Origin: Roseateles sp. DAIF2
GTDB lineage: Bacteria; Pseudomonadota; Gammaproteobacteria; Burkholderiales; Burkholderiaceae_C
Assembly (NCBI RefSeq): GCF_015624425.1
Contig: NZ_CP049919.1
Span: forward strand, 2,232,001 to 2,296,000
Reading direction: 5' to 3'
DNA length: 64,000 nucleotides
A program made the position numbers and the translations under genes. Below are positions 1-64,000 of this stretch, one piece after another. The first letter of the stretch is position 1; each line of letters starts with the position of its first letter. The notes below the pieces were generated by a model. That model did not search any database. It was given only the letters and a program-made list of their open reading frames with translations, and was not told the DNA's origin.

Positions 1-367
1 GCGCCGCGTCCATCACGTTGACGACCGACTGGTGCGCCGCGGCGGCGTCGGCCGAGACGATCACCATCACCTCGGCGTTGCCGCCCGAGGCCTGGCGCAG
101 CGCCGCGGCCAGCAGCTCGGGCGAGCGGCCGTCGACCGCGTCGCGGTTGATCGCATAGCGGCCGTCGGCCGAGATCGCGACCAGGATCTCCTTGGGCCGC
201 TCCTTCATCGCCTCGGCCTCGGCCGTCGGCAGGGTGACCTGCAGTTCGGTGAACTTGCTGTAGGTGGTGGACAGCATCAGGAAGATCAGCACCACCAGCA
301 GCACGTCGATGAAGGGGATCAGGTTGATCTCGGGCTCGTCGGCCCGGCTGCGCTGGCGGAACTTCAT
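1..367 (-). CDS. exbD: ExbD/TolR-family biopolymer transport protein (partial)
   Basis: The reading frame starts at an ATG at 367 and runs off the left edge of the window, so only about 122 N-terminal residues are visible. A short charged cytoplasmic start is followed by one hydrophobic segment at about residues 15-34, which contains the Asp of the PFIDVLLVVL motif that carries protons in ExbD/TolR. The rest is a periplasmic domain. It lies 16 bases downstream of the exbB-like gene, so the two form one operon. The family energises TonB-dependent uptake or the Tol-Pal system. No tonB or tolA is visible here, so which of the two cannot be decided. Confidence 0.88.
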   Translation of the reverse strand, partial: MKFRQRSRADEPEINLIPFIDVLLVVLIFLMLSTTYSKFTELQVTLPTAEAEAMKERPKEILVAISADGRYAINRDAVDGRSPELLAAALRQASGGNAEVMVIVSADAAAAHQSVVNVMDAA

Positions 368-383
368 CGCTCGCGCCTCCCGC

Positions 384-1076
384 TCAGCCGCGCCCGCCGG
401 TGCGCGAGGTCTGCGCCGCCTGCATCGATTGCGCCTGCAGATGGGCCTGCATGTTCGCCAGCTGGGTGAAGCGGGTCAGGTGCGTCATGAAGCGCTCGCT
501 GGCCTGCTCCAGCTCCAGCACATAGGCCTCGACCAGGCCGCGGAAGTAGCGATAGCACATCAGCGAGGGGATCGCGATGATCAGGCCGAAGGCGGTGTTG
601 TAGAGCGCGATCGAGATGCCATGCGCCAGCTGGGCCGGGTTGCCGCCGGTCGGGCTCTGGCTGCCGAAGATCTCGATCATGCCGACCACGGTGCCCAAGA
701 GGCCCAAGAGCGGCGCCGCGGTGGCGATCGTGCCCAGGGTGTTCAGGTAGCGCTCCAGGCGGTGGATCGCGGAGCGGCCGGCCAGCTCGAAGGTCTGGCG
801 CAGGCGCGCGTCCGGCAGGCGCGGCTCGGCGATCACCGCGCGCAGGCCCGAGGCCAGCACCTGGCCCAGCAGCGAGTTGTCGGCCAGCTTGTTGACCACA
901 TCGGCCGCCGGCAGCTGCTGGCTGGTGACCGACAGCACCTCGTCGAGCAGGGTGGGCGGCGCGATCTTGGCGGCGCGCAGGCTGGAGAAGCGTTCGATGA
1001 TCAGGGCCAGGGCCACGACGGAGCACAGCAGGAGCGGCCAGATCGGCCAGCCGGCGGCTTGTATGATCGAAAACAA
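384..1076 (-). CDS. exbB: ExbB/TolQ/MotA-family proton channel protein
   Basis: This 230-residue protein has the ExbB/TolQ layout: one membrane segment near residues 7-27, a cytoplasmic stretch, and two closely spaced segments near 100-127 and 143-168. The TLGTIATAAPLLGLLGTV stretch of the MotA/TolQ/ExbB domain is present. It is the inner-membrane partner of the ExbD-like protein that follows and is probably transcribed together with it. The length is normal for ExbB. Assignment as ExbB rather than TolQ is inferred from the absence of tol-pal genes nearby. Confidence 0.88.
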   Translation of the reverse strand: MFSIIQAAGWPIWPLLLCSVVALALIIERFSSLRAAKIAPPTLLDEVLSVTSQQLPAADVVNKLADNSLLGQVLASGLRAVIAEPRLPDARLRQTFELAGRSAIHRLERYLNTLGTIATAAPLLGLLGTVVGMIEIFGSQSPTGGNPAQLAHGISIALYNTAFGLIIAIPSLMCYRYFRGLVEAYVLELEQASERFMTHLTRFTQLANMQAHLQAQSMQAAQTSRTGGRG

Positions 1077-1431
1077 GGCTGGTATCCCCTTAGGAAAATG
1101 CCGGTCCGCCCCGCTGGGCGCCCGGTCAGGCTGCGCGCGATTATGGCCCCAAGCCGGGCCCGCCAGACCCGATCCGGGTCAGGTCTTGCCCGGGGCGTCC
1201 AGACAATCCACCGAGCCTGTGGATAACTTTGTGGGCAAGCGGCTCCGGCGGCGGGCGAGTCCCCGCAGAATCAAGCAGTTGCTTAGTTTGCCTATTTTTT
1301 AAGCAGGAAAAAGCTCTTGAAAAACAAGCGTTTATGCGCGTGTGACGACAGCGTGACAGGCCGAATGGCCCGCCAGGGCCCATGGGCCGCGGCTGTGGAG
1401 TTCTACCCCCGCGCCGGCATTGGGTTTGCGC
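1077..1431. other. Divergent intergenic region exbB / xseA
   Basis: This is about 355 bases between divergently transcribed exbB and xseA. It should hold both promoters. The part from about 1265 to 1335 is noticeably AT-richer than the surroundings. A perfect DnaA-box 9-mer is present at 1218-1226. No small gene, terminator or RNA fold was recognised. Confidence 0.5.
1218..1226 (-). promoter_or_regulatory. Isolated consensus DnaA box
   Basis: The + strand reads TGTGGATAA, i.e. the consensus DnaA box TTATCCACA on the minus strand. It is a single copy with no dnaA, dnaN or cluster of further boxes around it, so it is not an origin. It could titrate DnaA, affect exbB or xseA transcription, or be chance. 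Confidence 0.3.
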
Positions 1432-2727
1432 ATGGTTGAGCCCTGGAAAGCCGCACCGCAACGTGTGGTCTGGGGCGTCGCGGGCCTGCTGCGCGCGGTC
1501 TCGGATGCGCTCTCCGCACGCTTCGCGGTCTGCACCGTGCAGGGCGAGATCTCGGGCTTCACCCGCGCCGCCAGCGGCCACAGCTACTTCAGCCTGAAGG
1601 ACGCCGAGGGCGAGGCCGGGCTGCTGCGCTGCGCGATGTTCCGCCGCGCCGGCGGCTACCTGGATTTCACGCCCGGCGACGGCCAACTGGTCGAGCTGCG
1701 CGGGCGGCTGGCGCTGTACGAGCCGCGCGGCGAGCTGCAGTTCATCGTCGAGAGCATGCGCCGCGCCGGTGCCGGGGCGCTGTACGAACAATTCCTGCGC
1801 CTGAAGGCCAAGCTGGAGGCGGAAGGGCTGTTCGACCCCTCGGTGAAGCGGGCGCTGCCGGCCTTCCCGCTGCGGCTGGGCGTGATCACCTCGACCGCCG
1901 GTGCCGCGCTGCACGATGTGCTGACCGCGCTGCGCCGGCGCGCGCCGCAGGTGGAGGTGATCGTCTACCCGAGCCCGGTGCAGGGCGCCGAGGCGCCGCC
2001 GGCCCTGGTGCGCGCGCTGCAGCAGGCCAACGAGCGCCTGGAGGTCGATGCGCTGCTGCTGTGCCGCGGCGGCGGCTCGCTGGAGGACCTCTGGGCCTTC
2101 AACGACGAGCGGGTCGTGCGCGCGGTGGCCGGTTCGGCCCTGCCGGTGGTCTGCGGCGTCGGCCATGAGACCGACGTGACCCTGTGCGACCTGGCCGCCG
2201 ATCTGCGCGCGCCGACGCCCACCGCGGCCGCCGAGCTGGCCGCGCCGGAGCGCGCCGGCGAGCTGGAGCGGCTGCGGGCGCTGGCGCGCGCGCTGACGCG
2301 GCGCATGGACCAGCGCCTGGACAACGCCGCCCAGCGCCTGGACCGCGCTGCCCTGCTGCTGGCCCGGCCCAGCGCCGCGCTGGCGCAGCAGCGCCGCCGC
2401 CAGGCCCTGCTGGCGCAGCGCTGGGGTCAGGCCTTGCCACGGCGGGTCGAGCGCCAGCAGCAGCTGCTGGAGCAGCTGGAGGCGCGCCAGCGCCGCGCCG
2501 GCGCCGCGCTGCTGCAGCGCCAGGCGCTGCGGCTGGATGCGCTGCAGGCGCGGCTCAATGCGCTGGATCCGCGCCAGGTGCTGGCGCGTGGCTACGCCTG
2601 GCTGGACGACGGCCAGGGCCGGGCGCTGGCCTCGGTTGCCCAGCTGCAGACCGGCGCCGAGGTGCAGGCCGTGCTGGCCGATGGCGATGCGCGCATGAAG
2701 GTACTCAGCACGCGCATGAGGGAATAG
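1432..2727 (+). CDS. xseA: Exodeoxyribonuclease VII large subunit
   Basis: This 431-residue protein matches XseA from end to end. An N-terminal OB-fold (roughly residues 15-110, with the GEISGFTRAASGHSYFSLKD stretch) precedes the catalytic domain, which carries GVITSTAGAALHDVL and the RGGGSLEDLWAFNDE motif. A long Arg/Gln/Leu-rich helical region follows. With XseB it degrades single-stranded DNA into oligonucleotides in the cytoplasm. xseB is not in the window. The ATG at 1432 was chosen; an in-frame TTG at 1420 would add four residues. Confidence 0.93.
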   Translation: MVEPWKAAPQRVVWGVAGLLRAVSDALSARFAVCTVQGEISGFTRAASGHSYFSLKDAEGEAGLLRCAMFRRAGGYLDFTPGDGQLVELRGRLALYEPRGELQFIVESMRRAGAGALYEQFLRLKAKLEAEGLFDPSVKRALPAFPLRLGVITSTAGAALHDVLTALRRRAPQVEVIVYPSPVQGAEAPPALVRALQQANERLEVDALLLCRGGGSLEDLWAFNDERVVRAVAGSALPVVCGVGHETDVTLCDLAADLRAPTPTAAAELAAPERAGELERLRALARALTRRMDQRLDNAAQRLDRAALLLARPSAALAQQRRRQALLAQRWGQALPRRVERQQQLLEQLEARQRRAGAALLQRQALRLDALQARLNALDPRQVLARGYAWLDDGQGRALASVAQLQTGAEVQAVLADGDARMKVLSTRMRE

Positions 2728-2789
2728 ACAGCTGCCTACAATGGCCGCCGGACTGAATCTTCCACCCGAACGAGCTTAGAGGAGTTGAT

Positions 2790-3374
2790 ATGGAACATAC
2801 CTTGCCCGCCTTGCCCTATGCCAAGGACGCCCTGGCCCCGCATTACAGCGCCGAGACGCTGGAGTTCCACCACGGCAAGCATCACAACGCCTATGTGGTG
2901 AACCTGAACAACCTGCAGAAGGGCACCGAGTTCGAGAACAAGACGCTGGAAGAGATCGTCAAGACCTCCAGCGGCGGCATCTACAACAACGCCGCCCAGA
3001 TCTGGAACCACACCTTCTTCTGGAACTGCATGAAGCCGCAGGGCGGCGGCGCTCCGAGCGGCGCGCTGGCCGACGCGATCAATGCCAAGTGGGGCAGCTA
3101 CGATGCCTTCAAGGAAGCCTTCACGAAGAGCGCCGTCGGCAACTTCGGTTCCGGCTGGACCTGGCTGGTGAAGAAGGCCGATGGTTCGGTGGACATCGTC
3201 AACACCGGCGCCGCCGGCACGCCGCTGACCACCGCCGACAAGGCCCTGCTGACCGTCGACGTGTGGGAGCATGCCTACTACATCGACTACCGCAACCTGC
3301 GTCCCAAGTTCGTCGAGGCCTTCCTGAACCATCTGGTCAACTGGCAGTTCGCCGAAGCGAATTTCAGCAACTGA
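2790..3374 (+). CDS. sodB: Superoxide dismutase [Fe]
   Basis: This 194-residue cytoplasmic enzyme converts superoxide to hydrogen peroxide and oxygen. The metal ligands His27, His74, Asp157 and His161 fall at the same numbers as in E. coli SodB. The Gln in NNAAQ (Gln70) is at the position typical of the iron rather than the manganese enzyme, and the family signature DVWEHAYY is intact. The start ATG has a strong ribosome-binding site (AGAGGAG, 2778-2784). A hairpin terminator follows. The gene appears monocistronic. Confidence 0.96.
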
Positions 3375-3403
3375 AGACCTGCGCCGTGAGGCGCATGAAA
3401 GCA

Positions 3404-3430
3404 AAAGGCCGGCTGATGCCGGCCTTTCTT
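3404..3430. terminator. Bidirectional hairpin terminator between sodB and the DUF192 gene
   Basis: A 10-bp perfect stem (3404-3413 with 3418-3427, loop TGAT) ends in T-rich sequence on the + strand and has an A-run on its left side. It can therefore serve both convergent genes. Confidence 0.8.
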
Positions 3431-3875
3431 ATTTCCAGGGGCCGCCGCGCAGCTTGGCGCCGGCCTTGATCGCGCGCTTGCCGAACCAGCCCTGGTTCAT
3501 CTCGAGCGCATAGCGCACCGGCTTGGCGGAGCAATGCGAGGCCTCGGACATCGGCTGCATGTCGGCGATGTTGACGATGCTGCCGTCGTCGGCGACGAAG
3601 GCGATCGACAGCGGCAGCTGGGTGTTCTTCATCCAGAAGCATTGCACGCCGGGCTGCTCGAACACGAACAGCATGCCGGCATTGGTCGGCATGCTGGGCC
3701 GGTGCATCAGGCCGATCGCGCGCTGCTCCTGGGTCTCGGCCACCTCGGCCTGGATCAGGTGCATGCCGGCGCTGAGCTGGGTGGCTGGCAGTTTCTGCGG
3801 CCCTTCCTGGGCCAGGGCGGAGCTGCTGATCAGGGCGGCCAGCGCCAGCGATGTGAGTGTCTTGATATAGATCAT
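3429..3875 (-). CDS. DUF192 family exported protein
   Basis: The 148-residue product has a signal peptide (cleavage expected after the ALAQ near residue 23) followed by a complete DUF192 domain. Typical family features are RAIGLMHRP, the aromatic-rich QCFWMKNTQLPL stretch and a C-terminal YALEMNQGWF. The biochemical role of DUF192 is not established. The protein is presumably periplasmic. It is transcribed towards sodB and divergently from the copper ATPase gene, with only about 35 bases between the two starts. Confidence 0.85.
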   Translation of the reverse strand: MIYIKTLTSLALAALISSSALAQEGPQKLPATQLSAGMHLIQAEVAETQEQRAIGLMHRPSMPTNAGMLFVFEQPGVQCFWMKNTQLPLSIAFVADDGSIVNIADMQPMSEASHCSAKPVRYALEMNQGWFGKRAIKAGAKLRGGPWK

Positions 3876-3910
3876 GTCGTCGGGACGGGGTGGTCCCTAG
3901 ATTATGGTCC

Positions 3911-6145
3911 GTGAGCAGCATCGCCCTAACCCCCCCCGCCGTCGCGCCCGACCCGGCCCAGACCCTGGATGAGCCGGAGGCCCAGGCCGGCTTCACCGAG
4001 CGGCGCGGCGAGCGTGAGGCGCTGTCGCAGCTGCGTCTCTCGGGCCTGCATTGCGCGGCCTGCGCCGGCATCATCGAGCGCGCGCTGATCGGACAGCCGG
4101 GCGTGCTGTCGGCCCGCGTCAACGCGGCGGCCGAGCGCCTCCAACTGGGTTGGGATCCGCAGGCGACGCGGCTGAGCACCTTGCTGGCGCTTGTGCGCCG
4201 CGCCGGCTATGGCGCCGAGCCGGACCTGGCGGCCAGCGCGCGCGCGCTGCGCGAGCGCGAGCAGCGCCGTGCGCTGTGGCGCCTGTTCGTCGCCGGCTTC
4301 CTGATGATGCAGGTGATGATGCTGGCCTGGCCCTCCTATGTGGCGGCGCCGGGTGAACTGTCGGACGATCTGCGCCGGCTGCTGAACTGGGGCTCCTGGG
4401 TGCTGTCCCTGCCGGTGCTGCTGTTCTCGGCCGGGCCCTTCTTCGCCGGCGCCTGGGCGCAGTTGCGCACGCGCCGCCTGGGCATGGACGTGCCGGTGGC
4501 GCTGGGCATCGCGGTGACCTTCGTCGCCAGCAGCGGCGCCACCTTCGACCCCAGCGGCGCCTTCGGCCACGAGGTCTATTTCGATTCGCTGACGATGTTC
4601 GTCAGCTTCCTGCTGGCCGGGCGCTGGCTGGAACTGCGCGCGCGGCACCGCGTCGCGCGCGAGCTGGAGGGGGCGATGGGGCGGCTGCCGGAGCTGGTGG
4701 AGCGCATCGTCGACGCAGCGAGCGGCCGCAGCGAGCGGGTGGTGCCGGCGCGGCTGCGCGTCGGCGATCTGCTGCGCGTGCCGCTGGGCGCGGCCTTCGC
4801 GGCCGACGGCCGCATCGAGCAGGGCCGGACCGCCGCCGACGAGGCGCTGCTGACCGGCGAATCCGCGCCGGTGCCCAAGGGCCCGGGCGATGCGGTGGTG
4901 GCCGGCAGCCTGAACCTGCAGGCGCCGGTGCTGATGCGGGTCGAAAAGCTCGGCGCCGACACCCGTTTCGAGGCCATCGTGCGCCTGATGCGCGAGGCGC
5001 TGACGCGCCGGCCCGAGAGCCTGGCGCTGGCCGAGCGGGTGGCCGGGCCCTTTCTGTGGGTGGTGCTGCTGCTGGCGGGCGGCGCGGCGCTGGCCTGGAG
5101 CTTTGTCGCGCCGGAGCGTGCGGTCTGGGTCGCGGTGTCGGTGCTGATCGTGACCTGCCCCTGCGCACTGTCGCTGGCCGCGCCCTCGGCCTGGCTGGCC
5201 GCGGCCGGCGCGCTGGCACGGCGCGGCCTGCTGCTGGCGCGGCTGGAGCTGCTGGAGCAGATGGCCAAGGTGGACCTGGTGGTGCTGGACAAGACCGGCA
5301 CCCTGAGCGAGGACGGCATGGCGCTGCAGCGCAGCGTCGGCGACCCGAGCCTGCTGCCGCGTGCGGCCGCCTTGGCGCGCCATTCGCAGCATGTGTTCGC
5401 GCGCGCGCTGGTCGCGGCCTGCGCGCAAGTTGATGAAGCGGCCGGCTGGTCCGAGATCGAGGAACTGCCGGGCCGCGGCCTGCAGGCGCGCGATGCAACC
5501 GGGCGGCTGTGGCGCCTGGGCTCGCCGACCTGGGTCGGCGGCGTCAGCGAAAGCGGCGGCCAGTTGGCCTTCGGGCCGGCCGAGGGTCAGGCCCTGCTGG
5601 TGCTGGAGTTCGGCGAGCGGCTGCGCGCCGATGCGCGCGAGGCCGTCGAGCGCCTGCATGCGCTGGGCCTGTCGACCCTGCTGCTGTCGGGCGATGCGCC
5701 GGCGCGGGTGGCGGCACTGGCCCGCGAGGCCGGCGTGGCGCGCGCGCTGGGCGGCGCCAGCCCCGAGGACAAGCTGGCCGAGGTGGCGCGGCTGCAGGCC
5801 CTGGGCCACCGCGTGCTGATGCTGGGCGACGGCGTCAACGACGCGCCGGTGCTGGCGCGCGCCGATGCCAGCCTGGCGATGGGGCAGGGCGCTTTGCTGG
5901 CGCGCGCCCAGGCCGACGGCGTGCTGCTGTCGGGCCGGCTGCTGGACCTGGTGCGGCTGCGCGAGCTGGCGCTGCGCACGCGCCGCGTGATCCGCCAGAA
6001 CCTGGGCTGGGCCGCCTTCTACAACGCGTCCTGCATTCCGCTGGCGCTGGCCGGCCTGCTGCCGCCCTGGGCCGCGGGCCTGGGCATGGCGCTGAGTTCG
6101 CTGTTCGTGGTGCTGAACGCGCTGCGTCTGCAGAAAGTGAGTTGA
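3911..6145 (+). CDS. ccoI: Copper-exporting P1B-type ATPase of cbb3 oxidase assembly
   Basis: This 744-residue membrane pump has all P1B hallmarks. An N-terminal heavy-metal-associated domain carries CAAC (Cys48, Cys51), the transmembrane metal site is Cys416-Pro417-Cys418, the phosphorylated Asp460 lies in DKTGTL, and GDGVNDAPVL forms the hinge. Its position directly before ccoS and ccoNOQP identifies it as CcoI/FixI, which supplies copper for the CuB site of cbb3 oxidase, rather than a general CopA detoxification pump. The GTG at 3911 was chosen. An in-frame GTG at 3890 would add seven residues but overlaps the promoter space of the divergent gene. Confidence 0.92.
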   Translation: MSSIALTPPAVAPDPAQTLDEPEAQAGFTERRGEREALSQLRLSGLHCAACAGIIERALIGQPGVLSARVNAAAERLQLGWDPQATRLSTLLALVRRAGYGAEPDLAASARALREREQRRALWRLFVAGFLMMQVMMLAWPSYVAAPGELSDDLRRLLNWGSWVLSLPVLLFSAGPFFAGAWAQLRTRRLGMDVPVALGIAVTFVASSGATFDPSGAFGHEVYFDSLTMFVSFLLAGRWLELRARHRVARELEGAMGRLPELVERIVDAASGRSERVVPARLRVGDLLRVPLGAAFAADGRIEQGRTAADEALLTGESAPVPKGPGDAVVAGSLNLQAPVLMRVEKLGADTRFEAIVRLMREALTRRPESLALAERVAGPFLWVVLLLAGGAALAWSFVAPERAVWVAVSVLIVTCPCALSLAAPSAWLAAAGALARRGLLLARLELLEQMAKVDLVVLDKTGTLSEDGMALQRSVGDPSLLPRAAALARHSQHVFARALVAACAQVDEAAGWSEIEELPGRGLQARDATGRLWRLGSPTWVGGVSESGGQLAFGPAEGQALLVLEFGERLRADAREAVERLHALGLSTLLLSGDAPARVAALAREAGVARALGGASPEDKLAEVARLQALGHRVLMLGDGVNDAPVLARADASLAMGQGALLARAQADGVLLSGRLLDLVRLRELALRTRRVIRQNLGWAAFYNASCIPLALAGLLPPWAAGLGMALSSLFVVLNALRLQKVS

Positions 6146-6151
6146 GCCGCG

Positions 6152-6334
6152 ATGGAAGTGATGTACCTGCTGATCCCGCTGTCGGTGCTGCTGGTGCTGG
6201 CCATCGTCGGCCTGTTCGGCTGGGCCCTGCACAGCGGCCAGCTGGAAGACCTGGAGCGCGAGGGCGAGCGCATTTTCGATCCCGAAACGCCGCCGGTTGA
6301 CGGCGATCAAGCCGCGCCGGTGGGGCGCCGCTGA
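6152..6334 (+). CDS. ccoS: Cbb3-type cytochrome oxidase assembly protein CcoS
   Basis: This 60-residue protein starts six bases after ccoI. It has one N-terminal membrane segment (about residues 4-25) and the family motif around [20 protein letters not shown]. CcoS is needed for cofactor insertion into cbb3 oxidase. Its 3' end contains the FNR-type box that precedes ccoN, so the coding sequence doubles as regulatory DNA. Confidence 0.92.
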
Positions 6335-6338
6335 GAAT
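6297..6338 (+). promoter_or_regulatory. FNR/ANR-type box and -10 element ahead of ccoN
   Basis: TTGAC-GGCG-ATCAA at 6297-6310 differs from the FNR consensus (TTGAT-N4-ATCAA) by one base. If the box sits at -41.5, transcription starts at 6345 and the -10 hexamer should be 6333-6338. That hexamer is GAGAAT, four of six matches to TATAAT. This leaves a 24-base leader containing AAAGGAG before ccoN. The geometry is that of an oxygen-regulated class II FNR promoter. It is read from sequence only. Confidence 0.75.
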
Positions 6339-6368
6339 TTTCCCGAGCATCATCAAAGGAGCGTCGTG

Positions 6369-7811
6369 ATGACGACAGGGGCAAGCGGGCATACAGCGCC
6401 CGTATACGAGGACGGGGTTGTGCGCGCCTTTGCGCTGGCTTCCGTGTTGTGGGGCGTGGTGGGCATGCTGGTGGGGGTGATCATCGCCGCCCAGCTGACC
6501 TGGCCCGAGCTGAATCTGGGCATCTCATGGCTGAGCTACGGGCGCCTGCGACCGCTGCACACCAATGCGGTGATCTTCGCCTTCGGCGGCTGCGCGCTGT
6601 TCGCGACCGCCTACCATGTGGTGCAGCGCACCGGCCAGACGCGCCTGTTCGCGCCCAAGCTGGCCTGGGCCACCTTCTGGGGCTGGCAGCTGGTGATCGT
6701 GCTGGCCGCGATCACCCTGCCGCTGGGCATGACCAGCGGCAAGGAATACGCCGAGCTGGAATGGCCGATCGACATCCTGATCACCCTGGTGTGGGTCAGC
6801 TACGCGATCGTGTTCTTCGGCACCGTCGGCACGCGCAAGGTCAAGCATATCTACGTGGCCAACTGGTTCTTCGGCGCCTTCATCATCGCGGTGGCGGTGC
6901 TGCACCTGGTCAACAGCGCGGCGATCCCGGTCAGCTGGATCAAGAGCTACTCGGCCTATGCCGGCGTGCAGGACGCGATGGTGCAATGGTGGTACGGCCA
7001 TAACGCGGTCGGCTTCTTCCTGACCGCGGGCTTCCTGGGGATGATGTACTACTACATCCCGAAGCAGGCCGAGCGCCCGGTCTACAGCTACCGCCTGTCG
7101 ATCGTGCACTTCTGGGCGCTGATCTTCACCTATATGTGGGCGGGCCCGCACCATCTGCACTACACCGCGCTGCCGGACTGGGCGCAGAGCGTGGGCATGG
7201 TGTTCTCGCTGGTGCTCTTGGCGCCCAGCTGGGGCGGCATGATCAACGGCATCATGACCCTGAGCGGCGCCTGGCACAAGCTGCGCGACGACCCGATCCT
7301 GAAGTTCCTGATCGTCTCGCTCTCCTTCTACGGCATGTCGACCTTCGAGGGCCCGATGATGTCGATCAAGACGGTCAACGCGCTCTCCCACTACACCGAC
7401 TGGACGGTCGGCCATGTGCACAGCGGCGCCTTGGGCTGGGTGGGTCTGATCTCGATGGGCTCGCTGTACCACCTGATCCCGCGCATGTACGGCCGCACCG
7501 AGATGTACAGCAAGCGCGCGATCGAGCTGCACTTCTGGGTCGCGACCCTGGGCATCGTGCTCTATATCGCCGCGATGTGGATCGCCGGCGTGATGCAGGG
7601 CCTGATGTGGCGCGCCACCAACCCGGACGGCACCCTGGTCTACAGCTTCGTCGAGAGCGTCAAGGCCACCTACCCCTTCTACGTGATCCGCCTGGCGGGC
7701 GGCCTGCTGTACCTGGGCGGCATGTGCGTGATGGCCTGGAACGTGGTGATGACGGCGCGGGTCGGCCGCTACCAGCCGGTGCGCGTGCCCGCGGTGCTGG
7801 CCCATGCCTGA
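6369..7811 (+). CDS. ccoN: Cytochrome cbb3 oxidase catalytic subunit I
   Basis: This 480-residue polytopic haem-copper subunit reduces oxygen at the haem b3/CuB site. All ligands are visible at a constant offset of four from Pseudomonas stutzeri CcoN: His64 and His351 (haem b), His349 (haem b3), His211, His261 and His262 (CuB), plus Tyr255, the residue cross-linked to a CuB histidine. The ATG at 6369 lies eight bases after AAAGGAG; a GTG at 6366 is an alternative. The frame is also open further upstream into ccoS, but that part is not conserved sequence. It heads ccoNOQPGH. Confidence 0.96.
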
Positions 7812-7827
7812 GGAGGACAAGAACATC

Positions 7828-8451
7828 ATGGCATCCACTACCAACAAGCCCGCGGGTCACGAGAAGATCGAGACCAGCAACTTCCTGATGATCGTGCTGG
7901 TGCTGCTGACCGTGCTGGTCGGTGGCATCGTCGAGATCGTGCCGCTGTACTTCCAGCGCTCCACCACGCAACCGGCGCCGGGCCTCAAGCCCTACACGCC
8001 GCTGCAGCTGGCCGGCCGCGACGTCTATGTGCGCGAGGGCTGCTACAACTGCCACTCGCAGATGATCCGCCCCTTCCGCGCCGAGACCCTGCGCTACGGC
8101 CATTACTCGACGGCCGGCGAGTTCGTCTACGACCACCCCTTCCAATGGGGCAGCAAGCGCACCGGCCCGGACCTGGCGCGCGTCGGCGGCAAGTACAGCG
8201 ACGAATGGCACCGCATCCACCTGATCAACCCGCGCGATCTGGTGCCCGAGTCCAACATGCCGGCCTATCCCTGGCTGGCCAGCACCGGCGTGAACCCGGC
8301 CGAGATGGCGCCCAAGCTGCAGGCTCTGCGCACCCTGGGCGTGCCCTACAGCGACGCCGAGGTGGCCGGTGCGGCCGAGGCGGTCAAGGGCAAGACCGAG
8401 CTGGAGGCGGTGATCGCCTACCTGCAGGTCATGGGCACATCGCTGAAGTGA
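7828..8451 (+). CDS. ccoO: Cytochrome cbb3 oxidase subunit II (monohaem cytochrome c)
   Basis: This 207-residue subunit is anchored by one N-terminal membrane segment (about residues 19-41) and carries a single c-type haem at Cys72-x2-Cys75-His76. The [16 protein letters not shown] stretch is typical of CcoO. It passes electrons between CcoP and CcoN on the periplasmic side. The ATG at 7828, preceded by GGAGG, is preferred. An upstream in-frame ATG at 7804 overlaps the end of ccoN and would add eight charged residues. Confidence 0.95.
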
Positions 8452-8467
8452 CGGCTAGGAGCGCGAG

Positions 8468-8635
8468 ATGGATATCAATGATCTGAGAAGCGCGGTGACG
8501 GTGCTGCTGCTGCTGATGTTCGCGGGCATCGTGGCCTGGGTCTACAGCGGCCGGCGCGACAAGAACACCTTCGATGAATTGGCGGCCTTGCCCCTGAAGG
8601 ATGAGCAGGCGGGAGTGGTGAATCATGGGCAGTGA
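8468..8635 (+). CDS. ccoQ: Cytochrome cbb3 oxidase subunit IV / CcoQ
   Basis: This is a 55-residue open frame between ccoO and ccoP. After a short polar start it has one hydrophobic helix (about residues 9-25) ending in WVYSGRRDKNTFDE, the pattern of CcoQ/FixQ proteins, which stabilise the oxidase complex. Its last 11 bases overlap the start of ccoP, indicating translational coupling. Confidence 0.88.
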   Translation: MDINDLRSAVTVLLLLMFAGIVAWVYSGRRDKNTFDELAALPLKDEQAGVVNHGQ

Positions 8636-9539
8636 CTTTTTCTCCAACGGCTGGTCGGTGTTCGTCGCCGCGGCCACGATCGGTGGCCTGGTGTTCTGCC
8701 TGCTGCTGCTGGTCATCGCGGCACGCCGCAAGGTGATGGCCGGCGACAACACCACCGGCCATGTCTGGGACGAGGACCTGCGCGAGCTGAACAACCCGCT
8801 GCCGCGCTGGTGGATGGGCCTGTTCGTGCTGACCGTCGTGTTCTCCGGCGTCTACCTGGCCCTGTATCCAGGCCTGGGCAGCGCCGAGGGCACCCTGAAG
8901 TGGAGCAGCACCGGCCAGTACGAGGCCGAGCAGGCCAAGGCGCGCGTCGCGCTGACCGAGGTCTATGCCAAGTACGCGGCGATGCCGGTCGAGCAGCTGG
9001 CCGGCAACACCCAGGCGATGGGCATCGGCGAGCGCCTGTTCGCCAACAACTGCGCCACCTGCCACGGCTCCGATGCCAAGGGCAGCAAGGGCTTCCCGAA
9101 CCTGACCGACGGCGACTGGCTGTATGGCGGCGCGCACGAGACCATCATCGAGACCATCGGCAAGGGCCGCATCGGCCAGATGCCGCCGATGGCCGCGGCG
9201 GTCGGCAATGCCGAGGACGTGCGCAACCTGGCGCATTACGTGCTGAGCCTGTCGGGCAGCCCGCACAACTCGGTCGCCGCGCAGCTGGGCAAGGACAAGT
9301 TCACCTCCTGCGCCGCCTGCCACGGCCCGGCCGGCAAGGGCAACCCGGCCCTGGGCGCGCCGAACCTGACCGACAAGGTCTGGCTGCATGGCTGGGGCGA
9401 GGACGCGGTGGTCGCGATGATCAACGGCGGCAAGACCAACCAGATGCCCGCCCATGGCGAGCGCCTGAGCCCGGAGCAGATCCGCGTGCTGGCCGCCTAT
9501 GTCTGGGGCCTGTCGCATCGCGACCCGAAGGTGCAGTGA
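8625..9539 (+). CDS. ccoP: Cytochrome cbb3 oxidase subunit III (dihaem cytochrome c)
   Basis: The 304-residue subunit has an N-terminal hydrophobic segment, a second one near residues 62-82 after the DEDLRELNNPLPRWW motif typical of CcoP/FixP, and then two cytochrome c domains. The haem sites are Cys143-x2-Cys146-His147 and Cys229-x2-Cys232-His233. It accepts electrons from periplasmic cytochrome c. The start overlaps ccoQ by 11 bases. Confidence 0.96.
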   Translation: MGSDFFSNGWSVFVAAATIGGLVFCLLLLVIAARRKVMAGDNTTGHVWDEDLRELNNPLPRWWMGLFVLTVVFSGVYLALYPGLGSAEGTLKWSSTGQYEAEQAKARVALTEVYAKYAAMPVEQLAGNTQAMGIGERLFANNCATCHGSDAKGSKGFPNLTDGDWLYGGAHETIIETIGKGRIGQMPPMAAAVGNAEDVRNLAHYVLSLSGSPHNSVAAQLGKDKFTSCAACHGPAGKGNPALGAPNLTDKVWLHGWGEDAVVAMINGGKTNQMPAHGERLSPEQIRVLAAYVWGLSHRDPKVQ

Positions 9540-9563
9540 GGAAGAAGAGCAGAAGCCATCGCC

Positions 9564-11021
9564 ATGAATAGCAGCAGTACCCGGGCCAAGGTGATCCCGA
9601 TCGCGCCGGCCGCCGAGGCCGGCGCCGAGATGGTGTCCCTGTACGAGGCGCAGAAGAAGATCTACCCGCGCACCGTGCATGGCTGGTTCGCGGCCTGGCG
9701 CTGGGTGCTGGTTTGGGCCACGCAGCTGCTGTTCTACGGCCTGCCCTGGCTGGAATGGGGCGGGCGCCAGATCCTGCTGTTCGACCTGGGCGCGCGGCGC
9801 TTCTACATCTTCGGGCTGGTGCTGTACCCGCAGGACTTCATCTACCTGACGGCGCTGCTGCTGATCTCGGCCTATGCGCTGTTCTTCTTCACCGCGGTGG
9901 CGGGGCGCCTGTGGTGCGGCTATGCCTGCCCGCAGACGGTCTACACCGAGATCTATATGTGGGTGGAGCAGAAGTTCGAGGGCGACCGCATCGCGCGCAT
10001 GCGCCTGGATGCCGGCCCCTGGAACTGGAACAAGCTCTGGCGCAAGGGCGGCAAGCAGGCCGCCTGGATCGCGATCGGCCTGTGGACCGGCTTCACCTTC
10101 GTCGGCTATTTCACGCCGATCCGCGAGCTGGGCCGCGAGGTGCTGTCCTTCGGCCTCGGTCCCTGGGAATGGTTCTGGGTGCTGTTCTATGGCTTCGCCA
10201 CCTATGGCAATGCCGGCTATATGCGCGAGCAGGTGTGCAAGTACATGTGCCCCTACGCGCGCTTCCAGAGCGCGATGTTCGACAAGGACACGCTGATCAT
10301 CAGCTACGACGCCGAGCGCGGCGAACCCCGCGGCTCGCGCTCGAAGAAGGCCGACCCCAAGGCCCAGGGCCTGGGCTCCTGCATCGACTGCACCCTGTGC
10401 GTGCAGGTCTGCCCGACCGGCATCGACATCCGCCAGGGCCTGCAGTACGACTGCATCGGCTGCGCCGCCTGCATCGACGTCTGCAACGACGTGATGGACA
10501 AGATGGCCTATCCACGCGGTCTGATCCGCTACGACACCGAGAACGGCCTGTCCCAGCACCTGAACCGTGGCGAACGCTGGCGCCGCGTGCTGCGGCCGCG
10601 CGTGCTGGTCTACGGCGCGATCCTGCTGCTGCTGTCCGGCGCGATGCTGGCCAGCCTGGCGCTGCGCACGCCCTTCCGGGTCGACGTGCTGCGCGACCGC
10701 GCCGCACTGGCGCGCCAGATCGAGGACGGCGTGATCGAGAACGTCTACCGCCTGCAGGTGATGAACGCGACCGAGAAGCCGCAGCGCTACGAGATCGAGG
10801 CCGACGGCCTGCCGGGCCTGGCGTTGAGCCGGCCGGTGGCCCTGACCCTGGCGCCCGCCGAGGCGCGCTGGGTCTCGCTGGCGCTGCGTCTGCCGCCCGA
10901 GGGCGCGGCCGCGGCCGGCGCCGGCGCCCATGTGATCCATTTCGAGATCCGCCGCCTGGCCTCGGACGAGGACGAGGCGCGCGGCCTGCGCGAGAAGTCC
11001 ACCTTCGTCGTGCCCCGCTGA
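9564..11021 (+). CDS. ccoG: Cytochrome c oxidase accessory protein CcoG (RdxA/FixG)
   Basis: The 485-residue protein has several membrane segments and a cytoplasmic ferredoxin-like region with two 4Fe-4S motifs (CIDCTLCVQVCP and CIGCAACIDVC). Upstream of these are the CGYACPQTVYTEIYMW and CKYMCPYARFQ stretches shared with NapH/RdxA proteins. The C-terminal part is an Ig-like FixG domain. CcoG is involved in copper handling during cbb3 oxidase assembly. It follows ccoP by 24 bases. Confidence 0.93.
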   Translation: MNSSSTRAKVIPIAPAAEAGAEMVSLYEAQKKIYPRTVHGWFAAWRWVLVWATQLLFYGLPWLEWGGRQILLFDLGARRFYIFGLVLYPQDFIYLTALLLISAYALFFFTAVAGRLWCGYACPQTVYTEIYMWVEQKFEGDRIARMRLDAGPWNWNKLWRKGGKQAAWIAIGLWTGFTFVGYFTPIRELGREVLSFGLGPWEWFWVLFYGFATYGNAGYMREQVCKYMCPYARFQSAMFDKDTLIISYDAERGEPRGSRSKKADPKAQGLGSCIDCTLCVQVCPTGIDIRQGLQYDCIGCAACIDVCNDVMDKMAYPRGLIRYDTENGLSQHLNRGERWRRVLRPRVLVYGAILLLLSGAMLASLALRTPFRVDVLRDRAALARQIEDGVIENVYRLQVMNATEKPQRYEIEADGLPGLALSRPVALTLAPAEARWVSLALRLPPEGAAAAGAGAHVIHFEIRRLASDEDEARGLREKSTFVVPR

Positions 11022-11043
11022 CCCGCCCAACCGGAGACCCCGC

Positions 11044-11307
11044 ATGAGCATGAATGGCAACAACAGCAACGGGCCCGTCGGCCAGGCGACGCCGCGCCCC
11101 TGGTGGCGCGTCGGCATGATGTGGCTGGTGATCGGCGGGCCCAGCGCGGTGGTGCTGGCCTCCTTCGTGACCCTGGCGCTGGCGCTGGCGCATCCGGATC
11201 CGGTGATCGAGGCGAAGCGGGTCGACCCCTCGGCCGACCTGCGTCAGACCCAGGCCGAGCAGCCGGCGATGAAGGCCCGCAACCACGCCGCCACCGGCGG
11301 CCTCTGA
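11044..11307 (+). CDS. ccoH: FixH/CcoH-like small membrane protein
   Basis: This 87-residue protein starts 22 bases after ccoG. A polar, Asn-rich start precedes PRPWWRVGMMWLVIGGPSAV, one membrane segment (about residues 22-47), and a periplasmic tail. The arrangement PWW(R/K)xxxMW..V.GP.. matches the start of CcoH/FixH, but the tail is much shorter than in classical FixH (about 150-170 residues). The position after ccoG supports a role in cbb3 assembly. Confidence 0.7.
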   Translation: MSMNGNNSNGPVGQATPRPWWRVGMMWLVIGGPSAVVLASFVTLALALAHPDPVIEAKRVDPSADLRQTQAEQPAMKARNHAATGGL

Positions 11308-11310
11308 GCG

Positions 11311-11598
11311 ATGGGCCGCCGCGCCGGTCCGCCGCTGGCGCCCGTCGCGCCGCGGTTGCGGCCACAGCCGCAGATTCAACAACGTCTGCGCCGGCGGCTG
11401 ATGGCGGCGCTGTGGCCGTCCTTCCTGATGGCCGCGGTGCTGGAGGGCCTGGTGTTCAGCCTGCTCGACCCGACCCTGCTGGAGCCGCGCATCGCTGCGG
11501 CCGGCCTGCCGCCGCTGGCGCTCTACAGCCTGGCCTTTCTGGGCTTCTGGGCCATCACGGCGTTGTCGTCCGGGTTGAGTCTGTTGCTAGCCGACTGA
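11311..11598 (+). CDS. Small two-helix membrane protein at the end of the cco cluster
   Basis: I do not recognise a named family for this 95-residue protein. An Arg/Pro/Gln-rich cytoplasmic start is followed by two hydrophobic segments (about residues 31-48 and 69-91). It begins three bases after the ccoH stop, so it is very likely co-transcribed. A role in oxidase assembly or stability is inferred from position only. The 310-bp repeat begins about 25 bases after its stop. Confidence 0.6.
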   Translation: MGRRAGPPLAPVAPRLRPQPQIQQRLRRRLMAALWPSFLMAAVLEGLVFSLLDPTLLEPRIAAAGLPPLALYSLAFLGFWAITALSSGLSLLLAD

Positions 11599-11622
11599 GG
11601 CGCGGGCGGGATCGGCGAAGAG

Positions 11623-11933
11623 CGCAGGAGGGCGGGCAGGCCTGCTGCTGCCTGCCAGGGCCTCGCGGCCCTGGCTTTCGCCAGGCACCGGAAGTCCACC
11701 GGACTTCCGGTGTCCGGGCTCAATCCCCCGGCCGCTGCGCGGCCTCCTCCTTGACCTCCGCATCAGGCCCACCCACCCTCCTGCGTGCGCCCTGTGGCCG
11801 ATATGGGGCGTCGTCGAAGAGGCGCTGCGCCGCCAGAGCCGGGTTGCGGGTGTGCGCGCTTGCGCAGGTTAAGGAGGAGGGCCGCAGCGCGGCCCGGGGG
11901 ACACGGAGCAAGCGCGTGCACCCGCAGCCCGGC
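11623..11933. repeat. Dispersed structured repeat, copy 1
   Basis: About 310 non-coding bases reappear at 61597-61906 in the same orientation, roughly 90 percent identical by eye. Two outer stems are visible. Stem A pairs 11623-11644 with 11764-11785. Stem B pairs 11838-11862 with 11909-11933. Inside A are a perfect 12-bp hairpin (11686-11697 with 11701-11712), a hairpin at about 11656-11673 and a GGCCGC/GCGGCC hairpin near 11730-11744. Inside B is a 7-bp hairpin (11879-11895). The element starts 25 bases after the preceding stop codon and lies in the convergent gap before fnr. Function is unknown. Confidence 0.85.
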
Positions 11934-11962
11934 GATCGCCCGAGCGTCCCACGACCGAACCA

Positions 11963-11987
11963 TAAGAAAAGCGCCCCGCAGGGCGCT
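11963..11987 (-). terminator. Rho-independent terminator of fnr
   Basis: The stem 11970-11976 / 11981-11987 has loop CGCA. Read on the minus strand it is followed by TTTTCTTA. It lies about 23 bases after the fnr stop codon. The weaker T content on the other side makes it less convincing for + strand transcripts. Confidence 0.75.
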
Positions 11988-12009
11988 TCATCGTTGCAAC
12001 ATCGACCTC

Positions 12010-12828
12010 TCAACAGTTCGTGCTGTTCACCAGCCGTTGCAGGCCCGCCTGGTCGACGATGCGGATCTGGCGCTGCTTCACCTCCAGCAGGCCGTCCTCC
12101 TGGAACTTGGAGAAGGTGCGGCTGACCGTCTCCAGCTTCAGACCCAGGTAGCTGCCGATCTCCTCGCGCGTCATGCGCAGCACCAGGCTGGAGGCCGAGA
12201 AGCCGCGCGCCTGCAGGCGCTGGGTCAGGTTCAGCAGAAAGGCCGCCAGGCGCTCCTCGGCGCGCATGCTGCCGAGCAGCAGCATCACGCCATGGTCGCG
12301 CACGATCTCGCGGCTCATGATCTTGTGGAACTGGTGCTGCAGGTCGGTGAACTCGCGCGACAGCTCCTCCAGCTGGCCATAGGGGATCACGCAGACCTGC
12401 GAATCCTCCAGCGCGACCGCGTCGCAGCTGTGGCGGTCGTTGCTGATGCCGTCCAGGCCGAGCAGCTCGCCGGCCATCTGGAAACCGGTGACCTGGTCGC
12501 GGCCGTCCTCGGCCGAGACGCAGGTCTTGAAGAAGCCGGTGCGCACCGCAAACAGCGACTGGAAGGCATCGCCGGCGCGGAACAGGGTGTCGCCGCGCGC
12601 GACGGTGCGGCGCGTGGCGACCAGGGTGTCCAGCTGCTCCAGATCGGTCTTGGACAGGCCCACCGGCAGGCACAGCTCGCGCAGATTGCAGCTGGAGCAG
12701 GCGACCTTGAAGGGCTCGGCGCGCAGGGCCGCGTCCTGCGGCGTGGATCGGGTCAGGGTCCGGCCCGTGCATTCGCCATTGGCGGCGGGCGCGGGGCAGG
12801 GCGAGGCTTGCTGAAAGGTGGACGACAT
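12010..12828 (-). CDS. fnr: FNR-type oxygen-sensing transcriptional regulator
   Basis: The 272-residue regulator aligns with E. coli FNR. Cluster cysteines Cys44, Cys47 and Cys53 lie in CSSCNLRELC, and the fourth, Cys146, is in DSQVCVIPY. A cyclic-nucleotide-fold effector domain follows, then a helix-turn-helix with the recognition helix ETVSRTFSKFQ (E. coli ETISRLLGRFQ). With an intact 4Fe-4S cluster it should activate microaerobic genes. The ATG at 12828 has GAGGAG just upstream; longer in-frame starts lack this. A box at 12879-12892 suggests autoregulation. The cco cluster and hemN are the likely local targets. Confidence 0.93.
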   Translation of the reverse strand: MSSTFQQASPCPAPAANGECTGRTLTRSTPQDAALRAEPFKVACSSCNLRELCLPVGLSKTDLEQLDTLVATRRTVARGDTLFRAGDAFQSLFAVRTGFFKTCVSAEDGRDQVTGFQMAGELLGLDGISNDRHSCDAVALEDSQVCVIPYGQLEELSREFTDLQHQFHKIMSREIVRDHGVMLLLGSMRAEERLAAFLLNLTQRLQARGFSASSLVLRMTREEIGSYLGLKLETVSRTFSKFQEDGLLEVKQRQIRIVDQAGLQRLVNSTNC

Positions 12829-12850
12829 GATGCTCCTCAAGATGAGGTCC

Positions 12851-12892
12851 ATTGTTGACCCGCCGATGCGCATGAAGCTTGACGTGCATCAA
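12851..12892 (-). promoter_or_regulatory. FNR-type box between fnr and hemN
   Basis: TTGAC-GTGC-ATCAA at 12879-12892 has the same half-sites as the ccoN box. Reading towards fnr, a class II arrangement puts the start site at 12844 and the -10 at 12851-12856, which reads AACAAT on the minus strand (four of six). The leader would then be about 16 bases and contain the ribosome-binding site. Towards hemN the predicted -10 (12915-12920) is poor, and the start site would fall on the start codon. Confidence 0.65.
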
Positions 12893-12925
12893 GCGCCGGC
12901 CAGCCGGGCTTGGCAAAGTGCGCTC

Positions 12926-14338
12926 ATGCCTAACGCCTGCATCACCCCCACCGCGCCCGCCATCAGCGAGGACCTGCTGCGTCGTTACGACATCGCCGGG
13001 CCGCGCTACACCTCGTATCCGACGGCGGACCGCTTCGTCGAGGCCTTCACGGTCCAGCAGTACGAGCAGGCGCTGGCGCAGCGCGCCAGCGGCGCGCTGG
13101 TCGGCGGCGGCGCGCCGCTGTCGCTGTATGTGCACATCCCCTTCTGCGAATCGGTCTGCTACTACTGCGCCTGCAACAAGGTGATCACGCGCCACCATGA
13201 GCGCGCCGGCGAATACCTGCAGGCCCTGCTGGTCGAGATGGACCTGACCCTGGCGCGGCTGGGCCGTGCGCCGCAGGTCTCGCAGCTGCACCTGGGCGGT
13301 GGCTCGCCAACCTTCCTGAGCGACACCGAGCTGGGCGACCTGATGACGGCGATCGCCAAGCGCTTTCGCCTGACCGCCGGCGCCGAGGTGTCGATCGAGG
13401 TGGACCCGCGCACCGTCACCACCGAGCGTCTGGCGCATCTGCGCGGCCTGGGCTTCAACCGCCTGTCCTTCGGCGTGCAGGACTTCGACGCCGCGGTGCA
13501 GAAGGCGGTGCATCGCCAGCAGAGCTATGCGGATGTGGCGGCGCTGATGGCGAGCGCCCGCGCGCTCGGCTTCGAGTCGACCAATGTGGACCTGATCTAC
13601 GGCCTGCCGCTGCAGACCCCGGCCTCCTTCCAGCGCACCATCGCGCAGGTGGCCGAGCTGCGGCCGGACCGCATCGCGCTGTATGCCTATGCGCATCTGC
13701 CGCAGCGCTTCAAGCCGCAGCGCCGCATCGACGTCGGCCAGCTGCCGCCAGCCGGCGACAAGCTGTCAATGCTGTCGGGCGCGATCGGCGGCTTCCTGGC
13801 CCAGGGCTACACCTATATCGGCATGGACCATTTCGCGCTGCCCGGCGATTCGCTGGCGGTGGCCAAGCGCCAGGGCCGGTTGCACCGCAACTTCCAGGGC
13901 TACAGCACCCAGGCCGACTGCGACATGATCGGGCTGGGCGTCTCGGCGATCGGCCGGGTCGGCGTGACCTACAGCCAGAACGCCAAGACCCTGGACGAGT
14001 ACTACGACCTGCTGCGCCAGGGCCAGCTGCCGGTGGTGCGCGGCCTGGCGCTGAACCGCGACGACCTGCTGCGCCGCGCGATGATCATGGCGCTGATGTG
14101 CCAGGGCCGGGTCGAGTTCGAATCGATCGAGCTGGCCCATCTGATCAAGGTGCCGGAGTACTTCCGCGCCGAGCTGGAAGCGCTGCGCCCGCTGCAGGAG
14201 GCCGGCATGGTGCAGCTGCTGCCGGGCTCGATCGAGGTGACGGCGCTGGGCTGGTACTTCGTGCGCGCGGTGGCGATGGTGTTCGACCGCTATCTGCAGG
14301 CCGACCGCACGCGCGCGCAGTTCTCCAAGATCATCTGA
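12926..14338 (+). CDS. hemN: Oxygen-independent coproporphyrinogen III oxidase
   Basis: This 470-residue radical-SAM enzyme decarboxylates coproporphyrinogen III to protoporphyrinogen IX without oxygen, in haem synthesis. The YVHIPFCESVCYYCACNKV stretch holds the Cys-x3-Cys-x2-Cys cluster motif, and GGGSPTFL follows. YGLPLQTP and the C-terminal HemN domain are present. Start: the ATG at 12926 gives the usual N-terminus before DLLRRYDIAGPRYTSYPTADRF. No clear ribosome-binding site precedes it. Its place beside fnr and cco fits a need for haem under low oxygen. Confidence 0.94.
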   Translation: MPNACITPTAPAISEDLLRRYDIAGPRYTSYPTADRFVEAFTVQQYEQALAQRASGALVGGGAPLSLYVHIPFCESVCYYCACNKVITRHHERAGEYLQALLVEMDLTLARLGRAPQVSQLHLGGGSPTFLSDTELGDLMTAIAKRFRLTAGAEVSIEVDPRTVTTERLAHLRGLGFNRLSFGVQDFDAAVQKAVHRQQSYADVAALMASARALGFESTNVDLIYGLPLQTPASFQRTIAQVAELRPDRIALYAYAHLPQRFKPQRRIDVGQLPPAGDKLSMLSGAIGGFLAQGYTYIGMDHFALPGDSLAVAKRQGRLHRNFQGYSTQADCDMIGLGVSAIGRVGVTYSQNAKTLDEYYDLLRQGQLPVVRGLALNRDDLLRRAMIMALMCQGRVEFESIELAHLIKVPEYFRAELEALRPLQEAGMVQLLPGSIEVTALGWYFVRAVAMVFDRYLQADRTRAQFSKII

Positions 14339-14348
14339 ACCAAGCGCC

Positions 14349-15029
14349 ATGGACCTGGCCCTGATCGCCTCGGCGCTGCTGATGGGCCTGGCCGGCACGC
14401 CGCATTGCGCGCTGATGTGCGGCGCGGCCTGCACCGGCCTGGTCGGCGGCGAGCGGCGGGCGCTGTGGGGCTTCCAGCTGGCGCGGCTGGCCAGCTATGC
14501 CGCGGGCGGCGCGCTGGCGGCGGCCAGCGTCGGCTGGGCCGCGCAGCTGGGCCAGGCCAGCGCGCTGCTGCGACCGCTGTGGGTGATGCTGCACATGGCG
14601 GCGCTGGGCCTGGGCCTGTACCTGCTGTGGCGCGGGCGCCAGCCGGCCTGGCTGGAGGCGCTGGGCGCGCGCAGCGAGCGCGCGGCGGCGGGCTCGGCCA
14701 CCGTGTCGCTGGCCGGCATCGGCGCGGGCCGCGCGGTCACCGGCCGCGCCACCCTGGGTGGTCTGGCCTGGCTGGCCTGGCCCTGCGGGCTGCTGCAGTC
14801 GGCCCTGGTGGTGGCCGCGCTGGCCTCCGGCCCGGCGCAGGGTGCGGCGGTGATGGGCGCGTTCGGCGCGGCCTCGGCACCGGGCCTGCTGCTCGCTCCG
14901 GTGCTGCTGCGGCGCGGTGCGGGAGGCATGCGCTGGGCGGTGCGCCTGGCCGGTCTGTGCCTGGCGGCGGCCTCGGTCTGGGCGCTGGGCCACGGGGTGT
15001 GGCAGCAGGTCGCGGACTGGTGCCGATGA
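14349..15029 (+). CDS. SafE/TauE-like membrane protein (sulfite exporter family, UreH-type)
   Basis: This 226-residue, very hydrophobic protein has about six membrane segments. Two paralogous-looking Cys motifs are visible: [10 protein letters not shown] at about residues 16-25 and [12 protein letters not shown] near 138-149. This pattern is typical of the short TauE/SafE-related proteins found beside cbb3 oxidase and fnr genes. It starts ten bases after hemN. The paired HC..C and PC motifs suggest metal handling, but that is inference; the transported substrate is unknown. Confidence 0.75.
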
Positions 15030-15141
15030 ACAGGCGGCGCGCCCCCAAGACTTATATAAGACTGAACGGCTGCGCAATTTTGCTGGCATAGAATCGTTCG
15101 AGCTTTTCGACCCACAACGCCTCGCGCGGAGTAGCCCACAC

Positions 15142-16395
15142 ATGTACCAACACATCACGGTGCCCGAAGGCGGGCAGAAGATCACCGTCAACGCCGACTT
15201 CTCGCTGAACGTGCCCGACCAGCCGATCATTCCCTTCATCGAGGGTGACGGCACCGGCTTCGACATCACGCCGGTGATGCTCAAGGTGGTCGATGCGGCA
15301 GTGGAGAAGGCCTACGGCGGCAAGAAGAAGATCCACTGGATGGAGATCTATGCCGGCGAGAAGGCGACCCAGGTCTATGGTCCCGATGTCTGGCTGCCCG
15401 AGGAGACCATGCAGGTCCTGCGGGACTATGTGGTCTCGATCAAGGGCCCGCTGACGACGCCGGTGGGCGGCGGCATCCGCTCGCTGAACGTGGCGCTGCG
15501 CCAGGAGCTGGACCTGTATGTGTGCCTGCGCCCGGTGCGTTACTTCAAGGGCGTGCCCTCGCCGCTGAAGGAGCCCGAGAAGACCGACATGGTGATCTTC
15601 CGCGAAAATTCGGAGGACATCTACGCCGGCATCGAGTTCGAGGCAGGCAGCGACAAGGCCAAGAAGCTGATCGCCTTCCTGCAGCATGAGTTCGGCGTCA
15701 AGAAGATCCGCTTCCCCGAGACCTCGGGCATCGGCGTCAAGCCGGTCTCGCGCGAGGGCACCGAGCGCCTGGTGCGCAAGGCCATCCAGTACGCGATCGA
15801 CAACGACAAGCCCAGCGTGACCCTGGTTCACAAGGGCAACATCATGAAGTTCACCGAGGGTGGCTTCCGCGACTGGGGCTATGCGCTGGCGCAAAAGGAG
15901 TTCGGCGCCGAGCTGATCGACGGCGGCCCCTGGGTCAAGCTGAAGAATCCGCGTACCGGCAAGGATGTCGTCGTCAAGGACAGCATCGCCGACGCCTTCC
16001 TGCAGCAGATCCTGCTGCGCCCGGCCGAGTACTCGGTGATCGCGACCCTGAACCTGAACGGCGACTACATCTCCGACGCGCTGGCCGCCCAGGTCGGCGG
16101 CATCGGCATCGCGCCGGGCGGCAACATGAGCGACTCGGTTGCGATGTTCGAGGCCACCCATGGCACCGCGCCCAAGTACGCCGGCAAGGACTATGTGAAC
16201 CCCGGCAGCGAGATCCTCTCGGCCGAGATGATGCTGCGCCACATGGGCTGGACCGCGGCCGCCGACCTGATCATCAGCTCGATGGAAAAGGCCGTGCTGT
16301 CGAAGAAGGTCACCTACGACTTCGCCCGCCTGCTGGATGGCGCCACCCAGGTGTCCTGCTCGGGTTTCGGGCAGGTGATGATCGACCAGATGTAA
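15142..16395 (+). CDS. icd: NADP-dependent isocitrate dehydrogenase
   Basis: The 417-residue protein is collinear with E. coli Icd. It contains [14 protein letters not shown], the substrate-phosphate Ser in [13 protein letters not shown], the [12 protein letters not shown] motif and [16 protein letters not shown]. The dimer-type NADP site includes [17 protein letters not shown] and [11 protein letters not shown]. It oxidises isocitrate to 2-oxoglutarate in the TCA cycle. The ATG at 15142 was chosen because the conserved N-terminus begins there. Two TA-rich stretches upstream (TATATAAG at 15053-15060 and TAGAAT at 15089-15094) could be -10 elements. A strong terminator follows. Confidence 0.96.
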
Positions 16396-16427
16396 ACGCT
16401 GCCCGGCGCTGAGCCGGGTTGCCCTTG

Positions 16428-16462
16428 AAACCCCGGTGCGTTGATTCGCCCCGGGGTTTTTT
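16428..16462 (+). terminator. Rho-independent terminator of icd
   Basis: AAACCCCGG (16428-16436) pairs with CCGGGGTTT (16451-16459) and is followed by more Ts. A second hairpin, CCCGGC/GCCGGG, lies just before it near 16402-16417. Confidence 0.8.
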
Positions 16463-16479
16463 CATTGGCGATCGGAACC

Positions 16480-17292
16480 TTAGCCGGCCGCGACGATCAC
16501 ATGCGCCTGGATCCGGCCGCTCACCGGCCCCGGGCCATGCCGCCGGGCGATCGCAGCCGCGGCATGCTCGGTGGCCGACTCCAGCAGGCCGGCGTCCCGC
16601 GCCGCGATCTCATGGCGCAGCGGCGTGCCCTGGCAGTAGGCGATGGCGACGACGCGGGCCGAGGCGGCGCGGCTGGTTCCCGCGCGGGTTTCGATCGTCG
16701 GCTCGGTGAAGCCGGCGCGACGCAGATCCGCGCGGATCTGCTCGGGGTCGTGATAGCCATGCGGCGTGCGGGCCAGGAAGCGCGGCGGGTCGCGTGGAAA
16801 GAACTCGGCCAAGGCCCCGGTGACCTCGTCGGCGAAGTCGTTGGCCTCGATGCGGTCCCAGACATTGAAGACGAAGCGCCCGCCGGGTCTCAGCACGCGG
16901 CGCGCCTCGGCGAAGCCGGCGACCCGGTCGGGAAAGAACATCGCACCGAACTGGCAGCAGACGGCGTCGAAGGATGCGTCGGCGAAGGGCAGCCGCAGCG
17001 CATCCGCCTGCCGCCATGCGAGGCGCGCGTCCGGCCCCTGGCGCCGCGCGGCATGCTCGAGCATGGCCGGGTTCAGATCGGTCGCCACATAGCGCGCATC
17101 GTTACCCAGCCGCGGCGCCAGCGCCCGCGTGAGCACGCCGCTACCGGCCGCGGTCTCGAGCACCGCCGCCGGCGCGGCGGCGGCCACCAGCTCTGCCATA
17201 TGGGCGGCATAGGCCTCGAAGATCAGCGGGACCATCAGCGCGTCGTAGAACCTCGGGATGGCTCCCGCGAACAGCGGGTCGTGCGCGGTCAT
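16480..17292 (-). CDS. Class I SAM-dependent methyltransferase
   Basis: The 270-residue protein has the SAM-binding Rossmann core: motif I VLETAAGSGVLTRAL (about residues 45-60), the acidic VATDLNPAMLEHA of motif II, and DALRLPFADASFDAVCCQFG. It belongs to the UbiE/Methyltransf_11 type. The substrate cannot be read from the sequence. The ATG at 17292 was preferred to an upstream in-frame start at 17334, which adds 14 unusual residues. It lies 54 bases downstream of the EamA gene on the same strand. Confidence 0.8.
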   Translation of the reverse strand: MTAHDPLFAGAIPRFYDALMVPLIFEAYAAHMAELVAAAAPAAVLETAAGSGVLTRALAPRLGNDARYVATDLNPAMLEHAARRQGPDARLAWRQADALRLPFADASFDAVCCQFGAMFFPDRVAGFAEARRVLRPGGRFVFNVWDRIEANDFADEVTGALAEFFPRDPPRFLARTPHGYHDPEQIRADLRRAGFTEPTIETRAGTSRAASARVVAIAYCQGTPLRHEIAARDAGLLESATEHAAAAIARRHGPGPVSGRIQAHVIVAAG

Positions 17293-17346
17293 GTACTCTT
17301 GCCGGGGGACGATGAAGCCCCATGGTGGCCGCATGGGGCGGCGCCG

Positions 17347-18282
17347 TCAACGCGCCGCCGGTTGGGCCGGCGCGGCGGACGGCGCTGCGCTCGGGGCCGG
17401 CCGCATCACCAGCCACAGGGCCAGCGCGATCAGGCCGCCACCCGCCGCATGCGCCAGGCTGGCGCGCTCGTCCAGCACCAGCCAGCCCCAGAACATGCCA
17501 AACAGCGGGATCAGGAAGGTGACGCTGAGCGCCTTGAGCGGGCCGACGTCGGCGATCAACCGGAAGTACAGCACATAGGCAAACGAGGTGCAAAGCAGCC
17601 CCAGCGCCAGCAGCGCGGCCCCGACCTGCGGGCCGATCTCGGCGAGCGGCGGCATCGTGTTGTCGGGCGCGGCGGCCAGCCAGCCGACGCAGGGCAGCAG
17701 CAGGAGCAGGGCACCGAGCTGGCTGCCCAGCGCCACCATGCGGCTGTCCAGGCCGCCGCGGCGTGCGATCCAACGCTGCGTCAGGAAGCCGGCCAAGCCG
17801 TAGCAGGCGGTGGCGACCAGGCAGGCGGCCACGCCCCACAACACCGGGGCGCTGGTGTCGAGCGGGCCGGTGCGGGTCAGCACCGCGACCCCGAGCAGGC
17901 CGAGCAGCACGCCCGCCGCCTTGGCCCTGCCGATATGCTCGCCGAACAGGGCGGCGCCGATCAGTACGCCCATCAGCGGCGTGGTGGCATTCAGGATCGC
18001 GCTGTAGCCGGCTGGTAGCACGCGCGCTGCCAGCGCGAACATCAGAAAAGGCAGGCCCGAGTTGATCGCGCCCAGCGCCAAGGTTGCGACGAACTTGTCG
18101 CGAAAGGACAGGGGCACACGCAGCAGCAGCACCAGGGCCAGCAGGCCGGCCGCACCGAGCGCGACACGGGCGAAGGCCGTCGGTACCGCGCCCAGGACCG
18201 GCGCGGCGATGCGCATCAGCAGGAAGCTGCCGCCCCACAAGGCGGCCAGTAGCAGGAGTCGGGTCAAGCTGGCTGGGCTCAC
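17347..18282 (-). CDS. EamA/DMT-family transporter
   Basis: This 311-residue protein has ten predicted membrane segments in two EamA repeats, each beginning near a LWGGSFLLMR- or GLAGFLTQRW-type stretch. The second repeat contains the SVTFLIPLFGMFWGWLVLDE motif common in drug/metabolite exporters. The substrate is unknown. It is divergent from a LysR regulator with about 128 bases between, the usual layout for a regulator controlling its neighbour. Confidence 0.88.
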   Translation of the reverse strand: MSPASLTRLLLLAALWGGSFLLMRIAAPVLGAVPTAFARVALGAAGLLALVLLLRVPLSFRDKFVATLALGAINSGLPFLMFALAARVLPAGYSAILNATTPLMGVLIGAALFGEHIGRAKAAGVLLGLLGVAVLTRTGPLDTSAPVLWGVAACLVATACYGLAGFLTQRWIARRGGLDSRMVALGSQLGALLLLLPCVGWLAAAPDNTMPPLAEIGPQVGAALLALGLLCTSFAYVLYFRLIADVGPLKALSVTFLIPLFGMFWGWLVLDERASLAHAAGGGLIALALWLVMRPAPSAAPSAAPAQPAAR

Positions 18283-18370
18283 GTTCGGTGTTCCTCCGCA
18301 GATCGCATGGATTGAGCAGGACTAAAGTCGCTGCCGAGGCATTCTCAGGACTATCTCAGCGTCGCACCAA

Positions 18371-18387
18371 TCATTTATTCTGAATGA
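18371..18387. promoter_or_regulatory. Candidate LysR-type operator
   Basis: An interrupted palindrome, TCATT-N7-AATGA, lies between the divergent EamA and LysR genes, about 24 bases before the LysR start. It fits the T-N11-A style of LysR sites only loosely. Support is positional. Confidence 0.35.
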
Positions 18388-18410
18388 CGATTTACTTTGG
18401 CTAAATCCTG

Positions 18411-19298
18411 ATGTCGCTACCACCACTGGTTTCGCTGCGTTTCTTCGAGGCCACCGCGCGCCACCAGAGCGTGACCCGCGCCGCTGCCGAGCTGCATGTG
18501 ACGCCGGGTGCGGTCACCCAGCAGATCCGCAAGCTCGAGGCCTTCCTGGGCTGCGCGCTGTTCGAGCGCCAGGCGCGCGGCCTGCGGCTGACCGAGCTCG
18601 GGCGCGACTACCAGGCGGCCTGCCAGGACGCGCTGGCCCTGATCGGGCGCGCGACGCAGCGACTGCTCGGCAACGGGCGCCGGCCGGCGCTGCGGATCAG
18701 CTGCACGCCGGGCTTTGCGGCGCAATGGCTGGTGCCGCGCTTGCAGGAGTACCTGCGCCGGTCGCCGCAGCTCGATGTGCAGGTCAACGCAAGCAACCGC
18801 CAGGTCGATCTGGTGAGCGAGGGTTTTCACTTCGCGGTGCGCCATGGCATCGGGCCGTATCCGGGCCTGGAGTCATTGCGGCTGCTCGACGATCTGCTGA
18901 TCCCGGTCTGCGCGCCGGGCCTGCTGACACCGCGGCGCGGCAACCGGCTGGTCGGGCTGGCGGAGCTGCGGGCGCCGAACCTGCTGCACGACGAGCATCG
19001 CGAGGACTGGCGTCTTTGGGTCGAGGCCGCGGGCCTGCCCGGGCTGGACTGGCAAGGCGGCGTGGTGTTCATCGACTCGAACGCGGTGATTGAGGCGGCG
19101 CTGGCCGGGCGCGGCGTGGCGCTGTTGCGGCGCAGCCTGGTGCAGCAGGAGCTGGCGACGCGTCGTCTGCTGGCGCTGAGGGCGCCGCCGCTGAGGACAC
19201 CCCTGGCCTATCACCTCCTGTACCGGAGCGAAACCCTGCTTGAGCCCGAGGCGCGGCGCTTCCTGGACTGGCTGCGGACCGAGGCGGGTCGGGACTGA
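18411..19298 (+). CDS. LysR-family transcriptional regulator, GcvA-like
   Basis: The 295-residue regulator has the N-terminal winged helix-turn-helix (SVTRAAAELHVTPGAVTQQI, residues 20-39) followed by KLEAFLGCALFERQARGLRLTELG. A substrate-binding domain follows, with the GcvA/AmpR-type GFAAQWLVPRL and DSNAVIEAALAGRGVALLRR stretches. It is transcribed divergently from the EamA exporter and probably controls it. The effector is unknown. Confidence 0.92.
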   Translation: MSLPPLVSLRFFEATARHQSVTRAAAELHVTPGAVTQQIRKLEAFLGCALFERQARGLRLTELGRDYQAACQDALALIGRATQRLLGNGRRPALRISCTPGFAAQWLVPRLQEYLRRSPQLDVQVNASNRQVDLVSEGFHFAVRHGIGPYPGLESLRLLDDLLIPVCAPGLLTPRRGNRLVGLAELRAPNLLHDEHREDWRLWVEAAGLPGLDWQGGVVFIDSNAVIEAALAGRGVALLRRSLVQQELATRRLLALRAPPLRTPLAYHLLYRSETLLEPEARRFLDWLRTEAGRD

Positions 19299-19308
19299 GG
19301 GCTGCGGT

Positions 19309-19587
19309 TCAGGAGCCCTTGGCCGGCTCCGGCGGCCAGGCGCGCACCGCGTTCTTGCGGCGCCAATCCTGGGCGCGCAGCATGGCCTCGGCCGCCTCGT
19401 CGTGGCGGCGCTGTTCGGCCTCGTGGCACAGCGCGTCCCATTCCTCCAGGCTGGAGTCGCTGACCTCCAGGCCGTCGATCGCCGCGGTGCGGCCGGGCAG
19501 CAGGGCCTGGCTCGCCGCTCGCAAACGCTCGCTGAGGGTGCCGATCAGGCTCGGTGTCGCGGCGGGACGGGTGGGCTGCTGGCTCAT
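19309..19587 (-). CDS. Hypothetical protein, 92 residues
   Basis: I do not recognise this small soluble protein. It has a polar N-terminus, a probable helical region (LIGTLSERLRAASQAL), an acidic middle and a basic C-terminal end with QDWRRKNAVRAWPPEP. The ATG at 19587 has GGAG eight bases upstream and is preferred to an ATG 12 bases earlier. The gene is convergent with the LysR gene, leaving only ten bases between stops. Codon use looks like that of its neighbours, so it is probably real. Confidence 0.6.
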   Translation of the reverse strand: MSQQPTRPAATPSLIGTLSERLRAASQALLPGRTAAIDGLEVSDSSLEEWDALCHEAEQRRHDEAAEAMLRAQDWRRKNAVRAWPPEPAKGS

Positions 19588-19694
19588 GGCGTACTCCAAC
19601 TACGCCTTCATGGTACGGATCACGCCGGGCCGCACCACCCTCGAATAAAGGGCGGGTCGCCCCCAGTATTCCGGTGAATCGCCAACTCCTGCCG

Positions 19695-19723
19695 CAAAAA
19701 GCAAAGGCCCGCAGCTGCGGGCC
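19695..19723 (-). terminator. Terminator of the cold-shock gene
   Basis: A perfect 9-bp-arm palindrome at 19706-19723 (GGCCCGCAG / CTGCGGGCC) is followed on the minus strand by TTTGCTTTTT. It lies about 46 bases beyond the cold-shock stop codon. Confidence 0.8.
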
Positions 19724-19769
19724 TGGTGAGCGGGGTGAGGGGGCCCCGCGCTTGCGAGCCCGAGGGCGT

Positions 19770-20021
19770 TCAGGCGGCGTCGCGTTCGAGCGCGATGCCC
19801 TGGATCTGCGAGCCGTCGTCCACGGGGGTGATGTTCTGTGCCAGTTGGCCCTTGGGACCCTGCACCAGATCGAAGTTCACCTTGCCGCCCTGACGCAGGG
19901 TGCGGAACCCCTCCATCTGGATGGCAGAGAAATGCGCGAACACGTCCTCTCCACCCATTTCTGGTTCAATAAAGCCGAAACCCTTGGCATCGTTGAACCA
20001 TTTCACTGTACCCACAGCCAT
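19770..20021 (-). CDS. Cold-shock-domain protein (CspA/CspD family)
   Basis: The 83-residue protein is a single cold-shock domain with RNP1 KGFGFIEP and RNP2 DVFAHFSAI. It should bind single-stranded RNA or DNA and act as an RNA chaperone. An in-frame ATG 12 bases upstream exists, but GGAG sits seven bases before the ATG at 20021 and the family N-terminus (MAxGTVKWFN) begins there. A C-terminal extension of about 15 residues after [10 protein letters not shown] is slightly longer than in CspA. It is divergent from clpS, a common neighbourhood. Confidence 0.92.
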
Positions 20022-20058
20022 AGCCGTCTCCATCCCGGTGTTTTTACTCCGGCGCGGA

Positions 20059-20087
20059 TTCTCAAAGCCCCGTCATGAAGCTGTCAA
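20059..20087 (-). promoter_or_regulatory. Candidate promoter of the cold-shock gene
   Basis: On the minus strand TTGACA (20082-20087) is followed after 17 bases by TGAGAA (20059-20064). Transcription would start about 30 bases before the start codon. The -35 is perfect and the -10 is weak. Confidence 0.5.
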
Positions 20088-20188
20088 TTCAGTACCTCCC
20101 CGGAGAGGGGTAGTACGGAGTCGGCGGCGCTGGGCGAACCAAGCCCTCTTGCAGAGTCCGGTCGTTGCCCCATCTATAGAATTGGACC

Positions 20189-20557
20189 ATGCCAGATTTT
20201 CCCGATCAGCCACCCGTGCCGCCGCCCCAGGTTCCCCCCGCCCAGCCGGGTCGGGAGGAGGGGGAGGGCACGACCGTCCTGGAGCGGGTGCCGCAGAAAA
20301 CGGAGCCGCCCCGGCTCTACCAGGTGCTGATGCTCAACGACGATTTCACGCCCATGGAATTCGTCGTCATGGTCTTACAGGAATATTTTCGTCATGACCT
20401 GGATACGGCGACCCAAATCATGCTGAAAATCCATCACGAGGGCCGCGGCGTTTGCGGTGTTTTCACCAAGGATGTGGCGGCCACCAAGGTCGAATTGGTG
20501 CTGGCGGCCGCAAGGCGCGCCGGCCACCCACTGCAGTGCATTATGGAGGCCGCATGA
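20189..20557 (+). CDS. clpS: ATP-dependent Clp protease adaptor
   Basis: This 122-residue adaptor delivers N-degron substrates to ClpAP. After a Pro-rich variable N-terminus of about 38 residues comes the conserved core [17 protein letters not shown], with the NDD and Met residues of the N-end pocket, then the [17 protein letters not shown] motif. Its last four bases overlap the start of clpA (ATGA), as is usual for this pair. Confidence 0.95.
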
Positions 20558-22878
20558 TTGCGCAAGAGCTTGAAGTCAGCCTGCACATGGCGTTTGTCGA
20601 AGCGCGCCAGCAGCGCCACGAGTTCATCACCGTGGAACACCTGCTGATGGCCCTGCTGGACAACCCGTCGGCGGCCGAAGTACTGCGGGCCTGTTCCGCC
20701 AATATCGACGACCTGCGCAAGAGCCTGGCGCAGTTCATCAAGGAAAACACGCCCACCGTGGGCGGCACCGACGAGGTGGACACCCAGCCGACCCTGGGTT
20801 TCCAGCGCGTGATCCAGCGCGCCATCATGCATGTGCAGTCGACCGGCAGCGGCAAGAAGGAAGTGACCGGCGCGAACGTGCTGGTGGCCATCTTCGGCGA
20901 GAAGGATTCGCACGCCGTCTACTACCTGCATCAGCAGGGGGTGACGCGCCTGGACGTGGTCAACTACATCGCGCATGGCATCAAGAAGAGCGAGCCGCCC
21001 GAGCCCCCGAAGGGCCAGGAGGGCGGCAGCGGCAACGAGGCCGAGCGCGAGGAGGCCGAGGGCCAGGGCGGCGGCAAGGGTTCGCCGCTGGAGCAGTTCA
21101 CCCAGAACCTGAACCAGCAGGCCAAGGACGGCAAGATCGATCCGCTGATCGGCCGCGAGGGCGAGGTGGAGCGGGTGGTGCAGGTGCTGTGCCGCCGCCG
21201 CAAGAACAATCCGCTGCTGGTCGGCGAGGCTGGCGTGGGCAAGACCGCGATCGCCGAGGGCTTGGCCTGGCGCATCACCGAGGGCGATGTGCCCGAGGTG
21301 CTGGCCGACAGCGTCGTCTACTCGCTGGACATGGGGGCACTGCTGGCGGGCACCAAGTACCGCGGCGATTTCGAGCAGCGCCTGAAGGCGGTGCTGAAGC
21401 AGCTGAAGGACCAGCCCAACGCGATCCTGTTCATCGACGAGATCCACACCCTGATCGGTGCCGGTGCGGCCTCGGGCGGCACCCTGGACGCCAGCAACCT
21501 GCTGAAGCCGGCGCTGTCCTCCGGTGCGATGAAGTGCATCGGCGCGACCACCTTCAGCGAGTACCGCGGCATCTTCGAGAAGGACGCGGCGCTCTCAAGG
21601 CGCTTCCAGAAGGTCGACGTGGTCGAGCCCTCGGTGGAGCAGACGATCGAGATCCTGAAGGGCCTGAAGTCGCGCTTCGAGGAGCATCACAGCGTCAAGT
21701 ACGCGCTGGGCGCGCTGCAGGCCGCGGCCGAGCTGTCGGCCAAGTACATCAACGACCGCCATCTGCCGGACAAGGCCATCGATGTGATCGACGAGGCCGG
21801 TGCCGCGCAGCGCATCCTGCCCAAGAGCAAGCAGAAGAAGACCATCACCCGCAACGAGGTCGAGGACATCGTCGCGAAGATCGCGCGCATCCCGCCGGCC
21901 TCGGTGTCCAGCGACGACCGCGGCAAGCTCAAGAGTCTGGACCGCGACCTGAAGAGCGTGGTATTCGGCCAGGACCCGGCGATCGACGCCCTGGCCGCCG
22001 CGATCAAGATGGCGCGCTCGGGCCTGGGCAAGCCGGACAAGCCGATCGGCTCCTTCCTCTTCAGCGGCCCGACCGGCGTCGGCAAGACCGAGGTCGCCAA
22101 GCAACTGGCCTATATCCTGGGCATCGAGCTGATCCGCTTCGACATGTCCGAATACATGGAGCGCCACGCGGTCAGCCGCCTGATCGGCGCGCCTCCGGGC
22201 TATGTCGGTTTCGACCAGGGCGGCCTGCTGACCGAGGCGATCACCAAGAAGCCGCATTCGGTGCTGCTGCTCGACGAGATCGAGAAGGCGCATCCGGACG
22301 TGTTCAACGTGCTGCTGCAGGTGATGGACCATGGCTCGCTGACCGACAACAACGGGCGCAAGGCCGACTTCCGCAACGTGATCATCGTGATGACCACCAA
22401 TGCGGGCGCCGAGACGATGAACAAGGCGACGATCGGCTTCACCAACGCGCGCCAGCAGGGCGACGAGATGGCCGACATCAAGCGCCTGTTCACGCCCGAA
22501 TTCCGCAACCGGCTGGATGCGATCGTGTCCTTCCGGGCGCTGGACGAGGAGATCATCCTGCGCGTGGTCGACAAGTTCCTGCTGCAGCTGGAAAGCCAGC
22601 TGGCCGAGAAGAAGGTGGAGGTCACCTTCACCGATGCGCTGCGCCAGCATCTGGCCAAGAAGGGCTTCGACCCGCTGATGGGCGCGCGGCCGATGCAGCG
22701 CCTGATCCAGGACACGATCCGGCGCGCGCTGGCCGACGAGCTGCTGTTCGGCCGTCTGGTCGACGGTGGCCGCCTGACGGTGGATGTCGACGCGGCCGGC
22801 GAGGTGCAGCTGGACATCCAGGCCGCCGGTGGCAAGAAGGACAACAAACCCAAGGCCGAGCCGGCCACGGCCGGCTGA
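20554..22878 (+). CDS. clpA: ATP-dependent Clp protease ATP-binding subunit
   Basis: The 774-residue AAA+ unfoldase has the double Clp N-domain (residues 1-145) and a Gly/Glu-rich linker. The first ATPase module has its Walker A at about residue 224 (GEAGVGKT) and the second at about 505 (GPTGVGKT). An IGF tripeptide in [10 protein letters not shown] is the expected ClpP-docking loop. The longer frame upstream is the end of clpS read out of frame; the real start at 20554 overlaps clpS. It forms ClpAP with ClpP, which is not in the window. Confidence 0.96.
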
Positions 22879-22899
22879 CACCGGTCGACACAAGCAAGA

Positions 22900-22930
22900 A
22901 GCAAGAGGCCCCGCGGGGCCTCTTGCTCTT
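22900..22930. terminator. Bidirectional terminator between clpA and mtfA
   Basis: A 13-base arm (22900-22912) is the exact complement of 22915-22927, forming a long GC-rich palindrome. It lies between two convergent stop codons. Confidence 0.75.
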
Positions 22931-23716
22931 TCAGCGTGCCGGGTCTTGCCTGAAGTAGTCGGCCAGCAGTTGGTACAGCGCCGGCTGCTCCTGCAGCAGC
23001 TCGCGCGGGGCGACGAAAAAGGCCTCGGCCGCCACCGCGAAGAATTCCTCCAGGCTCTCGGCGCCATAGGGATCGATCAGGGTCGCGTGGCCGGCATCGA
23101 CCTGCTCGCAGAACCATTGCCATTCGGCCTCGATCACGTCCAGCCAGCGCTCGCGCGCCGCGCCGTTGGCCAGCGGCGGCACGCCGTCGGCGAAGCCGTC
23201 GCCCATGTCCAGCACATGGGCAAACTCGTGGATCACGACGTTGTAGACGCTGTCCAGCCCCAGCGTGGGATCGGCGCCGGCGGCGACCTGGCCCCAGGCC
23301 AGCATCAGTGGGCCGCCTTCCATCGCCTCGCCGGCCAACTGTTCCTCGTAGCGGTGCACGACGCCGTCCTCGTCCATCACCTCGCGCTGCGCCACCACCT
23401 CGTCGGCGTGCATCACGATGCCGACGAAGCCGCCATAGGGCGCCAGCCCCAGGCGCAGCACCGGCAGGCAGGCCTGTGCGGCGACCGCCAGCGCCACCTC
23501 GTCCGTGACCTCGAAGCCGGCCACGCCGTGGAACTCCTTGCCGGCCAGGAACAGCGAGCACAGGCGCCGCAGCTCGGCCAGGTCGGCCTCGCTGCGCGCG
23601 GCGAGGAAGGGATAGCGCGCCAGGGTCAGGCGCCACAGCGGCTCGGGGATCGCATGCTCGCGCAGCGCCCTGGCCTCGCGGCGGCGCTGCCAGGCCTCGA
23701 TCAGACGGCCCAGCAT
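22931..23716 (-). CDS. mtfA: MtfA-family zinc metallopeptidase
   Basis: This 261-residue cytoplasmic protein belongs to the MtfA (DgsA anti-repressor, peptidase M90) family. It has the gluzincin motif HEFAHVLD (about residue 163) and a downstream acidic SLEEFFAVAAEAFF that supplies the third zinc ligand. In E. coli MtfA binds the glucose regulator Mlc. No mlc gene is seen here, so the target is open. The start overlaps the lpxH stop by one base, so the two are co-transcribed. Confidence 0.9.
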   Translation of the reverse strand: MLGRLIEAWQRRREARALREHAIPEPLWRLTLARYPFLAARSEADLAELRRLCSLFLAGKEFHGVAGFEVTDEVALAVAAQACLPVLRLGLAPYGGFVGIVMHADEVVAQREVMDEDGVVHRYEEQLAGEAMEGGPLMLAWGQVAAGADPTLGLDSVYNVVIHEFAHVLDMGDGFADGVPPLANGAARERWLDVIEAEWQWFCEQVDAGHATLIDPYGAESLEEFFAVAAEAFFVAPRELLQEQPALYQLLADYFRQDPAR

Positions 23717-24474
23717 CAGGCGGGCGTGCCCACGGGGAGGCGTTGCAGCCCGGCGGCGCTCAGGCGCAGCACGTCGCCGCGCGCGTCATGGTCCAGGTCC
23801 CAGTCCGACAGCACCCAGCGGCGCAGGCCCCCGCCGAGCTCATGCACGGCGGGTCGGTGGGTATGGCCATGCAGCAAGACCTGGCACCGCGCCTGGCGCA
23901 GCCAGTCGGCGGCCGCCGCGGCATCGACATCGGCCCAGCTCATCGGATCCAGGCCGCGCTGGGCGGCACGGCTGGCGTCGCGCATCTGGCGCGCCAGCGC
24001 GCGGCGCTCGGCCAGCGGCCGGGCCAGGAACTCGCGCTGCCAGTCGTCCGCGCGCACCTGGGCACGAAAGCGCTGGTAGTCGGCATCGGCCAGGCACAGC
24101 GCGTCGCCATGCGACAGCAGCAGGCGCTGGCCGAAGGCCTCCAGCACGGTGGGGTCGGTGAGCCGGGTGAGGCCGGCGTCCCGCGCCATCGCCTCGCCGA
24201 GCAGGAAGTCGCGGTTGCCGGCCATGAAGAACAGCGGCCGGCCGGCCGCGCGCAGCAGGGCCAGGCATTCGGCCTCGAAGTCCTCATGGCGCGCGTCGTC
24301 GCCGATCCAGACCTCGAAGATGTCGCCCAGCAGGAAGAAGGCATCGGCCGGGCTGTCCTGCAGCTGCCGGCGCAACGCGGCCAGGGTGGCCGGCAGCTCC
24401 GGCGCCAGGTGCAGGTCCGACAGGAAGTCGATGGCGCTCCAGCCCGGGGGCGCCGTCAGTTCCTCAAACTTCAA
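23716..24474 (-). CDS. lpxH: UDP-2,3-diacylglucosamine diphosphatase
   Basis: The 252-residue calcineurin-like phosphoesterase shows all metal-site blocks in order: [36 protein letters not shown] and [11 protein letters not shown]. LpxH cleaves UDP-2,3-diacylglucosamine to lipid X at the inner membrane during lipid A synthesis, so the organism is Gram-negative. Its start overlaps the end of ppiB by 11 bases. Gene order ppiA-ppiB-lpxH-mtfA suggests one transcript. Confidence 0.94.
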
Positions 24475-24967
24475 CCGCCTTCTCGATCACGACGTTCTCC
24501 AGCGGCACATCGTCATGGAAGCCGCTGCGGCCGGTCTTGACCTTCTCGATCTTGTCGACCACGTCCTGGCCCTCGACGACCTTGCCGAACACCGCGTAGC
24601 CCCAGCCCGAGGGGCTTTCGCTCTTGAAGTTCAGGAAGCCGTTGTCGGTGGTGTTGATGAAGAACTGGGCCGAGGCCGAGTGGGGCGCATTGGTGCGCGC
24701 CATCGCCAGGGTGTACTTGTCGTTCTTCAGGCCGTTGTTGGCCTCGTTCTGGATCTCGCCGCTGGTGGCCTTTTGCTTCATGCCGACCTCGAAGCCGCCG
24801 CCCTGGACCATGAAGCCCTTGATGACGCGGTGGAAGATGGTGCCGTCGTAATGACCCTGGGCGACATAGCTCAGGAAGTTGGCGACGGTGATCGGTGCCT
24901 TGGCGGCGTCCAGCTCGACCTTGATCAGGCCATGGTTGGTATGCAGTTCAACGGTCTTGGTAGTCAT
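24464..24967 (-). CDS. ppiB: Cytoplasmic cyclophilin-type peptidyl-prolyl isomerase
   Basis: This 167-residue cyclophilin has no signal peptide. The active-site blocks [21 protein letters not shown] and [10 protein letters not shown] are complete. It catalyses cis-trans isomerisation of proline peptide bonds. It overlaps the preceding exported paralogue by four bases (ATGA), so the two cyclophilins are a duplicated, differently located pair. Confidence 0.95.
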
Positions 24968-25524
24968 TTCTTGGGCTCCACAATGGCCTTGTTGATGATC
25001 ACGGGCTGCAGCGGGATGTTCTGGTGCATGCCCTGGTTGCCCGTGGGTTTGGTGCGGATCTTGTCGACCACCTCCATGCCCTCGATCACGCGGCCGAACA
25101 CCGCATAGCCCAGGCCGTCGCGCGCGTTGGCGGCGTCGAGGAAGGGGTTGTCGACCACATTGATGAAGAACTGGGCGGTGGCCGAATCCGGGTTGCCGGT
25201 GCGTGCCATCGCAACGCTGCCGCGCACATTGGGCAGGCCGTTGGCGGCTTCCAGCGGGATCGGTGCGCGGGTGGGCTTTTGCTCTAGCTTCGGCGTGAAA
25301 CCGCCGCCCTGGATCATGAAGCCCTCGATCACGCGGTGGAAGATCGTGCCGTTGTAATGGCCGGCCTTGGCGTACTTGAGGAAGTTGTCGACCGACTTGG
25401 GCGCCTTCTCGGCGTCCAGTTCGATGCGGATGTCGCCCTCGCTGGTCGTCAGCTTGACGATGGTCTGGGCCAGGGCCGGCGAGACCGCCAGGGCCAAGGC
25501 CAGGGCCGACAGGATGCTGCGCAT
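24964..25524 (-). CDS. ppiA: Exported cyclophilin-type peptidyl-prolyl isomerase
   Basis: The 186-residue protein has a signal peptide ending in VSPALAQ (residue 20) and a complete cyclophilin domain with [22 protein letters not shown] and [10 protein letters not shown]. It should act in the periplasm. The frame is open much further upstream, but the ATG at 25524 gives the signal peptide and the family N-terminus. Confidence 0.93.
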
Positions 25525-25571
25525 GGGATTAGATGCTCCGGTGATGGTCGCAAAGAGTCTGTGATTGTCGC

Positions 25572-26096
25572 TCAACGCTTGGCTGGCGCGGCGCGGGCGA
25601 TCAGGGCCTCGGTATGCCGGAGCTTGAGCTGCAGCGCGGTGGTGTCGCCGCTGGACAGGCGCAGCGCCTGGCCGTAGGCGCGCGCCGCCAGGCGCAGCAG
25701 CACATCGCCGAGGTTTTCCTGCGCCTGCACATGGTCGGGCTGCAGGCGCACCGCCTGCTCCAGCGCCTCGCGCGCCGGGTCCAGCGCGCCGCGCGCGGCA
25801 TAGAGCACGGCCAGGTTGTTGAAGGGGTCGGCCAGATCGGGGAAGTCCTGGGTTAGTGCGACCAAGCCGGCCTCGGCCTCGGCGGTCCGGCCCAACTCCA
25901 TCTGCATCACCGCCTGGGCGAAGCGCAGCCGGGCATCGTTCGGGTTGTCGGCCAGTCCCTGGCGCACCGCCTCGAGGGCCTGGCTGCGCTTGCCCTGCAG
26001 CCACAGGGCCTGGGCCTGGTCCAGATCCTTGGCGACGGCCGGGCCGGCCAGGGCGGCCGTCGTGATCAGCAGGGCGAACAGAGCGGAAATGTGCAT
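25572..26096 (-). CDS. Exported TPR-repeat protein
   Basis: The 174-residue protein starts with a signal peptide ([16 protein letters not shown]) followed by about four tetratricopeptide repeats. Typical helices are [40 protein letters not shown] and [20 protein letters not shown]. It probably scaffolds periplasmic partners; no partner can be named. The ATG at 26096 was chosen because it opens the signal peptide. It is co-directional with the cyclophilin genes, 47 bases upstream of ppiA. Confidence 0.8.
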
Positions 26097-26256
26097 AAAG
26101 GGGCGCTCGGACCCGGGGCCGCGCGGGCGGTCCGGGGTGAGCCGGTATACTGATCGGCTGATTCTACGGGGCGCCACGGAGTTGCCGTCAGGCCTGCCCC
26201 GGCTGACCAGTGCAAACGCTGCCCCGGCCGACGACAGACGCTGGCAACATCACCTC

Positions 26257-27639
26257 ATGTCCTCAACCCTGCGCATCTACAACTCGCTGACCCGTTCGGT
26301 CCAGCCCTTCGAACCCCTCGTGCCCGGCCAGGTCCGCATGTATGTCTGCGGCATCACGGTCTACGACCTCTGTCATATGGGTCATGCGCGGATGAACATG
26401 GCCTTCGACGTCGTGTACCGCTGGCTGCAGGCGAGCGGCTTCGATGTGAACTTCGTGCGCAACATCACCGACATCGAGGACAAGATCATCCGCCGCGCGC
26501 TGGAGCGCGGCATCACGATCCGCGAACTGACCGACGAGATGATCGCGGCGATGCATCGCGACTTCAGCGCCCTGGGCATCAGCCAGCCCACCCATGAGCC
26601 GCGCGCCACCGACTATGTGCCGCAGATGCTGGACATCATCGGCCAGCTCGAGGCCAAGGGCCTGGCCTACCAGGCGCCGGACGGCGACGTGAACTACGCG
26701 GTGCGCAAGTTCCCCGGCTACGGCAAGCTCAGCGGCAAGTCGCTGGACCAGCTGCGCGCCGGCGAGCGCGTCGCGGTGGCCGACGGCAAGCAGGATCCGC
26801 TCGACTTCGTGCTGTGGAAATCCGCCAAGGCGGGCGAGCCGGCCGAGGCCAAATGGGCCAGCCGCTGGGGCGAGGGACGCCCCGGCTGGCATATCGAATG
26901 CTCGGCGATGAGCTGCGCGCTGCTGGGCGAGCGCTTCGACATCCATGGCGGCGGGCTGGATCTGCAGTTCCCGCACCACGAGAACGAGATCGCGCAGAGC
27001 GAGGGCGCCTTCGGTCAGCCCTTCGTCAATGTCTGGATGCACAACGGCTTCCTGAACGTCGACAACGAGAAGATGTCCAAGAGCCTGGGCAACTTCTTCA
27101 CGATCGCCGACGTGCTGCAGAAGTTCGACGGCGAGGCGATCCGCTTCTTCATGCTGCGCACCCATTACCGCAGCCCCTTCAACTTCAGCGACGCCAGCCT
27201 GGACGACGCGCGCACCGCGCTGCGCCGCCTCTACACGGCGCTGGACGGCGTGGCCGTGGAAGAGGGCGGGGCGATCGACTGGAGTCAGCCGCAGGCCGCC
27301 GCCTTCAAGACGGCGATGGACGACGACTTCAACACCCCCGGCGCGCTGGCGGTGCTGTTCGAGCTGGCCGGCGAGGTGAACCGCAGCGGCTCGGTCGCGG
27401 CCGCCACGCTGCTGAAGCGGCTGGCCGGCGTGCTGGGCGTGCTGCAGCAGGTGCCGCGCGACTATCTGCAGGCCGGCAGCGGCCTGGACGAGGCCGCGAT
27501 CCTGGCGCAGATCGAGGCGCGCGCGGCGGCCAAGGCCGCGCGCGACTTCGCCGCGGCCGACCGCATCCGCAAGGAGCTGCTGGAGGCCGGCATCGTGCTG
27601 CAGGACTCGCCGCAGGGCACGACCTGGATGAAGGCCTGA
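26257..27639 (+). CDS. cysS: Cysteinyl-tRNA synthetase
   Basis: This 460-residue class I synthetase charges tRNA-Cys. It contains the [17 protein letters not shown] block with the HIGH-like HMGH and the first zinc Cys, the WHIECSAMS and [12 protein letters not shown] zinc/active-site blocks, and KMSKSLGN. The C-terminal helical region is complete. The frame is open for about 440 bases upstream, but the conserved protein starts at the ATG at 26257. Confidence 0.96.
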
Positions 27640-27643
27640 GCCG

Positions 27644-28294
27644 GTGGGACGTGCAGCAGCGGGGGTGACCCCGGACTATTGGGACGAGGCGTGCCGCCAC
27701 CTGGCCAAGCGCGACCGCGTGATGAAGAAGCTGATCCCGCAGTTCGGCGAGGCGCGGTTGCGCCTGCGCGGCGATGCCTTCACGACCCTGGCCCGCTCCA
27801 TCATCGGCCAGCAGATCTCGGCCAAGACGGCGCAGTCAGTCTGGGAGCGCTTTCTGGCGCTGACGACGACGCCGGGTTCGCGCATCCAGCCGCAGGCGGT
27901 GCTGGACCAGCCGGTGGAGGCGATGCGCGCCGTCGGCCTGTCGGTGCGCAAGGCCGAGTACCTGCGTGACCTGGCCCAGCATTTCGAGGCCGGCAGCGTC
28001 CACGTCAAGCAATGGGTGCAGATGGGCGACGAAGCCATCATCGAGGAGCTCGTCGCGATCCGCGGCATCGGCCGCTGGACGGCCGAGATGTTCCTGATCT
28101 TCCACCTGATGCGGCCCAATGTGCTGCCGCTGGACGACCCGGGCCTGCTGAAAGGCATCAGCGAGAATTACTTCAGCGGCGAGCCGGTCTCGCGCGCCGA
28201 GGCCCGCGAAGTAGGCGAGGCCTGGGCCCCCTACCGCTCGGTAGCCACATGGTACATTTGGCGCAGCCTCGATCCGCTGCCCGTGCAAAATTGA
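27644..28294 (+). CDS. DNA-3-methyladenine glycosylase, HhH-GPD type (AlkA-like)
   Basis: The 216-residue base-excision enzyme has a helix-hairpin-helix [17 protein letters not shown] followed by the catalytic Asp in [11 protein letters not shown], and an upstream [19 protein letters not shown]. It lacks the N-terminal AlkA domain and resembles short AlkA/MagII-type glycosylases that remove alkylated purines. A GTG start at 27644, four bases after cysS, is assumed. Later in-frame starts would remove conserved residues. Confidence 0.85.
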
Positions 28295-28355
28295 GCAGTC
28301 AGCGCTGCGCCGACCCGGCCGCGAGCGCATTTCATCGCTGAAAGACCCAAGCAGG

Positions 28356-29327
<972 letters not shown>

Positions 29328-30749
29328 TCCTTCCGCGGGCGTGCTGGCGGTCGCCTACAGCGGCGGCCGTGACTCCACCGCCCTGCTGCATGTCGCCGCC
29401 CGCCAGGCCTGTTCGCTGGGCCTGCGTGTCGCGGCGCTGCATGTCCACCATGGACTGAGCCCGCAGGCCGATGCCTGGCTGGCGCATTGCCGTGCGCAAT
29501 GCGAGGCCTGGGCCGCGGCCGGGCTGCCGCTGGAATTCCATGTGCGCCGCCTGCAGGGGCGGCCCGCCGCGGCGCAGAGCGTCGAGGCTTGGGCCCGCGA
29601 GGGCCGTTACCAGGCTCTGGCCGAGATGGCCCACGCCGCCGGTGCCGAGCTGCTGCTGCTGGCCCAGCATCGCCGCGACCAGGCCGAGACCTTTGTGCTG
29701 CAGGCCCTGCGCGGCGCCGGCGCGGCCGGCTTGGCCGCGATGCCGGCCGCGCAATGGCGCGCCGACGGCCTGCTGTGGGTGCGGCCCTGGCTGGCCCGAC
29801 CGCGGGAGGCGATCGAGGCCTATCTGGAAGAGCAGGGCCTGGCCTTTGTCGACGACGACAGCAACACCGATCCGCGCTATGCCCGCAACCGCCTGCGCCT
29901 GGCCGTCTGGCCGGCGCTGAGTGAGGCCTTTCCCGCCGCCGAGGCCGGCCTGGCCCAGGCCGCCGCCTGGGCCCAGCAGGCGCTGGAGCTGCAGCGCGAG
30001 ATCGCCGACGAGGACCTGCGCAAACTTGAAGCCGATGGCGGCGAGCTGGACTGGCAAGGCCTGACCCTGCTGTCCGAGGCGCGCGCCAGCAATGCGCTGC
30101 GCGCCTGGCTGCAGCGACGGTTGGGCGAGGCGGCGCCGGCCAGCCTGGTGCGGCGACTGCTGGACGAAGGTCGTGCGCTAACGACGGCCGCCTGGCCATG
30201 CGTGGGCGGTGCCCTGAAGCTCTACCGCGGGCGCCTGAGTTTCATGCCGGAACAGGCGGGGCCGGCCGCTCCTGCGGCTTCATGGCTCGATCTGAGCCGG
30301 CCGGGCCTGCATCCGATGCCGGACTGGGGTGGGGCCTGGCAGGTCGAGCCGGCCGGGGCCGGCGGGCTGCCGGCGGCGCTGCTGGCCCGGGTCGAGATGC
30401 GCGCCCGCGTTGGCGGCGAGCAGTTTCAGCAGCAGCCGCGCGGCGTGGCGCGCAGCCTGAAGAAATGCTTCCAGGCGGCGGCGCTGCCGGCCTGGGCACG
30501 CCAGGGGCCGCTGCTGTTCGCGGCGGATGGGCGGCTGCTCTATGTGCCGGGCCTGGGGGCGGATGCACGCGGGCTGGCCGAGCCGGGCGAGGCGCGGCTG
30601 GCGCTGCGTTGGCGGCCCGATCCTGTCGCTGTGCTGTAACGCCGGGAGCGGCTTTGCTGCAGCGCGGCAGCTAGAATCCTGGGCTGCGAAAAGCGGCGCA
30701 ACTCCCCACCCGATTCCGGGTCCCGACCCCCGCGTTGAAGATGAGTCCC

Positions 30750-32021
30750 ATGGCCTTGATAGTTCATAAGTACGGCGGCACCTCGATGGGGTCGACCGAC
30801 CGCATCCGCAATGTCGCCAAGCGCGTCGCCAAATGGGCGCGTGCCGGGCATCAGATGGTGGTCGTGCCCTCGGCCATGAGCGGCGAGACCAATCGCCTGC
30901 TGGGCCTGGCCAAGGAACTGTCGCCGGCCACCAGCAGCCCCGAGCTGATGCGCGAACTGGACATGATCGCCGCCACCGGCGAGCAGGTCTCGGTCGGCCT
31001 GCTGGCGATCGCGCTGCAGGCCGAAGGCCTGGAGGCGGTCAGCTACACCGGCTGGCAGGTCCCGGTGCAGACCGACTCTTCGCACACCAAGGCCCGCATC
31101 GAGAGCGTCGACGACGCCAAGGTGCGCGCCGATCTGGCCGCCGGCAAGGTGGTGGTGATCGCCGGCTTCCAGGGCGTCGATGAGGAACAGAACATCACGA
31201 CCCTGGGCCGTGGCGGTTCGGACACCTCGGCCGTGGCGATCGCCGCCGCGATGAAGGCCGACGAATGCCTGATCTACACCGATGTGGACGGCGTCTACAC
31301 CACCGACCCGCGCATCGTCCCCGAGGCGCGCCGCCTGCACACGATCAGCTTCGAAGAGATGCTGGAGATGGCCTCGCTGGGCTCCAAGATCCTGCAGATC
31401 CGCTCGGTGGAGTTCGCCGGCAAGTACCGCGTGCCGCTGCGCGTGCTGTCCAGCTTCACGCCCTGGGACATCGATATCAACGAGGAAGCCAAGTCCGGCA
31501 CCCTGATCAGTTTTGAAGAGGACGAAAAAATGGAACAAGCCGTCGTGTCGGGCATCGCCTTCAACCGTGACGAAGCCAAGGTGACCCTGCTGGGCGTGCC
31601 GGACAAGCCGGGCATCGCGTTCCAGATCCTGGGCCCGGTGGCCGACGCCAACATCGATGTGGACGTGATCATCCAGAACGTCTCGCAGGACGGCAAGACC
31701 GACTTCAGCTTCACCGTGCACCGCAACGACTATGCGCGCGCGATCGAGCTGCTCGAGAAGACCGTCGGCCCGGCGGTGCAGGCCGCCAAGGTGCAGGGCG
31801 ACCAGCGCATCTGCAAGGTCTCGATCGTCGGCATCGGCATGCGCTCGCATGTCGGCGTGGCCTCGAAGATGTTCCGCGCGCTGAGCGAAGAGGGCATCAA
31901 CATCCAGATGATCAGCACCAGCGAGATCAAGACCTCGGTCGTGATCGACGAGAAGTACATGGAGCTGGCGGTGCGCGCGCTGCACAAGGCCTTCGACCTG
32001 GACCAGGAAGTTTCGGCCTGA
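30750..32021 (+). CDS. lysC: Aspartate kinase
   Basis: This 423-residue kinase phosphorylates aspartate at the entry to lysine, threonine and methionine synthesis. KYGGTSMGS opens the kinase domain; TLGRGGSDTSAVAIAAA and YTDVDGVYTTDPRIVPEAR are intact. Two ACT domains at the C-terminus (from about residue 265) give feedback control. Starts at 30735 (TTG) and 30741 (ATG) are in frame, but the family N-terminus begins at the ATG at 30750. No lysine riboswitch is seen in the roughly 110-base leader. Confidence 0.95.
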   Translation: MALIVHKYGGTSMGSTDRIRNVAKRVAKWARAGHQMVVVPSAMSGETNRLLGLAKELSPATSSPELMRELDMIAATGEQVSVGLLAIALQAEGLEAVSYTGWQVPVQTDSSHTKARIESVDDAKVRADLAAGKVVVIAGFQGVDEEQNITTLGRGGSDTSAVAIAAAMKADECLIYTDVDGVYTTDPRIVPEARRLHTISFEEMLEMASLGSKILQIRSVEFAGKYRVPLRVLSSFTPWDIDINEEAKSGTLISFEEDEKMEQAVVSGIAFNRDEAKVTLLGVPDKPGIAFQILGPVADANIDVDVIIQNVSQDGKTDFSFTVHRNDYARAIELLEKTVGPAVQAAKVQGDQRICKVSIVGIGMRSHVGVASKMFRALSEEGINIQMISTSEIKTSVVIDEKYMELAVRALHKAFDLDQEVSA

Positions 32022-32075
32022 TCGAACTTTTTTCGCTGAGCCTCGAAATCCTGATATAGAATGCGAGGCTCTGTT

Positions 32076-32168
32076 GGAGCTGTGACCGAGAGGCCGAAGG
32101 TGCTCCCCTGCTAAGGGAGTATGTGGGCAAAACCTGCATCGAGGGTTCGAATCCCTCCGGCTCCGCCA
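32076..32168 (+). tRNA. tRNA-Ser (anticodon GCU)
   Basis: The 93-base gene folds as a class II tRNA. The acceptor GGAGCTG pairs with CGGCTCC with one G-U pair, the D stem is ACC/GGT, and the anticodon stem CTCCC/GGGAG carries loop CTGCTAA with anticodon GCT. A long variable arm and the T arm GAGGG-TTCGAAT-CCCTC follow. The CCA end is encoded. A TATAGAAT stretch at 32055-32062 is a likely -10 element. It reads AGC and AGU codons. Confidence 0.97.
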
Positions 32169-32177
32169 AAAGACGCG

Positions 32178-32210
32178 AAAGCCCCAGGACGCAAGTCCTG
32201 GGGCTTTTCC
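32178..32210. terminator. Terminator after tRNA-Ser
   Basis: A 13-bp perfect stem (32178-32190 with 32195-32207, loop GCAA) is followed by Ts on the + strand. It has an A-run on the other side, so it can also end the convergent mocR transcript. Confidence 0.85.
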
Positions 32211-32232
32211 GTTTCTGCGCGCGGCTGCTTGC

Positions 32233-33726
32233 TCAGCGCCAGACGCGCACCAGCGTCTTTACCGCGGTCTCGATCTGCGCCGGCGTCACCGCCGCGAAGC
32301 CGAGCAGCAGCCCGGCGCGGGCGCTGGCGGGCAAGACCTGACCCACCTGGCGCAGCCGCCCCAGCTCGATGCCGGCGGCCTCGCCCGCGGCGGCCAGGCG
32401 CTGCTCCTCGGTCGCATCGGCCAGCGGCAGCAGCGCATGCAGGCCGGCCTGCGGCGGCGTGAGGGGCAGGGCGCTACCGAAGCCGCGCTGCCAGGCCGAC
32501 AGCAGCGCATCGCGGCGCTGCTCGGCCGCGCGCCGCACGCGCCGTACATGGCGCAGGAACTCGCCCTGTTCGATGAAGTCGGCCAGCACCGCCTGGTCGG
32601 CCACCGAGGCATGCCGGTCCAGCGCCCAGCGCAGCCGCGCCAGCGGCCCCACCAGCGCCGGCGGCGCGACCAGATAGCCCAGGCGCAGGCCGGGGAACAG
32701 CAGCTTGGAGAAAGTGCCGACATAGAGCGTGCGCCCGGCCGTATCCAGCGAGGCCAGCGGCGCCAGCGGCACGCCGGCATAGCGGTACTCGCCGTCGTAA
32801 TCGTCCTCCAGCAGCCAGGCCTGGTGGCGGCGCGCCCAGGCCAGCAGCTCGAGCCGGCGCTGCGCGCTCATCACGACGCCGCAGGGGTACTGGTGCGAGG
32901 GCGTCAGGTGCAGCAGCCGGCAGGGGCCCAACGCCTCCAGCGCCGCGACCCGCAGGCCCTGCGCGTCGATCGGCACCCGCAAGACCTGACCCCCGGCCAG
33001 GCCCAGCGCGGCCACCGCGGCGCGGTAGCCGGGTGATTCGATCGCGGCGCGCTCGCCGGGCCCCAGCAGGGCCAGCGCGGCCATCGCGATCGCCTGCTGC
33101 GAGCCGCTGGTGACGATCACCTGCTCGGCGCTGCAGGCCAGGCCGCGCGCATGGCTCAGATAGGCAGCGATCACCTCGCGCAGGCGCGGCAGGCCGGCGG
33201 GATCGGAATAGCCCAGCGGTTGCCGATCGGCGCGGCGCCAGAAGCGCGCCTGCAGCCTGGCCCAGACCGCCTGCGGGAACAGGTCCAGCGCCGGCACGCC
33301 ATGGCGGAAGGCGCGCGGCGGCCCGGCGCTGACGCGGGCCGGCTCGAACTCATGCTGCAGGCGCTGCCACAGCGGCGTGGCCGGCAGCGCGGGCGGGGTC
33401 GTGGCGCGCGCGGGTGCGGGTGCGGGTCCCTCGGCGCGCAGCGCCGCGACATAGCTGCCGTCGCCGACGCGCGCCTCCAGATAGCCCTCGGCCTGCAGCT
33501 GCTCATAGGCGCGCACGACCGTGTTGCGCGAGACCTGCAGCGCCTCGGCCAGCTCGCGCGTGGTTGGCAGGCGCAGGGCGGCGGGCAGCCCGCCCTGCAG
33601 GATGCGCGCCTTCAGCTGCGCATGGATCTGCCGGGCCAGGCCCGGGCCGCCCGGCTCCAGCCGCATGCCGGCCGGATCGAGGCCGAGGATTGGTTCCATG
33701 AATTTTGCAGGAATTGGAGCTTTCAT
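32233..33726 (-). CDS. MocR/PdxR-family regulator (GntR-HTH fused to aminotransferase domain)
   Basis: The 497-residue protein has an N-terminal GntR winged helix (LPTTRELAEALQVSRNTVVRAYEQL, about residues 53-77). A linker leads to a fold-type I aminotransferase domain with YSDPAGLPRLREVIAAYL, the WLLEDDYDGEYRY aspartate block and the PLP-binding Lys in GTFSKLLFPGLRLGY. MocR proteins usually regulate PLP, GABA or taurine genes. It is divergent from the paiB-like gene with about 60 bases between, so that gene is a likely target. An ATG at 33699 is an alternative start. Confidence 0.92.
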   Translation of the reverse strand: MKAPIPAKFMEPILGLDPAGMRLEPGGPGLARQIHAQLKARILQGGLPAALRLPTTRELAEALQVSRNTVVRAYEQLQAEGYLEARVGDGSYVAALRAEGPAPAPARATTPPALPATPLWQRLQHEFEPARVSAGPPRAFRHGVPALDLFPQAVWARLQARFWRRADRQPLGYSDPAGLPRLREVIAAYLSHARGLACSAEQVIVTSGSQQAIAMAALALLGPGERAAIESPGYRAAVAALGLAGGQVLRVPIDAQGLRVAALEALGPCRLLHLTPSHQYPCGVVMSAQRRLELLAWARRHQAWLLEDDYDGEYRYAGVPLAPLASLDTAGRTLYVGTFSKLLFPGLRLGYLVAPPALVGPLARLRWALDRHASVADQAVLADFIEQGEFLRHVRRVRRAAEQRRDALLSAWQRGFGSALPLTPPQAGLHALLPLADATEEQRLAAAGEAAGIELGRLRQVGQVLPASARAGLLLGFAAVTPAQIETAVKTLVRVWR

Positions 33727-33787
33727 CGTACCAAGCCCTGGCCTACATTGCCCTCAGGCCTTCGCCAACCGCTGCCACCGCTCAGCC

Positions 33788-34408
33788 ATGTACAACCCCG
33801 CACATTTCGCCCTGCCAGATCTCGAGCTGACGCGCCGGCTGATCGACGCGCAGCCCTTCGCGATGCTGGTCGGCCCCGATGCCCAGGGGCGCAGCTTCGT
33901 CACCCATCTGCCGCTCTCCTGGGGCGCCGATGCTGGCGAGGGCTGGTGGCTCGAGGGCCATATGGCGCGCGCGAACCCGCATTGGGCCTGGCTGGCCGCG
34001 CAGCGCGAGGTGCTGGCGGTGTTCGGCGGGCCGGACGCCTATGTCTCGCCGCGCCACTACGCGCATGAGCGCAATGTGCCGACCTGGAACTACCTGGCCG
34101 TGCATGTCTACGGCGAGCTGCAGCTGGTCGAGGGCGAAGCGGACAAGGACGCGCTGCTGAAGCGCCTGATCGCCCGCCATGAGCCCGGCTATGCCGAGCA
34201 ATGGCGCGCGCTGGCGCCGGACTTCCAGCACAAGCTGCTGGGCGCCATCGTCGGCTTCCGGCTGCGGGTGACGCGCTGGGAGGCCAAGGCCAAGCTCAGC
34301 CAGAACCGCGCGCCGGCCGAGCGCCAGCGCATCGGCGCCGAGTTCGCGCAGGGCTCGGCCAAGCAGCGCGAGCTGGCGCAATGGATGACCACCCTGGGAT
34401 TGCTCTGA
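33788..34408 (+). CDS. FMN-binding negative transcriptional regulator (PaiB family)
   Basis: The 206-residue protein is a PaiB-type split-barrel flavin-binding protein. It starts with MYNPAHFA, typical of the family, and has GHMARANPHW and AYVSPRHYAHERNVPTWNY. The C-terminal GFRLRVTRWEAKAKLSQNR is also conserved. It is followed two bases after its stop by an acetyltransferase gene, an arrangement like PaiA/PaiB of Bacillus. The regulatory role is taken from the family name and has not been shown here. Confidence 0.9.
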   Translation: MYNPAHFALPDLELTRRLIDAQPFAMLVGPDAQGRSFVTHLPLSWGADAGEGWWLEGHMARANPHWAWLAAQREVLAVFGGPDAYVSPRHYAHERNVPTWNYLAVHVYGELQLVEGEADKDALLKRLIARHEPGYAEQWRALAPDFQHKLLGAIVGFRLRVTRWEAKAKLSQNRAPAERQRIGAEFAQGSAKQRELAQWMTTLGLL

Positions 34409-34410
34409 CG

Positions 34411-34869
34411 ATGAACGACAAGAACTTCGAGATCCGCCCGCTGCGCCCCGAGGACCGCGCGGGCTGGGAGCCGCTGGCGCGCGGCTACAAGGCCTTCTAC
34501 AAGACCGAGCATGACGACGCGGTCTATGACGCGACCTGGGCCCGCCTGCTGCAGGGGCGCGAGATCCGCGGCCTGGCGGCCGTGCGCGAGGGCCGGGTGC
34601 TGGGCATCGCGCATTTCTTCTTCCACACCAGCATCTGGGCCGGCGAGTCCTGCTATCTGCAGGACCTGTTCGTCGACGCACAGCAGCGCGGCCGCGGCGT
34701 GGCGCGCGCGCTGATCGAGGCGGTCGCGGCGCGCGCCGAGCAGGGCTGCGCGACGCGCTTCTACTGGACGACCCATGGCGAGAACGCCACCGCCCGGGCG
34801 CTCTACGACAAGCTGGCCGAGTTCCGCGGCATGATCCGCTACGACTTCGCGCTGCCGCCTCAGGGCTGA
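34411..34869 (+). CDS. GNAT-family N-acetyltransferase
   Basis: The 152-residue protein has the GNAT core. A beta strand leads into LQDLFVDAQQRGRGVARALIEAV, which includes the acetyl-CoA pyrophosphate loop QQRGRG. It ends with YWTTHGENATARALYDKLAEF. The substrate is unknown; polyamines are a reasonable guess from the PaiAB-like pairing. The start at 34411 is two bases after the paiB-like stop. Its end overlaps the convergent S9 peptidase gene by ten bases. Confidence 0.88.
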   Translation: MNDKNFEIRPLRPEDRAGWEPLARGYKAFYKTEHDDAVYDATWARLLQGREIRGLAAVREGRVLGIAHFFFHTSIWAGESCYLQDLFVDAQQRGRGVARALIEAVAARAEQGCATRFYWTTHGENATARALYDKLAEFRGMIRYDFALPPQG

Positions 34870-36878
34870 GCCTTGCGGCCGATCTGCTCGGCCAGGAAGC
34901 GCTCCAGCATCTCCAGCATCTCGCCCCGGTTCTGGCTCAGGTGGAAGCCATGGCCCTCGCCGTACTTGGCCAGCCACAGCGGCTCGTTGCCGGCGCGCTG
35001 CAGCGCGCGGCGCATGCCCTCGGCCTGCTCCAGCGGGGTGCGCTGGTCGTCGACGCCGGCGAAGATCATCACCTTGGCGCGGATGCGATCGGCCAGATGC
35101 ACCGGCGAGACGGCCTGCAGCGCGGCGCGCTGCTGCTTGGGATCGCCGGCCATCTCGACCCAGAAGGCCTTGGCCCGCTTGTTGACGGAGAGATCGCTCC
35201 AGCCTGATTCCAGCAGCGCCGGCAGATCGCTGATCGGCATGCCGGATACCGCGCAGCGGAAGCGCTCCGGCTGGCGTGCCACGGCCATCAGGCTGGCATA
35301 GCCGCCATAGCTGCTGCCCATGATGCACAGGCGCTGCGGGTCCAGATCGCCGCGCTGCAGCAGGGCCTGCAGCACGTCGTCCAGATCGTCCTGCATCGTC
35401 AGGCCGAACTGGCCGCGCGAGGCCAGCAGGGCGCGCTTGCCGAAGCCGGTGCTGCCGCGAAAGCTCGGCAGCAGCACCGCATAGCCGCGCGAGGCCAGCC
35501 AGCGCGCGGTGTCCATATCGCCCAGCTCGTCGCCCCAGACCGCACCGCGCGTCCAGGGGCCGCCATGCACCAGCATCACCGCCGGCAGCGCCTGGCCGGG
35601 TTTCGCGCCGGGCGGCTTCATCAGATAGGCCAGCAGCGGCAGGCCGTCGCGGCTTTGCAGGTTCAGCACCTCGGTGGCCGGCAGGCGCTTCGTGTCCAGG
35701 CCGGGGCGGCTGTCGAACAGCGGCTCGATGCGGCCGCTGCCGCGGTCCATCAGGTACCAGCGCGGCGGCTGCGTGTCGGCATGGGAGCGGATCAGCACGC
35801 GCGGGCCGGCCGAGAACTGCAGCGCATTGATGCGACCGGGCAGGGCCTGGTCGACCAGGGCCTGCAACGCCCGGCGGCTCTCGTCCATCCAGAGGTAGAG
35901 CGGCTTCTCGGCCTCGACCAGGAAGCCCAGCAGCTCGGCATGGGCCTCATGCAGCAGGCGCTCACCGGCGGGCTCGCCGAGCGCATTGACCGCGACGTCG
36001 TAGCGCGGGTGCTCGACCAGGGTCTCGCCCCATTGGCCGAGCGCCGGGTCGTACTCGCGCACCGCCATCGTGTCGCGGCCCTCGTTGCTGGCCACCAGCA
36101 GGCGGCCGTCCGCCTCGACGCTCAGCGGCACCGCCAGCGCGTCGCCGCGGCTGGCGCGCTGGCGCCACAGCTCGCGCCAGGGGCCGGGCTCGCCGCTCTT
36201 GGCATCGACATCGCGGTAATGGATCAGCAGGTCCAGCCCATCCTCGCTGGACGCGATCGCGACGCGCGGGCGCTGCTGCGCGTCCAGCACCCATTGCCTC
36301 ACGCGCGCCGGCCGCTTGCTGCTGAGCTGCTGGCGCTTGCCGCTGGTCACTTCGAGGCGGTAGAGGTCTATGCTGTGTTCGTCCACATCGTTGGCGGCCA
36401 CGATCAGCTCGGTCTCGCTGCCGGGCACGCGCTGCTGCGGCCACATCTGCACCAGGCGCTGCGCGCCGCTGGCGAACCATTCGCCCGCGGTCTGGAACAG
36501 GCGGCGCTGCTCCTGGCCGTCGCGCCCGACCACATAGAGGCCGCCCGCATGGGCCAGGGTCTTGCGGTTCTGGCCCAGCTGGGCCAGCGAGAACACCAGG
36601 CGCTGGTCGCCCAGCCACATCACGCTGCCGACATCGGCGCCGGGCACGCCGATGCGGGTGCTGATGCGGCGGTCCTCCAGGTCCATGATGGCCAGCTGGC
36701 GGCGGCCGTGGGCCGGCACCAGCACCGCCAGATGGCGCCCGCTGGGCGAGAGCTGGGCCCGGTCGAAGGTCGGTATACCGAATACCTCCTGATAGCTCAG
36801 CGGCTGGGCCTGCAGGGCCGGCGGCGCGGCCAGGATCAGCAGGAAGGCGAGGCGGTGGAGCAGGGAGGCAGGGCGCAT
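34860..36878 (-). CDS. Exported S9-family (prolyl oligopeptidase-type) peptidase
   Basis: The 672-residue protein has a signal peptide ending near APPALQAQ, a beta-propeller-like middle and a C-terminal alpha/beta-hydrolase domain. The catalytic Ser is about residue 523 in GSSYGGYASL, the Asp lies in FAGVDDQRTP near 610 and the His is near 643 in EGHGF. It should cleave short peptides outside the cytoplasm. The ATG at 36878 opens the signal peptide; the longer frame upstream runs through the ETF-QO terminator. Confidence 0.9.
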   Translation of the reverse strand: MRPASLLHRLAFLLILAAPPALQAQPLSYQEVFGIPTFDRAQLSPSGRHLAVLVPAHGRRQLAIMDLEDRRISTRIGVPGADVGSVMWLGDQRLVFSLAQLGQNRKTLAHAGGLYVVGRDGQEQRRLFQTAGEWFASGAQRLVQMWPQQRVPGSETELIVAANDVDEHSIDLYRLEVTSGKRQQLSSKRPARVRQWVLDAQQRPRVAIASSEDGLDLLIHYRDVDAKSGEPGPWRELWRQRASRGDALAVPLSVEADGRLLVASNEGRDTMAVREYDPALGQWGETLVEHPRYDVAVNALGEPAGERLLHEAHAELLGFLVEAEKPLYLWMDESRRALQALVDQALPGRINALQFSAGPRVLIRSHADTQPPRWYLMDRGSGRIEPLFDSRPGLDTKRLPATEVLNLQSRDGLPLLAYLMKPPGAKPGQALPAVMLVHGGPWTRGAVWGDELGDMDTARWLASRGYAVLLPSFRGSTGFGKRALLASRGQFGLTMQDDLDDVLQALLQRGDLDPQRLCIMGSSYGGYASLMAVARQPERFRCAVSGMPISDLPALLESGWSDLSVNKRAKAFWVEMAGDPKQQRAALQAVSPVHLADRIRAKVMIFAGVDDQRTPLEQAEGMRRALQRAGNEPLWLAKYGEGHGFHLSQNRGEMLEMLERFLAEQIGRKAQP

Positions 36879-36897
36879 GGCGGTACGACGGCGGAAG

Positions 36898-36923
36898 AAA
36901 AAAGCCCGCCGAAGTGGCGGGCC
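36898..36923 (-). terminator. Terminator of the ETF-QO gene
   Basis: GCCCGCC pairs with GGCGGGC (36905-36911 with 36917-36923). On the minus strand the hairpin is followed by a run of Ts. It lies 28 bases after the ETF-QO stop and just before the S9 peptidase start. Confidence 0.8.
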
Positions 36924-36951
36924 GTGGCGATGTGGCTGCAGCGCGGGGACT

Positions 36952-38637
36952 TTACATGCCGGTGTAGTTCGGGCCGCCCCCACCTTCGGGGGTGATCCAG
37001 ACGATGTTCTGGGTCGGGTCCTTGATGTCGCAGGTCTTGCAGTGCACGCAGTTCTGCGCGTTGATCTGCAGGCGGTCGCTGCCGTCGTCGTTCTTGACGA
37101 ACTCGTAGACCCCGGCCGGACAGTAGCGGCTCTCGGGCCCGGCGAAGCGCGCCAGGTTGGTCGCGACCGGCACCTCGGCGTTCTTCAGGGTCAGGTGGGC
37201 CGGCTGGTTCTCCTCATGGTTGGTGTTGGAGATGAACACCGAGGAGAGGCGGTCGAACGTCAGCTTGCCGTCGGGCTTCGGATAGTCGATCGGCGTGCAT
37301 TCGGCGGCCGGCTTCAGGCAGACATGGTCCGGATGCGTGGCATGCAGGGTCCAGGGCGGGTTCTTCACGCCCACCTTGGGCAGCAGCCATTGCTCGACGC
37401 CGGTCATCAGCTGGCCGACCAGCTTGCCCTTCTTGAACCAGAGCTTGAAGTTGCGGGTCTGCTGCAGCTCATCAAAGAGCCAGCTGGCCTCGAAGGCGGC
37501 CGGGTAGGCGGCGAGTTCGTCCTGGGCGCGGCCCTCGGCCAGCGCCGGCGCGATGGCCTCGGCGCACAGCATGCCGCTCTTGATCGCAGCATGGCTGCCC
37601 TTGATGCGCGCGGCGTTCAGGTAGCCGGCGTCGCAGCCGATCAGCGCGCCGCCCGGGAACACGGTCTTGGGCAGGGCCTGGGGCGTGCCGTTGTTGATTG
37701 CGCGTGCGCCGTAGCCGATGCGCTTGCCGCCCTCGATATGCGCGCGGATCGCCGGGTGCGTCTTCCAGCGCTGCATCTCTTCGAAGGGGCTCATATAGGG
37801 GTTCTGGTAGTCCAGACCGATCACGAAGCCCAGGGTGACCTTGTTGCCCTCCAGGTGGTAGAGGAAGCCGCCGCCGAAGGTGTCGTCCGTCATCGGCCAG
37901 CCGGCGGTGTGCACCACCAGGCCGGGCTTGGCCTTCTCGGCCGGGATCTCCCACAGCTCCTTGATGCCGATCGCATAGCTCTGCGGATCCTTGCCGGCGT
38001 CGAGCCGGTACTTGGCGATCAGCTGCTTGCCCAGATGGCCGCGCGCGCCCTCGGCGAACACGGTGTACTTGCCCAGCAGCTCCATGCCCAGCTGGAAGCC
38101 CTCGTGCGGCGCGCCGTCCTTGCCGATGCCCATATTGCCGGTGGCCACGCCCTTGACCCGGCCCTGCTCGTCGTACAGCACCTCGGCCGCGGCGAAGCCG
38201 GGGAAGATCTCGACGCCCAGCGCCTCGGCCTGCTGGGCCAGCCATTTGACGACGTTGGACAGCGAGATGACATAGCAACCGTCGTTGTGCAGATTGCGCG
38301 GCACCAGGGCGTCCGGCGTGCGGGTGCTGCCGGTTTCCGAGAGGAATAGCACATCGTCGCCGGTGACCGCCTGGTTCAGCGGCGCGCCCAGCTCCTTCCA
38401 GTTCGGGAACAGCTCGGTGATGGCCCGCGGGTCCATCACGGCGCCGGACAGGATATGGGCGCCGGGTTCCGAGCCCTTCTCCAGCACGACGACCGAGATC
38501 TCCTGGCCCTTCTCGGCCGCCAGCTGCTTGAGCCGGATCGCGGTGGCCAGGCCGGCGGGGCCGCCGCCGACCACGACCACGTCGTACTCCATGTTCTCGC
38601 GTGGGCCGTACTGGGCCAGCAGTTCCTCGGAAGTCAT
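36952..38637 (-). CDS. Electron transfer flavoprotein-ubiquinone oxidoreductase
   Basis: The 561-residue protein passes electrons from electron-transfer flavoprotein to ubiquinone, linking fatty-acid and amino-acid oxidation to respiration. The FAD-binding VVVVGGGPAGLATAIRLKQ is near the N-terminus and GCDAGYLNAARIKGSHAAIKSG is in the middle. The C-terminal 4Fe-4S region has RYCPAGVYEF and NCVHCKTCDIKDPTQNI. The length is normal. A perfect palindrome about 86 bases upstream may be its operator. Confidence 0.95.
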   Translation of the reverse strand: MTSEELLAQYGPRENMEYDVVVVGGGPAGLATAIRLKQLAAEKGQEISVVVLEKGSEPGAHILSGAVMDPRAITELFPNWKELGAPLNQAVTGDDVLFLSETGSTRTPDALVPRNLHNDGCYVISLSNVVKWLAQQAEALGVEIFPGFAAAEVLYDEQGRVKGVATGNMGIGKDGAPHEGFQLGMELLGKYTVFAEGARGHLGKQLIAKYRLDAGKDPQSYAIGIKELWEIPAEKAKPGLVVHTAGWPMTDDTFGGGFLYHLEGNKVTLGFVIGLDYQNPYMSPFEEMQRWKTHPAIRAHIEGGKRIGYGARAINNGTPQALPKTVFPGGALIGCDAGYLNAARIKGSHAAIKSGMLCAEAIAPALAEGRAQDELAAYPAAFEASWLFDELQQTRNFKLWFKKGKLVGQLMTGVEQWLLPKVGVKNPPWTLHATHPDHVCLKPAAECTPIDYPKPDGKLTFDRLSSVFISNTNHEENQPAHLTLKNAEVPVATNLARFAGPESRYCPAGVYEFVKNDDGSDRLQINAQNCVHCKTCDIKDPTQNIVWITPEGGGGPNYTGM

Positions 38638-38722
38638 GTCAGTCCTTGTGTCTCTTGTATGCGAGGGGCGGGCGCGCGGACGCCCGGCGGTTTGCGCCGC
38701 ATTCTACTGGTGCGGATGTTGG

Positions 38723-38742
38723 AAAAGAACGATCGTTCTTTT
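38723..38742. promoter_or_regulatory. Perfect 20-bp palindrome upstream of ETF-QO
   Basis: AAAAGAACGATCGTTCTTTT is a perfect inverted repeat without spacer, between ETF-QO and the NIPSNAP-like gene. There is no loop and it is centred on CGATCG, so it looks like a dimer-binding operator of TetR type rather than a terminator. It lies 86-105 bases before the ETF-QO start codon and about 20 bases after the stop of the upstream gene. Confidence 0.65.
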
Positions 38743-38761
38743 TTGCTTTGGAGCCGATTCC

Positions 38762-39124
38762 CTAGGGGTGGTGGTTGCGCCGGCGCAGGTCCTCGATCGC
38801 GACCGGTGAGAGCCAGAGCAGGGTGTTCAGATAGGTCTCGATCAGGCCCACCACCGCCTCGCGCGGCCCCTGGCGCCAGGCCTCGGAGCCGTAGAAGGCG
38901 GCCTGCTGGCGCTCCAGGTCCGGCAGGTCCGCAAAGGCGCGGGCCAGGAAATAGCAGTCCGGCTCATGGGCCGAGGGCCCGAAGGCCACGATCTCCATGC
39001 CGGCCTCGCGCAGCATCGGCAGCGCGCGCTCGACCACGGTGCGGTGGAAGGCGTCCAGGCTGCCGGGCTTGAGCTTGTAGGAACGGATCTCGACCAGGCG
39101 GGCGGTGCTGGCTTCGTCGGTCAT
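38762..39124 (-). CDS. NIPSNAP-family protein
   Basis: This 120-residue protein has the dimeric alpha/beta-barrel (ferredoxin-like) pattern of NIPSNAP. It starts with LVEIRSYKLKPGSLDAFHRTV and has a conserved FGPSAHEPDCYFLARAF and a C-terminal helix. No catalytic function is established for the bacterial members. It overlaps the preceding gene by four bases (ATGA), so the two related small proteins are translated together. Confidence 0.85.
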   Translation of the reverse strand: MTDEASTARLVEIRSYKLKPGSLDAFHRTVVERALPMLREAGMEIVAFGPSAHEPDCYFLARAFADLPDLERQQAAFYGSEAWRQGPREAVVGLIETYLNTLLWLSPVAIEDLRRRNHHP

Positions 39125-39435
39125 GCGGGGGCTCCCGAGCTGAGCTCCGGCTGTGGCGCATAGTGCGAGACGGTCGGGAAGGGGTCGTAGAAGTGATGCA
39201 GCAAGGCCTTCCAGCGCTGGTACTCGGGCGAGCCGCGAAAGCCGATCTCATGGTCCTCCAAGCTGCGCCAGCGCACCAGCAGCAGGTATTCATGGTCGCG
39301 CTCCAGGCAGCGGCGCAGCTCGTGCGACAGATAGCCGGGCATGGCCGCGATCAGGGCCTGGGCTTCGGCGAACGCGGCCTCGAAGGCGGCGCAATGGCCG
39401 GGGCGGATCTGCAGCGGGGCGACTTCGAGGATCAT
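39121..39435 (-). CDS. Antibiotic biosynthesis monooxygenase-like (ABM domain) protein
   Basis: The 104-residue protein shows the ABM ferredoxin-like fold: MILEVAPLQIRPGHCAAFEAAFAEA, then HELRRCLERDHEYLLLVRWRSLEDHEIGFRGS. Such proteins act as small cofactor-free oxygenases or as quinol-modifying enzymes. The substrate here is unknown. The ATG at 39435 matches the family start; an ATG at 39474 would add 13 residues. It is divergent from the SDR gene with about 100 bases between. Confidence 0.83.
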   Translation of the reverse strand: MILEVAPLQIRPGHCAAFEAAFAEAQALIAAMPGYLSHELRRCLERDHEYLLLVRWRSLEDHEIGFRGSPEYQRWKALLHHFYDPFPTVSHYAPQPELSSGAPA

Positions 39436-39538
39436 CGTCGGTGCCGGGGAAGGCGGGAATGGCAAGGCGCCCATGCTATCGTTTCCTTCAATCCGGCAGG
39501 GCCGCGGTATGGCCCTGCGAGAGCGCGAAGGACGAGAC

Positions 39539-40321
39539 ATGAGCTACAGCATCGATCTGGCGGGCCGGGTGGCCCTGGTGACCGGGGCCTCCAGCGGCCT
39601 GGGTGCGCAGTTCGCCCGCACCTTGGGCAAGGCCGGCGCCTGCGTGGTGCTGGCCGGGCGGCGCGTCGAGCGGCTGAAGGCGCTGCGCGCCGAGATCGAG
39701 GCCGGCGGCGGCGATGCCCATGTGGTGAGCCTGGACGTGACCGACCTGGACAGCATCAAGTCGGCCGTGGCCCATGCCGAGACCGAGGTCGGCACCCTGG
39801 ACATCCTGATCAACAACTCGGGCGTCAGCACCACGCAGAAGCTGACCGAGGTCAGCGGCGACGACTACGACTATGTGATGGACACCAATGTGCGCGGCGC
39901 CTTCTTCGTCGCGCAGGAGGTCGGCAAGCGCATGCTGGCGCGCGCGCGCGGTGCGGCGCCCGGCACCTTCATCGGCGGGCGCATCGTCAACATCGCCTCG
40001 ATGGCCGGCCTGCGCGTATTGAGCCAGATTGGCGTCTATTCGATGAGCAAGGCCGCGGTGATCCACATGACCAAGGCGATGGCGCTCGAGTGGGGCAAGT
40101 ACGGCATCAATGTCAACGCGATCTGCCCCGGCTATATCGACACCGAGATCAACCATCACCACTGGGACACCGAGCAGGGCAGGAAGCTGGTCGACCTGCT
40201 GCCGCGCAAGCGCGTCGGCCATCCGCGTGACCTGGACACGGCGCTGCTGATGCTCTGTGCCAACGAGAGTCATTTCATCAACGGCGCGGTCATCCAGGCC
40301 GACGACGGATTCGGAGTCTGA
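39539..40321 (+). CDS. Short-chain dehydrogenase/reductase
   Basis: The 260-residue classical SDR has the NAD(P)-binding TGASSGLGAQFA (about residues 15-26), LDVTDLDS, the NNSG variant of the NNAG motif, a catalytic Ser in IVNIASMAGLR and Tyr-x3-Lys in YSMSKAA. NAICPGYIDTEI follows. The substrate is not predictable. RBS-like GAAGGA precedes the ATG. It is followed five bases later by the DUF480 gene. Confidence 0.9.
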   Translation: MSYSIDLAGRVALVTGASSGLGAQFARTLGKAGACVVLAGRRVERLKALRAEIEAGGGDAHVVSLDVTDLDSIKSAVAHAETEVGTLDILINNSGVSTTQKLTEVSGDDYDYVMDTNVRGAFFVAQEVGKRMLARARGAAPGTFIGGRIVNIASMAGLRVLSQIGVYSMSKAAVIHMTKAMALEWGKYGINVNAICPGYIDTEINHHHWDTEQGRKLVDLLPRKRVGHPRDLDTALLMLCANESHFINGAVIQADDGFGV

Positions 40322-40326
40322 TCCCC

Positions 40327-40968
40327 ATGTCCCTGAGAGTTTTGACCGCGCTGGAAGCGCGGGTGCTGGCCGTGCTGGTCGAGAAGCAGTTCACCGTGCC
40401 GGACAGCTATCCGCTGTCGGTCAATGCGCTGACCCTGGGCTGCAACCAGAAGACCGCGCGCGATCCGGTGATGAATGCCGGCGAGAGCGAGGTGCTGCGG
40501 GCGCTGGACGAGCTGCGCGGCATGAGCCTGGTGAACCGCGTCAGCGGCAGCCGGGTCGACCGCTACGAGCACAACTTCCGCCGCGGCGTCAATGTGCCGG
40601 GCCAGGCCGAGGCGCTGCTGACGATGCTGATGCTGCGCGGCCCGCAGACGGCCGCCGAGCTGCGCGCCAACAGCGAGCGCCTGCACCGCTTCGCCGACAT
40701 CTCCTCGGTCGAGGCCTTCCTCGCCGAGCTGGCCGAACGCCAGCCGCCGCTGGCCGTCAAGCTGGCCCGCGCACCCGGCGCGCGCGAGAGCCGCTGGGCC
40801 CATCTGCTGTGCGGCGAGGTGGCGGAGAGCGCCGCCGCGGCGGGCGAGCCGGCCTCGCGCGACGACGAGATCCTGCAGCTGCGTGCCGAGCAGGCGCGGC
40901 TGGCGGCCGAGCTGGAGACGGTCAAGGCCCAGCTGGCCCAGATCCGCGGCGAGCTGGGGCTGGCATGA
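40327..40968 (+). CDS. DUF480 (YceH) family protein
   Basis: The 213-residue protein has two winged-helix domains typical of YceH. The first begins LTALEARVLAVLVEKQFTVPDSYPLSVNAL and is followed by LGCNQKTARDPVM. The C-terminus is a coiled coil (LQLRAEQARLAAELETVKAQLAQI). The function is not established. It overlaps the thioesterase gene by four bases (ATGA). Confidence 0.9.
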   Translation: MSLRVLTALEARVLAVLVEKQFTVPDSYPLSVNALTLGCNQKTARDPVMNAGESEVLRALDELRGMSLVNRVSGSRVDRYEHNFRRGVNVPGQAEALLTMLMLRGPQTAAELRANSERLHRFADISSVEAFLAELAERQPPLAVKLARAPGARESRWAHLLCGEVAESAAAAGEPASRDDEILQLRAEQARLAAELETVKAQLAQIRGELGLA

Positions 40969-41384
40969 GGCTCGAGATCCCGGAGCAGAAGACGCTGGTG
41001 CACGAGACCCGCATCCCGATCCGCTGGGGCGATATGGATGCGATGGGCCATGTCAACAACACCGTCTACTTCCGCTACCTGGAGATCGCGCGGGTCGAGT
41101 GGCTGGACTCGCTGGGCGGCGCGCCCAACCCGGCCGGCCAGGGACCGGTGATCGTCAACGCCTTCTGCAACTTTTACCGGCAGCTGGCCTATCCCGGCGA
41201 GGTGCTCGCGAAGCACTATGTGTCGAACCCGGGCCGCTCCAGCTTCGACACCTGGATCACCCTGGAGCGGACCGACCGCCCCGGCGAGGTCTGCGCGGCC
41301 GGCGGCGCCACCACGGTGTGGATGGACTTCCCGGCGCAGAAATCCGCGCCGCTGCCGGACTGGCTGCGCGCGCGGCTCGGCTGA
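40965..41384 (+). CDS. Acyl-CoA thioesterase (4HBT hot-dog family)
   Basis: The 139-residue hot-dog protein has the 4HBT motif RWGDMDAMGHVNNTVYFRYLE, where the Asp after GDM is the catalytic residue of 4-hydroxybenzoyl-CoA/YbgC thioesterases. It probably hydrolyses acyl-CoAs in the cytoplasm. The substrate is unknown. It is translationally coupled to the DUF480 gene and 17 bases before the cyanophycinase-like gene. Confidence 0.9.
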   Translation: MRLEIPEQKTLVHETRIPIRWGDMDAMGHVNNTVYFRYLEIARVEWLDSLGGAPNPAGQGPVIVNAFCNFYRQLAYPGEVLAKHYVSNPGRSSFDTWITLERTDRPGEVCAAGGATTVWMDFPAQKSAPLPDWLRARLG

Positions 41385-41401
41385 CGGCCCGGGGTCGGGT
41401 C

Positions 41402-42544
41402 TTGCGCCGCCCGCTCCTGCTGCTGCTGGGCGCGCTGCTCGCGGTGCCGGCCGCGGCGCAGACCCTGGTCGCGATCGGCGGGGCGCTGCGTTTCGAGCAT
41501 CGCGCGGTCTGGCAGCGCATCGTGGCCGAGGCGGGCGGGCCGGGCGCGCGCTTCGTGGTGCTGGCCACCGCGGCCGGCAATCCGGCGCGCGCGGCGGAGC
41601 GGGCGGTCGAGGCCTTGCAGCGCGAGGGCGCGATGGCGAGCTGGCTGCCGGTGGCGCCGGCGTTGCAGGGCGTGGACCTGAAGCGCGAACTGCAGGACCC
41701 AGCCCATCTGGCCCGGCTGCAACAGGCCGACGGCGTGTTCTTCACCGGCGGCGCGCAGGCGCTGATCGTCGACACCCTGCGGCCGGGCGGGCGGCCGACC
41801 GCGCTGCTGGAGGCGATCTGGGCGCTGTACCGGCGCGGCGGCGTGATCGCCGGCACCAGCGCCGGCGCCGCGGCGATGAGCCACACCATGTTCCGCGACG
41901 CGCCCGATGTGCAGCAGGCCCTGCTGGGGCGACTGCGCGAGGGCCATGAGATCGGCGACGGCCTGGGCTTCGCCGGGCCGGAGCTGCTGATCGATCAGCA
42001 TTTCCTGCGCCGCGGCCGGCTCGCGCGATTGCTGCCGCTGATGGTGGCGCGCGGCTACCGGCTCGGCCTGGGCATTGAGGAGGACAGCGCGGTGGTGATC
42101 GGCCAGGGCCGGCTGGAGGCGGTCGGCCGCGGCGGCGCGCTGCTGGTAGACCTGGGCGCGGCCGCCCATGATCCGGCGCTGGGCGCCTTCAATCTGCGCG
42201 GCGCGCGGCTGAGCTTCCTGGCCGATGGCGACAGCCATGAACTGTCCAGCGGGCAGACCCGGGCGGCGGCGGGGCGCACGGCGATGCCTGCGCCCGGCCC
42301 GGCCGTCGGCGCGCCCGCGATCCATCCGGAGCTGCTGCGCGAGGGCGCGCTGTTGCGGGCGATGGCGGCCCTGCTGGCGCCCGGCGCCGGCGAGGCCTTC
42401 GGCCGGGTGGGGGACTTCGAGTTCCGGCTCTACCGCGATGCGGCAACGCGGGGCTGGCGCGAGGCGGATGACGCTGCGGCCCCACCCAGCATCGCCGGCA
42501 TGGGCCTGGACGTACGGCCGTTGGTACCCGAGCCGCCGCAGTGA
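41402..42544 (+). CDS. Exported cyanophycinase-like S51 serine peptidase
   Basis: The 380-residue protein is read from a TTG at 41402, which gives a clean signal peptide (RRPLLLLLGALLAVPAAAQ). The S51 catalytic Ser153 lies in GVIAGTSAGAAAM, preceded by GVFFTGGAQ and followed by a conserved IDQHFLRRGRLARLLPLM. Exported cyanophycinases degrade multi-L-arginyl-poly-L-aspartate outside the cell. No cyanophycin synthetase is in the window. The unusual start codon and the lack of a strong ribosome-binding site make coupling to the preceding gene likely. Confidence 0.82.
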   Translation: MRRPLLLLLGALLAVPAAAQTLVAIGGALRFEHRAVWQRIVAEAGGPGARFVVLATAAGNPARAAERAVEALQREGAMASWLPVAPALQGVDLKRELQDPAHLARLQQADGVFFTGGAQALIVDTLRPGGRPTALLEAIWALYRRGGVIAGTSAGAAAMSHTMFRDAPDVQQALLGRLREGHEIGDGLGFAGPELLIDQHFLRRGRLARLLPLMVARGYRLGLGIEEDSAVVIGQGRLEAVGRGGALLVDLGAAAHDPALGAFNLRGARLSFLADGDSHELSSGQTRAAAGRTAMPAPGPAVGAPAIHPELLREGALLRAMAALLAPGAGEAFGRVGDFEFRLYRDAATRGWREADDAAAPPSIAGMGLDVRPLVPEPPQ

Positions 42545-42550
42545 GTCGGC

Positions 42551-43777
42551 TCAGAGATCACGCGCCAGCGCGCCGATGCGCGCCAGCATGAAGTCCCAGT
42601 AGGGCAGCACGCAGGAGCGGTGCCCGGCCGGCCGGGCCGGGCAGTCGGTCAGCGCGGTGTCCGGCGCGCCGCGCGAGCGCATCGCTTGCAGCGCCTGCAT
42701 CGCGCTTTCGTAGGGCACGGTATGGTCCTCGCGGCCGTGGTAGAGCCACAGCGGTCGCTCGGGGCGCCAGTCGTGCACATTGCTGTCGCGCTCCAGCGCG
42801 GCCTCGTCGTCGGCCAGGTAGTTGTCGATGAAGTCGGGCCTAAAGCGCACGTCGGCATCGTCGCCCAGCGCCTCGCGCAGCAGGTGGTCGCGCACCAGCC
42901 GGCGCGCCGCGACGCCCAGGTTCTTCATCAGGGTCGGGTTCAGCAGCCGCGCCAGCAGCGGGCTGTGCTCGGCGAAGCGCTGCTGCCAGGCGTCCAGGGT
43001 CGCGCCCACATGGTAGGGGCCGGCCCCGGGCACGCTGGCCACCAGCTCGGCATGCAGCGCATGGGCGCCGCTCTGCAGCGCGCGGTGCGCGGCCATCGTG
43101 ACATAGCCGCCCTCGGAGTAGCCGGCCAGGAACAGCTGGCCGTTGTCGGCGATGCCCTGCTCGCGGCGCCAGCGCTTGGCGGCGCTCAGCAGGTCCAGCA
43201 CCGCGGCGGCCGAGGGCGTGGCCAGCAGATAGGGATGGGGCAGGCCCTTGCTGCGGCCGTAGCCGACATAGTCGGGCGCCAGCACGATGTAGCCGGCCGA
43301 GGCCAGCAGCAGGGCTGGCTCCTCCGGCACCGCATGGTTGCTGGGCGCGCGCTGGTCGCGCGCCAGGGTGCCATGCTGGTAGCTCAGCACCGGGCTGCCG
43401 CTGCCCTGGAGCTTGAGCGGGATGCCCAGCAGCGCCGAGGCCTCGACCAGGTGGCCACTCGCGTCGATCGTGTGATAGTCGAGCCGCCAGGCCTGCACGC
43501 GGTAGCGCGGCGTCAGCTGCGGCGCGCGGCCGCCGGCTTCGGCCAGCGCGGCCCGGAACTCGTGCAGCTCGAGGGTGTTCAGCAGCCGGGCGCCGATCGG
43601 GTCGCCCTGGCGGGCATCGATGCGGACCACCTGCGGGATCGGCGGCAGCGACTCGATGGCGCCGTCATGACCACCGCCGCAGGCCTGCAGCAGGCCGCCC
43701 AGCAGCAGCGCGCCGGCGGCCAGCCGGCGTGAGGCGAAGGCGAGAGTACGGAGTCGGACCCTATGCAGAGACAACAT
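42551..43777 (-). CDS. Alpha/beta-hydrolase lipoprotein (secretory lipase-like)
   Basis: The 408-residue protein has a lipoprotein signal with lipobox LLQAC (Cys33) followed by Gly-rich sequence. The hydrolase domain shows YQHGTLA, the nucleophile Ser in AGYSEGGYVTMAAHRAL, and the C-terminal YHGREDHTVPYESAM, which holds the acid residue. It resembles LIP/secretory lipases and cephalosporin-esterase-like proteins. The substrate is unknown. It converges with the cyanophycinase-like gene with six bases between stops. Confidence 0.83.
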   Translation of the reverse strand: MLSLHRVRLRTLAFASRRLAAGALLLGGLLQACGGGHDGAIESLPPIPQVVRIDARQGDPIGARLLNTLELHEFRAALAEAGGRAPQLTPRYRVQAWRLDYHTIDASGHLVEASALLGIPLKLQGSGSPVLSYQHGTLARDQRAPSNHAVPEEPALLLASAGYIVLAPDYVGYGRSKGLPHPYLLATPSAAAVLDLLSAAKRWRREQGIADNGQLFLAGYSEGGYVTMAAHRALQSGAHALHAELVASVPGAGPYHVGATLDAWQQRFAEHSPLLARLLNPTLMKNLGVAARRLVRDHLLREALGDDADVRFRPDFIDNYLADDEAALERDSNVHDWRPERPLWLYHGREDHTVPYESAMQALQAMRSRGAPDTALTDCPARPAGHRSCVLPYWDFMLARIGALARDL

Positions 43778-43873
43778 GCGCGGCCCCTTGTCTGGGGTCG
43801 AGCATAGGCATGGGCGAGGGGTGGGCGGGATAGCCTGTTTCGGGGGATGCGCGCACCCGGCGCGCGCGCAAAC

Positions 43874-44767
43874 TCAGCGCTTGTCCGGCAGCGCGTTCAG
43901 CGGGATGCGCAGATAGGCGATGCCGTTGTCGTCCGGCGGCGGCAGCTGGCCGGCGCGCACATTGACCTGGATCGAGGGCAGGATCAGGGTGGGCATCTCG
44001 AGCGTGGCATCGCGCGCCTGGCGCAGCGCGACGAACTGCTCCTCGCTCAGGCCATCGCGCACATGGATGTTGCGTGCGCGCTGTTCGGCCACCGTGCTCT
44101 GCCATTGCGGCTCGCGGCCGTTCGGGTAGTCGTGGCAGACGAAGATGCGGGTTTCCGGCGGCAGGTCCAGGATGCGGCGCATCGAGCGGTAGAGCTGGCG
44201 CGCATCGCCGCCGGGGAAGTCGGCGCGCGCGCTGCCCAGGTCGGGCATGAACAGGGTGTCGCCGACGAAGACCGCGTCGCCGACGCGGTAGGCCATGTCG
44301 GCCGGCGTATGGCCGGGCACCAACAGGGCCTCGATCTGCAGCTCGCCGAGCCGGAAGTGCTCGCCGTCGCGGAACAGATGGTCGAACTGGCTGCCGTCGG
44401 GAAGGAAGCCGCGTTCCAGGTTGTAGAGGGTCTTGAAGGTGGCCTGCACCTCGCGGATATGCTCGCCGATCGCGATGCGGCCGCCGACGCGCGAGCGCAG
44501 GTAATGGGCGGCCGACAGATGGTCGGCATGGGCATGGGTCTCAAGGATCCAGTCCACGCCCAGGCCCAGCTCGGCGACCCGCGCCAGCATCGCGTCGGCC
44601 GACTGCGTGCGGGTGCGACCGGCCTTGACGTCGAAGTCCAGCACCGGATCGATCAGCGCGGCGCGCCGGCTCGATGCATCCCACAGCAGGTAGGAGATGG
44701 TGCCGGTCGGCGGGTCGTAGAAGGCCTGGATCTGCGGGGCCATGGGGTGGCTGGCGCTGCTGCTCAT
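43874..44767 (-). CDS. MBL-fold hydrolase of the BigR locus (persulfide dioxygenase-like)
   Basis: The 297-residue metallo-beta-lactamase protein has THAHADHLSAAHYL (about residue 96), VPGHTPADMAY, FVGDTLFMPDLGSARADFPGG and FVCHDYP. The order matches ETHE1/Blh persulfide dioxygenases. It is divergent from bigR and shares its AT-rich control region, as in known bigR loci where the enzyme removes sulfane sulfur. The start ATG at 44767 is preceded by AAGGA. Confidence 0.9.
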   Translation of the reverse strand: MSSSASHPMAPQIQAFYDPPTGTISYLLWDASSRRAALIDPVLDFDVKAGRTRTQSADAMLARVAELGLGVDWILETHAHADHLSAAHYLRSRVGGRIAIGEHIREVQATFKTLYNLERGFLPDGSQFDHLFRDGEHFRLGELQIEALLVPGHTPADMAYRVGDAVFVGDTLFMPDLGSARADFPGGDARQLYRSMRRILDLPPETRIFVCHDYPNGREPQWQSTVAEQRARNIHVRDGLSEEQFVALRQARDATLEMPTLILPSIQVNVRAGQLPPPDDNGIAYLRIPLNALPDKR

Positions 44768-44789
44768 CGGAATGTCCTTGCTTTATTGA

Positions 44790-44822
44790 TTGACATTATA
44801 TTTTTTTGTATATTGTTTGCAA
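44790..44822. promoter_or_regulatory. Overlapping divergent promoters and candidate BigR operator
   Basis: On the minus strand, TTGCAA (44817-44822), a 16-base spacer and TATAAT (44795-44800) form a good promoter for the MBL gene. On the + strand, TTGACA lies at 44790-44795. Between them is an imperfect inverted repeat (44793-44801 and 44808-44816). A repressor bound there would block both. The region is very AT-rich compared with its surroundings. Confidence 0.65.
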
Positions 44823-45172
44823 TGAAGAAACCCGCCACCGCCCTTGCCGAGCCCGCGGAGATTGACATGGCGCAACTGCGCACGGCCGCCGGTCTGGCGG
44901 TGGCGCGGCTGAAGCTGCTGGCCAACGAGGACCGGCTGCTGCTGCTGTGCCAGCTCTCGCAGGGCGAGGCCAATGTCGGCGATCTCGAGTCCCGGCTGGG
45001 CATCCGCCAGCCCACCTTGTCGCAGCAGCTAGGCGTGCTGCGCAACGAGGGCGTGGTCGAGACCCGGCGCGAGGGCAAGAACATCTACTACCGCATCGGC
45101 GATGCGCAACTACTGCCGCTGCTGGCCTTGCTGTACCAACTCTACTGCCCACAGGAGGGGGCGACATCATGA
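44822..45172 (+). CDS. bigR: BigR/SqrR-type persulfide-sensing ArsR-family repressor
   Basis: The 116-residue winged-helix protein has the ArsR core (VGDLESRLGIRQPTLSQQLGVLRNEGVVETRREGKNIYYRI). It has exactly two cysteines, Cys43 and Cys109. BigR of Xylella has Cys42 and Cys108 with the same spacing; these form a di- or tetrasulfide and release DNA. This identifies a reactive-sulfur sensor. The ATG at 44822 has no ribosome-binding site. A start at 44867, with GGAG upstream, would give a shorter protein that still keeps both cysteines. Confidence 0.88.
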   Translation: MKKPATALAEPAEIDMAQLRTAAGLAVARLKLLANEDRLLLLCQLSQGEANVGDLESRLGIRQPTLSQQLGVLRNEGVVETRREGKNIYYRIGDAQLLPLLALLYQLYCPQEGATS

Positions 45173-45600
45173 TGATCGAAGTGGCCTGGGACCAGTTCAC
45201 CCCCTGGAGCGCGCTCGCCGGCGGGGCGCTGATCGGCCTGGCGGCCGCGCTGTTGGTGCTGCTGAACGGCCGCATCGCCGGCATCAGCGGCGTGCTGGGG
45301 GCGCTGCTGCAGCCCAGCGCGGAACGCGGCTGGCGCCTGGCCTTCCTGGCCGGGCTGATCGGTGCGCCGCTGCTGTGGGGCCTGCTGGCCGCGCGGCCGG
45401 CGCCGCGCATCGACGCGGGTTGGGGCCTGTTGGTCGCCGCCGGGCTGCTGGTGGGGCTGGGCACGCGCTATGGCGCCGGCTGCACCAGCGGCCATGGCGT
45501 CTGCGGCCTGGCGCGGCTGTCGCCGCGCTCGCTGGTCGCCACCCTGGTGTTCATGGCCGCGGGTTTCGCGGCCGTCTTTGTCGCGAGGCATCTGCTGTGA
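45169..45600 (+). CDS. YeeE/YedE family transporter, first half
   Basis: The 143-residue membrane protein has four hydrophobic segments and the YeeE signature GLGTRYGAGCTSGHGVCGLARLS (about residues 97-119), with its paired cysteines. This family (TsuA-like) imports sulfur compounds such as thiosulfate. Start and stop overlap the neighbours (ATGA with bigR, GTGA with the second half), so bigR and both halves are one unit. Confidence 0.9.
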   Translation: MMIEVAWDQFTPWSALAGGALIGLAAALLVLLNGRIAGISGVLGALLQPSAERGWRLAFLAGLIGAPLLWGLLAARPAPRIDAGWGLLVAAGLLVGLGTRYGAGCTSGHGVCGLARLSPRSLVATLVFMAAGFAAVFVARHLL

Positions 45601-46013
45601 AAACCATTCTGAGTGCCTTGCTGGCGGGCCTGCTGTTCGGCCTGGGCCTGATCCTGTCCGGCATGGCCGATCCGGCCAAGGTGCTGGGCTTTCTCGACCT
45701 GGCCGGGGCCTGGGATCCCTCGCTGGCCCTGGTGATGGCCGGTGCGATCGCGGTGGCCCTGCCGGCCTTCGCCTGGGCGGGGCGGCGCGAGCGCGCGCTG
45801 CTGGGCGAGGTGATGCAGCTGCCCGCCGCGCGCCGCATCGACCGCCGCCTGGTGCTGGGCAGCCTGGCCTTTGGCATCGGCTGGGGCCTGGCCGGCTTCT
45901 GCCCCGGACCGGCGCTGGTCGCGCTGGGCCTGGGCGAGGGCAAGGCGCTGGTGTTCGTCGCCGCGATGCTGGCCGGCATGGGTCTGTTCGAGCTGCTGGA
46001 ACGCCGGCGCTAA
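45597..46013 (+). CDS. YeeE/YedE family transporter, second half
   Basis: The 138-residue protein starts at a GTG overlapping the previous stop. It has the companion YeeE motif GLGLILSGMADPAKVLGFLDLAGAWDPSL, and its second Cys block is GIGWGLAGFCPGPALVALG. Together with the first half it corresponds to one full-length YeeE protein. The split into two genes is common in proteobacterial bigR loci. Confidence 0.9.
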   Translation: MKTILSALLAGLLFGLGLILSGMADPAKVLGFLDLAGAWDPSLALVMAGAIAVALPAFAWAGRRERALLGEVMQLPAARRIDRRLVLGSLAFGIGWGLAGFCPGPALVALGLGEGKALVFVAAMLAGMGLFELLERRR

Positions 46014-46018
46014 AAGCA

Positions 46019-46046
46019 TGAAAAAAGCCACCCGGGCGGGTGGCTT
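46019..46046. terminator. Terminator between the YeeE genes and the S8 peptidase
   Basis: AAGCCACCC (46025-46033) pairs with GGGTGGCTT (46038-46046). On the minus strand the hairpin is followed by a T-run, so it chiefly serves the S8 peptidase gene. Confidence 0.8.
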
Positions 46047-46067
46047 CGATGCAGAGGCGGTGAGCGC

Positions 46068-49000
46068 TCAGGGCGTGATCGTCACCACGTCCGACTCGCG
46101 GGCGGTGCGCGCGGTGCGGTGCAGCAGCAGCAGGCCCTTCTGCGAGGGCGAAGCGGTCGCGCCGGCCGGGTTGCTGCCGACCGGCAGGACGTCGTTGTAG
46201 CCCATCGGCACGGTCAGCGAGTCGCCCAGCGGGCTGGTGAAGCGCGGCGCGGACAGCGTGTGCTTCATGTTGACCACCGCATCGGTCAGGTCGCCGGTGA
46301 AGTAGTTGTCGAAGGCGTAGACCGAGAAGCTGAACTGCTGCGATGCGCTGGTGATGCCGATGTCCGAGGCCTGCACCGTGTAGACGATGTTGGAGGACAT
46401 CAGGTCCGCATCGGCGTAGAAGCGCACCACGGTCGCGTTGGTGGCCAGGTTGCGCACCGTCACCACCGTCTGGCCCGAGGCGCCGAAACCGGTGTTCTCG
46501 CTGTTGTAGACCGCGTAGTCGGGCGTGCCGTCGTTGTTCGAGTCCACATAGACGCTGTACTCCGCCGGATAAGCCGGATGGGCACGCTCGCCATAGGACG
46601 CGATCGCGAACTGCAGCCCCAGCGGACCGCCGAGATTGACCTGGCGCACGCCGACCGCCTTGATGTCGGCCAGGATCTGGTTGCCACCATAGGGCGGCGC
46701 GCTGGTGCTGCTCTGCGGGCTGGTGCCGGTCAGCGCGAACACTTCCACCGGACCGGGCACCGCCGCGTTCAGGTTGCTCAGCGGCAGGTTGCCGCCACTC
46801 GCGCCGCCCAGCGCCAGCGAGGGGGCGGCCAGGTTGTTGGCGCTCTTGCGCGGCAGGATATGCCAGGGCAGGGTGGCGCCGTCCGTGCCGTCGGAGACCG
46901 TGATGTAGCCGTCGTACTCCATCGCCGAGAGCAGCACGCCGTTGCCCTGGTTGGCGGCCGAGCCCAGGTTCCAGGCCGGCAGCTTGCTGGCGTCCAGGCT
47001 CAGGGTCAGGGTGAAGGACGAGCTGCCGTTGGCCGGCACCGTGATGCTGGCCGGGGCGCTCAGCGTCACCGCGCCGTTGGCCTCGTCATTGGCGTAGCGG
47101 AAGCCGCGCGTGATCGTGTAGGTGCGCGGCGAGGCGCCGTAGTTGCGCACCGCGACCTTCTTGCTCAGGGTGCTGTTGCCGGCTGCCTTGACGGCACCGA
47201 AGGACAGGCCGACGCTGAAGGGGTTGCTGGCATCCCACAGGCCGGTGGTGATGCTTGCCGCCCGGTCGACGCGCACCTCGCCGCCGCCGATGCGGGTGAT
47301 CGGCGCGAGCACGCCGGGCTGGGTGGCCGGGTTGGTGTAGACGGTGGTGGTGGCCGAGTTCATCAGCCGCGACTTGATCTCCGAGACCGTGGCCGCCGGG
47401 AACTTCTGCAGCAGCAGGGCCGCGGCGCCGCTGACCACCGGGGCCGCGCCCGAGGTGCCGCCGAAGGCTTCCTCGCCGGTCGCGGTGCCGGTCAGCGCCG
47501 AGATCGAGGCGCCGGGCGCGCCGATCTCGGGCTTGAGCGCCGCGAAGTTGAACGAGGGGCCGCGCGAGGAGGTCGTGGCCATGCTGCCGGCCAGCGACAG
47601 GGCATTGGCCGCGCTGACGCTGACCGCCACCGTGCCGTCCGGCCGGGCCTTGATCAGGTTGCCGGTGGCCTGCGTGATCACCAGGCTGGGGTTGAAGGGC
47701 GGGGTGCCGGTGCCGAAGCTGAAGCTCGGCGCATCGCCGGCCACATTGTTGGCGATCAGCACGCCGATCGCGCCCTTCGCGCTGGCGTTGGAGACCTTCT
47801 CGCTGATGTTGCAGTTGCCGCGGTCGACCAGGGCCACGGCGCCCGTGAGGTCGGGCGTCTCGGCCGGGGTGCAGGCCAGGCCGCCCAGGCGCACGGTGCC
47901 GCTGAAGCCGGCGCCGAGCGGGGCCCAGGGCAGTTGCGCGGTGTTGGCGTAGCTGCCGGCGATCGCCGCCGGCGCCGTGATGAGCAGCGGGATCGCGGTG
48001 TCGGTGGGCATCGCGGTCTGGGCGACGCTGATCGCCTCGGCCGCGTTCGAGGGCGAGCCGACCACGAAGGGCTTGTCGCCCGAGTTGCCGGCCGAGGCCA
48101 CCACCACGATGCCGAAGCGCGCCAGGTTGGAGACGGCCTCGGTCGCGGGGTTCTCGCGCTGGCCGTAGTTGGCGCCCAGCGAGAGGTTCACCACATCGGC
48201 CGCGTCGGCGAAGCTGAGGTCGCCGCGCGGGTCCATCGCCCATTCCAGGCCCTGCAGGATCGCGACGCCGCTGCAGCTGGTGGTGACGCTGGAGCAGACC
48301 TTGACCGCGTAGAGCTTGGCGTCCGGCGCCATGCCCTTGTGCAGGCCGTCGAGGCTGGCGCCGGCGGCGATGTCGGCCACATGCGTGCCATGGCCGGCGC
48401 CGGTGCCGGCGTCGATCGGGTTGGCGTCCGGCGCGAGCGGGCCGTTGGGCCAGCTGCCACCGACGAAGTCATAGCCGCCGATCACCTTGGCGCTGGGGTA
48501 CAGGCCGGCCGGCGCGGTGCCGTCCGCCGCTGCCGCGGCGCTGGCGAAGGCCGCCGGGTTGCCGGGGCCGCCGAGATTGCGGTGGGTGTAGTCGATGCCG
48601 GAGTCCAGCACCGCGATCTTGACGCCCTGGCCGGTCAGGCCCAGGTCCTGCAGCGCCCGGGCGCCGACATAGGGCACGCTGTTGCGCAGCGAGGTCTGCA
48701 GGTCGACGACCGGACGCAGCGCGCTGACGCCGGCGATGCGGGCGATCTGCGGCAGCTTTGAGGCGTCGGCCGCGATGACCAGCGCGTTGTAGCTCTTGCT
48801 CAGGCGCGTCAGTTCGGTGCCGCCCAGGGTCTTGATCTGACCCATCACCGCGTCCTGCTTGGACTTCAAAGCGGACACATAGGCCTGGCGCTGGGCCAGG
48901 GTCATGCTGCCGCCGGTGCGTTTGGCGTTGGCGCCGACGGCCAGGGCCAGCGGCTGGTCGGCCAGGCGCACGACCACCTGGACCGTGCCGGTCTGCCGGC

Positions 49001-49154
49001 CCAGCTGGGACAGGGCGGTGCCGGTGACGGGGCTGGCCAGCGGCTCGACCGTGGCGGCGCGCGGCGCGAGGCCTTGCTGGGCATGGGCCGCGCTCAGCGT
49101 GGCGATTGCAGCGCCGATCAGGGCGGCGCTGCGCAACAGGGAATGGGAAACCAT
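46068..49154 (-). CDS. Exported S8 (subtilisin-like) peptidase with PA domain
   Basis: The 1028-residue protein has a signal peptide (ending near SAAHAQ, residue 26) and an inhibitor-like propeptide up to about 150. The subtilase domain has Asp184 (AVLDSGID), His258 (GHGTHVA), the oxyanion Asn357 and Ser568 (GGTSGAAPVVSG). A PA domain is inserted at about 385-510. The remaining 400 residues are beta-rich and contain a DSNNDGTPDYAVYN calcium-like motif. It should act outside the cell. The start at 49154 has AGGAG upstream. Confidence 0.93.
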   Translation of the reverse strand: MVSHSLLRSAALIGAAIATLSAAHAQQGLAPRAATVEPLASPVTGTALSQLGRQTGTVQVVVRLADQPLALAVGANAKRTGGSMTLAQRQAYVSALKSKQDAVMGQIKTLGGTELTRLSKSYNALVIAADASKLPQIARIAGVSALRPVVDLQTSLRNSVPYVGARALQDLGLTGQGVKIAVLDSGIDYTHRNLGGPGNPAAFASAAAAADGTAPAGLYPSAKVIGGYDFVGGSWPNGPLAPDANPIDAGTGAGHGTHVADIAAGASLDGLHKGMAPDAKLYAVKVCSSVTTSCSGVAILQGLEWAMDPRGDLSFADAADVVNLSLGANYGQRENPATEAVSNLARFGIVVVASAGNSGDKPFVVGSPSNAAEAISVAQTAMPTDTAIPLLITAPAAIAGSYANTAQLPWAPLGAGFSGTVRLGGLACTPAETPDLTGAVALVDRGNCNISEKVSNASAKGAIGVLIANNVAGDAPSFSFGTGTPPFNPSLVITQATGNLIKARPDGTVAVSVSAANALSLAGSMATTSSRGPSFNFAALKPEIGAPGASISALTGTATGEEAFGGTSGAAPVVSGAAALLLQKFPAATVSEIKSRLMNSATTTVYTNPATQPGVLAPITRIGGGEVRVDRAASITTGLWDASNPFSVGLSFGAVKAAGNSTLSKKVAVRNYGASPRTYTITRGFRYANDEANGAVTLSAPASITVPANGSSSFTLTLSLDASKLPAWNLGSAANQGNGVLLSAMEYDGYITVSDGTDGATLPWHILPRKSANNLAAPSLALGGASGGNLPLSNLNAAVPGPVEVFALTGTSPQSSTSAPPYGGNQILADIKAVGVRQVNLGGPLGLQFAIASYGERAHPAYPAEYSVYVDSNNDGTPDYAVYNSENTGFGASGQTVVTVRNLATNATVVRFYADADLMSSNIVYTVQASDIGITSASQQFSFSVYAFDNYFTGDLTDAVVNMKHTLSAPRFTSPLGDSLTVPMGYNDVLPVGSNPAGATASPSQKGLLLLHRTARTARESDVVTITP

Positions 49155-49195
49155 GGTGGCGGATCTCCTAGACGAAGAAGTCAATGCCGATGGGG

Positions 49196-49900
49196 TCAGG
49201 ACTTGCGGGCCGAGCGACGCGCGGCCACGGCGCCGAGGCCGGCGGCCAGCAGCAGACCAAGGCTGGCCGGCTCGGGCAGCTCGCCGTTGGTGGCGCCGGT
49301 CAGTGCGATGCGGTAGCTGCGCGCGGCCTCCTCGAAGTTGAGGAAGCCCTCGGTCCAGCCGGCCAGCGGGCCGGCGGTGGGGTCGCCGCCCAGCACATCG
49401 TTGGAACCGCCGCTCAGGAAGCTGGCCAGGTTGCTGGCGTCATGGGCGATGAAGCCGCCGACCGCCACCGCGAGGTAGTAGACGCCGTCGCTGAGCGGGC
49501 CGGCGCCATGGCCGCTGGGCAGCAGCGAAAGCAGGCCGTCGGCATCGTCATTGCTGTAGACGCCATGGCCCGCCGCATCGAACAGGTAGAGGGCGGTGTC
49601 GAAGTCCGAATCGCTGGTGGTGCGGGCCGAGAAGGTGGCCGCGTTGATGCGGATCTTGTAGAGGTCGACCTGGTAGAGCGGGTTGCCGCCCACCGCAACG
49701 CTGGTGGTCAGCGCGCCGGTGATGGCGTCGAGCGCGTTGAAGCTGCTGTCGTAGGTGACCTGGGCGGTGTTCAGCAGGTCGCCGGCGCCGGCGAGGCCTT
49801 TCTCGTTCCAGACGACGCCGGCCGAGGCGATGCCCGGCAGGCAGAGGGCGGCACCCAGCAGGGCGGCGGCCAGACCTTTGTTCTTGAAGACGCGTTTCAT
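49196..49900 (-). CDS. PEP-CTERM sorted exported protein (DVUA0089/PPC-like)
   Basis: The 234-residue protein has an N-terminal signal peptide (ending PGIASA, residue 27). The body shows the ATFSARTTSDSDFDTALYLFDAAG pattern of pre-peptidase C-terminal-like domains. The PEP-CTERM tail is LPEPASLGLLLAAGLGAVAARRSARKS-like: Pro-Glu-Pro, hydrophobic helix, Arg-rich end. Exosortase is expected to cleave it for surface or exopolymer attachment, but no exosortase gene lies in the window. AGGAG precedes the ATG. It is 41 bases upstream of the S8 gene and may share its transcript. Confidence 0.88.
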   Translation of the reverse strand: MKRVFKNKGLAAALLGAALCLPGIASAGVVWNEKGLAGAGDLLNTAQVTYDSSFNALDAITGALTTSVAVGGNPLYQVDLYKIRINAATFSARTTSDSDFDTALYLFDAAGHGVYSNDDADGLLSLLPSGHGAGPLSDGVYYLAVAVGGFIAHDASNLASFLSGGSNDVLGGDPTAGPLAGWTEGFLNFEEAARSYRIALTGATNGELPEPASLGLLLAAGLGAVAARRSARKS

Positions 49901-50302
49901 CGATGGGACTCCTGTGATGGCTTTTTGCTGCGATCCATGACCATACGAATGCACTGACCAGGCATCGTGATCGAGCCGCAAACCTTCCCACCCGGAGTTG
50001 TCCCTACTGCTTGATGAGTCCCCCGTCCCAGGACTGTGCGCCGCTCGTCCCACCTCATGGCCCTGTAGGACCTCGGGCGGATCACCATGCCGCGAGCCGC
50101 GACCATAAGCGGCCCGGCGCCAAAACCATGTCGCCCGGCGCCCCTGCATTCATGGGGCGGGGTAAACCCGTGAAGCAGCGCGCCGGGTGTGAGTTTCGGC
50201 ACGCTTTACAGAGAGAAACGGGCGCCTGTCGCCCATCGAGGCGTACTGGCGCACCGCGGCGGCTCCTAGGGAATGTCCGGGGGTACCCGGCAGGCCCGCG
50301 GC
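49901..50302. other. Intergenic region upstream of the PEP-CTERM gene
   Basis: About 400 bases lie between the PEP-CTERM start and the stop of the PAS-LuxR gene. I looked for a sigma-54 type -24/-12 element, which precedes many PEP-CTERM genes, and did not find a convincing one. A small GC hairpin without T-run lies near 50277-50290. No gene was recognised. Confidence 0.4.
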
Positions 50303-50845
50303 TCAGCTCAGCAGCTTGTGCACCAGTTCCGGCGTGGTCGCGGCCTCGTACTTCTTCATCAGCCGGGCGCGGTAGACGTCGACGGTGCGCGGGCTGATGC
50401 CCAGGCGCTTGCCGATCAGCTTGCTGGTCAGGCCCTCGATCAGGAGGGCGGCGATCTCGCGCTCGCGCGCGGTCAGCTCGGCCTTCAACTGGCGCCGACG
50501 CGACAGGTCCTCGAAGCTCCAGATGCCCTCGGCATGGGGGTCGGCCGGGTCCAGCGCGCGGCCCGAGACATGGCACCAGAACAGCTCGTGGCTGCCGACG
50601 CGGCGCATCACGCGGTCATCGGCGTAATAGCCCTGGGCATCGAGCATCGCGAGGATGCGCTCGCCGGTGTGCTCGAACTCGGCCGGGCTGGGGTAGAGCA
50701 CCGCGAAGCTCTGGCCGATCAGCTGCTCGCGCGTGGCGCCGAACATGCGCAGCAGCAGCTGGTTGCAGTCGATGATCAGGCGCTGCTTGGACAGCACCAG
50801 GCCGATCGGTGCCATCTCGAAGGCGGTGCGGTAGTCCAGACCCAT
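50303..50845 (-). CDS. PAS domain / LuxR-type HTH transcriptional regulator
   Basis: The 180-residue regulator has a PAS sensor domain (about residues 5-115; MAPIGLVLSKQRLIIDCNQ, then FWCHVSGRALDP). It ends in a LuxR helix-turn-helix (LTAREREIAALLIEGLTSKLIGKRLGISPRTVDVYRARLMKKY). This architecture is common in orphan regulators of surface functions. It lies upstream of the PEP-CTERM gene on the same strand and could control it. GTG at 50848 is an alternative start. Confidence 0.88.
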   Translation of the reverse strand: MGLDYRTAFEMAPIGLVLSKQRLIIDCNQLLLRMFGATREQLIGQSFAVLYPSPAEFEHTGERILAMLDAQGYYADDRVMRRVGSHELFWCHVSGRALDPADPHAEGIWSFEDLSRRRQLKAELTAREREIAALLIEGLTSKLIGKRLGISPRTVDVYRARLMKKYEAATTPELVHKLLS

Positions 50846-50858
50846 CACGCGGGCCGGC

Positions 50859-51266
50859 TCAGAGCAGCGCGTAGGTGGTGGTGGCCTGCACGGCCAGCCG
50901 GCCGTCGGGGTTGGCGATGTCGATGGTGCCGAAGGCCAGGCTCTTGCCGCTGCGCAGCACCTTGGCCGAGACCAGGCAATGATCGGCCGAGATCGGGCGC
51001 AGGAAGCTGGTGTTGAGCTGCACCGTGGTCATCGGCCGGAACTCGCCCAGCTCGGCCATCATCGCCAGCACCATCGCCGTGTCGGCCGCGGCCATCGCGG
51101 CCTGGCCGCACATCACGCCGCCGACATGCACATAGTCGCGCTTGACCGGCATGCGCAGCCGCACCTCGCCCGGCCCGGCCTCCAGCACCTCGAGCTCCAT
51201 CGCGATGATCCAGGGCGCGAAGATGGATGGGATGGCGGCTTGCAGGTCGCTGGCGGGGAGGGACAT
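50859..51266 (-). CDS. PaaI-family acyl-CoA thioesterase
   Basis: The 135-residue hot-dog protein has the family region VHVGGVMCGQAAMAAADTAMVLAMM, with the conserved Gly and the acidic Asp of the active-site helix, followed by TTVQLNTSFLRPI. The substrate is unknown. It ends 13 bases before the PAS-LuxR gene and may be co-transcribed with it. Confidence 0.87.
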   Translation of the reverse strand: MSLPASDLQAAIPSIFAPWIIAMELEVLEAGPGEVRLRMPVKRDYVHVGGVMCGQAAMAAADTAMVLAMMAELGEFRPMTTVQLNTSFLRPISADHCLVSAKVLRSGKSLAFGTIDIANPDGRLAVQATTTYALL

Positions 51267-51326
51267 GGTGGCGGGCTCGGCTGGGTGGGGGTGATGGGGA
51301 GGGCTGCGCGCAATGGTAGCGGGCGA

Positions 51327-52058
51327 TCAGCCCGGTGCCGCCGCCGTGGCCTCCTTCAGCAGCGCGCCGAGCCGGCGTGCGCCCAGCCCGGCACCATCGG
51401 GATCCGGATAGACCAGGTAGAAGGCGCCCCAGCGTTCGGCGCCGCCGATCAGGGGCAGGGGGCGCAGCCGGCCGTCGGCCAGCTCCTCGCGGATCCAGTC
51501 CTCGGCATACCAGGCGAAGCCCAGGCCGAGGCAGGCGGCGCGTACCGAGGTCGAGCGATGGCTGACGGTCAGGCGCTGCTGGGTCACCTGCCAAACACTG
51601 GGGCGCTCGCGCCGCTGGCCGCTGTCGCGGATCACCAGATGGCGGTGCGCGCGCAGATCTTCCACTGACAGTGGCCGGCCTAGCCGGTGCAGTGGATGCG
51701 AGGGCGCGGCCGCAGCCAGCGCGCGGTAGCGCAGCAGCACCTCGCCGGTATGTCCGGGCGGCACGCCGTCGGCACAGATGGCCAGGTCCACCTGGCCGCC
51801 CAGCAACAGCTCGTCGGTGCCGCTGACCACCGATTCGAACAGCTCGACCCGGGTCTCCGGCGACTCGTCCGCGAAGCGGCGCAGGCATTGCAGCAGCGGC
51901 TCCATCGGGAACAGGCTCTCCACCGCCAGGCGCAGCTCCAGCTCCTGCCCGCTGGCCAGGCTTTGCGCGGCGCGTTCCAGCCGAGCGGACTGGTCCACCA
52001 GGGACTTGCCACGCCGGTACAGCACCTGGCCCGCCTCGGTCTGGCGGGCGCGCCGGCC
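51327..52058 (-). pseudogene. LysR-family regulator lacking its DNA-binding domain
   Basis: About 243 residues are readable. They begin abruptly inside the linker that follows the LysR helix-turn-helix (RRARQTEAGQVLYRRGKSLVDQ) and continue through a complete substrate-binding domain to a normal stop. Roughly 57 N-terminal residues, i.e. the whole DNA-binding domain and the start codon, are missing. A GTG at 52025 could start a fragment, but it could not bind DNA. At the break the sequence continues directly into the tail of an oxidoreductase gene on the other strand. Confidence 0.85.
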
Positions 52059-52288
52059 CGGCCAACATCTTCCTGGCCATCGAGCGACGCATCAGCCTGC
52101 AGGGCATGCTGGTGTCGGACCATCTGGACCTGATGCCCGAGTTCCAGCGCGAAATGTTCGGCTGGATCCGCGCCGGCCAGGTGCAGCTGCGCGACACCGT
52201 CGTCGACGGCCTAGCCCAAGCGCCGCAGGCCTTCATCGGGCTGTTCAAGGGGGCGAATGCCGGCAAGATGCTGGTGCGGATTCAGTGA
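52059..52288 (+). pseudogene. C-terminal remnant of an NADP-dependent MDR oxidoreductase
   Basis: About 76 residues are readable up to a normal stop: GPANIFLAIERRISLQGML, then VSDHLDLMPEFQREMFGWI, VVDGLAQAPQAFIGLFKG and GKMLVRI. This is the end of a CurA/YncB-type medium-chain dehydrogenase of about 335 residues. The first three quarters, including the nucleotide-binding fold, are absent. No start codon or ribosome-binding site fits. It is joined head to head to the truncated LysR gene. Confidence 0.82.
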
Positions 52289-52531
52289 CTTCCTGCTGAA
52301 TCAAGACACAAGACTACCTGTATTGCATGCGGCGCCGCTCGAACACACGGCTTTACATCGTTCTCGGAGATGGCTCCTGGACTCTTAAGCCCAGACTATC
52401 TCGACGGTATGTCCTGTGGTGATTTAACGTGAGACTCTGACCTTCAGGGCCGTCAGAGTCTCCAGAGTAACTAGAATTCCCTTGTGATCAGGTTTGTAGC
52501 TGTAACTGGCTGCCCTTTGTGCGGCTCGCAA

Positions 52532-53494
52532 TTAGGTGGGAATACAGGCCGGTCGGCAAGGATTCGGTATTTGCTTGTAAGAGGCATATTCTTCGAGTCG
52601 CAAACTTACTCCCAATTTGGGAAAGCTTATCCTCAGACGCTCTCCGGTGACGAAGGCACCAAATCCAGGTGCACGAGCCATGCTGACGGTGACAATATCA
52701 CCCTGAAATCCTGCCCATAAGTTATCTCTGATATAGGCGGCCGCATTACCAAGAGGTGGGATCGGCCACTCCTTGCCGGAAAGCGCTTCGTCCAGTCCCA
52801 TGAACTTGACTGGCTTCAAATTCAAACTGTCTGCCTGAAATCCACGGTCAAGCATTTGATCCATGTAATTTCCTGCTTTTGAAGTTGCGAATTTGTCGAC
52901 CAAATCACCAATCAATGGAATCCATCCCAAAGAAGTAGAGCAGCTTTCTTGATGGCTGACTTGAGGCGCCTGGGCAACAAGCCCGACCAGCGTGCCGGAA
53001 ACCAAGTCAAGACGGCCCTTGCTTGCCGACAACTCGCCGGAGTTGATAGTTACCCGACACTTGACTTTGACTCCCCAATATCGATCCTCAACGTCCATGT
53101 TTACTGTTGCGCGTAATCCTCCCATGGTCACGTCCGCATGGTTGTTGCCAGGTGTGTGGCTGAAGGTGAAGTTTATGGGGCCGTCAAGGGTGACGTAATG
53201 TGAACGATACTGACTATGTGCTTGCGCCTCATTTCTAATAACTTCGTGTAGTTTCGTGCCGAGGTTGAAATATACTGAATTGATCGCTTTTGTCACTGGA
53301 CTCAGTACATTGTCGCTATATCGAAATCCTGTGGATTTGTAGGTGAAGGATTTCGTCGCGCCTCCATAATTGACAATGGCGGTCATGGATCCGTCGATCT
53401 TTTCATAACTTTCTCCATCTGCGATGGCGATATTGGAAGTCAGCAAGATAGAAGCAAACAGTAGTGAATTTTTAATTCTTCGGTCATTCTTCAT
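52532..53494 (-). CDS. Unrecognised exported protein in an AT-rich patch
   Basis: I do not recognise this 320-residue protein. It has a basic start, a hydrophobic signal segment and a likely cleavage near residue 26 (SNIAIADG). The body is beta-strand-like, with few cysteines (KVKCRV, QESCSTS, and a C-terminal PNPCRPAC). AAGGAGG precedes the ATG at 53494, so the gene looks expressed. Its base composition and codon use are far more AT-rich than all neighbours, as is the gene-free stretch 52289-52531 downstream. This marks recent transfer. Confidence 0.75.
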   Translation of the reverse strand: MKNDRRIKNSLLFASILLTSNIAIADGESYEKIDGSMTAIVNYGGATKSFTYKSTGFRYSDNVLSPVTKAINSVYFNLGTKLHEVIRNEAQAHSQYRSHYVTLDGPINFTFSHTPGNNHADVTMGGLRATVNMDVEDRYWGVKVKCRVTINSGELSASKGRLDLVSGTLVGLVAQAPQVSHQESCSTSLGWIPLIGDLVDKFATSKAGNYMDQMLDRGFQADSLNLKPVKFMGLDEALSGKEWPIPPLGNAAAYIRDNLWAGFQGDIVTVSMARAPGFGAFVTGERLRISFPKLGVSLRLEEYASYKQIPNPCRPACIPT

Positions 53495-53861
53495 AAATAC
53501 CCTCCTTGGTGCTTGTGGTGATGACCTATATGCTTGGTAGGCCATCTGCCTCCATGCTGGCATAAGCCTTATGCCGATAGCACCCTACTTAAGGGTGGTT
53601 GAGGGCGATGTGCGACGGTTATCTCTTTGTTTTACATAGAGAATTTGGTGAAAACCCTAGTTCCTTGTGTTGCAATAACACTGGGTAAACCCTGCTGTGG
53701 AGAAGGCCCCTCAGCTGGGCGCTGAAGTGGCTTTTGGCGGATCGGAACAACTGAAGTCAGGCTTGCACGGCGCGTTAGGCGAATTTACGTAATGCCTACG
53801 TAACGCCTTAAGTAGTACGCTGTGCCCCGTCCGATTCGATCCAAGACGGAGACATTCCCCC
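53495..53861. other. AT-richer intergenic region between the orphan gene and scoA
   Basis: About 367 bases between divergent genes. It contains two adjacent hairpins, 53559-53575 (GGCATAA, loop GCC) and 53581-53597 (CACCCT, loop ACTTA), 65-103 bases ahead of the orphan gene. It also has a tandem 11-base repeat at 53786-53807 near scoA. Base composition returns to the chromosomal level towards 53700. No further gene was seen. Confidence 0.5.
53786..53807. repeat. Tandem 11-bp repeat upstream of scoA
   Basis: TACGTAATGCC is followed directly by TACGTAACGCC, one base different. Each unit contains the palindrome TACGTA. The repeats end 54 bases before the scoA start codon. The period of 11 bases puts both units on the same DNA face, as expected for two adjacent regulator sites. 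Confidence 0.6.
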
Positions 53862-54569
53862 ATGAACAAGCTTTACCCGAGCGCCGCCGAGGCGCTGAAG
53901 GGCATCGTCGCCGACGGCCAGTTGCTGGCGGTCGGCGGCTTCGGCCTTTGCGGCATTCCCGAGGCGCTGATCGCGGCGCTGCGCGACAGCGCGGTCAAGA
54001 ACCTGACCGTGATCTCGAACAATGCCGGCGTCGACGGCTTCGGCCTCGGCCAGCTGTTGGAGACGCGCCAGATCAAGAAGATGATCTCCAGCTATGTTGG
54101 CGAGAACAAGGAGTTCGAGCGCCAGTACCTGGCCGGTGAGCTGGAGCTGGAGTTCACGCCGCAGGGCACCCTGGCGGAGAAGCTGCGCGCCGGCGGCGCG
54201 GGCATTCCGGCCTTCTTCACCCGCACCGGCGTCGGCACCATCGTCGCCGAGGGCAAGGAGCTGCGCGAGTTCGACGGCCATACCTATGTGATGGAGCGCG
54301 CGCTCAATCCCGATGTGGCCCTGGTCAAGGCCTTCAAGGCCGACAAGAGCGGCAATCTGGTGTTCCGCCGCACCGCGCGCAACTTCAACCCGGCCGCGGC
54401 GATGGCCGGCAAGCTGACGGTGGTGGAGGTCGAGCAACTGGTCGAGACCGGCGCGATCGATCCGGACGAGGTGCATCTGCCGGGCATCTATGTGCACCGC
54501 ATCGTCGTCAACGCCAATCCCGAGAAGCGCATCGAGAAGCGCACTCTGTCAGAAAAGAAGGGAGCCTGA
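53862..54569 (+). CDS. scoA: 3-oxoacid CoA-transferase subunit A
   Basis: The 235-residue protein matches ScoA/Ato[25 protein letters not shown] (the CoA-binding glycine loop), [14 protein letters not shown] and [21 protein letters not shown]. With ScoB it moves CoA from succinyl-CoA to acetoacetate or a similar oxoacid. It is two bases before scoB. Confidence 0.94.
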
Positions 54570-54571
54570 TC

Positions 54572-55210
54572 ATGCCCTGGACCCAAGACCAGATGGCGGC
54601 CCGCGCCGCCCAGGAGCTGGAAGACGGCTTCTATGTGAACCTCGGCATCGGCATCCCGACCCTGGTGGCGAACTTCGTGCCGGCGGACAAGGAAGTCTGG
54701 CTGCAGAGCGAGAACGGCATGCTGGGCATCGGCCCCTTCCCGACCGAGGACGAGGTCGACGCCGACCTGATCAACGCCGGCAAGCAGACCGTCACGACGA
54801 TCAAGGGCTCTTCGATCTTCGGCAGCCATGACAGCTTCGCGATGATCCGCGGCGGCAAGATCAACCTGTCCATCCTGGGCGCAATGCAGGTCACCGACAA
54901 GGGCGACCTGGCCAACTGGATGATCCCCGGCAAGATGGTCAAGGGCATGGGCGGCGCGATGGACCTGGTGGCCGGCGTCAAGCGCGTGATCGTGCTGATG
55001 GAGCATGTGGCGCGCAAGAAGGACGGCAGCGAGGACCTGAAGATCCTGCCCCAATGCACCCTGCCGCTGACCGGCCAGGGCGTGGTGAACCGCATCATCA
55101 CCGACCTGGCGGTGATGGACGTGACGCGAGAGGGCCTGAAGCTGGTCGAGCTGGCCGAGGGCGTGACGCGCGAGTTCGTGCAGAGCAAGACCGGCGTGCC
55201 GCTGCTCTGA
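54572..55210 (+). CDS. scoB: 3-oxoacid CoA-transferase subunit B
   Basis: The 212-residue subunit carries the catalytic Glu47 in [12 protein letters not shown], which forms the glutamyl-CoA thioester. [15 protein letters not shown] and [14 protein letters not shown] are also conserved. It functions in ketone-body or poly-hydroxybutyrate-related acetoacetate use. A terminator follows 20 bases after the stop. Confidence 0.95.
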
Positions 55211-55230
55211 GCGTCCCGACGCTGCTTGGA

Positions 55231-55256
55231 AAGGGCCGGCTTTGCCGGCCTTTTTT
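55231..55256 (+). terminator. Terminator of scoAB
   Basis: A GC-rich stem (55231-55240 with 55244-55253, loop TTT) runs into a T-run ending at 55256. Confidence 0.85.
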
Positions 55257-55408
55257 CATGGCCGCTCCACCGGGCGGAGCGTGAGAATTTCACGCGGGCG
55301 CCGAGCGCGCGCCCGCGACTTACGACTGCTTGCAGATGAGGCAGGGCGCTTACCGCGCAAGGCGGTGGCACCCGTAGATTCGCGCTCGCGCATCCGAGAG
55401 CCCTTCGC

Positions 55409-57121
55409 ATGAACCCGAGCCGCAGCAGTACCCCCGACGACCTCCTCTTGAGCCCCCGACCGGCCGAGCCGGCCCTGCCGCCGTCGGCGCTGGCTCCGGC
55501 CGCGCTCGCCGCCCTGGCGCTGAGCGCCTGCGGTGGAGGTGGTGGCGGCAGTGAGGAGGGCGCAAGCAGCAACCCCTCCGACACCTCGCCGGGCACGGCC
55601 CCGGTCGCGATCGGCGACGCCGAGGCCGCGCGCTTCCTGGCCCAGGCCGGCTTTGCCGCCAGCCTGGCCGATATCGCGACGGTCAAGGCGCGTGGCTACT
55701 CGGCCTGGCTGGATGCGCAGTTCGCGCTGGCCTCGAACCCCTCGCATGCCGACTGGCTGCTGGCCAAGGGCTATGGCGCGGAGAGCTACAAGCACAGCCT
55801 CGCCGGCGTCGACAACAGCCTGTGGCGCAAATGGCTGTCGGCGCCCGACCAGCTGCGCCAGCGCGTGGTGCTGGCGCTGAGCGAGATCTTCGTGATCTCG
55901 CTGGGCGGCCTGCCGACCGCCTGGGCGAATTTCGCCGCGGCCGCCTATGTGGACATGCTGGAGCAGCGCGCCTTCGGGACCTTTCGCGAGCTGCTGGAGG
56001 GCGTGAGCCTGTCCTGCGGCATGGGCGTCTACCTGAACATGCGCGGCAACAAGAAGGAGGACGGCAAGGGCAGCACGCCGGACGAGAACTATGCGCGCGA
56101 GGTGATGCAGCTGTTCACGATCGGCCTGTACGAGCTGAACCCCGATGGCACGCCGGTGCTGGACGCCGGCGGCAAGCCCAAGGAAAGCTACAGCCAGGCC
56201 AACATCACCGAGCTGGCCCGCGTCTTCACCGGCTGGGATTTCGACGGCAAGAGCGAGACCGACCCGAGCTTCATGCGCCGGCCGATGAGCCACAACGCCG
56301 CGCGCTTCTCCAGCGGCGCGAAGAAGGTGCTGAACGTCGAGATCCCGGCCACGGCCGACGGCCCGGCCGCGATGAAGACCGCGCTCGACACCCTGGCCGC
56401 CCATGCCAATGTCGGCCCCTTCATCGGCCGCCAGCTGATCCAGCGCCTGGTCTGCTCGCATCCCAGCCCGGCCTATGTGCGGCGCGTCGCGGCCGCCTTT
56501 GCCGACAATGGCCGCGGCCTGCGCGGCGACCTGAAGGCCGTGATCCGCGCGGTGCTGCTGGATCCCGAGGCGCGCAGCTCCGGCACCGGCCCCTCGTCGG
56601 GCCGGCTGCGCGAACCGGTGCAGCGCTTCATCCAATGGGGCCGCAGCTTCGGCGTCACCTCGCCGACCGAGCTGTGGAACATCGGCGATACCTCGAATCC
56701 CGCGAACCGCCTGGGCCAGAGCCCGCTGCGCAGCCCCTCGGTGTTCAACTTCTTCCGCCCCGGCTATGTGCCGCCCAATTCCAGCCTGGGCAGCAATGGC
56801 ATCACCGCGCCCGAGTTCCAGCTCTGCAACGAGAGCACGGTGGCCGGCTACCTGAACTTCATGCAGGGCGCGATCGCCAACGGCGTCGGCGAGGTCAAGC
56901 CGGTCTACACGGAGGAGCTGGCCCTGGTCGAGGACGCGGCCGCGCTGGTCGAGCGCGTTGCGCTGCGCCTGGCCGGCGACGGCCTGGCCGCGGCGACCAA
57001 GGCGACGATCGCCACCGCAGTGGCCACGATCAAGACCGATACCGAGGCGCGCCGGCTGAACCGCGTGCAGGCCGCGATCCTGCTGGTGATGGCCAGCCCC
57101 GACTACCTGATCCAGAAGTAA
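55409..57121 (+). CDS. DUF1800-family lipoprotein
   Basis: The 570-residue protein has a long N-terminal region ending in a lipobox-like ALSAC (Cys41) followed by Gly/Ser. A DUF1800 domain follows, with AARFLAQAGFAASLADI, DENYAREVMQLFTIGLYELN, ARVFTGWDFDG and the C-terminal SVFNFFRPGYVPP. The function of DUF1800 is not known; the genes almost always precede a DUF1501 gene, as here (19 bases apart). It is probably exported. Confidence 0.88.
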   Translation: MNPSRSSTPDDLLLSPRPAEPALPPSALAPAALAALALSACGGGGGGSEEGASSNPSDTSPGTAPVAIGDAEAARFLAQAGFAASLADIATVKARGYSAWLDAQFALASNPSHADWLLAKGYGAESYKHSLAGVDNSLWRKWLSAPDQLRQRVVLALSEIFVISLGGLPTAWANFAAAAYVDMLEQRAFGTFRELLEGVSLSCGMGVYLNMRGNKKEDGKGSTPDENYAREVMQLFTIGLYELNPDGTPVLDAGGKPKESYSQANITELARVFTGWDFDGKSETDPSFMRRPMSHNAARFSSGAKKVLNVEIPATADGPAAMKTALDTLAAHANVGPFIGRQLIQRLVCSHPSPAYVRRVAAAFADNGRGLRGDLKAVIRAVLLDPEARSSGTGPSSGRLREPVQRFIQWGRSFGVTSPTELWNIGDTSNPANRLGQSPLRSPSVFNFFRPGYVPPNSSLGSNGITAPEFQLCNESTVAGYLNFMQGAIANGVGEVKPVYTEELALVEDAAALVERVALRLAGDGLAAATKATIATAVATIKTDTEARRLNRVQAAILLVMASPDYLIQK

Positions 57122-57140
57122 GAGAAGAGAGTTCGCCGCC

Positions 57141-58526
57141 ATGTCGCATCCCAGCCAACTCCATGATCTGCAACGGCGCGAATTCCTGCGCCGCGCCTCG
57201 GCCCTGTCCCTGGTCGGCGGCGCCGCGCCCTGGGCGCTGAATCTGGCCGCCCTCGGCGAGGCCTCCGCCGCCACCGCGCCGGGCGACTACAAGGCCCTGG
57301 TCTGCGTGTTCCTGCATGGCGGCAACGACTATGCCAACACCGTCGTACCCTATGACGCGGCGAGCCACGCCGCCTACCAGAGCATCCGCGCCTCGATCGC
57401 AACGCCGCGCGATCAGTTGGCGGGCACCGCGCTGGCGCCGCTGGCCGACGGCCGGCAGTACGCGCTGGCGCCGCAGCTGGGCCGGCTCAAGACCCTGTTC
57501 GATGCCAAGCGCCTGGGCGTGCTCCTGAACGTCGGCCCGCTGATGCAGCCGACCACCCTGGCGCAGTACAAGGCCAAGAGCGCGCCGCTGCCGCCCAAGC
57601 TGTTCTCGCACAACGACCAGGCCAGCCTCTGGCAGTCCAGCCATCCGGAGGGCGCCACCTCGGGCTGGGGCGGGCGCCTGGGCGACCAGTTCCTGAGCTC
57701 CAACGCCAACAGCACCTTCACCTGCATCAATGTCTCGGGCAATGCGGTCTTCATGGCCGGCCAGCAGGCGGTGCAGTACCAGGTCTCCAGCGGCGGCGCG
57801 GTCGCGATCAATGGCGTGACCCGCCCGCTCTACGGCTCGCAGGCCTGCGCCGATGCGCTGCGCGGCCTGATCACCGCGGAGCGCAGCCACTGGATGGAGC
57901 AGGAGCTGAACCGCGTGGTCGCGCGTTCGGTGAATGCGCAGAGCATCGTCGCCGGCGCGCTGTCCAGCCTGCCGGCGCTCGCCACGCCCTTCGAGACCGG
58001 CAACAGCCTGGCCACCCAGCTGCAGATGGTGGCGCGTCTGATCGCCGGGCGCACCAGCCTGGGCGTGGCGCGCCAGGTCTTCTTCGTCTCGCTGGGCGGT
58101 TTCGATCATCACGACAACCTGCCGACCCTGCATCCGGCCTTGCTGACCCAGCTGGGCAATGCGCTGGCCGCCTTCCACGACGCGACCGTGGAGCTGGGTG
58201 TGGCGAACCAGGTCACCACCTTCACCGCCTCGGACTTCGGCCGCACCCTGACCAGCAATGGCGACGGCTCCGACCATGGCTGGGGCAGCCATCACTTCGT
58301 GATGGGCGGCGCGGTGCAGGGCGGGCGCTGCTGGGGCCAGGCCCCGGTCACCGCGATCAACGGGCCGGACGATGTGGGCCAGGGCCGCCTGCTGCCGACC
58401 AGCTCGGTCGACCAACTGGCCGCCACCCTGGCGAGCTGGATGGGCGTGAGCGCCAGCGAGCTGCCGCGCCTGCTGCCGCAGATCGCCAACTACGGCTCGC
58501 GCGACCTGGGCTTCTTCGCCGCCTGA
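57141..58526 (+). CDS. DUF1501-family protein with Tat signal
   Basis: The 461-residue protein starts with a twin-arginine signal (RREFLRRASALSLVGGAAPWAL), so it is exported folded. The DUF1501 domain shows LVCVFLHGGNDYANTVVPYD, FSHNDQASLWQSS and SLGGFDHHDNL. The late motif is TASDFGRTLTSNGDGSDHGWGSHHFVMG. This His/Asp pattern resembles sulfatase/alkaline-phosphatase-like metal sites. With the DUF1800 protein it forms a conserved two-gene unit of unknown role. Confidence 0.9.
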   Translation: MSHPSQLHDLQRREFLRRASALSLVGGAAPWALNLAALGEASAATAPGDYKALVCVFLHGGNDYANTVVPYDAASHAAYQSIRASIATPRDQLAGTALAPLADGRQYALAPQLGRLKTLFDAKRLGVLLNVGPLMQPTTLAQYKAKSAPLPPKLFSHNDQASLWQSSHPEGATSGWGGRLGDQFLSSNANSTFTCINVSGNAVFMAGQQAVQYQVSSGGAVAINGVTRPLYGSQACADALRGLITAERSHWMEQELNRVVARSVNAQSIVAGALSSLPALATPFETGNSLATQLQMVARLIAGRTSLGVARQVFFVSLGGFDHHDNLPTLHPALLTQLGNALAAFHDATVELGVANQVTTFTASDFGRTLTSNGDGSDHGWGSHHFVMGGAVQGGRCWGQAPVTAINGPDDVGQGRLLPTSSVDQLAATLASWMGVSASELPRLLPQIANYGSRDLGFFAA

Positions 58527-58529
58527 GCC

Positions 58530-59717
58530 TTAGTTGCTGGCGGGCCGCGCGGTCAGCTGGGCGGTGATCAGCCGCTTCAGCGGCGGCAGGCGCTGCGCCA
58601 GGTCCAGCACGCCGCGGCGTAGCAACCGGGCCGGCGCGCGCTCGTCGGTGAACAGCTTCACCACCGTATTGGTGCCACGGTAGATCAGCTGGGTGTCGCG
58701 GCGGTGGCCCTCGGCGTAGCGCGCCAGGGCCTGCTCGACATTTCCCCGGCGACCTAGCTCCTCGGCCAGCCGTGCCGCGCCATAGAGCCCGAAGTTGTAG
58801 CCATGGGCGGTGACCGGATGCATGCCCACCGCGGCATCGCCGGCCAGCGCGAAACGGCCGCTGGCGAAGCGCTGGGCATAAGTAGCCACCAGCGGGTACT
58901 GATGGCGCGGCCCCGCCAGGCGCAGCCGGCCCAGGCGGCCTTGGGCATGGGCCTGGACCCAGTCCAGCCAGCGCGCGTCGTCCAGGCCGCGCAGGGTCTC
59001 GGCCAGGTCGGCCGGCAGGGTCAGCACCAGGGAACTCAGATGCGGCGAGCGGCCGCCCAGCGGCAGCCAGGCCATCGTGTGGCCATGGTGGAAGCATTCC
59101 AGCGCCTGGTCCTCGTGCGGCCGCTCATGCTCGATGCGCGCCAGCTGCACGCTGCGGCCGAAGTCCAGCATCTCGCAGGGAATGCCGGCCAGGCGGCGCA
59201 ACGCGGAGAAGCGGCTGTCCGCCGCCACCACCAGCGGCGTCTGCAGCCGCTCGCCATCGGCCAGGGTCACGGCCGCGCCCTCCGGGCCGAGCTCCAGCGC
59301 CATGACCCGCGCCTCGCCGCGCAGCTCGACCAGCTCGGCGCGGCGCCGTGCGCCGGCATGGGCGACGCGGCGCAGCGCGTGGTTGGGCACCAGGGTGCCG
59401 AGCTCGCTGCCCGCCTCGAACAGCAGGGAGTCGGCTTGCGCACCGTTGAAGACTCGCGCACGGCGCAGCGGGTGGCACTCCTCGGGGGCCAGGTCTTGCC
59501 AGGCGCCCAGGCGCTGCAGGATCGCGATGCCGCGCTGGGTCAGCGCGATCTCGCGGCCGTCCTCGGGCGGGTCTGCCAGCGCGGCCAGCGGCTGGGCCTC
59601 CAGCACGCGGCTCGGCAGGCCGGCGTCGGCCAGCAGGCAGGCCAGCGACAGGCCCACCGGGCCGCCGCCGACGATCAGCAGGGGAGGGGCGCTCGCGGGA
59701 TCTTGGCTTCTGGACAT
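58530..59717 (-). CDS. ubiM: UbiH/UbiF/UbiM-family FAD-dependent hydroxylase
   Basis: The 395-residue flavoprotein has the FAD-binding LLIVGGGPVGLSLACLLADAG, the EIALTQRGIAIL stretch, and the second FAD motif FALAGDAAVGMHPVTAHGYNFGLYG. The HPVTAHGYN form is like UbiM, which hydroxylates the ubiquinone ring. UbiH or UbiF activity cannot be excluded, so the symbol is tentative. The ATG at 59717 is preferred to one 21 bases earlier. It converges with the DUF1501 gene with three bases between stops. Confidence 0.75.
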   Translation of the reverse strand: MSRSQDPASAPPLLIVGGGPVGLSLACLLADAGLPSRVLEAQPLAALADPPEDGREIALTQRGIAILQRLGAWQDLAPEECHPLRRARVFNGAQADSLLFEAGSELGTLVPNHALRRVAHAGARRRAELVELRGEARVMALELGPEGAAVTLADGERLQTPLVVAADSRFSALRRLAGIPCEMLDFGRSVQLARIEHERPHEDQALECFHHGHTMAWLPLGGRSPHLSSLVLTLPADLAETLRGLDDARWLDWVQAHAQGRLGRLRLAGPRHQYPLVATYAQRFASGRFALAGDAAVGMHPVTAHGYNFGLYGAARLAEELGRRGNVEQALARYAEGHRRDTQLIYRGTNTVVKLFTDERAPARLLRRGVLDLAQRLPPLKRLITAQLTARPASN

Positions 59718-59778
59718 GGTCGCCAAGCCTAAGGCCAAGGCCGGCGGCGCGCCTTGATCCCGCGCAGCTCTATTGGCT

Positions 59779-60273
59779 TCAGCGGCGCGTGCGCAGGCCC
59801 AGCAGCGCGGCCAGGGCCAGCAGCAGATACAGCAGCGCGCTCCAGGCCTCGTAGGGCAGGCCCAGCAGCTTGTAGGCCGCGGCCTCGGCGCAGCTGGCGG
59901 TGACCATGAAGACCGGCGGCCACAGCTCCTCCAGGTTCAGGGCGGTGATCAGCTTGTCGGCCACGGTCATGCTGCAGGAGGCCATCTTGGCCGCCACGTC
60001 ATGCTGGTAATAGGCCGAGGCCAGGCCGGCCAGCGCCAGCAGCACGATCAGGCCCAGGCTCGCCAGCCGCAGCGGCCGCAGGCCGCGCGCCAGCCAGCCG
60101 AGCAGCGCCACCGCGCCGATCAGCAGGAAGATGCCGCGCTGCATCACGCACCAGGGGCAGGGCTTGACGCCGAAGACATGCTGGGCGATCAGCGCGAAGC
60201 TCACGCCGGCGAAGGCGGCCACGGCGATGCCGGCCAGCACCCGGGCCGGCAGCTTGGAGGCGGGCAGGAACAT
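59779..60273 (-). CDS. dsbB: Disulfide bond formation protein B
   Basis: The 164-residue membrane protein has four hydrophobic segments. The first periplasmic cysteine pair Cys39-Pro-Trp-Cys42 is followed by VMQR, and the second pair is Cys100 and Cys128. It reoxidises DsbA and passes electrons to quinones. Its start touches the stop of the RidA-like gene, so the two are co-transcribed. Confidence 0.93.
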   Translation of the reverse strand: MFLPASKLPARVLAGIAVAAFAGVSFALIAQHVFGVKPCPWCVMQRGIFLLIGAVALLGWLARGLRPLRLASLGLIVLLALAGLASAYYQHDVAAKMASCSMTVADKLITALNLEELWPPVFMVTASCAEAAAYKLLGLPYEAWSALLYLLLALAALLGLRTRR

Positions 60274-60746
60274 CAGTCTTCCGCCTGCACTTCGACGACC
60301 AGGTCGATCTCCACGCAGGCGCCCATCGGCACCTGGGCCACGCCGAAGGCGCTGCGCGCATGGGCGCCGGCCTCGCCGAAGACCTCGGCGAACAGCTCCG
60401 AGGCACCGTTGGTCACCAGATGCTGTTCGGTGAAGTCCGGCGTGCTGTTGACCAAGCTCATCAGCTTGACGATGCGCGTGATCTTGCCCAGGTCGCCGAC
60501 GGCGGCCTGCAAGGTGCCCATCAGATCGATCGCGATCGCGCGCGCGGCGGCCTTGCCGGTGGCGGTGTCGATATCACGGCCGAGCTGGCCGACCCAGGGC
60601 TTGCCGTCCTTCTTGGCGATATGGCCGGACAGGAACACCAGATTGCCGCTGCGCACGAAGGGCACATAAGCGGCGACCGGCACGGCCACCGGGGGCAGGG
60701 TGATGCCCAGCTGGTTCAGGCGATCGTAGATGGGAGATTGGCTCAT
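60273..60746 (-). CDS. RidA/YjgF-YER057c-like protein
   Basis: The 157-residue protein is of the YjgF-related YoaB/RidA-like type: AYVPFVRSGNLVFLSGHIAKKDGKP, then AIAIDLMGTLQAAVGDLGKITRIVKLM, and a C-terminal GVAQVPMGACVEIDLVVEV. True RidA has a catalytic Arg near the end that is not obvious here; the PMGACVEID form belongs to a sister group. The function is probably in handling reactive enamines or imines, or is unknown. Confidence 0.85.
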   Translation of the reverse strand: MSQSPIYDRLNQLGITLPPVAVPVAAYVPFVRSGNLVFLSGHIAKKDGKPWVGQLGRDIDTATGKAAARAIAIDLMGTLQAAVGDLGKITRIVKLMSLVNSTPDFTEQHLVTNGASELFAEVFGEAGAHARSAFGVAQVPMGACVEIDLVVEVQAED

Positions 60747-60924
60747 GGCACGGACTCGGTTCGGTTGGATCGGAGAGCTTTGGCGCGCATCCTACACCGC
60801 GTGCCGGGGCTTGTCGGTGCGCGCCGACAGCGGCCTGCTACGCTTGCCTACAGGGCCGCCGCGGGGCGGCGCCTAGCATGGTCGGCACCATCGTTTTCTT
60901 CTTCTGCCACAAGGAGGCTTCATC

Positions 60925-61575
60925 ATGATGAGGACTGCTACCCCCGTCGCCACCCTGGGTCTGCTGGCCGCGGCCCTGCTGGCCAGCGGCTGCGCCAATA
61001 TGAGCGAGCGCGAACGCGGCACGGCCCAGGGCGCGGGCATCGGCGCCGTGGCCGGCGCGGTGATCGGCTCGGCCACCGGCGGCAAGGCCGGCCAGAGCGC
61101 GCTGATCGGCGGCGCGATCGGTGCGGTGGCCGGCAACCTCTGGTCCAAGCATCTGGAGGACAAGCGCCGCGCGCTGGAGAAGGCCAGCGAGGGCACCGGC
61201 ATCGAGGTCGGCCGCACCCAGGACAACCGCCTTAAGCTCAATGTGCCGAGCGACTTCTCCTTCGACGTCGGCCGCGCCGACATCAAGCCGCAGATGCGCC
61301 CGGTGCTCGACGAGATCGGCCGCAACCTCGACCCCAAGGTGCAGGTGACCGTGGTCGGCCATACCGACAGCACCGGCAACGATGCGATCAACAATCCGCT
61401 GTCGCTGGAGCGGGCCGAATCGGTGCGCACCTATCTGGGCAACCGCGGCGTCGCGCCGAGCCGCCTCTTCATCGAGGGCCGCGGCTCGCGCGAACCGGTC
61501 GCCAGCAACGACACCGATGCCGGCCGGGCGCAGAACCGCCGCGTCGAGATCTTCCTGACCGAGCCGGCGGGCTGA
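60925..61575 (+). CDS. OmpA-family lipoprotein with glycine-zipper region
   Basis: The 216-residue protein has a lipobox ASGC (Cys23), a glycine-zipper region (GAGIGAVAGAVIGSATGG, residues 36-75) and a C-terminal OmpA peptidoglycan-binding domain. In that domain, FDVGRADIKPQM, VVGHTDSTGND and the SLERAESVRTYL region are typical of YiaD/Pal-like proteins. It should anchor the outer membrane to peptidoglycan. AAGGAGG lies six bases before the ATG at 60925; the next codon is also ATG. The second copy of the 310-bp repeat starts 22 bases after its stop. Confidence 0.9.
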   Translation: MMRTATPVATLGLLAAALLASGCANMSERERGTAQGAGIGAVAGAVIGSATGGKAGQSALIGGAIGAVAGNLWSKHLEDKRRALEKASEGTGIEVGRTQDNRLKLNVPSDFSFDVGRADIKPQMRPVLDEIGRNLDPKVQVTVVGHTDSTGNDAINNPLSLERAESVRTYLGNRGVAPSRLFIEGRGSREPVASNDTDAGRAQNRRVEIFLTEPAG

Positions 61576-61596
61576 GTGTTCGATGCCTGCCGAATG

Positions 61597-61906
61597 CGCA
61601 GGAGGGCGGGCAGGCCTGCTGCTGCCTGCCAGGGCTTGCGGCCTTGGCTTTCGCCAGGCACCAGAAGTCCACCGGACTTCTGGTGTCCGGGCTCAATCCC
61701 CCGGCCGCTTCGCGGCCTTCTCCTTGACCTCCGCATCAGGCCCGCCCGCCCTCCTGCTTGCGCCTCGTGGCCGGCTGGGTTTCTCGTCGAAGAGGCGCTG
61801 CGCCGGTAGAGCCGGGCTGTGGGTGTGCGCGCTTGCGCAGGTCAAGGAGGAGGGCCGCGCAGCGGCCCGGGGGACACGGAGCAAGCGCGTGCACCCGCAG
61901 TCCGGC
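61597..61906. repeat. Dispersed structured repeat, copy 2
   Basis: This is the second copy of the element at 11623-11933, same orientation. Stem A pairs 61597-61618 with 61737-61758. Stem B pairs 61811-61835 with 61882-61906. The inner 12-bp hairpin (61659-61670 with 61674-61685) carries an A-T pair where copy 1 has G-C, i.e. both sides changed. The 7-bp hairpin inside stem B keeps its stem and differs only in the loop. It lies between the OmpA-like gene and a convergent gene, as copy 1 lies after the cco cluster. Confidence 0.85.
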
Positions 61907-61937
61907 GATCACTCGGCGCATCGCGCGATCATTAAAG

Positions 61938-61963
61938 AAAAGCCCGCCGGCCGGCGGGCTTTT
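61938..61963. terminator. Bidirectional terminator after repeat copy 2
   Basis: A perfect 26-base palindrome starts with AAAAGCCCGCCGG and ends with TTTT, lying between two convergent genes. Confidence 0.85.
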
Positions 61964-61989
61964 CGTTCTGCGTTGCGGGCCGAGCCCGA

Positions 61990-62586
61990 TCACCAGTTCT
62001 CGCGGTAGCGAGCCTTGGCCGAGGCCACGCAGGCGTCCTTGGCGTCGCCGGACAGGCTGTCGCATTGGGTGCGGGCCAGCTTGTAGTCGGCCTTCAGCTG
62101 GGCCAGTTCGGCCTCCTCGTTGGCGGCCACGACCTGCTTGCCCTGCTTGACATCGGCCTTGGCCTTGTCGCGCGCGGTCTTGGCCTCGCGCACGCAGACG
62201 TCCTTGCTGTTGCCGGACAGGTCGTCGCAGCGTTCCTTGGCCAGCTCGTAGCGCGTCTCGTACTGGGTTTCCATCAGCTTGAAACGGTCCTTGCTGTTGC
62301 CGCTGTAGTTGAACTCCAGCTGGGCCAGGGCGACCTTCTCGCGGCCCTTGGCGGCCTCGACGCAGACGTCCTTGGCATTGCCGGCCAGCGCGCCGCAGAC
62401 CTCGCGCTCGGTCTTGTAGGCGGATTCGATGTCGGCCTTGGCCGCGTCATAGGCGCCCTTGGAGAAGTTGGCGCCCTGGGCGGCGCCGACCCCGGCGCCC
62501 AGCACCATGGCCAGCGCGAGGCCGGCGCAATGGCGCGGCAGGGTGAAGGGTGAGGAGGAGGTGGGTGTGGATGTGCTTCTCTTCAT
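61990..62586 (-). CDS. Exported protein with three C-x10-C repeats
   Basis: The 198-residue protein has a signal sequence (about residues 20-39) and then an Ala/Lys-rich helical body. A motif Cys-x2-Leu-x-Gly-Asn/Asp-x-Lys-Asp-x-Cys recurs at Cys64-Cys75, Cys120-Cys131 and Cys175-Cys186, with a period of about 55 residues. A fourth, cysteine-free version is at about 93-101 (NYSGNSKDR). Each pair could form one disulfide at the end of a helical hairpin. Similar proteins are annotated only as hypothetical as far as I know. GGGAG precedes the ATG. Confidence 0.75.
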   Translation of the reverse strand: MKRSTSTPTSSSPFTLPRHCAGLALAMVLGAGVGAAQGANFSKGAYDAAKADIESAYKTEREVCGALAGNAKDVCVEAAKGREKVALAQLEFNYSGNSKDRFKLMETQYETRYELAKERCDDLSGNSKDVCVREAKTARDKAKADVKQGKQVVAANEEAELAQLKADYKLARTQCDSLSGDAKDACVASAKARYRENW

Positions 62587-62630
62587 CGGTGGTTCTCCCA
62601 TGTCTTTGTTGGCTGTGCCGCGTGGCCCGA

Positions 62631-63083
62631 TCAGCCGCGCAGTTCCAGCTGGTTGTCGACGCTCAGCACGCCCTTGACGGCCATCGCCAGCTGGGTGGCG
62701 CGGTCGCGCGAGACCGGGTCGGGGGCGGTGCCGCGCAGCGCGACGCGGCCATTGACCGTGTCCACATTGATGCGCAGCGAGCTCAGCTTCGGATCCTTGG
62801 CCAGCTCGGCATTGACGCCGGCGGTGATCTCCGCGTCCTCGACCTTGGACTCGACCTTCTGGGCCGCGGCCTCGGTGGCGACCTTGGCGTCCTCGGCCTG
62901 GCGCTTGATCGCGTCCTTGGCCGCATCGGCGCGCTGCTCGGTCTTGGTGATCGCCTCGTCCAGGCGTTCACCGGCGCTACGCTCCTGCTCGTTCTGGCGG
63001 CCGCAGGCGCTCAGCAGCAGGGCGCTGCCGGCGATCGCGAGCGCAAGGGACAGGGAATGCTTCTTGGTGGGGGTGGTCATCAT
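62631..63083 (-). CDS. BON-domain lipoprotein
   Basis: The 150-residue protein has a lipobox LSAC (Cys27). An Ala/Lys/Glu-rich helix (about residues 35-80) leads to a C-terminal BON domain with ITAGVNAELAKDPKLSSLRINVDTVNGRVALRG. BON domains bind membranes or phospholipid, as in OsmY and DolP. AAGGA lies upstream of the ATG pair at 63083. It belongs to a run of minus-strand envelope-stress genes. Confidence 0.85.
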   Translation of the reverse strand: MMTTPTKKHSLSLALAIAGSALLLSACGRQNEQERSAGERLDEAITKTEQRADAAKDAIKRQAEDAKVATEAAAQKVESKVEDAEITAGVNAELAKDPKLSSLRINVDTVNGRVALRGTAPDPVSRDRATQLAMAVKGVLSVDNQLELRG

Positions 63084-63135
63084 GGTGAGGGTCCTTTCCT
63101 TCCTGATGGTGTGATGCTTGGAGCGAACGGCCGGT

Positions 63136-63354
63136 TCACGGGCGGAACCAGTGCTGCTCCAGATAGTCCTCCCAGCCCAGCAGCTGGCGTTCGGCCTCGT
63201 CCTTGGCGATGCCATAGCGTTCCTGCAGCTTGCCGCTGAGCTGTTCGCGCCGGCCGGCGATGACGTCGAGGTCATCGTCGGTGAGCCGGCCCCATTGCTC
63301 GCGCACGGTGCCGCTGAGCTGTTTCCAGTTGCCTTCGATGCGGTCCCAGTTCAT
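63136..63354 (-). CDS. CsbD-family stress protein
   Basis: The 72-residue protein is a full CsbD domain: MNWDRIEGNWKQLSGTVREQWGRL, then DLDVIAGRREQLSGKLQERYGI. CsbD proteins are induced by general stress; their activity is unknown. The frame is open upstream, but the family start is the ATG at 63354, preceded by GGAG. It lies between two BON-domain genes. Confidence 0.9.
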   Translation of the reverse strand: MNWDRIEGNWKQLSGTVREQWGRLTDDDLDVIAGRREQLSGKLQERYGIAKDEAERQLLGWEDYLEQHWFRP

Positions 63355-63385
63355 GGCGGGCTCTCCTTGCTTCGTGTCGGCGCGC

Positions 63386-63706
63386 TCAGGGGCGCACGCT
63401 GACCTCGTTCTTGACCTTCTTGACGCCCTTGACCTCATGGGCCAGGCGTTCGGCGTCGCTGCGCTCGGTGCTGTTCTTGGCGAAGCCGGACAGCATCACC
63501 TCGCCGTTGAGCGTCTCGACCTTGATCGCCGCGGCATCGACGGTCTTGGCCTCGACGAACCTGGCCTTGACGGCGGTGGTGATGGCGGCGTCGTCGATGT
63601 ATTCGCCCACCGTGGACTGTCCGCGGGAAACGGCGCAGCCGGGCAGGACGGTCAGCACCGCCAGGGCGCTGATGGTGGCGGCAAGTACGGGGCGTGCAAA
63701 CATCAT
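63386..63706 (-). CDS. BON-domain lipoprotein (OsmY-like)
   Basis: The 106-residue protein has a lipobox-like VLPGC (about residue 25) and one BON domain: YIDDAAITTAVKARFVEAKTVDAAAIKVETLNGEVMLSGF, ending with HEVKGVKKVKNEVSVRP. It is a second, shorter BON protein beside the one at 62631. GGAG lies upstream of the ATG pair at 63706 and 63703. It is probably periplasmic or outer-membrane attached. Confidence 0.85.
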   Translation of the reverse strand: MMFARPVLAATISALAVLTVLPGCAVSRGQSTVGEYIDDAAITTAVKARFVEAKTVDAAAIKVETLNGEVMLSGFAKNSTERSDAERLAHEVKGVKKVKNEVSVRP

Positions 63707-63861
63707 GGTGGGCTCCTTGTGCTGTTTCGGTTTGTCTCGGTCCGGAGGGAACCGATACATCCAGTCTAGGAAGGGGCTTGTCGGCGCGGCATCGGCCGGG
63801 TGGCAGCCGCCTTGTAGGACGGCGACGCATGGCGGCGTCGGCGCCCAGGGCCGTTCCCGGT

Positions 63862-64000
63862 TTACCACCAGCGCTCGAACAGCCGCGCCAGCGCCTCGCG
63901 GGCGCGCTGCCATAGCGGGCGGCGGCGCCAGTCCGCGGCGGTGATGGGCTGCGAGGCGGCCAGGTCCTGGCGGAACATGCGCTCCATCTGCTGGCCGAAG
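63862..64000 (-). CDS. C-terminal end of a phospholipase D-type protein, probably cardiolipin synthase (partial)
   Basis: Only the last 45 or so codons are in the window, ending in TAA at 63862-63864. The readable end (QQMERMFRQDLAASQPI, then AADWRRRPLWQRAREALARL and FERWW) resembles the tail of cardiolipin synthases, where a W-R-x-R-x-W-Q pattern follows the second HKD domain. The catalytic motifs are outside the window, so this stays tentative. Confidence 0.5.
   Translation of the reverse strand, partial: FGQQMERMFRQDLAASQPITAADWRRRPLWQRAREALARLFERWW

Follow-up and report, generated by a model that had tools for sequence, protein, structure and literature searches.

A repeated hairpin with covarying stems and a nearly fixed purine-rich loop in Roseateles sp. 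DAIF2 and related bacteria

REP dimers (BIME, REPIN) consist of hairpins in opposite orientation, separated by spacers of mostly 20 to 100 bp and found in tandem or convergent settings near 3' ends, as outlined in an excerpt of PMC3733652. TnpA-REP binds the REP strand alone, and a bulge in the stem matters, according to an excerpt of PMC8266576. The repeat examined here, hairpin B, likewise forms hairpins, of which 53 of 55 close pairs have the -+ order, lies near upstream stops and is seldom found in divergent gaps (12 of 120 units). It differs from REP in being 80 to 100 nt long instead of 20 to 40, in having a fixed loop close to the tip, enclosed by a stem whose sequence is free, in its 4 to 33 copies in the six genomes counted, in a single core shared by many genera and in being kept at orthologous sites. 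When 20-nt windows at the ends of 240 hairpins (4 nt of stem included) were examined, no general GTAG/CGTC tag was found. GTAG occurred at 4.6% and 0% of the ends, against a background of 3.9%, and CGTC, at 6.3% and 12.9% against 8.4%, had a mild one-sided excess. Because B departs from REP in both tag and size, it is REP-like rather than a REP. By this comparison, REP dimers are the nearest known system in order and placement. A word search of the main text of PMC3733652 did not return Rhodoferax, Burkholderia, Betaproteobacteria, Acidovorax or Polaromonas.

Two further systems are comparable. Integron attC sites combine a variable stem with conserved irregularities and are used on one strand. 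B is similar in these three respects, and no integron setting was noticed. The covariation in B is also of the kind that defines the structured RNA families of Rfam, its RNA nature being putative. When the element was compared with Rfam 15 at a lax threshold, seven matches were obtained, all far below gathering (best E 0.096), and five loci gave none at E <=0.1. Among the matches listed from the open-licence literature, there was no description of the element. One of the longer core strings is present in two papers and one of the 11-letter A strings in 43, and those listed were unrelated by title. PMC2755013, judged by an excerpt, concerns CRISPR. The element is thus apparently undescribed.

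Parts of the two copies in the window

The window is the whole stretch of 64,000 nt that was analyzed, positions 2,232,001 to 2,296,000 of NZ_CP049919.1 (Roseateles sp. DAIF2). The original prediction described a two-copy, structured, noncoding repeat of about 310 bp in the same orientation and with about 90% identity. The copies lie at 11623-11935 and 61597-61908 on the same strand and are 91% identical, and both fold far better than shuffled sequences (z -6.9 and -7.2, respectively; 0 of 100 shuffles equaled either). The predicted change from G-C to A-T in the 12-bp inner stem is real, as is the shortened G-U form of the next hairpin. As had also been stated, the copies start shortly after plus-strand stop codons, 24 nt past the TGA of the ORF at 11311-11598 for copy 1 and 21 nt past the stop of the ORF at 60925-61575 for copy 2. 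Both lie in convergent gaps and end ahead of GC-rich, terminator-like inverted repeats. No transposase is present inside the element. At gathering scores, nothing but tRNA was found in the window by the Rfam search (a tRNA gene at 32076-32165), in agreement with the claim that no Rfam family fits.

The repeat is limited to two copies in the window only. In the DAIF2 genome, blastn returned 80 pieces of the element, of which 7 spanned 280 or more of the 313 bases of the query, and the hairpin B model (R1, see below) had 33 matches, so the idea of a two-copy repeat was rejected. Nor is the element unitary. Each window copy is an inverted pair (<- ->) of hairpin B, with the motif strand being minus on the left and plus on the right, and a further structured module, A, is nested in the loop of the left B, where it separates GGGGGA from the 3' arm. 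The description of a noncoding, structured sequence with many covarying copies stood, while that of a single 310-bp unit did not. A protein-coding origin is unlikely, since the two core strands lie at freely varying distances from each other, an argument against a reading frame.

Three parts make up hairpin B, namely a long stem whose sequence is free, an almost invariant internal loop rich in purines (AGGTNAAGGAGGA / GGGGGACACG) and, at the tip, a small apical stem. The long stem has some 20 to 35 bp, and the loop strands are AGGTNAAGGAGGAG and GGGGGACACG(N)A. Matches to the model span about 80 to 94 nt in most copies, with stems of at least 20 pairs. In module A, GAGCCCGGACA and TGCCTGGCGAA enclose a variable stem of about 10 bp, followed by another small hairpin. 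The model detects the whole right hairpins of the window copies but only the cores of the interrupted left ones (Table 1).

Table 1. Positions of hairpin B, module A and adjoining inverted repeats in the window
Feature	Positions	Strand	Remarks
Copy 1, left hairpin B, loop enlarged by nested module A	11623-11785	-	outer arms 11623-11652 / 11758-11785 pair
Copy 1, left B core strand			CTCCTCCTTGACCT, reverse of AGGTCAAGGAGGAG
Copy 1, left B, match to model R1	11724-11754	-	24.4 bits, E 0.0033
Copy 1, module A (GAGCCCGGACA, variable stem, TGCCTGGCGAA)	11677-11722	-	
Copy 1, second small hairpin of module A	11655-11674	-	
Copy 1, left B core and apical stem	11724-11757	-	
Copy 1, right hairpin B	11838-11933	+	26-bp stem without mismatch, core 11864-11907; R1 69.1 bits, E 2.5e-13
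Copy 2, left hairpin B with nested module A	61597-61757	-	partial R1 match 61697-61727, minus, 20.8 bits, E 0.021
Copy 2, module A	61650-61695	-	
Copy 2, right hairpin B	61811-61906	+	core 61837-61880; R1 68.2 bits, E 3.9e-13
Terminator-like inverted repeat beyond copy 1, outside the element	11967-11988	.	from sequence
Terminator-like inverted repeat beyond copy 2, outside the element	61938-61963	.	from sequence

The site of copy 1 is empty in both congeners, where 121 and 130 nt separate the flanking matches, compared with 415 nt in DAIF2. B units are therefore gained or lost. The empty gap in the congeners is too diverged for a target-site duplication to be read. No ortholog of copy 2 was found in the congeners.

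The strict pattern for A nested in B was found in 15 of 50 distinct A copies, 10 of these 15 being from the DAIF2 genome. Such loci comprised L032, L308, L312 and L315 in addition to those of DAIF2, and L292, L294 and L310 were added by eye. Across several genera, A is nested in the B loop at one and the same point (GGGGGA^CACG or CATG). In L037, L288, L289, L303, L309, L313 and L314, A begins with TGA, and the sequence upstream, by eye, resembles the end of a reading frame. A may thus supply stop codons, as GTAG REPs supply TAG.

Covariation and conservation in place of hairpin B

The model R1 was built from 23 diverse copies of B. Seeds were taken from two core lengths only, and thinning at 74% identity left 23 of 95. 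In this alignment, 92.6% of the cells pair, and 26 of the 29 pairs have changed on both sides. The covariation score was 0.752, against 0.080 to 0.168 when slid, and was reached by 0 of 500 shuffles. The score was 0.775 for 134 distinct matches and 0.803 for 115, both alignments having been fitted to the model. In these two sets, the number of pairs changed on both sides was not above that of the shuffles (283 and 415 of 500), and the other measures were reached by 0 of 500. The pairing-preserving changes first noticed in two copies are part of a strong covariation, and the evidence from these alignments is overwhelming that the structure itself is conserved, beyond the controls, while the sequence changes.

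Covariation was also found in the loop. Among 240 copies (what was left of 253 once duplicates, matches below 79 nt and 2 rows whose core could not be located had been removed), the loop forms were AGGT/ACACG in 182, AAGT/ACATG in 28, AAAT/ACATT in 11 and GCAT/ACAGC in 6. According to these four forms, position 26 pairs with position 61 in all of them and position 25 with position 62 in the last two. The loop opposition A34.G55 is replaced by G34.A55. In 74 copies outside the exact pattern, the counts were 59 and 12, respectively, with A.A, G.G and C.G found once each. A second count in 238 copies, most of which had been chosen by the A/G pattern, gave 226 A/G, 10 G/A, 1 G/G and 1 C/G. This unusual covariation of A.G and G.A points to a nucleic-acid module whose structure could be solved.

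Module A showed covariation of its own. Eight of its 17 pairs have changed on both sides, a number reached by 3 of 500 shuffles, and the score was 0.404, compared with at most 0.118 when slid. Its strand test, with small counts, gave 9 G.T and 4 A.C in 38 distinct stems. The module was present in 31 of 250 same-family genomes, DAIF2 included, with a control of 0.

We compared B at orthologous sites by means of 134 hairpin pairs from 13 locus groups. These pairs are not independent, 73 of them coming from one group. Flanks more than 97% identical were left out, and within the groups no two loci were more than 91% identical in the flanks. Mean flank identity was 80.6% and the arms were 29% different; core identity was 94%, a value inflated because the loci were fetched by the exact core. 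Among the 2,678 orthologous stem pairs, 1,616 were the same, 439 had changed on both sides and still paired, 389 had changed on one side and still paired, 212 were lost or gained and 22 were unpaired in both. The 439 paired both-side changes exceed the 283 both-side changes, paired or not, expected by independence. In the gap adjoining rsmG (so named in one representative), five loci keep the <- -> pair with arms differing by up to 80% and 95%. In ten loci, B occupies the gap flanked by a gene for a carboxyltransferase (mmdA being the best NCBIfam match, at a score below its cut-off) and one for a biotin carboxylase (so named in one representative), which we read as genes of propionyl-CoA carboxylase. 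Nine of the ten have the pair, one of these with a partly matching second hairpin, and L135 has a single hairpin. The fold of the strand with AGGTNAAGGAGGA...GGGGGACACG is kept in place by selection over genus-level divergence.

Within genomes, the stems of the fetched hairpins resembled each other to about the same degree as random pairs do in 5 of the 9 genomes tested (0.40 to 0.46, versus 0.41) and more closely in the other 4 (0.59 to 0.80). Many copies therefore look old, and some genomes show copying.

Strand, genomic setting and distribution

Each G.T pair of the motif strand corresponds to A.C on the opposite strand, so that a cruciform, or selection on either strand, predicts equal numbers of the two. 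In the stems of 175 distinct copies chosen by the core alone, 326 G.T and 20 A.C were counted. Between tandem genes, the ratio was 105:4 for B in the sense orientation (54 hairpins) and 108:8 in the antisense orientation (53 hairpins), stems with more than five nonpairs having been left out. In 60 inverted pairs, it was 105:7 for the left and 114:7 for the right hairpins. Three stem positions that belong to an internal loop in type II were left out of the strand counts. The A.C counts were within the range of transversion mismatches (all 240 model matches), as expected for G.U in RNA. Since left and right hairpins lie on opposite strands of one spot, a mutation bias linked to replication or transcription should cancel. 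The similar bias in both hairpins of a pair therefore means that the motif strand, folded as a single strand, is what selection sees. Solo hairpins had no bias with respect to the replication strand, as judged by GC skew (33 versus 45, p 0.21). From these counts, B is very probably a strand-specific folded element under selection. The selected strand would be RNA or ssDNA, RNA being slightly preferred. Counting G.T and A.C in both halves of inverted pairs offers a general way to tell selection on RNA or ssDNA from the upkeep of a cruciform or palindrome, a question that persists for REP-like repeats.

The setting was recorded for 120 units with two called neighbors. Of these, 79 were in tandem, 29 in convergent and 12 in divergent gaps; all gaps of at least 60 nt in the same loci, element-bearing ones included, numbered 331, 70 and 112, respectively. 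In tandem gaps, 56 of 79 units were nearer the upstream stop, and divergent gaps held 7 of 50 pairs and 5 of 70 solos. Close pairs were 53 -+ and 2 +- (44 of 45 with a stricter pattern), and the spacer was 48 to 72 nt in 45 of 60 pairs. Solo hairpins showed no bias relative to the neighboring genes (22 sense, 24 antisense). Neither 58 spacers nor 112 stretches upstream had a promoter-like excess. Dropped before the setting was counted were 14 solos close to the end of a locus, 5 units lacking two neighbors, 18 that lie within a called ORF, and predicted ORFs shorter than 450 nt that overlap a hairpin. Genes for the setting, orthology and sense/antisense counts were called with a home-made codon-usage caller, not a standard program. 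On the minus strand of L193 (1644-5261), a B hairpin lies within one long open frame that, by eye, joins permease-like and sensor-kinase-like parts, so gene calls fused across B are possible in annotations.

Of 120 relatives (DAIF2 included), 20 have the exact B core. All 20 are among the 72 genomes of the same family, and none is among the 48 that represent other families of the order; the control with the backward pattern was 0 throughout the 120 genomes. Matches to R1 per genome (E <=0.001) were 33 in DAIF2, 26 each in G001 and G029, 12 in G131 and 4 each in G226 and G393. In 369 genomes of the class, at E <=1e-4, matches occurred in at least four, namely DAIF2, one of the same family and two of another family (f61), a lower bound because the filters were strict and no more than 12 candidates were scored. 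Among the matches listed for the core (80 of at least 120), Rhodoferax was the commonest label; others were Hydrogenophaga, Curvibacter, Aquabacterium, Methylibium, Rhizobacter and unnamed Burkholderiales, together with two rows from an Oxalobacteraceae isolate and one Janthinobacterium MAG. In viral contigs, the core was found in one and the A pattern in none, and blastn of the element gave no match in plasmid and phage collections. In G131 and G393, which belong to a distant family of the same class, B mostly has AAGT/ACATG and AAAT/ACATT loops and quite different stems. Its presence there may reflect old ancestry or horizontal spread.

Possible roles of the folded strand

Given selection on one strand, the element is probably real in function. 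The mechanism that we tentatively prefer, on the comparative data above, is one in which the folded motif strand is RNA. Transcripts running past the neighboring stop codon, or antisense ones from the other side, would enter the unit, and the <- -> arrangement means that a transcript from either direction would end with one B hairpin in the active sense. A putative host protein would recognize the purine loop, which the long stem presents, and would end, trim or protect the RNA 3' end. Pairs would serve both directions and solos one, and module A in the left loop could be a second docking fold. Placement at gene ends, tolerance of G.U-like pairs and upkeep at fixed sites fit a fold acting on transcript ends. 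Against this, antisense-oriented copies are selected equally strongly, no promoters were seen, solo hairpins have no T-run of at least 4 close to the model end (0 of 117), and units are also found in divergent gaps. Because solos lack a sense bias, many of them would need antisense transcription.

A bolder and rather doubtful form of the RNA reading is that B represents a new class of structured regulators that act on transcript ends in a strand-specific way and contain a new three-dimensional module, spread in Comamonadaceae-type bacteria and another family of the class. Its core would be the opposed purine strands GG-A-GG / GG-G-GG, in which A and G are interchangeable almost only as A.G or G.A. 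It might take the shape of a hairpin-capped, noncanonical purine-purine helix or of a two-tier G-quadruplex, docked on the free-sequence stem, and nested module A would be a second such class. If the general account of B holds, many Comamonadaceae-type bacteria would carry up to about 30 copies per genome of a strongly selected fold without an Rfam 15 entry.

It is also possible, though we favor it less than RNA, that B is a site in ssDNA, where the motif strand folds in unwound DNA (a fork or an R-loop) and an enzyme specific for single strands binds or cuts it, as TnpA-REP acts on REP hairpins. The <- -> pair would then be a REPIN-like dimer that spread in trans long ago. Strand specificity independent of gene direction, the nearly uniform -+ order and narrow spacers of close pairs, the lack of blastn matches among plasmid or phage records, the site of copy 1 empty in two congeners and the stems more alike than random in 4 of 9 genomes, as copying would give, all agree with such a site, as does the REP precedent of a single bound strand with an important stem bulge (PMC8266576, excerpt). 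The selection in place at orthologous sites, however, exceeds the need of mobility; in 5 of 9 genomes, the stems differ about as much as random pairs do; and there is no consistent GTAG/CGTC tag. Nor do Y1 transposases track B. Of the 20 genomes that have the B core, 18 have Y1 transposases, as do 68 of the 100 that lack it, and B is present without any Y1 match in G086 (100% complete) and G066 (74%). No linked RAYT was found, the two Y1 places of DAIF2 being at least 20 kb from every listed B place, and a RAYT/Y1 partner is thus not supported. Four wide intervals between B copies (in L107, L148, L193 and L240) hold, by eye, only ordinary-looking host ORFs, which also speaks against an autonomous element between distant copies.

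Far less probable is a plain MITE, in which B would be an internal part of a TIR-flanked, nonautonomous transposon and its structure incidental. Some DAIF2 copies do lie between GGCTCTTTG... inverted repeats and resemble MITEs with 8-bp duplications. The 8-base flanks match at 71 of 104 positions, compared with 39.4 when shuffled (0 of 2,000), in the 13 of 29 scanned loci with both ends, so a target-site duplication is present for these 13 TIR copies as a group. The window copies, by contrast, are without TIR (no match within the window at <=3 mismatches), and covariation and strand bias show that the structure of B is itself selected, as is its loop. A plain MITE is thereby refuted for the window copies and for the structure, and holds for a subset of DAIF2 copies. 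The TIR search covered the DAIF2 genome, and the TIR is also visible by eye in the congener locus L054. The MITE-like version, with TIRs GGCTCTTTGCGCGTTGA / GGCTCTTTGTTCATTGA, includes L004, L006, L010, L013, L017 and other DAIF2 copies, several of which are inserted in what seems to be an intrinsic terminator's T-tract; the target duplications are 8 bp long and rich in T. Its ends may be ISL3-like. An ISL3 parent was rejected, the only ISL3 match in the DAIF2 genome (29.6 bits) being away from the TIR matches, and no autonomous partner of the TIR-flanked version was found in that genome.

Two other explanations are scarcely credible. A bidirectional intrinsic terminator would suit a hairpin that follows stop codons and lies between convergent genes, but a T-run of at least 4 within about 25 nt of the model end was found in 0 of 117 solo hairpins (the true stem can exceed the model), separate terminator-like repeats follow both window copies, and a terminator has no need of a fixed purine loop. 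Upkeep of the palindrome by arm-to-arm template switching (quasi-palindrome correction), with no selection involved, would explain arms that change in concert at orthologous sites but predicts equal G.T and A.C, whereas about 16:1 was observed, alike on opposite strands of a pair, and would turn the conserved A.G / G.A opposition into Watson-Crick pairs.

Other sequences are associated with B in a few loci. L139 and L227, which are different records, have a common insert, GTGGACTTGGGGTTTTGCC, between the B stem and the AAGT/AAAT loop strand. In L107, at 1300-1500 and 5200-5380, another repeated sequence (around CAGCTGCGGCGGACCCCTTCGGGGCAACCTG) adjoins copies of B.
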